Part shown: positions 1 through 41,615 of the stretch, piece after piece | Position numbering within the stretch: the stretch's first letter is position 1 | Layout of the letters: every line of letters begins with the position of its first letter | DNA from: Chryseobacterium gleum | GTDB lineage: Bacteria > Bacteroidota > Bacteroidia > Flavobacteriales_F > PHOS-HE28 | Assembly (NCBI GenBank): GCA_945872795.1 | Contig: CAMCAZ010000033.1 | Span: 1 to 41,615, forward strand | DNA length: 41,615 nt | Direction of reading: 5' to 3' | The notes under the pieces: generated by a model | Databases searched by the model: none | What the model saw: only the letters and a program-made list of their open reading frames with translations | Told to the model about the DNA's origin: nothing | Program-made: the position numbers and the translations under genes

Positions 1-1074
1 CCCCAACTCTGCGAGGTCCGGATACGTGCCTCACAGCTTGAACTCTGTTCGGGAACGGGAGTGCAGTTCCTTGATGAGAGCTTTGGCGGTGTGACCTCCC
101 GCTCGTGGAGCTTTCCGGGTGGCGACCCTGCCACAAGCACGGACGCGGAGCCCTTTGTGACCTACCTGGAGCCTGGGATCTATCCGGTCTCGCTCACCGT
201 GAGCGATGGGGCCAATACCTTGAGCAGCCTCGACGAGCTTTCCGTGGTCGTGCTACCCGACACAGGTCTGGCCTGGCCCATCTCGGAATCCTTTGAGGGA
301 CTGACCTCACTGGACATCCCTGAATGGACCGTGGTCGACCCCGACGGCGATGGGGGGTTTGAACTGACCAGCGCCGCCGCCTACACGGGCGGTTCATCCA
401 TCCGATTGTCGAACACCAGCAGTGATCTGACCCGGGTGGATGCCATCCTGTCCAGCACCTATGATGTGAGCGACATCCAGGACCTCTCCGTCAGCTTCCG
501 CTATGCCTTTGCCCGCCGGAACGGAGGTAACGAGGACCGGCTGCGCCTGCTGGTGAGCAACAACTGCGGGGTGACATGGTCTCCGCGCAAAACGCTTCTG
601 GCCAGTGCTGCGCTCTCCACTGCGGGTGATCAATCCGGCACCTTTGTTCCGGCCGGTCAGGATCAATGGGGCTATGCCGAGGTGAACAGCTTCGGACCCA
701 ACAATCATGTCAGCGACCTGCGCCTGAAGTTCGAATTCACGAGCGGTGGAGGGAATTATGTGTACATCGATGACATCAATGTGACCGGCAATGCCATCGG
801 CACCTCCGTGCAGGAGACCAGTACCACCGGTGGGCTTTCGGCAGCCCCGAACCCGGCCACCCAACAGGTGCGGTTGACCTTCGGCCCCGACCTCATCGCA
901 CCGTTGGAGATCATCGCCTATGATGCATTGGGCAAACAAGCGGCGAGCTGGTCCGTGAACAGGGGTGACGGGAACAGCACCGACCTTGATCTGAACGGAT
1001 GGACCCCGGGCGCCTATCAACTGCAGGTGCGGTCCAGCGAACAGGTGCGTTGCATCCGCCTCATCGTCCAGTGA
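1..1074 (+). CDS. T9SS cargo protein, C-terminal part (5' end outside window)
   Basis: The frame is open from the first base of the window, so the gene begins upstream; 357 residues are visible. It starts inside a PKD-like domain (SRSWSFPGG, then a YPVSLTVSDG strand). A beta-sandwich domain of about 170 residues follows, with FRYAFARR and YVYIDDINVTG. It ends in a T9SS type A sorting domain (SAAPNPATQQVRLTF to the final RCIRLIVQ). The whole visible part aligns with the C-terminal half of the M43 metalloprotease encoded next door at 1368-3461, so the missing N-terminus may also be a pappalysin-like protease; that is inference. T9SS domains direct export across the outer membrane and attachment or release at the surface. 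The GTG at position 61 is internal and not the true start. Confidence 0.85.
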   Translation, partial: PQLCEVRIRASQLELCSGTGVQFLDESFGGVTSRSWSFPGGDPATSTDAEPFVTYLEPGIYPVSLTVSDGANTLSSLDELSVVVLPDTGLAWPISESFEGLTSLDIPEWTVVDPDGDGGFELTSAAAYTGGSSIRLSNTSSDLTRVDAILSSTYDVSDIQDLSVSFRYAFARRNGGNEDRLRLLVSNNCGVTWSPRKTLLASAALSTAGDQSGTFVPAGQDQWGYAEVNSFGPNNHVSDLRLKFEFTSGGGNYVYIDDINVTGNAIGTSVQETSTTGGLSAAPNPATQQVRLTFGPDLIAPLEIIAYDALGKQAASWSVNRGDGNSTDLDLNGWTPGAYQLQVRSSEQVRCIRLIVQ

Positions 1075-1341
1075 CCGACCGGTTCGGGAGGTGCTAGGCA
1101 CAAGAACCATGCTTACCCGGTACCGATCTAGGCGCCGCACTTCAGGGTTGGCATCCAATAGCCACCGCCTCAGGCCCCTCCGCTCATCGATCCCCGGAGG
1201 ACCCTGGTCGATCCTGACAGCAGGGTGGCCCGAAGGTCGTTCCAGTTCGCACACAGGACAGGCCTTCAAACTTGACCTAGGACACCAAACTCCCGGGGCG
1301 GGATGGTCCTTTGCGCCTTCGGCCTTGGTATGAACGGGTGG

Positions 1342-1349
1342 TAACTTTA
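1342..1349 (+). promoter_or_regulatory. Possible -7 box before the M43 protease gene
   Basis: TAACTTTA resembles the Bacteroidota -7 element TAnnTTTG and lies 18 bases before the ATG at 1368. No clear -33 TTG is correctly spaced. The rest of the 293-base gap from 1075 holds nothing else I recognise. Confidence 0.3.
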
Positions 1350-1367
1350 CGCTCAGTTATCCAGCGC

Positions 1368-3461
1368 ATGAACTCATCCCTCTTCCCTTCACGTTCGATC
1401 TTGACCGGCCTGTCCGCCTTGCTCCTGATCTCATCAGGCTTTGCGCAGGACCACGTCCATCCCTGTGGCGCGAATGACCTGACCCGCCTGTTGGGCGACC
1501 GTCACAGCGACCCGACGGAACTTGGGCGCATAGCCGATTCCGATGCTGCTTTGGAGGCTTTCACCAGTAGCTTCGAGGGATCCGAGGAGCGTGGCGGTGG
1601 CACGGGCTATGTCATCCCTTTGGTCTTCCACATCATCCACAACAACGGACCCGAGAACATCTCGGACGAGCAGATCTATGATGCTGTCAGGATCCTGAAC
1701 GAGGATTTCAACCGGGAGAATGCTGATTGGGACAACGTGAATGCGGCCTTCCAGGACATCGTTGCCGACGTGAACGTGGAGTTCCGTCTGGCTCAGAAGG
1801 ACCCCTCCGGCAATTGTTCCAAGGGCATTACGCGCACCTTGTCGACCTTGACGAATGCCGGGGACCAGACCATGAAAGAGCTGATCCAATGGCCGCGTAA
1901 CCGGTATTTGAACGTATGGGTCGCCGCCTCGGCGGATGGTGCTGCAGGGTATACCTACCGTCCTGGTGCGGTAAGCTTCTTCCCTGAAGGTGACGGGATC
2001 GTGATGATGCATACCTATACCGGCGGCATTGGGACGAGCAGTCCTGGCCGCTCACGGGCCTTGACGCACGAGGTGGGGCACTGGATCAATCTTTCACATA
2101 CCTGGGGGAACAGCAATGAACCCGGACTTGCAGAGAACTGCAATGGTGATGACAACGTATCCGATACGCCCAACACCATCGGATGGACCACCTGCAACCT
2201 GAACGGAAGTTCATGCGGCAGTCCGATCGATAACGTGGAGAACTACATGGAATACTCCTATTGCTCCAAGATGTTCACGAACGGACAGGCTACACGGATG
2301 ATCGCAGCATTGAACTCGAGCACAGCCCAACGCAATCAACTGTGGCAGACCTCCAACCTGACCTTTACAGGCGTCGCGGACACTCCGGTCCTCTGCGCGG
2401 CCGAGTTCAGCAGCAATACACGCATGATCTGCGCTGGGAATACGGTGACCTTTGCCGACGAGAGCTTCAATTCGGTCAGCTCCCGATCATGGACCTTTCC
2501 GGGCGGAGAACCTTCGGCCAGCGGAGACCTGAACCCGGTGGTGACGTATACGACCCCAGGCACCTACCCCGTGACCCTTACGGTCTCCGACGGATCGACC
2601 ACCCTCACGAATGAGACCGTCAACTACATCACAGTGCTTTCAGACCCGGGTGCTCCGGTCCCGGTGAGCGAAGGGTTCGAGAGCTTGAGCGCCGTGCCCG
2701 GCGGGGACTGGACCGTGGTCAACGAGAACACGGACAATACGTTCGCGATCACCGAGCTGGCCGCCTTTTCCGGATCGAAGAGCGTACGGGTCGTGAATTT
2801 ATCCTCGATGGCCGGTCGTGTGGACGAGCTCGTCTCCGGGACCTACGACATGACCGGTGCGGAGAGCATCACTATTTCGTTCCGATACGCCTTCGCACGC
2901 CGCACCTCCTCCAACGACGACCGCCTGCGCCTACTGGTCTCCAACAACTGCGGTGCCACGTGGTCCGTTCGGAAGCAGCTCCGCGGAACGGTGGACCTGC
3001 CCACGGCGCCCACGACCTCGGGCAGTTTCGTGCCGAACAACACACAGTGGGGCTTTGCACAGTCCAGCGCCATGAGCGACATCTTCCACGTGAGCAACTT
3101 CCGCTACAAGTTCGAGTTCGAGAGCGATGGCGGGAACAACGTGTACATCGATGACATCAACATCAACGGCATGCCAGTGGGCCTGGATGAGATGATCCTG
3201 AGCGGCGCACAGGCTCTGACGGTCGTCCCCAACCCGGCCACTGACGCCACACAGGCCCTCTTCGCCATCGGCACTGCCGACCCGGTCACATTGGATCTGC
3301 TGGACGTCACCGGCCGTGAGCTCCGCACACTGAAGCAAGGCATTCTGGCCACCGGGGAACAGCGGCTTGACATCTCCCTGGCAGGGCTGAACGCGGGCAT
3401 CTACTTCCTTCGCCTGAAGTCCGGCGGGATTCAGGAGGTCGCACGCTTCGTGGTCCAGTAA
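1368..3461 (+). CDS. Secreted M43 (pappalysin-like) zinc metalloprotease with PKD and T9SS domains
   Basis: This 697-residue protein is predicted to be a surface or secreted peptidase. The ATG at 1368 is preferred over 1311 because it puts a signal peptide first (MNSSLFPSRSILTGLSALLL, ending FAQ). The zinc motif HEVGHWINLSHTWG starts at about residue 234, giving the metzincin ligands H234, H238 and H244. The Met-turn follows in ENYMEYSYC, and both are typical of M43. A PKD domain (about 343-425) comes next, then a beta-sandwich module, then a T9SS type A sorting domain from about 619 (VVPNPATD) to the end. The C-terminal half is paralogous to the preceding gene. A strong hairpin terminator follows. 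Substrate is unknown. Confidence 0.9.
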   Translation: MNSSLFPSRSILTGLSALLLISSGFAQDHVHPCGANDLTRLLGDRHSDPTELGRIADSDAALEAFTSSFEGSEERGGGTGYVIPLVFHIIHNNGPENISDEQIYDAVRILNEDFNRENADWDNVNAAFQDIVADVNVEFRLAQKDPSGNCSKGITRTLSTLTNAGDQTMKELIQWPRNRYLNVWVAASADGAAGYTYRPGAVSFFPEGDGIVMMHTYTGGIGTSSPGRSRALTHEVGHWINLSHTWGNSNEPGLAENCNGDDNVSDTPNTIGWTTCNLNGSSCGSPIDNVENYMEYSYCSKMFTNGQATRMIAALNSSTAQRNQLWQTSNLTFTGVADTPVLCAAEFSSNTRMICAGNTVTFADESFNSVSSRSWTFPGGEPSASGDLNPVVTYTTPGTYPVTLTVSDGSTTLTNETVNYITVLSDPGAPVPVSEGFESLSAVPGGDWTVVNENTDNTFAITELAAFSGSKSVRVVNLSSMAGRVDELVSGTYDMTGAESITISFRYAFARRTSSNDDRLRLLVSNNCGATWSVRKQLRGTVDLPTAPTTSGSFVPNNTQWGFAQSSAMSDIFHVSNFRYKFEFESDGGNNVYIDDININGMPVGLDEMILSGAQALTVVPNPATDATQALFAIGTADPVTLDLLDVTGRELRTLKQGILATGEQRLDISLAGLNAGIYFLRLKSGGIQEVARFVVQ

Positions 3462-3471
3462 GGAAACCGAT

Positions 3472-3515
3472 GATACGAGAAAAGGGCAACGTCAGCGTTG
3501 CCCTTTTCTCGTATC
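3472..3515 (+). terminator. Strong hairpin terminator
   Basis: Two perfectly complementary 20-base arms (3472-3491 and 3496-3515) flank a TCAG loop, 10 bases after the protease stop codon. The descending arm contains CCCTTTTCTC. The length and symmetry suggest it can stop transcription from either side. Confidence 0.75.
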
Positions 3516-3583
3516 CGGTCCCATGGCGAGAGCAGTAACCCCATTTCGACATTCAAGGCCGGCCAAGAGATGAGCGAAAAGCA

Positions 3584-3612
3584 ACGAACCCGACCTGTGG
3601 GGCCGGGTTCGT
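3584..3612 (-). terminator. Probable terminator of the minus-strand pair 3649-4991
   Basis: Arms of nine bases (3584-3592 and 3604-3612, core CGAACCCG/CGGGTTCG) enclose an 11-base loop. On the minus strand the hairpin is followed by a T-containing tract (TTGCTTTTCG). It lies 36 bases beyond the stop codon of the gene at 3649. Confidence 0.5.
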
Positions 3613-3648
3613 CGCACGCACGCTCAGCGTGTGATCAGCGGGATGCGG

Positions 3649-4092
3649 TCATTCCTTGAAGCCCACCATGATGGCGACGCAACCCACGTGCACCATCTCG
3701 GATTTCCCTTTGGTAGGTACCCAGACGACCAGCTTCATCTGCATGGTGGCAGCAGCCTTCAGATCGAAGTGATGCTTGGGCTCATCGGCGAGGCTCTCGA
3801 AGACGATCTTGCCATTGGTGTCCATGAGCTTCCAGTTCACCTCTCCGAGGATGGGATGGGTACAGACCATCACGCGGTACTCCTGACCGCTGAAGAAGGT
3901 CAGGGCCACCTCGGCCTCCTCTCCAGGAGCAAGCTGGGCCGCATTGAAGGATTCGTTGAATTTGTAGGGTGCCAGTTCAGGCACGCACTTGTTCTTGGCG
4001 AAACTGCGGCATTGGGCCTGGGCGGAGCCAGCGACCAACAGGAGCACACCGGCCACAGCTGCATGGATCAGGGACGTACGTACGGTTGACAT
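3649..4092 (-). CDS. Small secreted protein of unknown function
   Basis: The 147-residue product has a clear signal peptide (hydrophobic AAVAGVLLLVAGSAQA, probable cleavage after AQA). The mature part is a single compact domain of about 120 residues with two cysteines near its start (CRSF, KCVPEL) and two more later (VMVCTHP, VGCVAIM). It looks like an all-beta extracytoplasmic protein, with alternating hydrophobic strands such as YRVMVC, VNWKLMD and MQMKLVVWVP. I do not recognise a characterised family. It starts eight bases after the stop of the lipoprotein gene 4101-4991, so the two are very probably cotranscribed and may act together in the cell envelope. Confidence 0.8.
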   Translation of the reverse strand: MSTVRTSLIHAAVAGVLLLVAGSAQAQCRSFAKNKCVPELAPYKFNESFNAAQLAPGEEAEVALTFFSGQEYRVMVCTHPILGEVNWKLMDTNGKIVFESLADEPKHHFDLKAAATMQMKLVVWVPTKGKSEMVHVGCVAIMVGFKE

Positions 4093-4100
4093 GGCGGTGA

Positions 4101-4991
4101 TCAGTTGATGTAGGAATTCCGGATGGTGGCAGCCTTGTCCCTGATGGCCGTCAACTGAGCATCGGTGAGGCTGGAGGGAGGGGCATCGCCACCGAGTACG
4201 GCAACGCCGTTCTCCTGTGTGAGGGTGGCATTGCCACCGCTACCAGCTCCCACCTCGGCGTATAAGGCTTCCAAGGCCCGGAGGTCGGTCTTCACCCCGG
4301 CCAGGGCAGGGTCCTCCACTTGATAGCCGTCGATGAGGGCGATGAGATCGCCCAGGGAAAGCTTCTGTTCGGCAATACGCTGGCGCAGTTCAGGAGAATC
4401 GTTGGTGAGGGAGACCTGAGTGGCGATGTACAGTCCCTCGACCCATCCCCCGGCGATCATCAGTGCGCTGATGTTGTCGCGACCGTTTTCCTTCAGGTAG
4501 GCATCCACGTTCCAATAGGTCTCGCTGATCACATCGAGCAGCGCATCACGGTCGCCCCTGTTCTTTTCCATCACCTCCAGGGTACTGTCGTTGAATGCAC
4601 TGATCACACCCAGCCGATCGGCGAGCTTCTTGGAGCAGGACGTGTAGAACATGCTCTCCTGGGTATGATTGAAGACGCTGGTGTAGCTCAGGTCCGCGCC
4701 ATAGATGCCCAGATTCAGCGCCTGGCTGCTGGCGGTGGTGTACGTATCGACCTTCTTCACATCGTTCAGGATCTTGCTGTTGTATACCGCGCCAGCCTTC
4801 TGGAGCAGTGCTGCGGTCTCCATGGGTGAGGGGATGTTGTAGAAGATGTTCCGGGTCCTTTTAAGGCGATCGCCCTGCAAGATGCTGTCGGAAGCATTCT
4901 CCACGTTCAATTGATCCTGCGGCTGTTGCTCACCACCACAGGCGGAGAACAGGATCAGCATTGCCAGCAGGGGCCATTTCATGGTTCGCAT
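4101..4991 (-). CDS. Predicted lipoprotein of unknown function
   Basis: The 296-residue product starts with a lipoprotein-type leader: WPLLAMLILFSAC, with the modified cysteine at about residue 18, followed by GGEQQPQ. The rest is helical and contains no motif I can name. It has regions resembling heme- or ligand-free helical bundles (LGDLIALIDGYQVED; SLTDAQLTAIRDKAATIRN). ATG 4991 is used; ATG 4982 three codons in is an alternative that would also keep the leader. It is the first gene of a two-gene minus-strand unit with 3649-4092. A weak -7-like sequence lies at 5017-5024 (TACATTGA on the minus strand). Confidence 0.8.
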   Translation of the reverse strand: MRTMKWPLLAMLILFSACGGEQQPQDQLNVENASDSILQGDRLKRTRNIFYNIPSPMETAALLQKAGAVYNSKILNDVKKVDTYTTASSQALNLGIYGADLSYTSVFNHTQESMFYTSCSKKLADRLGVISAFNDSTLEVMEKNRGDRDALLDVISETYWNVDAYLKENGRDNISALMIAGGWVEGLYIATQVSLTNDSPELRQRIAEQKLSLGDLIALIDGYQVEDPALAGVKTDLRALEALYAEVGAGSGGNATLTQENGVAVLGGDAPPSSLTDAQLTAIRDKAATIRNSYIN

Positions 4992-5049
4992 CGGTCGCGG
5001 CGGGTTTGGAGAAATTTCAATGTAAAGGTCCTTGGCCTGATGGCGGCGA

Positions 5050-7911
5050 TCAGTGTGCCTCCAACCAGTTTTTCCCCAAGTTCATGTCAACAACAAGTGG
5101 CACATCCAGTTCCAAGGCTCCTTCCATCAGCTCACGCACGAGCCGTTGTACGGCAGCGACCTCCTGAAGTTGCACATCGAACACCAATTCGTCATGCACC
5201 TGAAGGAGCAGCCTGCTCCGCAGCGCTTCCTGCCTGATGCGTTCATGGATCCGGACCATGGCCAGCTTGATGATGTCCGCTGCCGTGCCCTGCATGGGGG
5301 CATTGATGGCCACTCGCTCGGCGGCTGCGCGCACGGTCTGATTGGCACTGGTGATATCGGGAAGGTATCGACGCCGACCCAGAAGGGTCTTGACATAGCC
5401 GTGCTGTCGCGCGAACTCGACCTGCTCATCCATGTAGCGTCGGACACCGGGGAATTGCGCGAAATAGTCGTCGATGATCTGTTTGGCCTCCCCCCGCGGT
5501 ATGCCAAGGTTCTGGCTCAGACCAAAGGCCCCCTGGCCGTAAGCGATACCGAAGTTCACGGCCTTTGCGCGTCCACGTTGCTCCCGGGTCACCTCGGCGA
5601 TGTCCACATTGAAGACCTTGGCCGCCGTGGCCGCGTGGATGTCGAGGCCGTGGCGGAAGGCCTCCTGCATGTTCCGATCTCCGCTCATGTGGGCGATGAC
5701 CCTCAGTTCGATCTGACTGTAGTCAGCGCTGAGCAGCAGGTGCTGATCATCCCGCGGCACGAAGGCCTTGCGGATCTCTCGCCCCTTCTCCGTCCGGATG
5801 GGGATGTTCTGGAGGTTGGGGTCATCGCTGCTCAATCGTCCCGTGGCGGCCACGGCCTGGCGGTAGTTGGTGTGCACGCGGCCCGTGGAGGGATCCACCA
5901 TGGTGGGCAGGGTATCCACATAGGTGCCCTTCAGTTTGCGCAGGCTGCGGTAGTCCAGGATCATGGGCACCACGGGGTGGGCCAGGGCAAGTTCAGCAAG
6001 GACGTCCTCGCTGGTCTGGTACTGGCCGGTCTTGGTCTTCTTCGGTTTGTCCCCGCCGATCTTGAGCGTTTCGAAAAGGACGTCGCCCAGCTGTTTGGGA
6101 GAGTCAATATTGAAAGGGATGCCCCCGCAGGCCTCGCGGATCTGGTCTTGCAAGCGCAGGATATCCTTCCCCAGCTCTTCGCTGAAGGCCTTCAACGCCT
6201 CCACATCCAGGCGGATGCCCTCCCTTTCCATGTCCGCCAGTACGCGGACCAGGGGCATCTCCGTTCGGCTGAAGAGCTCCTCCATCCCATCCTCTTTCAA
6301 CCTGGGAGCGAAGGCCTCATGCAGCTGCCAGGTGATGTCCGCATCCTCCATGGCGTACTCGGCCACCTGCTCCACGGGCACGTCGCGCATGTTCTTCTGG
6401 CCCTTGCCTTTCGGTCCGATCAGGGTGGTGATGCTCACCGGGCGATAGCCCAGTACCGTCTCGGCCATGTAGTCCATGCCGTGGCGCAGTTCGGGCTGGA
6501 GCAGGTAGTGGGCCAGCATGGTATCGAACTGCGGCCCGGCGAGGTGTACGCCCTGGTTCTCCAGGACGATCAGGTCGTATTTGATGTTCTGGCCCACCTT
6601 CACAATATCCGCATTCTCCAACACAGACTTGAAATGGGCCACCACGGCCATGGCCTCGTCACGGTCGGCCGGCACGGGCACGTACCAGCCGGAATGGGCC
6701 TTCCAGCTGAAGGAAAGGCCTACGAGCTGGGCCTGCCGCTCATCGATGCTGGTGGTCTCGGTATCGAAACAGAAGCGCTCCAACGCGGCCAGTTCCGCGG
6801 CCAGGGACTCCTGTTCCACCGAGGTCGATGCGATCCGGTACTGGTGCTCCGTGGTCCCGATGGTGGCCAACGACGTGAAATGCTGCGGGCCTTCCTCACC
6901 CACTGACACCGCACCAGTGGAGAACATATCCATCTGGTCCTGATGGACCTTTCCGTTCCGTTTGGGGGCCACCACCGGCGCATTGGGTCGGGCCTCCTCT
7001 CCCAGCACGGTCTTCAGCAGGTTGCGGAACTCCAGCTCGCTGAACACCTCCAGCACCTTGTCCTTGTCCGGAGGGTCCAGGTGCAACGCTGTGTGATCGA
7101 TCTCCACCGGAGCATCCACCAGAATGGTGGCCAGTCGTTTGGACAGGATGCCTTGCTGTTTATGCTCAACGATCCGTTCTCCGAGCTTGCCTTTGATCTC
7201 TCCGGCATGTTCGATCACGGCTTCAAGGCTTCCGTATTCCTGCACCAGCTTTATGGCGGTCTTCTCACCCACGCCCGGTATCCCGGGGATGTTGTCCACC
7301 GCATCACCCATCAGGCCAAGGATGTCCCGTACCTGATCGGTGTTCGCCAGACCCCACCGGGCGCAGATCTCCTGGGGTCCCAGCACCTCGGGGGGGGAAC
7401 CCGCGCGACCCGGCTTGTACATCAGGATCCTGTCCGTGACCAGTTGGCCAAAATCCTTGTCGGGGGTCACCATGTAGGTGATATACCCCTCATTTTCAGC
7501 CTTTTTTGCCAGCGTCCCGATCACGTCATCGGCTTCATAACCATCGCTCTCGATGACCGGGATATTGAAGGCCTCGATGATCCGCCGGATGTAGGGCACA
7601 TTGGTCCGGATGTCGTCGGGCATTTCCTGCCGGTTGGCCTTGTACTCCACATGTTCGATATGCCTGTCCGTGGGGGCAGCGGTATCGAAGACCACCGCGA
7701 TATGGGTGGGCTTCTCACGCTTGATGAGGTCGAGCAAGGTGAGGGTGAAGCCGAAGGCGGCACTGGTGTTCAGCCGCTGGCTGTTGATCCGTGGGGCCTT
7801 GATGAAGCTGAAATAGGCCCGGTAGATGAGGGCGTAGGCATCGAGCAGGAACAGGCGTTTGTCTTCCGCCACCGGTTGGAGCGGAGCATCATGAACAGTA
7901 CCGAAGGTCAT
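5050..7911 (-). CDS. polA: DNA polymerase I
   Basis: This 953-residue enzyme fills gaps and removes RNA primers during replication and repair. The N-terminal 5'-nuclease domain shows FLLDAYALIYRAYFSF and DGYEADDVIG, with the helix-hairpin-helix IPGIPGVGEKTA. The 3'-5' proofreading domain appears active: FDTETTS (D383, E385), VGQNIKYD and YAMEDAD. The polymerase domain has DYSQIELR (D730), RAKAVNFGIAYGQG and the VHDELVFD motif (D907). Length fits the family (E. coli 928). The start ATG 7911 is chosen over a longer frame beginning at 8019, because the extra N-terminus is proline/glycine-rich and unlike PolA. A -7-like box sits directly before this start. The gene stands alone, divergent from 8075. 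Confidence 0.97.
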   Translation of the reverse strand: MTFGTVHDAPLQPVAEDKRLFLLDAYALIYRAYFSFIKAPRINSQRLNTSAAFGFTLTLLDLIKREKPTHIAVVFDTAAPTDRHIEHVEYKANRQEMPDDIRTNVPYIRRIIEAFNIPVIESDGYEADDVIGTLAKKAENEGYITYMVTPDKDFGQLVTDRILMYKPGRAGSPPEVLGPQEICARWGLANTDQVRDILGLMGDAVDNIPGIPGVGEKTAIKLVQEYGSLEAVIEHAGEIKGKLGERIVEHKQQGILSKRLATILVDAPVEIDHTALHLDPPDKDKVLEVFSELEFRNLLKTVLGEEARPNAPVVAPKRNGKVHQDQMDMFSTGAVSVGEEGPQHFTSLATIGTTEHQYRIASTSVEQESLAAELAALERFCFDTETTSIDERQAQLVGLSFSWKAHSGWYVPVPADRDEAMAVVAHFKSVLENADIVKVGQNIKYDLIVLENQGVHLAGPQFDTMLAHYLLQPELRHGMDYMAETVLGYRPVSITTLIGPKGKGQKNMRDVPVEQVAEYAMEDADITWQLHEAFAPRLKEDGMEELFSRTEMPLVRVLADMEREGIRLDVEALKAFSEELGKDILRLQDQIREACGGIPFNIDSPKQLGDVLFETLKIGGDKPKKTKTGQYQTSEDVLAELALAHPVVPMILDYRSLRKLKGTYVDTLPTMVDPSTGRVHTNYRQAVAATGRLSSDDPNLQNIPIRTEKGREIRKAFVPRDDQHLLLSADYSQIELRVIAHMSGDRNMQEAFRHGLDIHAATAAKVFNVDIAEVTREQRGRAKAVNFGIAYGQGAFGLSQNLGIPRGEAKQIIDDYFAQFPGVRRYMDEQVEFARQHGYVKTLLGRRRYLPDITSANQTVRAAAERVAINAPMQGTAADIIKLAMVRIHERIRQEALRSRLLLQVHDELVFDVQLQEVAAVQRLVRELMEGALELDVPLVVDMNLGKNWLEAH

Positions 7912-7915
7912 GGGG

Positions 7916-7923
7916 CCAAGATA
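7916..7923 (-). promoter_or_regulatory. -7-like box of polA
   Basis: On the minus strand TATCTTGG stands only four bases before the polA ATG. If it is the -7 element, the transcript would start at or next to the start codon (leaderless). Confidence 0.4.
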
Positions 7924-7994
7924 ACCCCCATGCCCTCTGCCGAACGGACCCTCAAAAGGTGGATCTAGGGGGGGCCATCCAGGCGGTCGGTCGA

Positions 7995-8002
7995 TAATTT
8001 TG
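7995..8002 (+). promoter_or_regulatory. -7 box (TAnnTTTG) of the 8075 gene
   Basis: TAATTTTG matches the Bacteroidota -7 consensus exactly. It lies 72 bases before the ATG at 8075, predicting a 5' leader of about 65 bases. No clear -33 element is seen. Confidence 0.5.
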
Positions 8003-8074
8003 CACACCCAGGCCACCAATGTTCATATCTTTCGTCTCCTTACAGGAGTTAAATACCTGAACCGGAATTCACGA

Positions 8075-9862
8075 ATGCGCCCTTCAGTACGAATCGACCA
8101 CGGTCGTTTGTCCAGGGTCCTGAGCATGGTGGCACTTGTTGTCGGCCTGTTCGGTCATTCCGTGTCCAGGGCGGACCATTTTTCGGGAGCCAGCATCACC
8201 TATGCGTGGCAGTCACATCCAACGCTGACGAACCTGTACAAGATCAACCTTGACCTGTACTTGGATTGCGCCGGCTTCCCCATCACCCCCCAGAGCCTGT
8301 ATTTCTCCAACGCCTGCGGTGTGACATTCACCGTGAACAACCTGCAACCGGCGCTTGTGGGCGGGGTGCAGGAGGTCTCCCAATTATGCCCATCCCAGAC
8401 CGAGAACAGCTCCTGCCAGGGAGGCACCCTGCCCAGTTTCAGGAAATACCGGTTCGAGGTCACACTGAACCTTTCACCGTGCACATCGGGTCCCTGGAAG
8501 ATCGAGTGGTCCATCTGTTGCCGGAATACCATGGTGAACCTGGAGAACATACCCGGGACCTACGCCGTGGCAACGGTGCAGCACCGGGCCGGCGTTACGG
8601 ACCGTTCACCGGTGTTCGTGGACTCCGGCATCCCCTATGTGTGCATTGGTGAGCCTGTCTCGTACAACCCGGGTGCCACCGACCCGGACGGCAACCTGAT
8701 GTCCTTCGCATTGGTGCCCGCGCGGTTTAGCAGTTCCCTACCCCCAATCCCGAACCCGGTGACCTACTCTTCCGGTTTTTCGGGAACCTCACCCCTTCAG
8801 GGCATCAGCATCGTGGCAGGTACGGGCCAGCTGACCTTCACTCCGCAGCTTACCGGCAGGTATGTGGTAGTGATCGAAGTGACAACCTTCAACTCCTTCG
8901 GCGAGGTGATCGGCAAGGTGATGCGGGACCTGATGTTCGTGGTGATCGCCTGTGATGATAGTCCGCCATCCTCCTCGAACCTCACCAACCTTACCCCGGG
9001 GCTTCAATCAGGGCCGAACAGCGTGGGGGTGTGTGAAGGACAGAATTTCTGTGTTGACATGGTCTTCTCCGACGGCAATCCGAACGCGGTGATCGAAGTG
9101 ACCTCAAACGCCACGGCGCTACTGCCCGGTGCCGTCTTCACGGTCACCGGCACCAACCCGGCTGTGGCCCAACTTTGCTGGACCGGTTCGCCCGCGTCGT
9201 TACCCGCCAACGTGTTCATCCAAGGCGATGACGGAGCCTGCCCCATTCCGAACATCAACTCCCGATCGATCCTGGTCGGCGACTGCCTGAGCCCGCTGCC
9301 GATCACGCTTCTGGAACTGAAGGCGACACCGCACTCAGACCACGTACTTGTCGAGTGGGCGACAGCCAGCGAACGGGATAACGAACTGTTCACCGTAGAA
9401 CGGAGCCCTGATGGGGTGAACTTCTCCGCGATCGGCTCACTTCCGGGGGCAGGTGATTCGCAAAGCACACTGCACTACTCCCTTTCTGACAGGCAGCCCC
9501 TGCCCGGCCTTAGCTACTACAGGCTGCGACAGACCGATGACGACGGGACCAGCACCCTGAGCGATGTGGTGATCGCCAGCCGGAACACCTTGGGCCGCAC
9601 CACGGCCACCAAATTGGAGGATGGAAGCTGGTGGTTGGTCAGCGCCGATGAGCCCTTGGAATGGGAGGTACTGGACCTCATCGGTCGCACGGTGGAACAG
9701 GGGGCGGCGGAAAGTGGCAAGGGCCTGCTGCTGGACCTCAGCGGACAACCCGGCGGCATGTACCTATTGGTGTTGCGAACGCTCAACGGTCATGTAATGA
9801 GCTTGCGCCTGCCGGGGGCCAGTGCTTATGGTACTTCCGTTCAGGCGGCCGAATTACCTTGA
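8075..9862 (+). CDS. T9SS surface protein with a conserved Bacteroidota N-terminal domain
   Basis: The 595-residue product begins with an RR-containing leader and hydrophobic VLSMVALVVGLFGHSVSRA. ATG 8075 is preferred over 8000, which overlaps the promoter box. The N-terminal domain (HFSGASITYAW, LDLYLDCAGFP, CPSQTENSSCQGGTLP, WSICCRN) belongs to a family common in gliding Bacteroidota, in which the paired cysteines and the CCRN motif are conserved; its role is not known to me. Ig/PKD-like repeats follow. A fibronectin-III-like segment (VEWATASERDNELFTVERS ... YYRLRQTDDDG) then leads into a T9SS-type C-terminus (LLDLSGQPGGMYLLVLR). It is probably cell-surface exposed, possibly an adhesin; substrate or partner unknown. 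Confidence 0.85.
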   Translation: MRPSVRIDHGRLSRVLSMVALVVGLFGHSVSRADHFSGASITYAWQSHPTLTNLYKINLDLYLDCAGFPITPQSLYFSNACGVTFTVNNLQPALVGGVQEVSQLCPSQTENSSCQGGTLPSFRKYRFEVTLNLSPCTSGPWKIEWSICCRNTMVNLENIPGTYAVATVQHRAGVTDRSPVFVDSGIPYVCIGEPVSYNPGATDPDGNLMSFALVPARFSSSLPPIPNPVTYSSGFSGTSPLQGISIVAGTGQLTFTPQLTGRYVVVIEVTTFNSFGEVIGKVMRDLMFVVIACDDSPPSSSNLTNLTPGLQSGPNSVGVCEGQNFCVDMVFSDGNPNAVIEVTSNATALLPGAVFTVTGTNPAVAQLCWTGSPASLPANVFIQGDDGACPIPNINSRSILVGDCLSPLPITLLELKATPHSDHVLVEWATASERDNELFTVERSPDGVNFSAIGSLPGAGDSQSTLHYSLSDRQPLPGLSYYRLRQTDDDGTSTLSDVVIASRNTLGRTTATKLEDGSWWLVSADEPLEWEVLDLIGRTVEQGAAESGKGLLLDLSGQPGGMYLLVLRTLNGHVMSLRLPGASAYGTSVQAAELP

Positions 9863-9871
9863 ACCCTGACG

Positions 9872-9889
9872 GATCGCTGCTCAGCGATC
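9872..9889. terminator. Possible hairpin between convergent genes
   Basis: A seven-base-pair stem (GATCGCT/AGCGATC) with a four-base loop covers the 18 bases between the stop of the plus-strand gene at 9862 and the end of the minus-strand gene at 9881. It could serve both, but no clear T-tract is present. Confidence 0.35.
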
Positions 9890-11662
9890 ACCCTCCAGAC
9901 CGACCAACACCTTTCTGTCGTGCACACGTCCCTGCAGGTCCGTGACCTCGGCTTGGGCCTGTTCACTGCCGAAGTGGAGCACCCTGATCCGGTCGGCCGG
10001 TATGCCCCCGTCAACCAGGATACCACGGACCCGTTCAGCCCGTTGACGGGACAGTTGTTGGTTGGCCTCTGGATCACCTGCGCGATCGGCATAGCCCGTG
10101 AGGAGCAGTCGTTGGGTCGGGTTCGCCAGCAAGACGATCTGTATGGAATCGACCATGGTGCTCAGGTCACCCAGGGGTTCTGAACGGGCCACCTCAAACT
10201 GGAATGTGACACCTGGCCATGGTGTATCAGGTCCGGTCCAATGCGTGCTGTCCGCCAGCGATGGGGGCGGAACGCACGGGGTGATGCAGCCGGGCACACG
10301 GCCAATGCGCCACAGGGAAACGTCGTCCACGTAGTAGTAAGCGAAGGGTCCGCCGTTCACATCCGTCCGGAGGACCACCGTGCTATCATCCGGCAGGAAG
10401 TTCCCGATGAGCAGTGTCCGTGAGCAACCCGGTGCATCGAACTCCCCACAAAGTGTGATCCACCGATCCGTGTTGTCCATCAACTGACCGCTGGCGGATA
10501 CCCAACTGGAGACCGCGTCCAGCGGCCCTCTTCTGCGGTCCATGATGAAGGTGTCCACCAAAGCCAGACCGATGCGGTCCACCGCGTAGCCGTAGGATGC
10601 CTCGCGCCGTATCCGAAGGCTGAAGCGATAGGTGCCACAGGGATCCAGGGGGGCGCTGAGGTCGGTACGGATGAACTCCCGATTGTGTCGGTCCATCGCG
10701 GAATAGAGATAGATCCCTGCCTGTCCGTCCATCAGATCCGGCGTACCCCCACTGGCATTTCGCCATTGCGCCTGGGAGCCGGCCACGTTCGTTTCGAAGC
10801 CTGGATCAGGCACCAGTTCGGGCGCCCCACGAACACTGAAAATACTGTCGCAGCCCACCCCCGGGGTGAGGTAGTGAACGGGGCCATCCGGACCGAGCGG
10901 AGCAACAGAGACCATGTCCAGGAAATAGTAGGCCCGGTTCATCAAGGCACGCCGATAGGCCGATCGAGCTTTGTTGGGATCCAGATCAAGGTCCGCCATA
11001 CGTTTCATGTTCACGGACACGCCTTCCCCCTTGTTGCTGATGACCGCCTTGCGCGTGCTTCTTCCACAGGCCTGGAAGTTCCCGATCACCAGGTAGCGTT
11101 CGCCTCCCTTGGCGTGATAGATCCCTTCCACCTGCATCCATCCTGCAGTATCAGCCAGGTAGGCGCCCAACGGCTGTTCGATATCGGGCTTGTCCAACAG
11201 CCCCGTGATGCTTCCCTTGCGCGACCTGTCCGATGTGGAGAAACAGGCCCCGATGCGATCGGTGTAATACCCGCTCCGATCGGCCACGCTCACCCAGAAG
11301 GACACGCGGTACCGTTGGCCGTTGGTCAGTGGCTCCTGAAGCGGAAGTTGGATGAACTCCCGTTCATCGCACTCGTTGGAGGACGCCGTGAGCACCAGCC
11401 CCACATAGGCCGAGCCCACATGGGCTGTTTGATGACCCGACCAGTTGGACGGCACCCCGGTGGCCGTACCACACGCGTGGTAATACTCGGGTGAACCTCG
11501 CACGCTCCGAACATCGGAAATGGCCTTGAAGGACCGCTGGTCGACGACCGCCTTGGGACAGGCCCCATGCTGCTCGAAACTTCCGTTTATCACCAGCTCC
11601 TGCGCATCGGTGACAGGGGAAAGGCAGGCCATCATGAACGGCATGCCGATGCGCTGGAACAT
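9881..11662 (-). CDS. OmpA-domain protein with two lectin-like modules
   Basis: The 593-residue product has a short leader (MFQRIGMPFMMACLSP, probable cleavage near DAQ). Two similar N-terminal modules of about 200 residues follow. The first starts LVINGSFEQ and the second LVPDPGFETN, and each has a conserved pattern of FWVSVADRSGYYTDRIG / LRIRREASYGYAVDRIG and YLVIGNF / TLLIGNF. They resemble the carbohydrate-binding type beta-sandwich modules frequent in Flavobacteriales. The last ~100 residues are an OmpA/MotB peptidoglycan-binding domain (LLTGYADRAGDPEANQQLS, SRQRAERVRGILVDGGI). It is therefore probably periplasmic or outer-membrane and anchored to peptidoglycan. ATG 11662 is used; 11644 is an alternative. 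It is convergent with 8075-9862. Confidence 0.8.
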   Translation of the reverse strand: MFQRIGMPFMMACLSPVTDAQELVINGSFEQHGACPKAVVDQRSFKAISDVRSVRGSPEYYHACGTATGVPSNWSGHQTAHVGSAYVGLVLTASSNECDEREFIQLPLQEPLTNGQRYRVSFWVSVADRSGYYTDRIGACFSTSDRSRKGSITGLLDKPDIEQPLGAYLADTAGWMQVEGIYHAKGGERYLVIGNFQACGRSTRKAVISNKGEGVSVNMKRMADLDLDPNKARSAYRRALMNRAYYFLDMVSVAPLGPDGPVHYLTPGVGCDSIFSVRGAPELVPDPGFETNVAGSQAQWRNASGGTPDLMDGQAGIYLYSAMDRHNREFIRTDLSAPLDPCGTYRFSLRIRREASYGYAVDRIGLALVDTFIMDRRRGPLDAVSSWVSASGQLMDNTDRWITLCGEFDAPGCSRTLLIGNFLPDDSTVVLRTDVNGGPFAYYYVDDVSLWRIGRVPGCITPCVPPPSLADSTHWTGPDTPWPGVTFQFEVARSEPLGDLSTMVDSIQIVLLANPTQRLLLTGYADRAGDPEANQQLSRQRAERVRGILVDGGIPADRIRVLHFGSEQAQAEVTDLQGRVHDRKVLVGLEGDR

Positions 11663-11666
11663 GCGC

Positions 11667-11674
11667 TGAAGATA
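11667..11674 (-). promoter_or_regulatory. -7-like box of the OmpA-domain gene
   Basis: TATCTTCA on the minus strand lies four bases before the ATG at 11662, the same close spacing as at polA, trhO and ppk2. Confidence 0.35.
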
Positions 11675-11730
11675 GGCCCTTCACGTATGGGTGGAATAGT
11701 GGACCCTTTCGGCGATCTGTCAACGAACGA

Positions 11731-11760
11731 AGAAGCCCCCGCCGCACGGCAGGGGCTTCT
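11731..11760 (-). terminator. Terminator of the Omp28-like gene
   Basis: A nine-base-pair stem (AGAAGCCCC/GGGGCTTCT) lies 18 bases beyond the stop codon at 11779 and is followed on the minus strand by TCGTTCGTT. Confidence 0.65.
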
Positions 11761-11778
11761 CATCGATGATCGAGGTGA

Positions 11779-13854
11779 TCAGCGGACCACCTGGAAGGCA
11801 CGGGCGGTGCTGGAACCTTCCTCGGAGCGCAGCGCGTAACGGTACACACCTTCGCTAAGACCGATGATGCTCAGGTCTACGGAGGTCGTTCCGGCAGCGA
11901 CCGCGCGGGTCAATACCGTGCGACCGGTCAGGTCGAACACCTCCAGACGAGCGGCGGTGGCCAGGTCGTTGAACGGAATGGTGACGCGGTCCGATGCAGG
12001 CACCGGGAAGGCATTGCCCAGCGTGCCGTTGAAGTAGGCGTCGAACTCCTCCACGCTCACCGTGCCATAGAACCAGTCATGGCTCACTTGGATCATGGAA
12101 CGACCGACGGCCGCGTTGCTCATCTGCTCGGGTCCCACGCCGAAGTACACCACCTTGTACGTCCCATTGTCACAGCGCAGACCGCCGATCTTGTTCACGT
12201 TGGTGGTGTAGTGCAGCACGGCCACGGCGGGGGCGATCGGGGTGATCTCCTCCGGATAGGTGTTGTTGTTGAAGATGTTGGCGATCGTGCTGTTGGGTAC
12301 GCCGCCGAACACGGGATCGGCATCGAGGAAGTTCACTGAGCTGTTCGCAGTACTTCCATCGGCCACGTAGGTGGCGTGCATGTAGTCGGCGAAGAAGGCC
12401 TGGGTCGCCGGTGTGCCATAGCTGCCATCGACACCGCTTTGGTCCCAGCCGATGTCCTGACCGGCGAACATGACATCACCACCACCATCCATGTGCGCGA
12501 TCAGCACGGCCACTTCATCATCGGTGAGCGCCGGGAAGGTCCAGCTGATGTTCATGTACAGATTGAGGACACCGCTCAGTGCGCCGCTCTCCCCGAATCG
12601 GATGAACTTGTCCTTGGTGGTGGCGCCGAACGTGGTGTTGTTGGCCTGCTCCAGTCCGCTCACGTACAGGGCCTCCCAAGCCTCCGCTCCGGTGTGGGTC
12701 ACAATGAGGTCGGTAATGCCACTGATCACATTGAACTCCTGCTCAAGGACAGGTGCACCGGGGTTGCTGACGGACGCCACGGACAGCACATAACGACCAA
12801 TGCCAGGCGCGGCGTCAGGGGTGATGACCACGTTGATGGGCACTGAAGCATCGGCCAGCAGGGGCAGCGTCGTGGGGTTGGATGCTGCGGTACCGTTCAC
12901 CTGAAGATCGGCGCTCCAGGAAGCGGGTGCACCGAAGGCGGTGAGCGTCACCGTGTACTCCCCATCCTCTCCGAGCAGGTTCGAGAGCTCATTCCCGAAC
13001 ACGCTGGCCGTGCCATCCGTACCTGCGGCGAAGGCCGGTCCATCGGCGGTAAGCTCTCCCACCACCAGGGTCGTCCCTCCATCGGCACGCACCTCGCTGA
13101 CCTGATACACTTCGCTCCGGTCCTCGCTGACAAAGGCGACGACCTCACAATTGGCGATGTCCCACTCTTCCGGGACCGTGAATGAATAGGTGCGCAGGAC
13201 GGAAGTGCCCTGGGCCGTGGTGCCCACCGGATCACCCCAGGTATCGGTGACGTAAGCGCGGAGCACATGCATGTGGTCGTAATCCGTGTGGTTGCCAGCA
13301 GGGCCGTAATCGGTCTGTGGTCCAGTGATGTGGTTCTCCTTCAACAGCACGCTGATGAAGTCCTCACCGGCCGGGCTGTCAGCCGTGTAAAGCAGCTCCA
13401 CGGAGACCTGCAGCTCGCGGGTGGCCGCATCAAAGGAGCTGGCCATTCCCAGATTGACCGGGGAGGGAAGTTCCAGAACTTCCCCAACCGCACCTTCCCA
13501 AGCGCCACGCCCAAGGTCGTCCAGACCACCGAACACACGGCGGTTGATCACACCGGCCGGGTAGCCACTGATCGTGAAATAGGCGTCGATGGCCGTACCC
13601 GCCGTGGTGCGCAAGTCGGGCTCACCCGTATCGGGTGTGGCGAATGGCCCGGCATGAACGCCGACCACGGCGATCCGCGGACCATACTGGGCTTCCAGGG
13701 CATTGGCGATCACATGGCCCTCGGGGCAGTAACCACAGTGTATTCCGGTGAAATCCTCCAGGAGAACGGTCCGGTTCTGTGGCGAGGTGGACACCAAGGA
13801 CTGGCCCAGGGCCAGAAGCGGTGTGAAAGCGAACAGCGTCAAAAATTTCTTCAT
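11779..13854 (-). CDS. Omp28-like T9SS type A sorting-domain protein
   Basis: This 691-residue secreted protein starts with signal peptide MKKFLTLFAFTPLLALGQ; ATG 13854 is chosen over 13911 for that reason. Residues 28-150 are an Omp28-like thioredoxin fold (TVLLEDFTGIHCGYCPEGH, CxxC at 40-43, later VGVHAGPF and SGYPAGVINRR). A beta-sandwich region follows, then a segment with an Ig-like start and an alpha/beta part (VAVLIAHMDGGGDVMFAGQDIGW) that resembles a glutamine-amidotransferase-like fold; this last point is tentative. The protein ends in a T9SS type A sorting domain (AFPVPASDRVTIPF to STARAFQVVR). The CxxC pair suggests redox activity or simply a disulphide; family members are mostly uncharacterised. 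Confidence 0.88.
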   Translation of the reverse strand: MKKFLTLFAFTPLLALGQSLVSTSPQNRTVLLEDFTGIHCGYCPEGHVIANALEAQYGPRIAVVGVHAGPFATPDTGEPDLRTTAGTAIDAYFTISGYPAGVINRRVFGGLDDLGRGAWEGAVGEVLELPSPVNLGMASSFDAATRELQVSVELLYTADSPAGEDFISVLLKENHITGPQTDYGPAGNHTDYDHMHVLRAYVTDTWGDPVGTTAQGTSVLRTYSFTVPEEWDIANCEVVAFVSEDRSEVYQVSEVRADGGTTLVVGELTADGPAFAAGTDGTASVFGNELSNLLGEDGEYTVTLTAFGAPASWSADLQVNGTAASNPTTLPLLADASVPINVVITPDAAPGIGRYVLSVASVSNPGAPVLEQEFNVISGITDLIVTHTGAEAWEALYVSGLEQANNTTFGATTKDKFIRFGESGALSGVLNLYMNISWTFPALTDDEVAVLIAHMDGGGDVMFAGQDIGWDQSGVDGSYGTPATQAFFADYMHATYVADGSTANSSVNFLDADPVFGGVPNSTIANIFNNNTYPEEITPIAPAVAVLHYTTNVNKIGGLRCDNGTYKVVYFGVGPEQMSNAAVGRSMIQVSHDWFYGTVSVEEFDAYFNGTLGNAFPVPASDRVTIPFNDLATAARLEVFDLTGRTVLTRAVAAGTTSVDLSIIGLSEGVYRYALRSEEGSSTARAFQVVR

Positions 13855-13875
13855 GGTCCGGTGAATTGGTGAGCG

Positions 13876-13883
13876 TGAAGCTA
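13876..13883 (-). promoter_or_regulatory. Possible -7 box of the Omp28-like gene
   Basis: TAGCTTCA on the minus strand lies 21 bases before ATG 13854. It matches the TAnnTT core only. Confidence 0.25.
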
Positions 13884-13973
13884 CGGGATGCCGGTCGGGA
13901 CCCATGCCCATGAATCAACCTCGCTTGGAGTGCTGAGGAAATGCCCTTGCCACGGCAGATCCTTGGCGTATGA

Positions 13974-15011
13974 TCAGCGTTCCTGCCAGACCACCTCTAG
14001 GACCGTGCGCCCCACGGCACGCAGCGTCTCCCGGTCGATCACCGAGAGGTTATCGTCGTGGGTATGCCAATAGGGACCAAAGGCCTGGGTCTGCGGGTCA
14101 TATTGGATGATGTCGATGCTGGGGATCCGCAGCTTCCTGTTGATCGGCACGTGGTCATCGATCCCCACGAAGTACTTGGTCTCCTGGATGAAGCGGTCAC
14201 CGTGCCCGATGGCTGCGGCCGTGCGCCACACCTTCGCCACCACGGCGGGTGCATACTGCATGCTCAGGGCTTCACGGTAGAAGACCGCATCGCGCGCACC
14301 GACCATGTCCAGAAGGATGCCGAAGCGTGCGGTATAGCCCGGAACGTGGGGGTCCTTGGCAAAGTATTGGGCGCCCAGTGCCCAGGTGTCGATGCTGCGT
14401 TCATCGCCCATGGCTCCGCTGGGTTGGCCATAGTCCTCCACATCGGTGAGGAGGATATCGACCCCTGGTCCATGCTCCTTGGCAGCAAGGTTCCGGGCGA
14501 TCTCCATCAGGACACCGACACCGCTCGCACCGTCATTGGCACCATCGATGGGCTCACCCTTGCGCTCATCATCCTTGTCGGCGAAGGGCCGCGTATCCCA
14601 GTGTGCGAACAGGAGGATGCGCTCCTTCTCTTCGGGGTTGAAACGCGCGATGATGTTGCGCAGGGGGATCTTCTGGCCGGTGTAGATGGTGACGGTGCCG
14701 GTCTGTTCGATCACCTCCGCACCATAGGACTTGAAGCGGGCGACGAGGGTATCACCACAGGCCTTGTGGGCAGCACTGCCGGGAACGCGAGGCCCGAAAC
14801 CCACCTGCATGGCGACGAAGGCATAGGCGCTATCCCCATTGAACACCGGCGTGGGCGGAAGTGCGGGCAGTGCCGGTTTCGGCACCGTGGTGATGGTCGG
14901 CTCATCGGGAGTGCAGCGCGTCAGCAGCGCCGAAATCACCATCAAAGCGGCCCATGCGGAACGGCGGCCGATCCGCGAACGCCCCATCATGCCCTTCACG
15001 CGCGTTCCCAT
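13974..15011 (-). CDS. M28-family zinc hydrolase, glutaminyl-cyclase-like
   Basis: The 345-residue protein is exported: a basic, RR-containing start and hydrophobic AWAALMVISALL precede a cysteine that may be a non-canonical lipobox. The catalytic domain has the M28 zinc ligands in order: FAHWDTRPF (H137, D139), DGANDGASG (D160), DVEDYG (E192-D193), GIDDHVPIN and FGPYWHTHDDN. The DVEDYG and late DDH motifs are those of the glutaminyl-peptide cyclotransferase branch of M28, so it either cyclises N-terminal glutamine of exported proteins or is an aminopeptidase. Pyroglutamate formation on signal-peptide-cleaved proteins is common in Bacteroidota. Its start overlaps the end of cysS by 16 bases; ATGs at 14990 and 14987 are alternatives just after the cysS stop. 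Probably cotranscribed with cysS. Confidence 0.88.
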   Translation of the reverse strand: MGTRVKGMMGRSRIGRRSAWAALMVISALLTRCTPDEPTITTVPKPALPALPPTPVFNGDSAYAFVAMQVGFGPRVPGSAAHKACGDTLVARFKSYGAEVIEQTGTVTIYTGQKIPLRNIIARFNPEEKERILLFAHWDTRPFADKDDERKGEPIDGANDGASGVGVLMEIARNLAAKEHGPGVDILLTDVEDYGQPSGAMGDERSIDTWALGAQYFAKDPHVPGYTARFGILLDMVGARDAVFYREALSMQYAPAVVAKVWRTAAAIGHGDRFIQETKYFVGIDDHVPINRKLRIPSIDIIQYDPQTQAFGPYWHTHDDNLSVIDRETLRAVGRTVLEVVWQER

Positions 15012-16477
15012 GTCGTACCCTCTTTGGTATCCTTCAGTGTGATGCCCAGTGCGGCCAATTGATCACGGACCTTGTCGCTCGCAGCGAAATCCTTGCGCGC
15101 CTTGGCCTCCGCACGCATGCGGATGAACTCCTGCACCAGTCCGTCCAGGGCGGTATCGTCGGCATGGGCGGCCTCTTCGCGTTTCAGGCCGAGCACATTG
15201 AACACCATGTCCTGGAACAGGGAACGCAGACCCTCGATCCCCTCAGCGTTGATGGCCAGCTTGCCGTCCTTCGCGGAATTGATCATCCGGACACCCTCGA
15301 ACAGTTCGGCGATCATCACCGGGGTGTTCAGGTCATCGTTCATCGCTGCGTAGCACCGTTGGGTGAGCGCAGCCGTTCCGGCGTCGTCAGAGCCGGACGG
15401 CTTCAGCTTCTCGATCGTGGCGAGCGCGGCCATCAGACGCTCCAGGCCCTTTTCCGCTGCCTGCATGGCCGCATTGCTGAAGTCGAGCGTGCTGGCGTAG
15501 TGGCACTGCAGCATGAAGAAGCGCACGGTCATGGCGCTGTAACCCTTCTCCAGCAGCTTGTGGTTCCCGGTCAGCAGTTCCTCCGGGGTGAAGCCGTTGC
15601 CCTCGCTCTTGGCCATCTTGCGGCCGTTCACGGTGAGCATGTTGCCGTGCATCCAGTAGCGGACCGGGGCGATGCCGTCCGCAGCCACGCTCTGTGCGAT
15701 CTCGCACTCGTGGTGGGGGAACTTCAGGTCCATGCCACCGCCGTGGATATCGAAGGTCTGTCCGAGGTACTTGGTGCTCATGGCCGAGCATTCCAGGTGC
15801 CAGCCGGGAAAGCCTTCGCCCCAGGGACTGGGCCATTTCATCAGGTGGATGGGGTCGGCCTTCTTCCAGATGGCAAAATCCAGCGGACTGCGCTTCTCCT
15901 CCATCCCCTCGGTGTCGCGCGTGTTGGCCACCAGCTCATCGATCTTGCGACCGCTGAGCTCGCCATAAGCATGGCCTGCAGCGAACTTGGGCACATCGAA
16001 ATACACGCTGCCATTGGCCTCGTAACCGTAGCCGGAGGCGATGATGCGCTTCACCATCTCGATCTGTTCGATCAGGTGTCCCGTGGCCGTGGGCTCGATG
16101 CTGGGCGGCAGGATGTTGAACAACCGCATCACATCATGGAACCCGTTCGTGTACTTCTGCACGATCTCCATGGGCTCCAGCTGCTCGAGCCGTGCGCGCT
16201 TGGCGATCTTGTCCTCCCCCTCATCGATATCGTCCACGAGGTGGCCCACGTCCGTGATGTTGCGCACGTAGCGCACCGTGTACCCGAGGCGGGTGAGCCA
16301 CCGGAACAGGATGTCGAACGTGAGGAAGCTGCGCACATTCCCCAGATGCACATCGCTGTACACCGTGGGGCCACAGACATAGAGCCCCACATGTGGCGGA
16401 CGAAGGGGGATGAACTCCTCCTTCTTCCGGGTCAGGGTATTGGTGATGTGGAAGGGGCCTTTGCGCAGGTCTGACAT
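14996..16477 (-). CDS. cysS: Cysteine--tRNA ligase
   Basis: This class I aminoacyl-tRNA synthetase charges tRNA-Cys. It has 493 residues, normal for the family. The zinc/active-site start [19 protein letters not shown] carries C35 and the HIGH-type motif HLGN (44-47). Further zinc ligands lie in WHLECSAMS and HHECEIAQ. The KMSKS loop appears as KMAKSEGN at about 286. The C-terminal DALR-type helical domain ends with an ATTWERA-like tail typical of CysS (KEGTTWERA). A TACCTTCG box on the minus strand about 18 bases before the start is a likely promoter. The M28 hydrolase gene overlaps its 3' end. Confidence 0.97.
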
Positions 16478-16495
16478 GGCGATCGGGAACGCCTG

Positions 16496-16503
16496 CGAAG
16501 GTA
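16496..16503 (-). promoter_or_regulatory. Probable -7 box of cysS
   Basis: TACCTTCG on the minus strand matches TAnnTTTG with one change and ends 18 bases before the cysS ATG. Confidence 0.35.
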
Positions 16504-16551
16504 GCGGGCCGTGCCCACACCCCTGCGCGGCCTCCGCGCGCGGTGATCAGG

Positions 16552-17451
16552 TCACTGCCGGTCCTCGTCCGTGATCACGGCATCACCGGCATAGCGCCCA
16601 TCCTTGTAGATCTCGATGCGGGTCAGGATGCCGTTCGCATCGTAGGTGTAGCGTTTACCATCGGAGAGCTTTCCGTTCTGGAACTCACCCTGTTGCGAAA
16701 TGCGCAACTGGCGGTCATAGAGCGTGTTGTAGCCGTTCTCGCGGAAGGCCACGGCGTTGGTGGTCTCTGCGGCGGTCACCACCGGTGCGGCCGGGGCCTT
16801 GGGGTCCACCTTCACATCCTCCGCCGTGGGCACCGAGCGGATGTACTTGCTGTTCGCCGCGTTGATGACCCCATCATTGAACTGGGCCACCTGCTGCAAT
16901 TGGCCGTCGGCGGTATACCGTTTCAGGGTTCCATCTTCGCGGCCCTCCTCCACGGACACCTGCACGGCAAGCTGCCCGTTCTCATGGAAGTACTTCTGTT
17001 CCCCATCACGGACACCGTGGGCGTTGAACACAAAATCCTGCGCCAACTTCCCATTGGCATGGTACCGCTGGAACGTTCCCGTGTTCCGGTCGAGGTCCCA
17101 GCTGCCTTGCTCCTCCACCTTTCCATTGGGGTAATACGTCTTGTACTCCCCGCGGGGCCTCCCGAACTGGTAGGTGATCTCGCTCATCACGGTGCCGTTG
17201 GGCCAGTAGCGCCGCCAGATGCCCACGCGTTTGCTGTTGGCATAGCGCCCCTCCTCCACCAAGGCCCCGTTCGGGTATCCGGGCTTCTCGGTGGCGGGTG
17301 CCACGAACTTCCAATATCCTTGTTTGCGTCCCATCTCATCCACTCGGTTGAGCGTATCCTGGGCGCTGTTGGCCTGCGCAAAGGAGGAACCCACCGTGAG
17401 CGAGAGACAGAGCCCGACGGTGGCAAGGACGAGGTTAGAAAAGCGTTCCAT
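16552..17451 (-). CDS. Secreted MORN/YwqK-like repeat protein
   Basis: The 299-residue product has a signal peptide (NLVLATVGLCLSLTVGSSFAQ). ATG 17451 is preferred over 17541 because it places that peptide at the N-terminus. It is built of about seven tandem repeats of the MORN-variant type seen in YwqK: KQGYWKF, YPNGALVEEGRY, YWPNGTVMSE, YYPNGKVEEQGSW, YHANGKLAQDF, YFHENGQLAVQ, RYTADGQLQQV. Each is about 22-24 residues with a G-x-W/Y...NG core. Such repeats form an elongated beta-sheet. The name 'YwqK-family antitoxin' used for relatives in databases is not supported here, since no toxin gene is adjacent and the protein is exported. Function unknown, perhaps surface or envelope related. Confidence 0.85.
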   Translation of the reverse strand: MERFSNLVLATVGLCLSLTVGSSFAQANSAQDTLNRVDEMGRKQGYWKFVAPATEKPGYPNGALVEEGRYANSKRVGIWRRYWPNGTVMSEITYQFGRPRGEYKTYYPNGKVEEQGSWDLDRNTGTFQRYHANGKLAQDFVFNAHGVRDGEQKYFHENGQLAVQVSVEEGREDGTLKRYTADGQLQQVAQFNDGVINAANSKYIRSVPTAEDVKVDPKAPAAPVVTAAETTNAVAFRENGYNTLYDRQLRISQQGEFQNGKLSDGKRYTYDANGILTRIEIYKDGRYAGDAVITDEDRQ

Positions 17452-17578
17452 GGCGCAGTGATCGATCGGTGATCCGCACGCGATACGGGAAGCCGGACGA
17501 AAAGGTTCCGCAGATCCCGTCCGGGCAGGCCATCGTGGCACTGGTGGCGCTCCCTGGCCGCAGGGGGCCGCACCAGGA

Positions 17579-18529
17579 TCATGCGCCCAGTTCCCGCTTC
17601 AGGTTCAGCATCATGTCGTCCACCATGCCGCGCAGGTCGAAGGTCGGTTTCCAGCCCCAGTCGTGGTGGGCAGCGGAATCATCGATGCTGCTAGGCCAGC
17701 TGTTGGCGATGGCCTGGCGGTGGTCCGGGGCGAACTCCAGCTTGAACTGGGGCAGGTGCCGTCGGATCTCCGAGGCGATGTCCTCCGGACTGAAGCTGAA
17801 GCCCGCCAGGTTGTAGCTGGTCCGCTCCTTCACCTGATCGGCGGGTGCCTCCATCAGGTCGATGGTGGCGCGGATCGCGTCGGGCATGTACATCATGGGC
17901 AGCTTGGTGCCCCGGTCCAGGAAGCTGGTGTAGGTGCCGTTCTTCAGCGCCTCATGGAAGATGTGCACGGCATAATCCGTGGTGCCTCCACCGGGCGCGC
18001 TCTTCCACCCGATGAGACCGGGATAACGGATGCTGCGCACATCCACGCCGTAGCGTTTGTGATAGTAGGCGCACCACTGTTCGCCGGCCTGCTTGCTGAT
18101 GCCATAGACCGTGCTGGGCTCGGCGATGGTGTGCTGGGGTGTGTTGTCCTTGGGCGTGGTGGGACCGAACACCGCGATGCTGCTGGGCCAGTATACCTGC
18201 TTCAGCTTGCCTTCACGGGCCAGCTCCAGCACGATGAAGAGGCTCTCCATGTTCAGCTTCCAGGCGAAGGCGGGATCCTTCTCCGCCGTTGCGCTGAGCA
18301 GTGCGGCCAGCAGGTATACGTCGGTGATGCCGTGCTTTTCGATGATGCGCTCGATCCCGCGTCGGTCCATGGCGTCCACCATGGCGAAGGGGCCGTCCAT
18401 CTTCACCTGGGGTTCCTTGATGTCGCTGGCCACGACGTTCTCATTCCCGAAGCGGGCCCGAAGGCCTTCCACGAGTTCGGTACCGATCTGGCCACTGGAG
18501 CCGATGACGAGGATGCGTTTGGTGGACAT
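17579..18529 (-). CDS. L-threonine 3-dehydrogenase-like SDR
   Basis: This 316-residue NAD-dependent extended SDR has the nucleotide-binding motif GSSGQIG (10-16), then the acidic residue of VVASDIKEP that prefers NAD. The catalytic YxxxK is YGISK (Y142, K146), with PSSIAVFGP upstream. Sequence features such as DVYLLAALLSATAEKDP, MESLFIVLELAREGKLKQVYWPSS and VRSIRYPGLIGWKSAPGGGTTDYA match the bacterial UDP-galactose-epimerase-like L-threonine dehydrogenases (as in Flavobacterium), which oxidise threonine to 2-amino-3-ketobutyrate. ATG 18529 is chosen because a TACATTTG promoter box stands 21 bases upstream and the longer frame covers it. It is divergent from trhO. Substrate is inferred from the family only. 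Confidence 0.88.
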   Translation of the reverse strand: MSTKRILVIGSSGQIGTELVEGLRARFGNENVVASDIKEPQVKMDGPFAMVDAMDRRGIERIIEKHGITDVYLLAALLSATAEKDPAFAWKLNMESLFIVLELAREGKLKQVYWPSSIAVFGPTTPKDNTPQHTIAEPSTVYGISKQAGEQWCAYYHKRYGVDVRSIRYPGLIGWKSAPGGGTTDYAVHIFHEALKNGTYTSFLDRGTKLPMMYMPDAIRATIDLMEAPADQVKERTSYNLAGFSFSPEDIASEIRRHLPQFKLEFAPDHRQAIANSWPSSIDDSAAHHDWGWKPTFDLRGMVDDMMLNLKRELGA

Positions 18530-18550
18530 GATTGCAGGCTGATGGGGCGC

Positions 18551-18558
18551 CAAATGTA
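18551..18558 (-). promoter_or_regulatory. -7 box (TAnnTTTG) of the threonine dehydrogenase gene
   Basis: TACATTTG on the minus strand is a perfect match to the Bacteroidota -7 consensus, 21 bases before ATG 18529. Confidence 0.55.
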
Positions 18559-18606
18559 GCGCGCCACAGGGCACCTGAAGGGCGGAACCGGCCATACCCT
18601 TCCCCC

Positions 18607-18614
18607 TATCTTTG
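18607..18614 (+). promoter_or_regulatory. -7 box (TAnnTTTG) of trhO
   Basis: TATCTTTG matches the consensus exactly and is followed by CACACC and the ATG at 18621. With a normal -7 spacing the transcript would begin at or within a base or two of the start codon. Confidence 0.6.
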
Positions 18615-18620
18615 CACACC

Positions 18621-19799
18621 ATGGAAGCCCACGAACTGCGGAACAAGTACGGCCCCGAACAGCTGCGCGCCCGTTTGGAGGCCGAGGGCTTTCCCCGCAC
18701 CACGCTGAGCTTCTACCGCTACGTGCGCCTGGCCGACCCGGCGGCCCTTCGGAATGAGCTCTACGCTGAATGGGAGACATTGGGCGTGTTAGGCCGGATC
18801 TACCTGGCCGGGGAAGGCATCAATGCCCAACTGTCGGTCCCAGCACACCACTTCGAGGCCTTCCGAAAAGCGGTGGATGCGCGACCTGAATTCGTCGGAG
18901 TGCCCTTCAAGATCGCCGTGGAGGATGACGGCAAGAGCTTCCTGAAGCTGACCCTGAAAGTGCGTCACAAGCTGGTGGCCGATGGGCTTACCAATGATTC
19001 CTTCGAGGTAAGCAACGTGGGCCAGCATTTGGATGCCGAGGCATTCAACCGAAAGATCGCCGAAGGCGCGCTGGTGGTGGACATGCGCAACAACTACGAG
19101 TGTCTGGTCGGCCATTTTGAGGGCGCCTACCTGCCCAAGGCGGAAACATTCCGCGGGGCCATCGATGAGGTGGTCGAGATGCTGCGGCAGCAGCCCGCAC
19201 AAGTGCCCGATCAGGGCAACCGTAGCGTCGACCCATTGGGTCGACCTACCGCCACCACCGAACAGCCGGAAATACTGCTGTATTGCACCGGCGGCATCCG
19301 CTGCGAAAAGGCCAGTGCCTGGTTCCGCCACCATGGCTTCAGCAACGTGGGCCAACTGCACGGTGGCATCATCGACTATGCCCGTCAGGTGCGCGCCCAG
19401 GATCTGCCGAGCCTGTACAAAGGCCAGAACTTCGTGTTCGACGGTCGGCTCGCCGAGCGCATCACCGACGATGTGGTGAGCACCTGCTTCCAGTGCGGCC
19501 AGGCCAGTGACCGCATCACCAATTGCCAGCAGCACACCTGCAACATGCTGCTGGTGCAATGCGCGGCCTGTGCCACGAAGTATGCCGACTGCTGCACGCC
19601 CAGCTGCCGCGAGATCCACCTGCTGCCAGAGGAGGTGCAGCGCGAATGGCGGAAGGGAAAGCCCTCGGCCAGTGCCAAGATGAAGGCGATCCGCGACCCG
19701 GAAGCCCTGCGGCAGCGCATCCGCGAAGAAGAGGAATTGCTCGTGCTCAACGGAACGCTTCATCCGGAGTTGATGGAAATCATCCCCAAGCCCAAGTAA
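18621..19799 (+). CDS. trhO: Rhodanese-type tRNA uridine-34 hydroxylase TrhO
   Basis: TrhO (YceA family) makes 5-hydroxyuridine at the wobble base of certain tRNAs using oxygen. The 392-residue protein has the N-terminal acylphosphatase-like domain (LGRIYLAGEGINAQLSVP). The rhodanese domain follows with VVDMRNNYECLVGHFEGAYLP and the catalytic loop CTGGIRCEKA (Cys222). A cysteine-rich C-terminal part (CFQCGQ, NCQQHTCN, CAACATKYADCCTPSC) is typical of the longer YceA proteins. Unusually, about 25 residues (QVPDQGNRSVDPLGRPTATT) are inserted between the helix MLRQQP and the strand EILLYCTGG, where most family members have a short turn; the DNA there contains a palindrome. ATG 18621 follows directly after a TATCTTTG box. 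Confidence 0.93.
   Translation: MEAHELRNKYGPEQLRARLEAEGFPRTTLSFYRYVRLADPAALRNELYAEWETLGVLGRIYLAGEGINAQLSVPAHHFEAFRKAVDARPEFVGVPFKIAVEDDGKSFLKLTLKVRHKLVADGLTNDSFEVSNVGQHLDAEAFNRKIAEGALVVDMRNNYECLVGHFEGAYLPKAETFRGAIDEVVEMLRQQPAQVPDQGNRSVDPLGRPTATTEQPEILLYCTGGIRCEKASAWFRHHGFSNVGQLHGGIIDYARQVRAQDLPSLYKGQNFVFDGRLAERITDDVVSTCFQCGQASDRITNCQQHTCNMLLVQCAACATKYADCCTPSCREIHLLPEEVQREWRKGKPSASAKMKAIRDPEALRQRIREEEELLVLNGTLHPELMEIIPKPK
19227..19245. repeat. Palindrome inside trhO
   Basis: GTCGACCCA and TGGGTCGAC are perfectly complementary arms around a single T. Flanking GTAG and CTAC extend the symmetry if one base is bulged. It lies in frame within the extra segment of TrhO, so it looks like a small palindromic insertion in the coding sequence. 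Confidence 0.7.
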
Positions 19800-19819
19800 G
19801 GGCCGGAAATTTCCGGCCC
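19800..19819. repeat. Perfect 20-bp palindrome after trhO
   Basis: GGGCCGGAAATTTCCGGCCC begins directly after the trhO stop codon, 14 bases before the hmgA ATG. As RNA it could form a hairpin that attenuates or stabilises the trhO-hmgA transcript. No T-tract follows, so it is not a standard terminator. Confidence 0.6.
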
Positions 19820-19833
19820 CAACGCCCCCACCC

Positions 19834-20991
19834 ATGCCCATCTACCACAGCCTCGGCAAGATCCCCCACAAGCGGCACACCATCTTCAAGAACGGCAAGG
19901 ACCGCTTCTTCTATGAGCAGCTCTTCGGCACCATCGGCTTCGATGGCATGAGCACGCTGAGCTACCACACCCACCGTCCCACGATGGTGAAGGAGCTCCG
20001 TAAGCCGAAGGACGTGACGCCCAAGATCGCGATCGAGAAGAACATGCGTTCGTTGCGCCTGCACGGCTTCAAGACCAAGCCCGAGAAGGACCACTTGGCC
20101 GCGCGCAAGACCATGCTGGTGAACAGCGATTGCGCCATCGTGCTCGCGGCGCCGCAGGCCCGTAGCGTGGACTACTTCTACAAGAACGCCGATTGCGATG
20201 AGATGATCTTCATCCACAAGGGCAGCGGCACCTTACGCACCTTCCTGGGCAACATCGACTTCAAGTACGGCGACTACCTGATGATCCCGCGTGGGATGAT
20301 CTACACGATGGAGTTCAAGGACGCGGACAACCGCCTCTTCATCGTGGAGAGCCACCGCCCCATGTACACACCCAAGCGCTACCGCAACTACTTCGGCCAG
20401 CTGCTGGAGCACAGCCCCTTCTGCGAGCGCGACATCCGCCGCCCGAAGAAGCTGGAGACGCACGATGAGAAGGGCGACTTCGTCATCAAGGTGAAGAAGC
20501 AGAACATGCTGCACGAACTGGTGTACGCCAGCCACCCCTTCGATGTGGTGGGCTGGGACGGCTACAACTACCCCTACGCCTTCAGCATCCACGATTTCGA
20601 GCCGATCACCGGCCGCGTGCACCAGCCGCCGCCCGTGCACCAGACCTTCGAGACCGATGCCTTCGTGGTGTGCAGCTTCTGCCCGCGCCTTTACGACTAC
20701 CATCCACAGGCCATCCCCGCGCCGTACAACCACAGCAACATCGACAGCGACGAGGTGCTGTACTACGTGGACGGCGACTTCATGAGCCGCAACGACATCG
20801 GACCGGGCCACATCAGCCTGCACCCCGCCGGCATCCCGCACGGTCCGCACCCCGGTGCCATGGAGCGCAGCATCGGCAAGAAAGTCACCGACGAATTGGC
20901 CGTGATGGTGGACACCTTCAAGCCGCTGATGGTGACCGAGGAGTGCTTGAAGATCGATGACGGGAAGTACTGGAAGAGTTGGGTGGAATAG
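19834..20991 (+). CDS. hmgA: Homogentisate 1,2-dioxygenase
   Basis: This iron(II) enzyme opens the ring of homogentisate to maleylacetoacetate, the central step of tyrosine degradation. The 385-residue cupin protein is of the shorter bacterial form. Characteristic segments include CDEMIFIHKGSGTLRT, FGNIDF-like LGNIDFKYGDYLMIPRG, and PFDVVGWDGYNYPYAFSI. Iron ligands are expected in HSNIDSDEVLYYVDGDF (His and Glu) and the C-terminal HPAGIPHGPHPG (His). It follows trhO by 34 bases. The next gene of the pathway, hppD, lies beyond an inserted cassette that starts only two bases after the hmgA stop codon, so an hmgA-hppD operon probably existed before the insertion. Confidence 0.94.
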   Translation: MPIYHSLGKIPHKRHTIFKNGKDRFFYEQLFGTIGFDGMSTLSYHTHRPTMVKELRKPKDVTPKIAIEKNMRSLRLHGFKTKPEKDHLAARKTMLVNSDCAIVLAAPQARSVDYFYKNADCDEMIFIHKGSGTLRTFLGNIDFKYGDYLMIPRGMIYTMEFKDADNRLFIVESHRPMYTPKRYRNYFGQLLEHSPFCERDIRRPKKLETHDEKGDFVIKVKKQNMLHELVYASHPFDVVGWDGYNYPYAFSIHDFEPITGRVHQPPPVHQTFETDAFVVCSFCPRLYDYHPQAIPAPYNHSNIDSDEVLYYVDGDFMSRNDIGPGHISLHPAGIPHGPHPGAMERSIGKKVTDELAVMVDTFKPLMVTEECLKIDDGKYWKSWVE

Positions 20992-20993
20992 CG

Positions 20994-21024
20994 GATCAGA
21001 CAATTAGAAGATCAGACGATCAGA
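20994..21024 (+). repeat. Left inverted repeat of the cassette
   Basis: 31 bases built from repeated GATCAGA units (GATCAGAC ... AGATCAGACGATCAGA). They pair with 21521-21551 at 27 of 31 positions, mismatches lying at one internal position and in a central five-base block. Confidence 0.8.
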
Positions 21025-21039
21025 AAATTGGAATGGCCC

Positions 21040-21495
21040 ATGGACCTGAGGAACGTTGATATCAAGGAGTGGCAGAACGCACTGGTGCGTGAGGAGCTTG
21101 TTGCTCAGAGCAACGTTTCTGAGCCGCCTGCCTCATATCATGCGCGTTACAAGGACAATGCGATAGTATCGATGACCATTCAATTCGCGCTTGGCATCTG
21201 GGACTTGGCAGAAGAGCTTAAAGAGAAGAGGAAGTTCGCGGTTTCCAACCAGTTGTTCCGAAGCGGCACTGCCATCGGCGCATTGGTACGTGAGGCACAG
21301 AATGGTGAGAGCTTGAAGGACTTCATCCACAAGATGAAGATCGCATTGAAGGAAGCAGACGAGACGGAGCACTGGCTCTTACTTTGCATCGAACGGAACA
21401 TCCAGAGCGCGAAGACCTCCCTCGATCGCTTGATCCCGATCGTGCGGGTATTGAACAAGATCATTTCCACCAGCAACGAGAAATTGAAACACTAA
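21040..21495 (+). CDS. Four-helix-bundle protein (23S rRNA intervening-sequence type)
   Basis: The 151-residue product contains the conserved core of the S23/IVS four-helix-bundle family: QFALGIWDLAEEL, FAVSNQLFRSGTAIGALV, REAQNGESLKDFIHKMKIA, LKEADETEHWLLLC. Relatives are encoded within intervening sequences of 23S rRNA genes and as scattered chromosomal copies; a related fold is the accessory protein Avd of diversity-generating retroelements. Members are basic oligomers thought to bind nucleic acid, but no firm function is known to me. ATG 21040 is chosen over TTG 21028. The codon use is AT-richer than in hmgA and hppD on either side, and the gene is enclosed by 31-bp inverted repeats, both signs of acquisition. 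No reverse transcriptase or variable repeat is nearby. Confidence 0.9.
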   Translation: MDLRNVDIKEWQNALVREELVAQSNVSEPPASYHARYKDNAIVSMTIQFALGIWDLAEELKEKRKFAVSNQLFRSGTAIGALVREAQNGESLKDFIHKMKIALKEADETEHWLLLCIERNIQSAKTSLDRLIPIVRVLNKIISTSNEKLKH

Positions 21496-21520
21496 CGTGG
21501 GTCGGTGGCTCGGGCGATCG

Positions 21521-21551
21521 TCTGATCGTCGGATCTTCTGATCTTCTGATC
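21521..21551 (-). repeat. Right inverted repeat of the cassette
   Basis: 31 bases (TCTGATCGTC ... CTTCTGATC), the inverted partner of 20994-21024. The arm is nine bases from the hppD ATG. A further GATCG precedes it. Confidence 0.8.
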
Positions 21552-21560
21552 CCTAAGAAC

Positions 21561-22706
21561 ATGGCAACCGGATTGAAAGACGTCGACTACGGCCTGGAGA
21601 AGATCATGGCCGATGCACAGGATTTTCTCCCGCTCTTGGGCACGGACTACGTGGAACTGTACGTGGGCAACGCCAAGCAGAGCGCGCACTACTACAAGAG
21701 TGCGTGGGGCTTCCAGAGCCTGGCCTACGCGGGACTGGAGACGGGCATGAAGGACCGCACGAGCTACGTGCTGGTGCAGGACAAGATCCGCCTGGTGCTC
21801 ACCACGCCCATGACACCGGACAGCCCGATCAACGAGCACATCCGCAAGCATGGCGATGGCGTGAAGGTGATCGCCCTGTGGGTGCCCGACGCGAAGAAGG
21901 CCTGGGAGGAGACCACCAAGCGTGGCGCGAAGAGCTTCATGGAGCCTGTGCGTGAGGAGGATGAACACGGCTACGTGATCCGCAGCGGCATCCATACCTA
22001 CGGCGAAACGGTGCACATCTTCGTGGAGCGCGACAACTACACCGGCGCGTTCATGCCCGGCTTCAAGCCCTGGAAGAGCCACTACAACCCGAGCGAAACG
22101 GGGCTGAAGTTCATCGACCACATGGTAGGCAACGTGGGCTGGGGCGAGATGAACACCTGGGTGGATTTCTACGCCCGCGTGATGGGCTTCGCACAGCTGG
22201 TGAGCTTCGACGACAAGGACATCAGCACCGAGTACACCGCGCTGATGAGCAAGGTGATGAGCAACGGCAACGGCCGCATCAAGTTCCCGATCAACGAGCC
22301 GGCCGAGGGCAAGAAGAAGAGCCAGATCGAGGAGTACATCGACTTCTACAACGGTGCCGGCGTGCAGCACATCGCGGTGGCCACCAACAACATCATCGAA
22401 ACGGTGGGCGCGCTGAAGGACCGCGGCGTGGAGTTCCTCTACGTACCGCCCAGCTACTACGACACGGTGATGGACCGCGTGGGCGAGATCGATGAGGACC
22501 TGGCGGTGCTGAAGCAGCACGGCGTGCTGGTGGACCGCGACGACGAGGGCTACCTGCTGCAGCTCTTCACCAAGCCGGTGCTGGACCGTCCCACGATGTT
22601 CTTCGAGATCATCCAGCGCAAGGGTGCCAAGAGCTTCGGGAAGGGCAACTTCAAGGCGCTGTTCGAGGCGATCGAGCGCGAGCAGGAGAACAGGGGGACG
22701 CTTTGA
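21561..22706 (+). CDS. hppD: 4-Hydroxyphenylpyruvate dioxygenase
   Basis: This iron(II) enzyme converts 4-hydroxyphenylpyruvate to homogentisate, the substrate of HmgA encoded upstream. The 381-residue protein has two vicinal-oxygen-chelate domains. The iron triad is visible: H187 in FIDHMVGNV, H270 in GVQHIAVATNNI and E349 in TMFFEIIQRKG. The N-terminal domain begins with DYVELYVGNAKQSAHYY. ATG 21561 is chosen because it follows directly on the cassette end and matches the family N-terminus (GLKDVDYGLEKIMADAQDF). Its last 51 bases occur again, diverged, at 23068-23118. Confidence 0.95.
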   Translation: MATGLKDVDYGLEKIMADAQDFLPLLGTDYVELYVGNAKQSAHYYKSAWGFQSLAYAGLETGMKDRTSYVLVQDKIRLVLTTPMTPDSPINEHIRKHGDGVKVIALWVPDAKKAWEETTKRGAKSFMEPVREEDEHGYVIRSGIHTYGETVHIFVERDNYTGAFMPGFKPWKSHYNPSETGLKFIDHMVGNVGWGEMNTWVDFYARVMGFAQLVSFDDKDISTEYTALMSKVMSNGNGRIKFPINEPAEGKKKSQIEEYIDFYNGAGVQHIAVATNNIIETVGALKDRGVEFLYVPPSYYDTVMDRVGEIDEDLAVLKQHGVLVDRDDEGYLLQLFTKPVLDRPTMFFEIIQRKGAKSFGKGNFKALFEAIEREQENRGTL

Positions 22707-22720
22707 CCATTTCGAAGTAG

Positions 22721-23053
22721 CCTTGGATAGTTGAAGTCGGACTTCAGAAATACAAGGCAACTTCCTCACAAGTTCCTAGGCTTGTTCGACCCGAGGCGTT
22801 CTTCTGGCGCACGCAGGCCGGTGCCGAGGTGGATCTGTTGATCCGCAATGGCAACCAGCTGTTGCCTGTGGAGATCAAGCTCGGCACTACGATTGACCCG
22901 CGCAGCCTGGCCGGATTGAAGCAGTGCATGAGCGACCTCGGCCTGAAGCGTGGGTGGGTCGTGAACACGGCAGAGGAACGGCGCATGCTTTCGCCGGGTA
23001 TCGAGCAGGTACCTTGGCAGGCGATCGTTGCGGGGGAGGTAAAGCTGTTCTGA
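22721..23053 (+). pseudogene. C-terminal remnant of a DUF4143 ATPase
   Basis: From about 22784 the frame reads VRPEAFFWRTQAGAEVDLLI, then LLPVEIKLGTTID, ending WQAIVAGEVKLF. This is the C-terminal nuclease-like DUF4143 domain (the ExD...ExK pattern in AEVDLL and VEIKLG) of the AAA ATPases common in bacteria. The ATPase domain is absent: an in-frame stop lies at 22718-22720 and no start is found. The entry is therefore a decayed tail of a larger gene. It lies between the true end of hppD and a second copy of the hppD tail. Confidence 0.75.
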
Positions 23054-23067
23054 GCAGCGGCGACCGG

Positions 23068-23118
23068 GCGCTGTGCGAGGTGATCGAGCGGGAACAGGAA
23101 AACCGAGGCACACGTTGA
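23068..23118 (+). repeat. Diverged second copy of the hppD 3' end
   Basis: 41 of 51 positions match the last 51 bases of hppD (22656-22706), in the same orientation and ending in the same stop codon. Translated it gives ALCEVIEREQENRGTR against ALFEAIEREQENRGTL. It has no upstream gene, so it is a displaced tail. Confidence 0.8.
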
Positions 23119-23308
23119 TGCACCTTCGCTGACTCGGCCTTCGCAGCCTTGCTGCTTCGGCGAAGAAGGCAGCTTCGGCGGACAAAGGCAGGAGAACAGG
23201 GGGATGCTGTACGCGAATACCCGCTGTATACGCGGGGAAGGCGTTCCATTGGGGCGCCTTTCCTCTTTCGTTCCAGTGTTCGCGAACCACTTACCAGGCC
23301 CGCACAAC
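23119..23308. other. Gene-free patch with inverted repeats and a third hppD-tail trace
   Basis: The stretch contains nested inverted repeats at 23137-23170 (outer GCCTTC/GAAGGC, inner GCAGC/GCTGC). At 23188-23208 lie 21 bases matching hppD 22682-22702 at 20 positions (GCAGGAGAACAGGGGGATGCT). The rest shows no coding potential. It reads as recombination scar rather than regulatory DNA. Confidence 0.5.
23238..23260 (+). terminator. Weak hairpin before the ppk2 promoter
   Basis: AAGGCG and CGCCTT (23238-23243, 23255-23260) form a six-base stem followed by TCCTCTTTCG. It could end transcription arriving from hppD. Confidence 0.3.
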
Positions 23309-23316
23309 TACCTTTC
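23309..23316 (+). promoter_or_regulatory. -7-like box of the PPK2 gene
   Basis: TACCTTTC differs from TAnnTTTG only at the last base. It is followed by ACACC and the ATG at 23322, nearly the same layout as at trhO. Confidence 0.45.
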
Positions 23317-23321
23317 ACACC

Positions 23322-24215
23322 ATGAACAAGTCCTTCCTCCACGACCCCCGTGTGGTGGTCAAGAAACAAGGATCCTTCAAGCTGAAGGATCATGTGACGG
23401 ACATCGACACCCTGATGGAGAAGAAGGACCTGAAGGAGCTGCTGGAGAAGGACAAGGACCTGATCTCCGACCTGCAGGAGGTGTTGTACGCCGCGTCCGA
23501 ACGGTCGGTGCTGCTCATCTTCCAGGCCATGGACGCGGCGGGCAAGGATAGCTGCATCCGCCACGTGATGAGCGGTGTGAACCCGCAGGGGGTTCAGGTG
23601 CACAGTTTCAAGGCACCTTCCTCGTTGGAGCGCAGCCACGATTTCCTCTGGCGTCACGCCAAGGCCATTCCCCCGAAGGGATTCATCGGGATCCATAACC
23701 GAAGCCACTATGAGGAGGTCCTGGTGACCAAGGTCCACCCCGCGTTCATCCTGGGGCAGAACCTTCCTGGCATCCGCACGGAAAAGGACATCAACAAGAA
23801 GTTCTGGGAGCAGCGTTATGCGAGCATCCGCAACTTCGAGGAGCATCTGGCGGCCAACGGCACGGTGATCATGAAGTTCTTTCTGCACATGAGCAGGGAG
23901 CAGCAGAAGCAGCGTTTCCTGGAACGCATCGAGGATACCGAGAAGAACTGGAAGTTCAGCGCCAACGATGTGAAGGAACGGACCTTCTGGAAGGATTACA
24001 TGAAGGCCTACGAGGAGGCCATCCGCGAGACCGCCGCACCGCATGCGCCCTGGTACATCATCCCCGCCGATGAGCAGTGGGAAAGCCGGGCATTGGTGGG
24101 TCGCCTGTTACGGGAGCAGCTCCAGGCACTTGGCATGGTGCACCCGAAGTTGGACGCTGAAGGACTTGCACAGCTGAAAACGGCCAAGGCAGCCCTGCTG
24201 GCGGAGAAGAAATAG
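23322..24215 (+). CDS. ppk2: Polyphosphate kinase 2 family protein
   Basis: PPK2 enzymes transfer phosphate between polyphosphate and nucleotides, most often regenerating ADP/ATP or GTP. The 297-residue single-domain protein has the Walker A motif FQAMDAAGKDS (about 68-77), the lid and Walker B region GIHNRSHYEEVLVTKVHP, and the conserved IRNFEEHLAANGTVIMKFFLH and EKNWKFS-ANDVKER-WKDYMKAYE blocks. Length and the one-domain layout are normal. Subclass I to III cannot be assigned by eye with certainty; the short single domain fits classes I and III. The gene has its own promoter-like box directly before the ATG and is not clearly part of an operon. Confidence 0.92.
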   Translation: MNKSFLHDPRVVVKKQGSFKLKDHVTDIDTLMEKKDLKELLEKDKDLISDLQEVLYAASERSVLLIFQAMDAAGKDSCIRHVMSGVNPQGVQVHSFKAPSSLERSHDFLWRHAKAIPPKGFIGIHNRSHYEEVLVTKVHPAFILGQNLPGIRTEKDINKKFWEQRYASIRNFEEHLAANGTVIMKFFLHMSREQQKQRFLERIEDTEKNWKFSANDVKERTFWKDYMKAYEEAIRETAAPHAPWYIIPADEQWESRALVGRLLREQLQALGMVHPKLDAEGLAQLKTAKAALLAEKK

Positions 24216-24268
24216 GTTGTTCAGCACAGCCCGGGAAACGGAAGCGGCTGTACGATGGGCGCGGACCG

Positions 24269-24665
24269 GATAACTTCGCAGCTCCTTTTCCGACCCATGT
24301 ACCGCACCCATACCTGTGGCGAACTCCGCCTCCCTGACGCTGGCAAGACCGTGACCCTCGCCGGATGGGTCCAACGCACCCGCGACCTGGGCGGGATGAC
24401 CTTCGTGGACCTGCGCGACCGCTTCGGCATCACGAAGCTCAGCTTCAATAGCGAACGGGACCAGGCCCTGTGCGACCAGGCGAATAAGCTGGGCCGCGAA
24501 TTCGTGGTGCAGGTCACCGGTGTGGTGAAGGAGCGCGAGAGCAAGAACATCGCCACCGGCGAGATCGAGCTGGTGGTGACCGAACTGAAGGTCTTGAACA
24601 GTGCCAAGACACCACCCTTCACCATCGAGATCGATAGCTCGGTGGCGGAATACGTAGAGCAGTGA
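24269..24665 (+). pseudogene. 5' fragment of aspS (N-terminal anticodon-binding domain only)
   Basis: Positions 24269-24629 align with 27079-27444, the start of the complete aspS including its upstream TAACTTCG box. The ATG is 24297 and the frame stays open for 122 residues: [17 protein letters not shown] to [11 protein letters not shown], then 12 unrelated codons (SSVAEYVEQ) and a stop at 24665. Outside one block the copies differ at about four positions plus a six-base deletion (KN lost from SKNKNIATG); within 24434-24485 they differ at 16. The OB-fold alone cannot charge tRNA. It could be expressed, since the promoter-like region is kept, and the reading frame is intact despite the deletion. 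Confidence 0.85.
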
Positions 24666-24787
24666 CACGCAAGTGGGGGGGCGCGAACGCTGCGAGAATC
24701 CTGTTCAGACCACACTTCGGCAGGCAAAACACGTTCTTCTTATGGATGCGCTGAACGACCGGTGCGACGGTCGGGAGCCTTCCCCGT

Positions 24788-25171
24788 TCAGCCGTTCCGC
24801 TCACACTGCAGGCGCGCCAGCGCGAGGTAGGTGTCCCTGATGCGGTCGAGCTCCTCATCATCCAGCTCCTCCAGGTCGAGGAGGACATTGTTGGCCTCCT
24901 GTTGCGCCCGGATGAGTTCATCCAACGTGATCTGTAGCGCCTCGGTATCGCGGTTCTGGGTGTTCTGGATGAAGAACACCATGAGGAAGGTGATGATGGT
25001 GGTGCTGGTGTTGATGACCAGCTACCACGTATCGCTGTAGTTGAAGAGCGGACCAGTGATCGCCCATGCAATAATGACCGCGACCGCAAGGATAAATTTG
25101 GCGGGACGGCCGGTAATGGTGGAGATGCGTTTGGCGAACCGGGTAAATGTGGAGGCGAGCGTGGTTGGCAT
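24788..25171 (-). pseudogene. Low-affinity iron permease-family gene with in-frame stop
   Basis: The frame from ATG 25171 encodes a 127-residue membrane protein interrupted once. Residues up to FNYSDTW (TRFAKRISTITGRP, then the hydrophobic FILAVAVIIAWAITGPLF) and the continuation LVINTSTTIITFLMVFFIQN, TQNRDTEALQITLDELIRA, LLDLEELDDEELD are the contiguous parts of the PF04120 family. Between them, at 25022-25024, the codon is TAG where the family has Gln (W-Q-L), a single C-to-T change. No frameshift is present and the rest looks conserved, so the mutation is recent, or a sequencing error. Relatives are annotated as iron permeases from fungal homologues; their bacterial role is not proven. A TATATTCG box lies upstream at 25189-25196. 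Confidence 0.85.
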
Positions 25172-25188
25172 GGCCGACGGATAAGACC

Positions 25189-25196
25189 CGAATATA
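25189..25196 (-). promoter_or_regulatory. -7-like box of the iron permease-family gene
   Basis: TATATTCG on the minus strand, one change from TAnnTTTG, 17 bases before ATG 25171. Confidence 0.35.
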
Positions 25197-25295
25197 GGTC
25201 GCTTATTGCCGCCGCTGAAGGTACGACGGCCTTGCGGACAGGCGCTGAACAACTGCACTGTTGTGCGGATCCTGCAGTGGTGCACGCGCGGGCAG

Positions 25296-25326
25296 TTGCG
25301 TTCAACCGCTTGCCTCACTACCTTTC
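25296..25326 (+). promoter_or_regulatory. Probable promoter of the T9SS gene at 25382
   Basis: A TTG at 25296-25298 and TACCTTTC at 25319-25326 are separated by 20 bases, the expected spacing of Bacteroidota -33 and -7 elements. The ATG is 55 bases downstream. Confidence 0.4.
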
Positions 25327-25381
25327 CTGACCGCAGTTACTGCCATGGCATCGCAGTAGTCCGAACATCCACATGCACCAC

Positions 25382-27064
25382 ATGAAAAGGCCCCTGCTGC
25401 TGCTCCTGACCACGATCAGCCTGAGCTGCGCTGCACAGGTGCAGACCTTTTCCAACACGGATGCCGCACCATGCGACGGATGGGACTCGGGCAACGACTA
25501 CAGCGGTTTCCAGCGAACGATACCTGTTTCCGGTCTTCCTGCACCGATGAACATCACGGCCACGGTGCTGCGCCAGGTTGATCTGCGTATGGGATCACCT
25601 GCCTGCCGCGGCGACCTTTCCACCTACAAGGCCCGCCTGCGCTCACCTCAAGGCACCCTGATCCAGCTCTTCGACACCTTCACGGTGACCACGGCGCCCC
25701 AATGGTTCGATATCCACTACCGTGCGGGTAATGTCCAAGGTGATGGACCCTTCCTCTACCCGGTAAAGTGGTATCCGGAAAGCGTGCAACAGGCCTATCA
25801 CCCGTGGAGCATCGGTTACTACAGGACCGAGAGCGGAGATCTCTCTGAGTTGAACGGCGAGGACCCCAATGGCGATTGGCTGCTGGAGGTGGCGGAGGAT
25901 GCCTTCAACGAGGTCTCCTTCGAACAGGTCGTTCTCCATTTCGGTCCCCCGATCGTCCGGAACTTCGTGAACGGCGCCTCGGGCTCCTCGCTGGACAGCT
26001 GCGCAGGAGCGGCCTGCATGGAAGAAGGCGCTGTGCTCGAGATGAGCATGCAGAGCCCATCGTTCCAAGCGCCGGACCCCCTGTATCCAGGGGACGTGGT
26101 GGACGGATGCACTTGGAACGGGGGCAACGACCTCAGTGCGTGGTTCCGTTTCACAGCAACGGGCACCACGGCACACATCTCCGTAAGTAAGCTGGTGGGC
26201 AGTGCCAGTTCCTGTCCGGACGACCACCGGGTGCAGTTGCTGGTGGTGGAGGCCACAGCTCCACTTTGCAGCAGTGCACCCCTGGTGGTACCTCCCGGTG
26301 GGTGTCCCGATCCAGCCGCACCAGGGGACAATAACTCCGCCTACGCCTTCCCGAACGGCGGGGTGCTGAACCTGGCCGATGTCTACAATGCCGGCATTTC
26401 GGCCAACTGTGAATTCAACCTGAGCGGTCTGACACCTGGACGCAACTACTACCTGTTGGTGGATGTATGCGGACCCACTGATGCCTTGCGACCTTACATC
26501 GAAGTGACCCAGGGCGCAGGGCCATGCTCCTTTCCCCTTCCCGTCACCTGGACCGGTTTCGACGTCACCTGCCGGGGCGGTGAGCGGCTGGTGCGTTGGT
26601 CGGTCGCCTCCCAGACGAACAACGCACGCTTCGTGTTGGAACGAAGCCTGGACGTCACGAATTGGGAACCGGTGGATTCGCTGCCCGGAGCAGGCACCAC
26701 ACAACTGCCGATGACCTACGAACTGGTGGACGATATCTCAGGGCTGGAAGCACCGCCCATCCTGTGTTACCACCGGGTGAAAAGCATTGCCGCGAATGGT
26801 AGTGTCGAAGTGGCGGGCGTACGCGCCAGCAGTTGCGCGTTCAGCATCTATCCGAACCCGGTCACCTCCTTCCTGAGCGCTTCGCTTCCTGCAGTGGGCA
26901 CCGATGTGGATGTGATCGACGCCACCGGCCGCATCATCCGTTCCATCCAGAACAACGGCGCATTGATACGCGTGAACATCGAGGCGCTCGCGACAGGCTA
27001 CTACACGCTGCGGGTCTCCAAGTCAGGTACCGTGCTGGCCTCGGGGGTGTTTATCAAGTTGTAG
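25382..27064 (+). CDS. T9SS type A cargo protein with P-domain-like N-terminus
   Basis: The 560-residue protein begins with signal peptide [22 protein letters not shown] 25382 is preferred to 25373. The first ~170 residues resemble the jelly-roll P domain of proprotein convertases ([46 protein letters not shown]). A second cysteine-rich beta module follows ([42 protein letters not shown]). An FN3-like segment ([21 protein letters not shown]) leads to a T9SS type A sorting domain ([17 protein letters not shown] to [13 protein letters not shown]). No catalytic domain is visible. It is probably a surface-bound protein, perhaps ligand binding. It lies between the aspS 5' fragment and the complete aspS. 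Confidence 0.87.
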
Positions 27065-27080
27065 GGCACCCGCCACCCGA

Positions 27081-27088
27081 TAACTTCG
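27081..27088 (+). promoter_or_regulatory. -7-like box of aspS
   Basis: TAACTTCG, one change from TAnnTTTG, ends 17 bases before the aspS ATG. The same sequence stands before the truncated aspS copy at 24271-24278. Confidence 0.4.
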
Positions 27089-27105
27089 CGTCCTTTTCGC
27101 GCACC

Positions 27106-28851
27106 ATGTACCGCACCCATACCTGTGGCGAACTCCGCCTCCCCGACGCTGGCAAGACCGTGACCCTGGCCGGATGGGTCCAACGCACCCGCGACCTGGG
27201 CGGGATGACCTTCGTGGACCTGCGCGACCGCTTCGGCATCACCCAGCTGAGCTTCAACACCGAGCGCGATGCTGCGCTCTGCGAACAGGCCAACAAGCTG
27301 GGCCGCGAATTCGTGGTGCAGGTCACCGGTGTGGTGAAGGAGCGCGAGAGCAAGAACAAGAACATCGCCACCGGCGAGATCGAGCTGGTGGTGACCGAAC
27401 TGAAGATCTTGAACAGTGCCAAGACACCGCCCTTCACCATCGAGGAGGAGACCGATGGTGGCGATGAGCTGCGCATGAAGTACCGCTATCTCGACCTGCG
27501 TCGTGCCAACATCCGGAAGAACCTGGAGCTGCGCCACCGCATGGCCATCGAGGTGCGCAACTACCTCAGTGCGCAGGATTTCCTCGAAGTGGAAACGCCC
27601 GTGCTGATCAAGAGCACGCCGGAAGGTGCCCGCGACTTCGTGGTACCCAGCCGCATGAACCAGGGGGAGTTCTACGCGCTGCCCCAGAGCCCGCAGACCT
27701 TCAAACAGCTGCTGATGGTGGCCGGCTTCGACCGCTACTTTCAGATCGTGAAGTGCTTCCGCGACGAGGACCTGCGCGCCGACCGCCAGCCCGAGTTCAC
27801 ACAGATCGACTGCGAGATGGCCTTTGTGGAACGGGAGGACATCCTCAACACCTTCGAGGGCTTGGCGAAGCATCTGTTCAAGGCGATCCTGGGCAAGGAC
27901 TTCAGCGAGCCCTTCCTGCGGATGAGCTACGACGATGCCATGCGGCTGTATGGCTGCGACAAACCCGACCTGCGTTTCGGGATGGAGTTCCATGAGCTGA
28001 ACGACCTGGTGCAGGGCGTCGGCTTCAAGGTCTTTGATGATGCTGAACTGGTTGTCGGCATCAAGGCCGAAGGTTGTGCGAATTGGAGCCGCAAGCAGAC
28101 CGATGCGCTCATCGACTTCGTGAAGCGCCCGCAGATCGGGGCCACGGGCATCGTCTTCCTGAAGTGGACGGAGGAGGGCCTGAAGAGCACGGTGGACAAG
28201 TTCTACACAGCGGAGCATTTGCAGAAGTGGGCCGAGCGTTTCGGCATGCATCAGGGCGATCTGCTCTGCATCATGGCCGGCGGTGCCGACAAGACCCGCA
28301 AACAGTTGAACGAGTTGCGCCTGCACATGGGCGAGCTGCTCGGCCTGCGCGATCCCTGGACCTTCAAACCCCTGTGGGTGGTGGATTTCCCGCTGCTGGA
28401 GAAGGACGAGGAAAGTGGTCGTTGGCATGCCATGCACCACCCCTTCACCTCCCCCATACCGGAGCACGCGCACCTCTTGGAAAGCGACCCCGGCGCGGTG
28501 AAGGCCAACGCCTATGACCTCGTGATCAACGGGACGGAGATCGGCGGTGGCAGCATCCGCATCCACGACCGCAGCATGCAGGAGGCCATGTTCCGCGTCT
28601 TGGGCTTCACCGATGAAGATGCCCGTTACAAGTTCGGTTTCCTGATGGACGCCTTCGAGTTCGGTGCACCGCCGCACGGTGGTGCGGCCTTCGGTTTCGA
28701 CCGCTGGGTAAGCCTCTTCGGTGGCCGCAGCGACATCCGCGAATTCATCGCATTCCCGAAGAACAACGCTGGCCGCGACGTGATGATCGATGCGCCTTCA
28801 AGGATCGATGATATCCAGCTGAAGGAACTAGGAATTCGAACGAATGGATAA
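27106..28851 (+). CDS. aspS: Aspartate--tRNA ligase
   Basis: The 581-residue class II synthetase is complete. It has the N-terminal OB-fold anticodon domain (residues 1-115; [21 protein letters not shown]), motif 1 and the flipping-loop region ([20 protein letters not shown]), motif 2 ([20 protein letters not shown]218-R219), the bacterial GAD insertion domain (about 300-410) and motif 3 ([16 protein letters not shown]). The Trp after the motif 3 Arg replaces the usual Leu. The C-terminus [16 protein letters not shown] differs from a second, more typical-looking tail encoded just downstream (28889-28996). ATG 27106 matches the family start. The presence of GAD identifies the bacterial type; whether it is discriminating or not cannot be judged by eye. 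Confidence 0.96.
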
Positions 28852-28868
28852 GCCGACTGTTCCGCGAG

Positions 28869-28888
28869 CCTGCCTGCCGGCAGGCAGG
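28869..28888. repeat. Perfect 20-bp palindrome at the aspS junction
   Basis: CCTGCCTGCCGGCAGGCAGG is perfectly symmetric. It begins 17 bases after the aspS stop codon and ends exactly where the second aspS tail begins. Palindromes with this CCTGCC/GGCAGG core recur in many bacterial genomes as dispersed repeats (from general knowledge, not checked here). Confidence 0.75.
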
Positions 28889-28996
28889 TTCATCGCCTTC
28901 CCGAAGAACAACGCTGGGCGCGATGTGATGATCGATGCGCCGAGCCGGATCGATGAGGAGCAGCTGCAAGAGCTCGGCATCGGCCTCAAGGGATAG
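28889..28996 (+). pseudogene. Second copy of the aspS 3' end
   Basis: 108 bases in one frame encode [20 protein letters not shown], then [15 protein letters not shown] and a stop. This repeats the last 36 codons of aspS (FIAFPKNN from 28744) with nearly identical residues up to APSRID and a different end. There is no start codon or upstream domain, so it is a displaced 3' fragment. It reaches within four bases of the convergent M48 gene. Confidence 0.85.
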
Positions 28997-29000
28997 ATCA

Positions 29001-30077
29001 CTACTTGCTCTTCAACGCTTCGAAGAGCTCCCGGAGCTCCGGGTCGGTATCGTGTGTTCCGGCCAGTTGAGCCTGATGGGCATTGGCTTTCGCGATCCGT
29101 TCCTCCGTGAGCGGATGGCTGCTGAGGAAACTGAGCTCATCGGGCATGTCGGCCGCTTCGGCCTCGAGCAGTTGCAGCAGTTGCACCATGCCCTTGGGGT
29201 CGACCCCGGCGGCCTGCATGCGCTCCATGCCATGCCGGTCGGCATCGGTCTCCAGGTTGCGGGAATAGGACAGGTTGCGGAGGTTGTCCGCGTTCTCGGC
29301 CAGCAGCCCGATCACCGCATTCACATCGCCCACCAGCAGGGAGAGGAAGAGGTAACCCGCCATCTGCCGCACCATCATGCGCATGCTGTGGCGCTCGTCC
29401 ACGTGCGTGGCTTCGTGGGCGAGCAGGGCGGCCAATTGTTCCGGGTGCTCCATGCCATCCAAGATCCCGCTGAACACCACGATGTCGCCACCGGGCATGG
29501 CGAAGGCATTGACCTGATCGCTCTCCACAAGGTGAAAGCGCAGGTCGAACTTGTCGCTCAGCTCCAGCTTGTCGCCAAAGCGTTGGAGCACCGCGCTCCG
29601 GGTGCTGTCCTCGTCCATGCCGAGCATCACACTGTTGTAAGAGGCCTGCCCGATCTGCCGATCCACTTCCAGCGGCAGCAGCAGGGCCAGGCGCTCCGCG
29701 GTGAAGGGCAGCACCCAGAGGTAGCCCATGACCACCAAGGCCACCAGACCCAGGAAGAAGAACAAGGGGCCTTTCCGGGCGAGTGACAAGGTGCGGTCAT
29801 ACACCCCCCGCCGCCCTGCGTACTGCATGCGTTTGACGAAGGTGGAGATGAACAGCTTGTCGCGGGTGATGATCACCCGACGTGGATGTTCGCCGAAGGT
29901 GATGCGCAGGGTGCTGACCGTGCGCTCCCACTCCATGCCGCCGTGTTCCAGCGGCCAAAAGAACCGGTCACCGTCGACCTCCACCTCCAAGGCATCCGGT
30001 TCGCGCAGGCGCACGATGGCCTCCTTCGGCTTGCTGGTCAGCCCATCGTAGAAGTTCGCCGGGAATGCGGTGCTCAC
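29001..30077 (-). CDS. Membrane-bound M48-family metalloprotease
   Basis: The 358-residue protein has a cytoplasmic-looking N-terminal domain of about 105 residues (beta-rich, with VRLREPDALEVEVDG and FGEHPRRVIITR), one strong membrane segment (PLFFFLGLVALVVMGYLWVLPF), and an M48 peptidase domain. The zinc motif is HEATHVDERH (HEATH at 221-225), with the third ligand in ETDADRHGMERM. This is the Ste24/HtpX-like fold of envelope quality-control proteases. The GTG start at 30077 overlaps the TGA of the DUF898 gene by four bases (GTGA), pointing to translational coupling. Substrates unknown. It ends four bases from the aspS tail fragment, convergent. Confidence 0.9.
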   Translation of the reverse strand: MSTAFPANFYDGLTSKPKEAIVRLREPDALEVEVDGDRFFWPLEHGGMEWERTVSTLRITFGEHPRRVIITRDKLFISTFVKRMQYAGRRGVYDRTLSLARKGPLFFFLGLVALVVMGYLWVLPFTAERLALLLPLEVDRQIGQASYNSVMLGMDEDSTRSAVLQRFGDKLELSDKFDLRFHLVESDQVNAFAMPGGDIVVFSGILDGMEHPEQLAALLAHEATHVDERHSMRMMVRQMAGYLFLSLLVGDVNAVIGLLAENADNLRNLSYSRNLETDADRHGMERMQAAGVDPKGMVQLLQLLEAEAADMPDELSFLSSHPLTEERIAKANAHQAQLAGTHDTDPELRELFEALKSK

Positions 30078-31036
30078 AGGAAGATGCCGATGTCCATGAT
30101 GTCGCCGAGCTCATCGGCGGTGGCGTTCCTGTGCTCCTGTTCGGTCTGCACCACGGCATCGAGGTCGGCATCGCCCACCATCTCGGTGTTGGCCATCACG
30201 AACTTCATCATGCGCACATGGGCCCACGCCAGGCCGATGCCGAGGGTGAAGATGACGAGCAGGGCGTTCACCACGATCAGCTCGAAGAAGCCACCACCCG
30301 TGGCCGTGCTCTTGAACTGGATGCGACGTCCCTCTGCGAAGTTCCAGGAGAGGTTGTCCACATAGTAGTTGAAGATGTCGCGCTGCCACCAGAACGAGTA
30401 AATGCCCAGCGTGAAAATGGTGAGGAAATAACCCTTCAGGTTCATCAGGAAGAAGTCGAGCCCATCGCCCTTGTACTGGAAGCTCGAGTTACCGAAACGG
30501 ACGTGGCCCAGGATGTAGTTGCGCAGGTTCATCTGGAGCCAGGCACCATAGATACCGAAGGTGATCAGCGTGAGCAGTCCGTCGCGGATGCAGATGGAGT
30601 AGAGCTCCTTCAGGTCGCCCCGATAGCCGAAATGGATGCCCCGCCAGCTGGTGCGGCCCATGCGGTAGCGGTAAGTGCCATGGAGCACGAGGGGCGTGAT
30701 CGCGATGATGGCCACGAACAGGAAGAGGTACCCGAGCAACATGGCCCAGACCTCTTGCGTAAGCACCAGGCCGAAGAACACGGCGTAGATGAGCACCAAC
30801 AGGCCGACCGCTTTAATGAAGCCGACGAACATCTCCTTACCGGTACCATGGAAGTGGAAGGGATGCGCATCCAACTCGGTATGCTCATGGAAATACTGGA
30901 GCCTGCGCGCCTTGGCCCATGGGTAATAGACCCCCAGGGGGATGAAGGTGAGCAACCAGTTCACGATGAGAACTGCGAAGAGGTCGCCACCTTGACCCGT
31001 GAAGGCAAGGCGTTTTCGAGGGGTCAATAATTCCAT
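30074..31036 (-). CDS. DUF898 (YjgN-like) membrane protein
   Basis: The 320-residue product has six or so hydrophobic segments in two similar halves, each beginning with a soluble F-x-G-x-G-x-(D/E)LF-type stretch: LAFTGQGGDLFAVLIVNWLL and FQYKGDGLDFFLMNLKGYFL, each followed by LGVYYPWAKAR or LGIYSFWWQRD. This FTIGIYxxWxxxxxRRY pattern marks the DUF898/YjgN family, whose function is unknown. It is translationally coupled to the M48 protease that follows, so the two are probably a working pair, for example a protease and its membrane partner or substrate adaptor. ATG 31036 is chosen over 31186 because the longer start reads across the divergent promoter region. Confidence 0.88.
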   Translation of the reverse strand: MELLTPRKRLAFTGQGGDLFAVLIVNWLLTFIPLGVYYPWAKARRLQYFHEHTELDAHPFHFHGTGKEMFVGFIKAVGLLVLIYAVFFGLVLTQEVWAMLLGYLFLFVAIIAITPLVLHGTYRYRMGRTSWRGIHFGYRGDLKELYSICIRDGLLTLITFGIYGAWLQMNLRNYILGHVRFGNSSFQYKGDGLDFFLMNLKGYFLTIFTLGIYSFWWQRDIFNYYVDNLSWNFAEGRRIQFKSTATGGGFFELIVVNALLVIFTLGIGLAWAHVRMMKFVMANTEMVGDADLDAVVQTEQEHRNATADELGDIMDIGIFL

Positions 31037-31056
31037 GGTGAGGGCTTTGGTGACCG

Positions 31057-31064
31057 GCAATATA
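31057..31064 (-). promoter_or_regulatory. Possible -7 box of the DUF898-M48 unit
   Basis: TATATTGC on the minus strand lies 20 bases before ATG 31036. It matches only part of TAnnTTTG. Confidence 0.25.
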
Positions 31065-31108
31065 GATGGCAGACCAGCACGAACACGATCGGGTATCCGG
31101 TGTCCGGA

Positions 31109-31116
31109 TATCTTGG
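31109..31116 (+). promoter_or_regulatory. -7-like box upstream of the M90 gene
   Basis: TATCTTGG is identical to the box before polA. It lies seven bases before an ATG at 31124 that opens a 23-codon frame, and 90 bases before the M90 peptidase gene. Confidence 0.35.
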
Positions 31117-31123
31117 GCCCGTG

Positions 31124-31195
31124 ATGAAGTACTATCTCCGAACACAGCCCGCAGCCCCGACCGAGGTGCCGACCCTGTCCATCCAATTGAGCTGA
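31124..31195 (+). CDS. Possible 23-residue leader peptide
   Basis: An ATG seven bases after the TATCTTGG box opens the frame MKYYLRTQPAAPTEVPTLSI, ending QLS and TGA at 31193-31195. The M90 gene starts 11 bases later. The position right after a promoter-like box and directly before mtfA fits a small leader or coupled ORF, but a chance frame of this length is common in GC-rich DNA. Confidence 0.25.
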   Translation: MKYYLRTQPAAPTEVPTLSIQLS

Positions 31196-31206
31196 TCGTC
31201 CCGGCC

Positions 31207-31995
31207 ATGCCCAAGATCTTCGCTGCTCTGCTGTTCGTTGGTCTGCCCATGCTGCTCTTGATCCTGTGGGCGGCGCGTTCTTCCGGGTATCTCCGAAAAG
31301 CCCCCAGCCTGCTTCCCGATCAGCGACGGACCATCGCGAAGTACGTGATGGCCTATCAGCGATTGAGCAGCAAGGACCAGCAACGTTTCGAGGCGATCGT
31401 TTGCCGCTTCCTGCATGAAAAGGACTGGCAGGGGGCCGGTGTGGAGGTGAAGGATGAGATGAAATTGATGGTGAGCGCGTGCGCCGCGCAGCTGCTGATG
31501 GGCCATCCGGACCTGGTGTTGAAGCATTTCGAACGCATCATCATCTATCCGGACACCTATCGGTCGGGCCGCAGCGGGCGCCTGCACCAAGGGGAGGTGC
31601 GCCCCACGTCGGGGGTGATCATGATCTCGTGGCGCGATTTTATCCATGGCTACTCGCACACACGGGATGCGCACAACGTGGGCCTGCACGAGATGGCCCA
31701 CGCCCTGTGGTTCGAGGACCGGATCAGCAACGCGGAGCAGGGGTTTCTACATCCCGAACTGCTGCAGGACTGGATCGATCACGCGGACGGGGAGATCGAG
31801 CGCATCCGATCGGGTGGCAGCCGCCTGTTCCGCAGCTATGCCGGCACCAACCAGGCCGAGTTCTTCGCTGTGGCCGTGGAGTACTTCTTCGAAAAGGCTC
31901 ACGAGTTCCAGAAGGAACTGCCCGAACTCTATCGTGTGCTCTCCGCAATGCTCAAGCAGGACCCTGCGCGGGACCAGAGCGCGGCCGTGACCTGA
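31207..31995 (+). CDS. mtfA: M90 (MtfA-like) zinc peptidase
   Basis: The 262-residue protein has one N-terminal membrane segment (KIFAALLFVGLPMLLLILWAA) followed by the M90 domain. The active site HEMAHALWFED has HEMAH at 161-165, and the third ligand is expected in NQAEFFAVAVEYFFEKA. Upstream IIIYPDTY and GVIMISWRDFIHGY are typical of MtfA. MtfA of E. coli is soluble, acts as an aminopeptidase and binds the repressor Mlc. The membrane anchor is common in Bacteroidota members. ATG 31207 is used. It is divergent from the DUF898-M48 pair, placing three envelope protease-related genes together. Confidence 0.9.
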   Translation: MPKIFAALLFVGLPMLLLILWAARSSGYLRKAPSLLPDQRRTIAKYVMAYQRLSSKDQQRFEAIVCRFLHEKDWQGAGVEVKDEMKLMVSACAAQLLMGHPDLVLKHFERIIIYPDTYRSGRSGRLHQGEVRPTSGVIMISWRDFIHGYSHTRDAHNVGLHEMAHALWFEDRISNAEQGFLHPELLQDWIDHADGEIERIRSGGSRLFRSYAGTNQAEFFAVAVEYFFEKAHEFQKELPELYRVLSAMLKQDPARDQSAAVT

Positions 31996-32013
31996 TCATG
32001 ACCGCCGCAGATC

Positions 32014-32104
32014 GGGATGATCTTCCCGCCCTGCTCCCACAGGGTACCAATGAAGAACCCCGCTCTCGCGGGGTTCCGTTCATCCTTGTTGACCGACCAG
32101 GGCT
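32014..32104. repeat. Direct repeat, outer copy of the tRNA-Gln 3' end and terminator
   Basis: These 91 bases repeat 32131-32221 with few changes, offset 117 bases. They include the last 16 bases of the tRNA-Gln gene and the downstream hairpin. The 26 bases between copies (32105-32130) start CCCGCATCCTGG, which keeps half of a T-arm stem, so the outer copy looks like the tail of a decayed second tRNA-Gln. Confidence 0.8.
32055..32076 (-). terminator. Outer copy of the tRNA-Gln terminator hairpin
   Basis: GAACCCCGC/GCGGGGTTC, nine base pairs with loop TCTC, inside the outer repeat. Confidence 0.55.
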
Positions 32105-32130
32105 TCCCGCATCCTGGCAAAGTGCCGTGC

Positions 32131-32221
32131 GGGATGAACTTCTCGCCCTGCTCGGTCTGGGTACAAATGAAGAACCCCGCTCTCGCGGGGTTCTGTTCAT
32201 CCTTGTTGACCGACCAGGGCT
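32131..32221. repeat. Direct repeat, inner copy overlapping tRNA-Gln
   Basis: The copy next to the intact tRNA. It shares GGGATGA and CGCCCTGCTC at its left end, the hairpin, and TTGACCGACCAGGGCT at its right end, which lies within the tRNA gene. Confidence 0.8.
32172..32193 (-). terminator. Terminator of tRNA-Gln
   Basis: The same nine-base-pair hairpin with loop TCTC, 13 bases beyond the tRNA 3' end. On the minus strand TTCATTTG follows. Confidence 0.7.
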
Positions 32222-32278
32222 CGAACCTGGACTCTTCTGAACCAAAATCAGACGTGTTGCCAGTTACACCATCGGTCA
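32206..32278 (-). tRNA. tRNA-Gln (anticodon UUG)
   Basis: The 73-base minus-strand gene folds fully: acceptor TGACCGA/TCGGTCA, D-stem GTGT/ACAC, anticodon stem TCTGA/TCAGA around loop TTTTGGT (anticodon TTG), and T-stem CCAGG/CCTGG with loop TTCGAGC. The discriminator is A and CCA is not encoded. It decodes CAA glutamine codons. Its 3' end is duplicated downstream. Confidence 0.95.
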
Positions 32279-32318
32279 GAGGCAGCCTCGGGAAGGGTGA
32301 CCCCTGCCTTAGGCGGTG

Positions 32319-32326
32319 CGAAATTA
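32319..32326 (-). promoter_or_regulatory. -7-like box of tRNA-Gln
   Basis: TAATTTCG on the minus strand, one change from TAnnTTTG, 40 bases before the mature tRNA 5' end. An upstream TTG (in CCTTGCAC) is about 17 bases away. Confidence 0.35.
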
Positions 32327-32370
32327 ACAAGATCTCCAATGTGCAAGGCCTCCCCGCCCGTTGACTTTGG

Positions 32371-32378
32371 TATTTTCG
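32371..32378 (+). promoter_or_regulatory. -7-like box of the DUF2723 gene
   Basis: TATTTTCG, one change from TAnnTTTG, 67 bases before the ATG at 32446. Confidence 0.35.
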
Positions 32379-32445
32379 CCCTCCGCAGCGGATCCGGGCA
32401 CTCTTCACCGGCATCCTTGCACCTAACCGATCGCCCCGAGACCCC

Positions 32446-35400
32446 ATGAGCTTCAAGAAGTTGAACATCCTCACCGGCTGGTTGGTGTTCCTGGTGGCCG
32501 CCTGGACCTACATCGCCACCATCGAGCCCACCAGCAGCTTCTGGGACTGTGGGGAGTTCATCGCCACGGCCTACAAGTTGGAAGTGGGCCACCCGCCCGG
32601 TGCACCCCTGTTCATGATACTGGCCCGTGTGGCCAGTGCCTTCGTCAGCCCTGAGAACGTCCCCATGGCCGTGAACGTGCTGAGCGCGCTCGCCAGTGCG
32701 TTCACCATCCTGTTCCTGTTCTGGAGCATCACGCACATGGCCCATAAGATGGCCACGCGCAGCGGAGAAGCACTGAACACCGGTTCGGTCATCGCCGTAC
32801 TGGGCAGCGGTATTGTGGGCGCCCTGGCCTACACCTGGAGCGACAGCTTCTGGTTCAGCGCCGTGGAGGGTGAAGTATATGCCCTGTCCAGCTTCTTCAC
32901 CGCGGTGGTCTTCTGGGCCATCCTGAAGTGGGAGAGCGAGGCCGACGAGCCGCACAGCACACGCTGGCTCATCCTCATCGCCTACCTGATGGGCCTGAGC
33001 ATCGGTGTTCACCTGCTCAACCTGCTCTGTATCCCGGCGATCGCCTTCGTGTACTACTTCAAGCGCTACACGCCGACCGTGAAGGGCGTGCTGATGACCT
33101 TCGTGGTCTCGGCCATCATCCTGGGCACCATCCAAGCGGTGATCATCCCGGGTATCGTGAAAGTGGCCGGTTCGTTCGAACTGCTCTTCGTGAACAGCAT
33201 GGGGCTACCCTTCAACACGGGGAACGTCATCTACGGCGCGTTGTTGATCGGACTGATCGTGTGGGGCATCCGCTGGACACAGCGCAACGGGCATGTGCTC
33301 TGGAACATCGTGATCCTGGGCGTGACCGTGATCTTGGTGGGCTACAGCACCTATGCGATGATCGTGATCCGCAGCACGGCCAACCCGCCGATCGACGAGA
33401 ACAACCCGGAGAACGTCTTCAACCTGCTGAGCTACCTGAACCGGGAGCAGTACGGCGACCGCCCGCTGCTGATGGGACAGTTCTGGGGATCGCCCTACTC
33501 CAGCGAGCGCAAGGATGGCTCGCCGGTCTACACGGCCACCTATCAGGTGAAGAAAGGCGGCCGGGCCGTGCAGAATTTCTACGACCGCTGGAGCGCCGCC
33601 CACTTCGTGGAACAGAACCCTGGTCATGAGATCGACCACGCGTATGTGATCACCGACCCGCGCAAGGGTTCCGAGGTGCAATACGACCCGGAATTCACCA
33701 TGCTCTTCCCCCGCATGTACAGTGCGCAGGCCTCGCACGAGTCAGCCTACAAGCAGTGGAGCGATTTTAAGGGCACACCGATCCGTGCCCGCGACCGGGA
33801 AGGCAAGCCCACGATCATCAACAAGCCCACGTTCGGCGAGAACATGCGCTACTTCTTCCAGTACCAGATGGATTGGATGTACTGGCGCTATTTCCTGTGG
33901 AACTTCGCCGGCCGCCAGAACGACATCCAGGGCCACGGCAACATCACCGAGGGCAACTGGCTCACCGGCATCAAGGCCATCGATGCGCAGCGCCTGGGCA
34001 ACCAGGACCAGCTGCCGCCGAGCATGACGGAGAACCACGGTTTCAACCGTTTCTACCTGCTGCCCATGCTGCTGGGCGTGATCGGCCTGGTGTACCAGAT
34101 GCTGCGGCACCTGCGCGACTGGACGGTGGTGATGCTGCTCTTCTTCTTCACCGGCGTGGCCATCGTGATCTACCTGAACCAGACACCCTACCAGCCGCGG
34201 GAGCGTGACTATGCCTATGTGGGTTCGTTCTACGCCTTCGCCATATGGATAGGACTGGGGGTGTTCGCCCTGTACGATGCGGCGCGCACCATCACCCGGA
34301 GGGAGCTGGGCATGGTCATCGGCACGGCCTTCGGGCTGGGTGTGTTGAAGTATGTGGTGGAGTGGGACGGTGACCACAGCGTCTCCTATTCCCTGTTCTA
34401 CCTGGCCGCACTTGGTGGCGGTGCGTTGGCCCTGTTCCATGGCCTCGACAAGGTGCTGAAGAACGGCGCCGTGACCGGCACGCTGGCCACCCTGGTGGGC
34501 CTGGTGGTACCGGCGGTGATGGTGGCCGATGGCTGGGATGATCACGACCGCAGCAACCGCGCCCCGGCCCGTGACCTGGCATCGAACTACCTGGAAAGCT
34601 GCGCACCGAACGCCATCCTCTTCACCAACGGCGACAACGATACGTTCCCCCTGTGGTACGCGCAGGAGGTGGAAGGTATCCGGACGGACGTGCGGGTGGT
34701 GAACCTGAGCCTGCTGAACACGGATTGGTACATCGACCAGATGCGTCGCAAGGCCTACACCAGCGAGCCTGTTCCCTTCGGCATGCCGCAGGAGAAGTAC
34801 CGCCAGGGAACCCGCGACGTGGTGGCCTTGATCCCACAGGGCAAGGGCGGCTATCGTGACCTGAGGGAGATGATGAAGTTCGTGAGCGATGACCGCAACA
34901 TGCAGCCCTTGTTCCAGCGGAACGTAAAGGACGCCTTCTTCCCCACGGACAAATTCTCCATTCCCGTGGACAGTGCCGTGGTCTTCGGCAACGGCACGCT
35001 GACCGCCAAGGATACCGCCTGGCTGCGCTCGCTGGATTGGCAGATCCGCAAACAGGTGCTGCTGAAGAACCACCTGATGGTGCTGGACCTGCTGGCGAAC
35101 AACAACTGGGAACGCCCGATCTACTTCGCGGTGACCACCGGTCCGGACAGCTACATCAACCTGCAGGACCACTTCCAACTGGAAGGCCTCACCTACCGCG
35201 TGGTGCCGGTGAAGTCGCCGAACGCCAACCCGAACCTGCAGGGCCGTGTGGCCACGGACATCATGTACCGCAACGTGACGGAGAAGTTCCTGTGGGGCAA
35301 CATGGATACGGAGGGCTTCATCTACCTGGATGAGAACATCCTGCGGATGACCACCAACCTGCGCCTGCAGCTGAGCAGCCTGGCCGAGGCCCTGATCGCG

Positions 35401-35802
35401 GAAGGTCGCAAGGAGGAGGCGCGCAACATCCTGGACCTGTCCCTGACGAAGATGCCGGAGCGGAACGTTCCTTACGACCGGATCCTGCTGCCCACCGTGG
35501 AGGCGTATTACGCGATCGGAGATGTGGCCAAGGGTAACGAGCTGAGCGAGCGCCTCTTCACCATCATGGAGGAGAACCTGACCTACTACACCAGCCTGGA
35601 GACGAAATTCCTCAAGCAGATGGAGCAGGAGATGGCGATCGCACATGCCGTGATGGGCCGCCTGATGAGCGAAACGAGCAAGGCGGACAGCACCTTGGGC
35701 AAGGCCATGGAGGAGCGTTTCGAGGCCATGGAGGAGCTCTATCAGTCCAGGCTGATGGAGATGGAGACCTCCGGGCGGAAGAATTCACGCATGCGCTTCT
35801 AA
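32446..35802 (+). CDS. DUF2723 multi-spanning membrane protein, probable glycosyltransferase
   Basis: The 1118-residue protein begins with the DUF2723 domain. After a first membrane helix comes TIEPTSSFWDCGEFIATAYKLEVGHPPGAP, in short windows: SSFWDCGEFIA and the conserved VGHPPGAP. The acidic residue after the first helix resembles the catalytic Asp/Glu loop of GT-C transferases such as protein O-mannosyltransferases. About 12 hydrophobic segments follow to residue ~700. A soluble C-terminal part then follows (ILFTNGDNDTFPLWYAQEVEG, later helical hairpins near 985-1080 resembling TPRs). Current family lists place it among glycosyltransferases (GT117); the donor and acceptor are not known. 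Protein O-glycosylation is a plausible role in Bacteroidota. It is followed after 41 bases by a polysaccharide deacetylase gene. Confidence 0.88.
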   Translation: MSFKKLNILTGWLVFLVAAWTYIATIEPTSSFWDCGEFIATAYKLEVGHPPGAPLFMILARVASAFVSPENVPMAVNVLSALASAFTILFLFWSITHMAHKMATRSGEALNTGSVIAVLGSGIVGALAYTWSDSFWFSAVEGEVYALSSFFTAVVFWAILKWESEADEPHSTRWLILIAYLMGLSIGVHLLNLLCIPAIAFVYYFKRYTPTVKGVLMTFVVSAIILGTIQAVIIPGIVKVAGSFELLFVNSMGLPFNTGNVIYGALLIGLIVWGIRWTQRNGHVLWNIVILGVTVILVGYSTYAMIVIRSTANPPIDENNPENVFNLLSYLNREQYGDRPLLMGQFWGSPYSSERKDGSPVYTATYQVKKGGRAVQNFYDRWSAAHFVEQNPGHEIDHAYVITDPRKGSEVQYDPEFTMLFPRMYSAQASHESAYKQWSDFKGTPIRARDREGKPTIINKPTFGENMRYFFQYQMDWMYWRYFLWNFAGRQNDIQGHGNITEGNWLTGIKAIDAQRLGNQDQLPPSMTENHGFNRFYLLPMLLGVIGLVYQMLRHLRDWTVVMLLFFFTGVAIVIYLNQTPYQPRERDYAYVGSFYAFAIWIGLGVFALYDAARTITRRELGMVIGTAFGLGVLKYVVEWDGDHSVSYSLFYLAALGGGALALFHGLDKVLKNGAVTGTLATLVGLVVPAVMVADGWDDHDRSNRAPARDLASNYLESCAPNAILFTNGDNDTFPLWYAQEVEGIRTDVRVVNLSLLNTDWYIDQMRRKAYTSEPVPFGMPQEKYRQGTRDVVALIPQGKGGYRDLREMMKFVSDDRNMQPLFQRNVKDAFFPTDKFSIPVDSAVVFGNGTLTAKDTAWLRSLDWQIRKQVLLKNHLMVLDLLANNNWERPIYFAVTTGPDSYINLQDHFQLEGLTYRVVPVKSPNANPNLQGRVATDIMYRNVTEKFLWGNMDTEGFIYLDENILRMTTNLRLQLSSLAEALIAEGRKEEARNILDLSLTKMPERNVPYDRILLPTVEAYYAIGDVAKGNELSERLFTIMEENLTYYTSLETKFLKQMEQEMAIAHAVMGRLMSETSKADSTLGKAMEERFEAMEELYQSRLMEMETSGRKNSRMRF

Positions 35803-35843
35803 GCAGCCTGGCTGATGGACCGGAGGTAGCAGCCGGAAGGACC

Positions 35844-36467
35844 ATGTACCTGGTGCGCACACCGGCCCTGTTGAAGCCCCTTGCCCGGGATCTGCTGTGG
35901 CACATGCCCCGGACGGAGCGTGCGGTGTACCTGACCTTCGATGATGGTCCGATTCCGGAGGTCACACCCTGGGTGTTGGACCAACTGGCGCTGTTCCAGG
36001 CCAAGGGCACCTTCTTCTGCATCGGGCGCAATGCGGCCACGCATCCAGATATCCTGGCCCGCATCCGGCAGAATGGACATGCGGTGGGCAACCATACCTG
36101 GGACCATGCGAACGGTTGGCGGACCGAGCAGCGGAACTACCTGCGCAATGTGCTGCAGTGCCAAGCGATCACCGGCACCCGCTTGTTCCGTCCACCCTAC
36201 GGACGCCTGACGCTGGGCCAGTCCAAGGCCTTATCCACACGCTTCCGGATCATCATGTGGGAGGTGCTGAGCGCTGATTTCGACACCACGCTGAGCGGTG
36301 ACGACTGTGTGCGCAACACCCTGCGCCACGTGCAACCGGGCAGCATCATCGTGTTCCACGATAGCCTGAAGGCCGAGCCGAGACTGCGCCATGCCCTGCC
36401 CCTGTTGTTGGGAGCGTTGAGCCAGGACGGTTATGCGTTCAAGGCGCTGCCCGAAAAGGGCTGGTGA
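35844..36467 (+). CDS. NodB-type polysaccharide deacetylase
   Basis: The 207-residue CE4 carbohydrate esterase has all canonical motifs: TFDDGP (residues 31-36, catalytic Asp and metal-binding Asp), HTWDHANG (the H-x3-D-H metal ligands), RPPYGRLT and, near the end, IVFHDS (catalytic His). Length is that of the bare catalytic domain. No signal peptide is clear (MYLVRTPALLKPLARDLLWH), so export is uncertain, although an uncleaved amphipathic N-terminus is common in Bacteroidota members. It follows the DUF2723 gene and may act on the same glycan, or on peptidoglycan; substrate not determined. It is convergent with the PorE-like gene, nine bases away. Confidence 0.92.
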   Translation: MYLVRTPALLKPLARDLLWHMPRTERAVYLTFDDGPIPEVTPWVLDQLALFQAKGTFFCIGRNAATHPDILARIRQNGHAVGNHTWDHANGWRTEQRNYLRNVLQCQAITGTRLFRPPYGRLTLGQSKALSTRFRIIMWEVLSADFDTTLSGDDCVRNTLRHVQPGSIIVFHDSLKAEPRLRHALPLLLGALSQDGYAFKALPEKGW

Positions 36468-36476
36468 GCGAAGGGC

Positions 36477-38684
36477 TCAGTCCAGCTTCACGGCGAGCAC
36501 CTTGTATTCGTTCCGTCTGTTCACGGCATGCTCCTCTTCGGTGCAGGTCACCCCGGGAACACAATGGTTCAGGGGCTGTGAACTGCCATAGCCCTCGGCC
36601 ACCAGACGTTCCTTAGCCACACCCTTGCTCTTCAAATAGTCCACGAGGGCCTCTGCGCGCTTCTGCGTCAGGTTCTGCAGCTCGGTGGCATCACCACGTG
36701 CATCGGCATGCACGGCCAGCTCGATGGACAGGCCGGGGTTCACCGTGAGCCGCTCGGCCAAGGCATCCAGCTCGGTGCGGGCCTGTGGGTCCAGCTGGGT
36801 GCCGGTGCGTTCCCAGCGGACATGCTTCAAGGGTATGGCCTTGCCGATCGTGATGGGCTCCATGGCCAGGTCTCGCGCCTCGTTCAGGTCGATGATGCCC
36901 TGCTTCATTCCGATGGTGGATACCGGAATGCTCTGGCTGAAGAATCCGGCCTTCTCGATGAGCACCTCGAACTCCTCGTTGCTCTGCAGGCGAAAGCTCA
37001 GGTCACCCCCTTCGCCGGTCACCGCGCTCTCGGAGAAGAAGCTGCTGAGGTTCACTACGCTCACAGTGGCCTCCGGAACGAAGCCGATACGGTCCCTGTA
37101 GCGCAAGGCACCGCGCAGCCAGATGCCGGCATCAGCGACCAGGTGGATGTCCCGGGCCAGGATCTGCTGCTTCTCGATGTTCTCCGTGCTGAGGTGCTGT
37201 TCACCATCGAAACGGCCTTTCATGTGGGCCACCAACTGGTACTCGCGGTCCTTTTCCACGGCAAAGGAGTACTCGCCCTTCGCATCGGTCACGGTGGATG
37301 CGATCAGTTCACCCTTCATGTCCCGCAGCTCCACGGCCGCTTCGATGACCGGGGTCTCGTACTCGTCATCGATGACGATGCCCGTACACAGGAAACGCTG
37401 CTCCAGTGGAGCCAGCATGTCGAAGGCATAGACGTCATCATCGCCCACGCCGCCTGGCCTGTTGCTGGAGAAGTATCCACGCTTGTTCGCCCGGTCGATC
37501 ACGAAGGCGAAGTCGTCCTTGGGTCCATTGACCGGCGCGCCCACGTTCACTGCGGCGGCGAACAGCCCGTTGCTGGTGGGCTCCGATGCGAAGACGTCCA
37601 GACCACCGAGGCCTGCATGCCCATTGCTGGCGAAGTACAGTGTACCGTTGGCGGCCACGAAGGGGAATGACTCATTGTAGGCCGTGTTGATCGTCGGGCC
37701 CAGGTTCTCGGGTTCGCTCCATTGGCCACCCAGTTCGCGGCAGATGTAGACGTCCGTTCCACCGAACCCACCAGGCATGTCGCTCACGAAATAGAGCTCC
37801 CGCCCACTGGGGCTCAATGCAGGATGCCCGATGGACACCTCGCTATTGTTGAACAGGAACTGTTCGATGTCACCCCATCCGTCGCCATCGGGCCGCGCCT
37901 TGTACAGGCTCAGGCGGCTCAGACCGTTCTGGCTGCGGTCCGCGCGTCCCTTGAAATAATTGTTGCGGGTGAACCACAGTACATCGCCGCTTGTGCTGGC
38001 AGTCGCGGGTCCTTCGTGGTACTTGGTGTTCACCCCGGGAACAGGAACTGCGTTCTGCAGGCCACCATCCACCGTCACATCTGCGCTGAAGAGGTCCAGG
38101 AAAGGTTGTCCGTTCCATGCGGCCGTGCGTTCAATGCCGGTCGTTTCATGGCGGGCGGAGGTGAAGACCACACGATCGGCGCCCAGCCATGCGGTACCGA
38201 AATCGGAATATGGAGTGTTGATGGACACTCGCCGGATCTGGAATCGCTCCAGGTCCTGGGTGAATTTCCGGGCGAAACCACTGATGTTGCTACGTCGGGC
38301 GCCACTGTCGGACTGCACCATCTGCAGGTAGCGGTCCATCCATTCCTCCGCCTCCACGTAGCGTCCATTGCTTTTGAGGGCCTCGGCATAGTTGTACAGG
38401 TCACGGGGTTCGCGGTTGAGGTACTTGACGGCCTGTGCGTACCAGAGCTCCGCTTCCTCCGTATTGCCCACACGCATGTTACAATCGGCCAGGCGCCGGG
38501 TCACATGCTCGTTCACCGCTCCCAGTTCGGCGGCCGTCCGGTAGTGCTCGATGGCCCTGGAGTACGCTAGCTGCTGGTAGTAACGGTCCGCTTCACGCAC
38601 GTGCGCATCGGCAGCACCCTGGCCCAAGACGGATCCATGGAACAGGAAAAGGACGAGGCAGGCTATGAGGCTTCGGATCGACAT
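36477..38684 (-). CDS. PorE-like OmpA-family protein (TPR, beta-propeller, CRD, OmpA)
   Basis: The 735-residue protein starts with signal peptide SLIACLVLFLFHGSVLGQG. In order it has TPR helices (about 25-130; YYQQLAYSRAIEHYRTAAEL, ELWYAQAVKYL), a PD40-type beta-propeller (about 150-410; VGHPALSPSGRELYFVSD-type repeats, FASNGHAGLGGLDVFAS, FSSNRPGGVGDDDVYAFD), a carboxypeptidase-like regulatory domain (VIEAAVELRDMKGELIAS), and a C-terminal OmpA domain (LSIELAVHADARGDATELQN to NRRNEYKVLAVKLD). This order matches PorE, a T9SS component that links the outer membrane to peptidoglycan in Porphyromonas gingivalis. It overlaps the upstream PorP/SprF gene by one base (TGATG). A cognate accessory of the SprB-like protein upstream is more likely than core PorE. 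Confidence 0.9.
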   Translation of the reverse strand: MSIRSLIACLVLFLFHGSVLGQGAADAHVREADRYYQQLAYSRAIEHYRTAAELGAVNEHVTRRLADCNMRVGNTEEAELWYAQAVKYLNREPRDLYNYAEALKSNGRYVEAEEWMDRYLQMVQSDSGARRSNISGFARKFTQDLERFQIRRVSINTPYSDFGTAWLGADRVVFTSARHETTGIERTAAWNGQPFLDLFSADVTVDGGLQNAVPVPGVNTKYHEGPATASTSGDVLWFTRNNYFKGRADRSQNGLSRLSLYKARPDGDGWGDIEQFLFNNSEVSIGHPALSPSGRELYFVSDMPGGFGGTDVYICRELGGQWSEPENLGPTINTAYNESFPFVAANGTLYFASNGHAGLGGLDVFASEPTSNGLFAAAVNVGAPVNGPKDDFAFVIDRANKRGYFSSNRPGGVGDDDVYAFDMLAPLEQRFLCTGIVIDDEYETPVIEAAVELRDMKGELIASTVTDAKGEYSFAVEKDREYQLVAHMKGRFDGEQHLSTENIEKQQILARDIHLVADAGIWLRGALRYRDRIGFVPEATVSVVNLSSFFSESAVTGEGGDLSFRLQSNEEFEVLIEKAGFFSQSIPVSTIGMKQGIIDLNEARDLAMEPITIGKAIPLKHVRWERTGTQLDPQARTELDALAERLTVNPGLSIELAVHADARGDATELQNLTQKRAEALVDYLKSKGVAKERLVAEGYGSSQPLNHCVPGVTCTEEEHAVNRRNEYKVLAVKLD

Positions 38685-39616
38685 CAGAAATAGCGGGGGG
38701 AAATGGTCCGGCCCTTGATGAAGCGCAGATCGTAGCTGAGCATGATCTCATGCGTGCCCGCGTTGTAGGCGCCCAACTTGGTGGTGGCGAGGTCGAAGGC
38801 GTACCCGATCCGCAGCTGGTCGTTCACCTGGTACTGGCCCAGAAGGCCGAAGGAATTGCCCAGCCGGTACATGGCCCCGAACCAGATGCGTTCTCGCAAC
38901 AGGAAATTGGCGTTCACATCCAGGGAAAGCGGTGCACCGGCCACCAATCGGGCCATGAAGGAAGGCTTGAACTTCAGATCACGGCCAAGGTCCATCACGT
39001 AGCCCCCCATCACGAAATAGTGCCGCTCCTCGCTACCCGTCGTAAGCAAACCGTTCGTAGCCTCCACGGTCTCGTTCTCTAACAGTTTGGGGGCCGAGAC
39101 GCCCACGTATGCCAGAGGGGTGTGCCAGAACAGGCCGAAGCCGAAGTTGGGCAGCATCTTGCCCTGGATGTCGACGTTCGCCTGATCGGGGTCCACGGTG
39201 GACAGACCGGCAAGGTCAGCGCGGAAACTGTTGAAGCCACCTTTCAGTCCGAAGGCCAGACGGGAACTCTCTCCGGTGCGGATCCGGTAAGCGAAGTCGG
39301 CGAACATACCGGTCTGACGTGTGGGGCCCAACTTGTCATTGATCACCGACAGACCCAGGGCCAGGTTCTGGGAGCGCAGTGGCGAGTGCGCCAGGATGGT
39401 CTGGGTGGCGGGAGCCCCTTCGAAACCCACCCATTGGTGGCGGCTGAGGGCCATCACCGTGAACACGTCACCGCTACCGGCGTAGGCCGGGTTGAAGGCC
39501 AGCGTGTTGAACATGTACTGGCTGTACAGGGGGTCCTGTTGGGCCAGCAGCACGCTGCACCGCAGGGCCAGGGCCATCATCAGCGCCAAACGCAGGAGGA
39601 TGTTCGTGCGCCTCAT
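38684..39616 (-). CDS. PorP/SprF-family outer-membrane protein
   Basis: The 310-residue protein has a signal peptide ending LLAQQ, followed by DPLYSQYMFNTLAFNPAYAG, the hallmark start of the PorP/SprF family. The rest is an outer-membrane beta-barrel with alternating strands (FGLKGGFNSFRADLAGL, ISFGLFWHTPLAYVGVS-like, YQVNDQLRIGYAFDL, HEIMLSYDLRF). SprF of Flavobacterium johnsoniae is needed to export SprB; type B CTD proteins in general have a dedicated SprF-like partner next to them. Here the ATG overlaps the stop of the type B cargo gene by four bases (ATGA), and the gene also overlaps the PorE-like gene. This arrangement strongly suggests a dedicated export partner. Confidence 0.93.
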   Translation of the reverse strand: MRRTNILLRLALMMALALRCSVLLAQQDPLYSQYMFNTLAFNPAYAGSGDVFTVMALSRHQWVGFEGAPATQTILAHSPLRSQNLALGLSVINDKLGPTRQTGMFADFAYRIRTGESSRLAFGLKGGFNSFRADLAGLSTVDPDQANVDIQGKMLPNFGFGLFWHTPLAYVGVSAPKLLENETVEATNGLLTTGSEERHYFVMGGYVMDLGRDLKFKPSFMARLVAGAPLSLDVNANFLLRERIWFGAMYRLGNSFGLLGQYQVNDQLRIGYAFDLATTKLGAYNAGTHEIMLSYDLRFIKGRTISPRYF

Positions 39617-41615
39617 CGGTTCAGGTAGATATAACCGGTGAGCGCTTCCTGGCCATCACCCAGTTCAAGCACATAGAAGTACGTGCCCGCAGGAGCGTTC
39701 CCGGAGATCAGGGCATCGGGAGAGGAACCGTCCCACACGACAGAAGCGTTGTTGTACCCGGCCGCCTCGAAGACCTTGCCACCCCAGCGGTTGAAGATCA
39801 CGATGGTGTTGCCAGGATAGCCCTCGATGCCGGGGATCACGAAGGCATCGTTCACCCCATCACCGTTGGGGGAGAAGGATTCCGGAACGAACACGGCCTC
39901 CTCGAAGTCGCAGGGGGAGTCTCCGGCCACGCGCACAACCGAGCAGGCATATTGATCCTGTACGAAGGCCTCGAACGATGCGCTGGTGATCAAGGCATCA
40001 CTGACGAAGATGTTATCCGGCGCTTCGGAAAGCGTGCCGGGCAGGCCAGTGACCTGGTAGCTGGACGTATCGCCGCCGCTGAGGGTGAAGCGAACGGTGT
40101 AGGTCCGGTCCGCCGTGTTGCAGATGCGCTGGATGTCGCTCACGATCACGGAACCACGCACATCCACCTTGACCAGGGCTGTGGCCGAACCACAACCCGG
40201 CACCACCACAGTATAGCGGAACGTGAACTCGCCGACACCCGCCTGTGCGGTGTTGAAGAAGCCATTGGCGAGGGCCCCGGATCCATCGAGGTCCGTCCAG
40301 GTACCACCGGTCTGCGGCGTTCCCTGCAAGCCTTGGAAGAGGTCCAGCGCCAGCAGGGTGTCACACACCAAGAGTTCGCCGTTCGCACCAGCGTTGGCCG
40401 GTTCGTTCACGGTGATCGTCACGGTCGAGAGCGTATCCGGGCACGTGGTGTTGCCAGGCAACAGGTAGTTGTAAGGCCCGGGAACACTGGTGCCCGGCAC
40501 GAAGACGCCCGTGGAGGCCGAGCCATTGGGGTCGGTCCATGTCCCACCCTCTTGAGGCTCGCCCAGTAATTGCTCGAAGAGGTTCAAGGGTGAATCCGTT
40601 GCGCAGAGCACGATGGACACATCTCCACCGGGGTCGGGGAAGGGTGACACGGTGACCAGCACAGTGGCCTGCACATTGCCGCACTGTGCATCGACGATGG
40701 TGTAGGTGAATGGAGCGACCGTTCCAGCGGGTAGTGCACACGTATTCAGAAGTCCACCGGCCAACAGCGCACCAGTGCCCAATTGATCGGTCCAGGAGCC
40801 ACCGCCATCGGGTGTACCACCCAAGGCATCGAACAGCGGGAAGCTGCAATCCGCGCCACACACGGTGACGCTATTGTCCGATCCAGCGGTGGAGCCCGAC
40901 CCCACGTTCACGGTGACCTGCGCAGAGACCGCGGCACACGGCCCATTCGCAGGGAATCCGTAGTTGAACACCCAAGACCCGTTACCGGCTACCGATGGGT
41001 CGAAGACATTTCCGGTCAGCGCACCGCTGCCACCCACATCCGTCCAGGTACCACCTGCGGTAACGTTGGTTCCCAGCGCAGCGAACAGGTCCACCTCGGT
41101 CTGGGAGACACAGGCGGAAAGGGTCGCATTCTGCCCGGGGTTGGCCGCCGTGGTCACCGAGATGCTCAGCGACGAGGAGTCGTTCGCACAGGGTGCTGTA
41201 CCGACGACCACATAGGTGTATTCGCCGGGTGTGTCCGTGGCTGGATCGAAGAAGTTCCCGTGCGGGCCATCCGGACCCAGCCAGGTTCCACCGGCCTGCG
41301 GCGAGCAACCCAGCAGGGGGCGCATCAGGATGGGTGCCTGTGAGGAGCAGAAGCCCACGGTCGCATCACATCCAGCATTGGGAGCTTGTGGTTCGGAGAC
41401 CACCACCAGTGCCGAAGCATTGGAACAGGTGCCCTGCCCGATCACGGTGTATTGGTACACCCCGGGATTGTCGATCACCGGATTGTAAAGGGGGGAATGA
41501 CCCGTATTGCCGCCGGTCACATAGATCCATGATCCACCGGGCTGCGCATTCGGTCCGAGCACCGTGAACATGTCCGTTGCATTGTCTGTGGAGCAGATGG
41601 CGAGCGAGCCGTTCA
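39613..41615 (-). CDS. SprB-like T9SS type B surface protein (N-terminus outside window)
   Basis: The frame is open to the window end (41613), so the gene continues beyond it; 666 residues are visible. It consists of six or seven tandem modules of about 75-85 residues, each with a GGTWTD-like core (GGSWIYV, GGTWLGPDG, AGGTWTDVGGSGAL, GGSWTDQLGTGALL, GGTWTDPNG, GGTWTDLDGSGAL) and a YTY/YNY-type strand. The C-terminus is a T9SS type B (CHU_C) domain: FVPESFSPNGDGVNDAFVIP, then FNRWGGKVFEA and the final ALTGYIYLNR. Such repetitive proteins act as adhesins in gliding or biofilm formation. It heads the SprF/PorE-like operon. Confidence 0.93.
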   Translation of the reverse strand, partial: NGSLAICSTDNATDMFTVLGPNAQPGGSWIYVTGGNTGHSPLYNPVIDNPGVYQYTVIGQGTCSNASALVVVSEPQAPNAGCDATVGFCSSQAPILMRPLLGCSPQAGGTWLGPDGPHGNFFDPATDTPGEYTYVVVGTAPCANDSSSLSISVTTAANPGQNATLSACVSQTEVDLFAALGTNVTAGGTWTDVGGSGALTGNVFDPSVAGNGSWVFNYGFPANGPCAAVSAQVTVNVGSGSTAGSDNSVTVCGADCSFPLFDALGGTPDGGGSWTDQLGTGALLAGGLLNTCALPAGTVAPFTYTIVDAQCGNVQATVLVTVSPFPDPGGDVSIVLCATDSPLNLFEQLLGEPQEGGTWTDPNGSASTGVFVPGTSVPGPYNYLLPGNTTCPDTLSTVTITVNEPANAGANGELLVCDTLLALDLFQGLQGTPQTGGTWTDLDGSGALANGFFNTAQAGVGEFTFRYTVVVPGCGSATALVKVDVRGSVIVSDIQRICNTADRTYTVRFTLSGGDTSSYQVTGLPGTLSEAPDNIFVSDALITSASFEAFVQDQYACSVVRVAGDSPCDFEEAVFVPESFSPNGDGVNDAFVIPGIEGYPGNTIVIFNRWGGKVFEAAGYNNASVVWDGSSPDALISGNAPAGTYFYVLELGDGQEALTGYIYLNR

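Follow-up and report, generated by a model that had tools for sequence, protein, structure and literature searches.

Short tandem repeats are a puzzling feature of several bacterial groups, the STRR heptamers of cyanobacteria, found also within the RNase P RNA gene, being one example. Dispersed heptamers have been described in Xanthomonas (GGGAATC, mostly in arrays of four units, with about 70 convergent pairs) and in Nostoc (GGGGATT) (PMC4692102), as have TAACTGA arrays in Beggiatoaceae, Cyanobacteria and Bacteroidetes (PMC4679880). Both papers leave the origin of the arrays open, and the main text of neither mentions S23 or four-helix proteins. Other heptamers occur in an intervening sequence (IVS) of 23S rRNA: the IVS of Coxiella, 428 nt long, has GACAGAT heptamers right before its S23p ORF, in a number that varies among strains, and both the function of S23p/IVP proteins and the origin of 23S rRNA IVSs have been open for decades (PMC4990558).

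The locus considered here lies within the window, the whole stretch of 41,615 nucleotides that was analysed, and comprises an IVP gene, the sole gene between two facing arms, in a cassette that separates an hmgA-like gene from hppD (Table 1). It is like the 23S rRNA IVSs with an S23p/IVP ORF, known from Coxiella and Leptospira, in protein family, in its similar size and in its complementary ends. The comparison with these IVSs made in a preliminary description of this DNA was apt, since the Coxiella IVS too has variable heptamers ahead of its S23p gene (PMC4990558). Unlike them, the cassette lies between protein genes and outside any 23S rRNA gene, has an 8-bp unit and an ORF under purifying selection, and is accompanied by many ORF-less copies in the genome. 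With REPINs and their RAYT genes it has in common a lone gene bordered by a repeat, numerous inverted repeat pairs in the same genome that lack the gene, and lineage-specific expansions, but it lacks a Y1 (HUH) transposase, and its repeat is a tandem GATCAGAN array (of the 7-8-mer kind) rather than a GTAG-tagged palindrome. The protein is predicted to have the same fold as Avd of the diversity-generating retroelements, whereas the cassette itself holds no reverse transcriptase and no template or variable repeats. Finally, the arms are like the arrays of Xanthomonas, Nostoc and Beggiatoaceae in being lineage-specific, short tandem repeats, 7-mers in those cases and often convergent pairs in Xanthomonas.

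Table 1. Coordinates of the cassette and its flanking genes in the window
Feature	Position	Strand	Description
Upstream flank, hmgA-like homogentisate 1,2-dioxygenase	19834..20991	+	PF20510/PF04209
Left (5') arm	20993..21033	+	five 8-bp units: GATCAGAC AATTAGAA GATCAGAC GATCAGAA AATTGGAA
IVP / S23p four-helix-bundle gene	21040..21495	+	151 aa; ATG 21040
Right (3') arm	21516..21552	-	left-arm unit on the opposite strand; reverse complement GATCAGAA GATCAGAA GATCCGAC GATCAGAC GATC
Downstream flank, hppD, 4-hydroxyphenylpyruvate dioxygenase	21561..22706	+	TIGR01263 E 8e-134

The inverted repeat pairs 20993-21024 with 21521-21552 at 28 of 32 positions (32 nt, 88% complementary) across a spacing of 496 nt; the 27 of 31 pairs reported in the preliminary description are this stem minus its outermost pair. 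Its placement of the cassette two bases after the hmgA stop and nine before hppD is borne out by the coordinates, the stop codon occupying 20989-20991, with two bases between it and the GATC at 20994, and the hppD ATG standing nine bases past 21551. The inverted repeat itself was correctly recognised, but the tandem nature of each arm was overlooked: both are arrays of GATCAGAN that end on the inward side in a degenerate, AATGGAAN-like unit. In the left arm this degenerate inner unit is the final AATTGGAA, and both the left-arm unit and the inner unit of AATGGAAN type recur in dispersed copies. For the upstream gene, called hmgA in that description, the matches to HgmA domains hold, but the score is far under the HmgA equivalog cut-off and 'hmgA-like' is therefore the safer name. 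A TTG at 21028 is a possible alternative start for the IVP gene. No Rfam family matched within 20700-21900, and neither a sigma-70-like promoter nor a terminator was found in the cassette region.

Two further features of the window may be recorded. Just past hppD, at 22780-22990, a fragment matches the C-terminal end of DUF4143 (PF13635, E 1.7e-7); no intact gene was seen and it is probably a decayed one. At 24255-24665 the start of aspS is duplicated in truncated form (OB-fold, PF01336); over 372 bp this duplicate has 91% identity to aspS at about 27075-27445.

The IVP product, encoded by 21040-21492, is assigned to its family by profile matches to PF05635 (E 4.7e-19) and TIGR02436 (E 5e-22). 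AlphaFold models it as a four-helix bundle, with structural matches to 2rld (five chains), 2gsc and the Avd structures 4dwl and 8ube; the TM-score against 2rld is 0.83-0.88, normalised by target, for a model with a mean pLDDT of 70, built on a shallow alignment and unreliable in its N-terminal 38 residues. The protein evolves under purifying selection, dN/dS among orthologues being about 0.05-0.16 where dS could be estimated, with one close pair at 0.45. It has no known catalytic domain, as might be expected were it cargo between arms that serve as ends for some unrelated enzyme, a transposase or recombinase, encoded at another place in the genome.

Of 148 Bacteroidota genomes, 116 contain S23p/IVP genes, multiple copies being frequent. 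Arms around them were sought de novo by aligning upstream DNA with reverse-complemented downstream DNA, at a score cut-off of at least 30. In the main Bacteroidota set, 93 of 132 IVP genes have arms (73 of 103 distinct genes, for which mismatched pairs give 2.1%, and a further 20 of 29), and in a phylum-wide sample of about 150 genomes the figure is 15 of 30 against 1.5% for mismatched pairs. Arms were found at 7 of 145 control ORFs, three of which proved to be IVP genes, leaving 4 of 142 non-IVP ORFs. Such frequent arming of the tested IVP genes would be odd for random cargo. Of 16 IVP genes on cyanobacterial, Azospirillum and Gemmatimonadota (Gemmatirosa) plasmids, 14 are armed, mostly with period 7, against a mismatched null of 8% that is raised because units are shared. 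Among the 73 armed genes, 48 have a unit period of 7 bp and 20 one of 8 bp, while shuffled sequences give a flat distribution; purines are enriched in the 5' arm (0.61, p=4e-9), and cassettes have a median length of 558 bp. An IVP gene between inward-facing arrays of a short unit is thus a widespread class of small element that recurs across phyla. We found no description in the open-access literature of IVP genes with tandem-repeat ends; the link between heptamer-type arrays and IVP genes is what is new here. Some of the cyanobacterial-plasmid cassettes with repeat arms were seen within CRISPR operons (L345, L348, L350), between cas6 and cas4 and between cas10 and a cmr3-like gene.

The GATCAGA arms, singled out in the preliminary description as the feature to search for, recovered both dispersed arms and a second IVP gene from this genome. 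Across the 3.3 Mb genome GATCAGANNATCAGA matches 55 times, against none for the pattern read backwards, and these matches group into 35 arm clusters; all nine neighbouring arm pairs at most 600 bp apart face inward. The second IVP gene (C2:65909-66358), 73% identical to the first, is enclosed by arms of the same type. No shared sequence was found among the 11 arm-pair interiors compared, and no target-site duplication was seen by eye at nine copies; on these grounds a classical MITE or IS derivative was ruled out. Single, unpaired arms lie in frame within valS and pyrD, and metG also holds one. In the valS and pyrD linkers some members of the genus have in-frame arms, others have none or other repeats.

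Several other repeats were noted around these sites. Many single GATCAGA arms (L039, L042, L045, L046, L048, L057 and L058 in this genome) have another dispersed palindrome, GTCGACCCACTGGGTCGAC, no more than about 100 bp away; it is REP-like in sometimes having GTAG close by. The valS linker is an insertion-tolerant hot spot, and in G059, G032 and G003 (L199, L210, L222) it contains different in-frame inserts, LTPNPSPGERG-type palindromes. In the pyrD genes of G008 and G033 (L231, L232), GAGTGGC arrays face each other in an in-frame mini element.

Gene boundaries harbour many of the arrays, and this would suit a post-transcriptional regulon, in which the IVP binds its unit in mRNAs to affect translation or stability and the arrays are retained regulatory sites rather than selfish sequences. 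Strong purifying selection on the IVP is in keeping with such a role, and the TAACTGA arrays of Beggiatoaceae have been proposed as translational regulatory sites (PMC4679880). However, array positions vary between related species, no regulatory purpose is apparent for the arms that lie in frame in protein linkers, and many unrelated units coexist, all of which leaves a regulon decidedly improbable.

The RNA fold of the cassette, a check suggested in the preliminary description, predicts an end-to-end stem between the arms (z = -2.4). That description had offered RNA processing as one of two readings of the cassette, a stem in the hmgA-hppD mRNA being cut by RNase III so as to separate the two messages, as in 23S IVSs, and RNase III does cut the Coxiella IVS at its terminal stem (PMC4990558). 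Yet the arms of window-type cassettes pair only as well as chance predicts for two same-unit arrays (six of seven copies have p 0.37-0.85, L127 being the exception), so that the stem at hmgA-hppD looks like a by-product of facing arrays. Resampling thus lent no support, L127 apart, to selection of the stem for pairing in the window clade. Over all units, 27% of 91 arms, about a quarter, pair beyond the same-unit array expectation at p<0.05, and pairing may therefore matter, or be recent, in some families. Arm length varies by whole units. The two sides are unequal, with about nine units against three or four in L104; this inequality, together with the single arms within coding genes and the scatter of copies beside unrelated genes, also speaks against RNA processing, which we regard as quite unlikely.

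Within the genus, six genomes (G000, G059, G010, G032, G019 and G002) have an IVP cassette with GATCAGA arms at the hmgA-hppD junction, and a similar copy is present in a UBA2426 record; a search with an alignment of window-type IVPs found five relatives, all at this same junction. This copy is common to six or seven species and missing or a relic elsewhere. The junction is short and empty (26-31 nt) in G005, G015 and G011, that of G013 has a short arm relic, and that of G022 contains a C-terminal remnant of the IVP along with another gene and arms. The empty junctions, which the preliminary description had proposed to look for, support one of its two readings, that the cassette is a mobile element, as do the related arms across the genome and the second IVP gene with the same arms. 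Arrays of three GATCAGA-type units were found in the genus in 24 of 35 genomes, and in none of the 23 further genera sampled.

In a tree, the junction IVPs cluster together with the C2 copy outside (support 89). Their grouping makes it likelier that the hmgA-hppD copy is old, a single insertion that passed down to several species and has been lost or has decayed elsewhere, than that insertion was repeated; the position directly after a stop codon would be one that tolerates insertion. No clean recent insertion was caught between near-identical genomes: G032 and G019 are syntenic here, with intergenic DNA too diverged for the insertion ends to be read. Two relatives (L106, L109) hold another gene beside GATCAGA arms at hmgA-hppD, which would favour the IVP being a passenger, but L109 retains a C-terminal IVP remnant, indicating that an IVP cassette was there before the other gene arrived. 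Separately, unrelated inserts of 1.2-1.4 kb were seen at this junction in G016, G017 and G020 (L096, L112, L115), that of L112 resembling by eye a toxin-antitoxin pair; the junction is an insertion-tolerant site.

Units resemble one another where the IVP proteins are related. Mapped on the IVP tree, the period changes 5 times, compared with 16 under shuffled labels (0 of 500 shuffles), and clades share unit sequences such as GATCAGAN, GATTAGCN, CATGTGNN, GAAAGCT, AGTTGTC and AAGCCTC. Since the arms sit next to the gene, hitchhiking could account for a match of unit and protein that is seen only there. A test not trivially explained by linkage, and the one that bears on action in trans, comes from arrays dispersed elsewhere. 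For each of the three units compared, such arrays are more numerous where the matching IVP is present (GATCAGA, p=6.6e-4; GAGTGGC, p=1.6e-4; AGTTGTC, p=6.4e-3), in genomes that are related and so not phylogenetically independent, and with counts that include the few arrays flanking the IVP gene itself. All six cross-unit comparisons gave p>0.3. The genome richest in GAGTGGC arrays (G008, 86 matches) has an IVP bearing the GAGTGGC unit. One genome with an AGTTGTC-type IVP has no dispersed array under the strict pattern, and for several array-rich genomes no matching IVP was found in what is an incomplete IVP inventory.

These associations bear on two of the alternatives. Arms do occur in genomes without a window-type IVP, as a passenger would allow, but the unit tracks the IVP clade and the dispersed arrays track the resident IVP, and we consider it unlikely that the gene is mere cargo. 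Arrays might also be made and spread by slippage and template switching alone, IVP genes being adjacent by chance; changes of arm length in whole units and the strain differences in Coxiella heptamer number (PMC4990558) are what slippage would produce. Given that about 70% of IVP genes have arms while about 3% of other ORFs do, and that dispersed arrays are associated with the IVP in a unit-specific manner, this is very improbable.

We favour instead, with a probability of roughly 0.5, the reading that the cassette is one copy of the widespread element class and that its IVP acts in trans on arrays of its unit. The element would be REPIN/RAYT-like without a transposase, an IVP of the S23p/Avd fold recognising its own unit. 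Most likely the protein would be a ring of five that binds the unit in nucleic acid, perhaps with one unit per ring subunit, and would serve as a specificity factor acting on all arrays of that unit that the cell contains. Gene-less arm pairs and single arms would then be non-autonomous copies, standing to the IVP gene as REPINs do to RAYT genes, and the IVP would drive the spread of arrays rather than merely persist with it. As neither shared interiors nor target-site duplications were found, ordinary copy-and-paste of the whole element lacks support. A new copy may be made by a borrowed enzyme, either a host reverse transcriptase, as in diversity-generating retroelements, or the replication fork; the relation to Avd makes a reverse transcriptase worth considering.

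On this favoured reading, the element would include the 23S rRNA IVSs as a special case, and the heptamers of Coxiella and Xanthomonas, TAACTGA and STRR might share membership with the IVP arrays. A bolder and more tentative proposal, which we think somewhat more likely to be wrong than right, is that IVPs define a transposase-less class of mobile element, made up of a pentameric unit-binding protein and facing 7-8-mer arrays and relying on a borrowed copying enzyme, and that 23S IVSs and the STRR, GGGAATC and TAACTGA arrays are all its products. The element class may explain the puzzling short tandem repeats of several bacterial groups. The match of unit to protein, together with the unit-specific dispersed arrays, offers one testable answer both to the function of IVPs and the origin of the IVSs and to the source of heptamer arrays, and many natural protein/unit pairs are at hand with which that answer may be tested.
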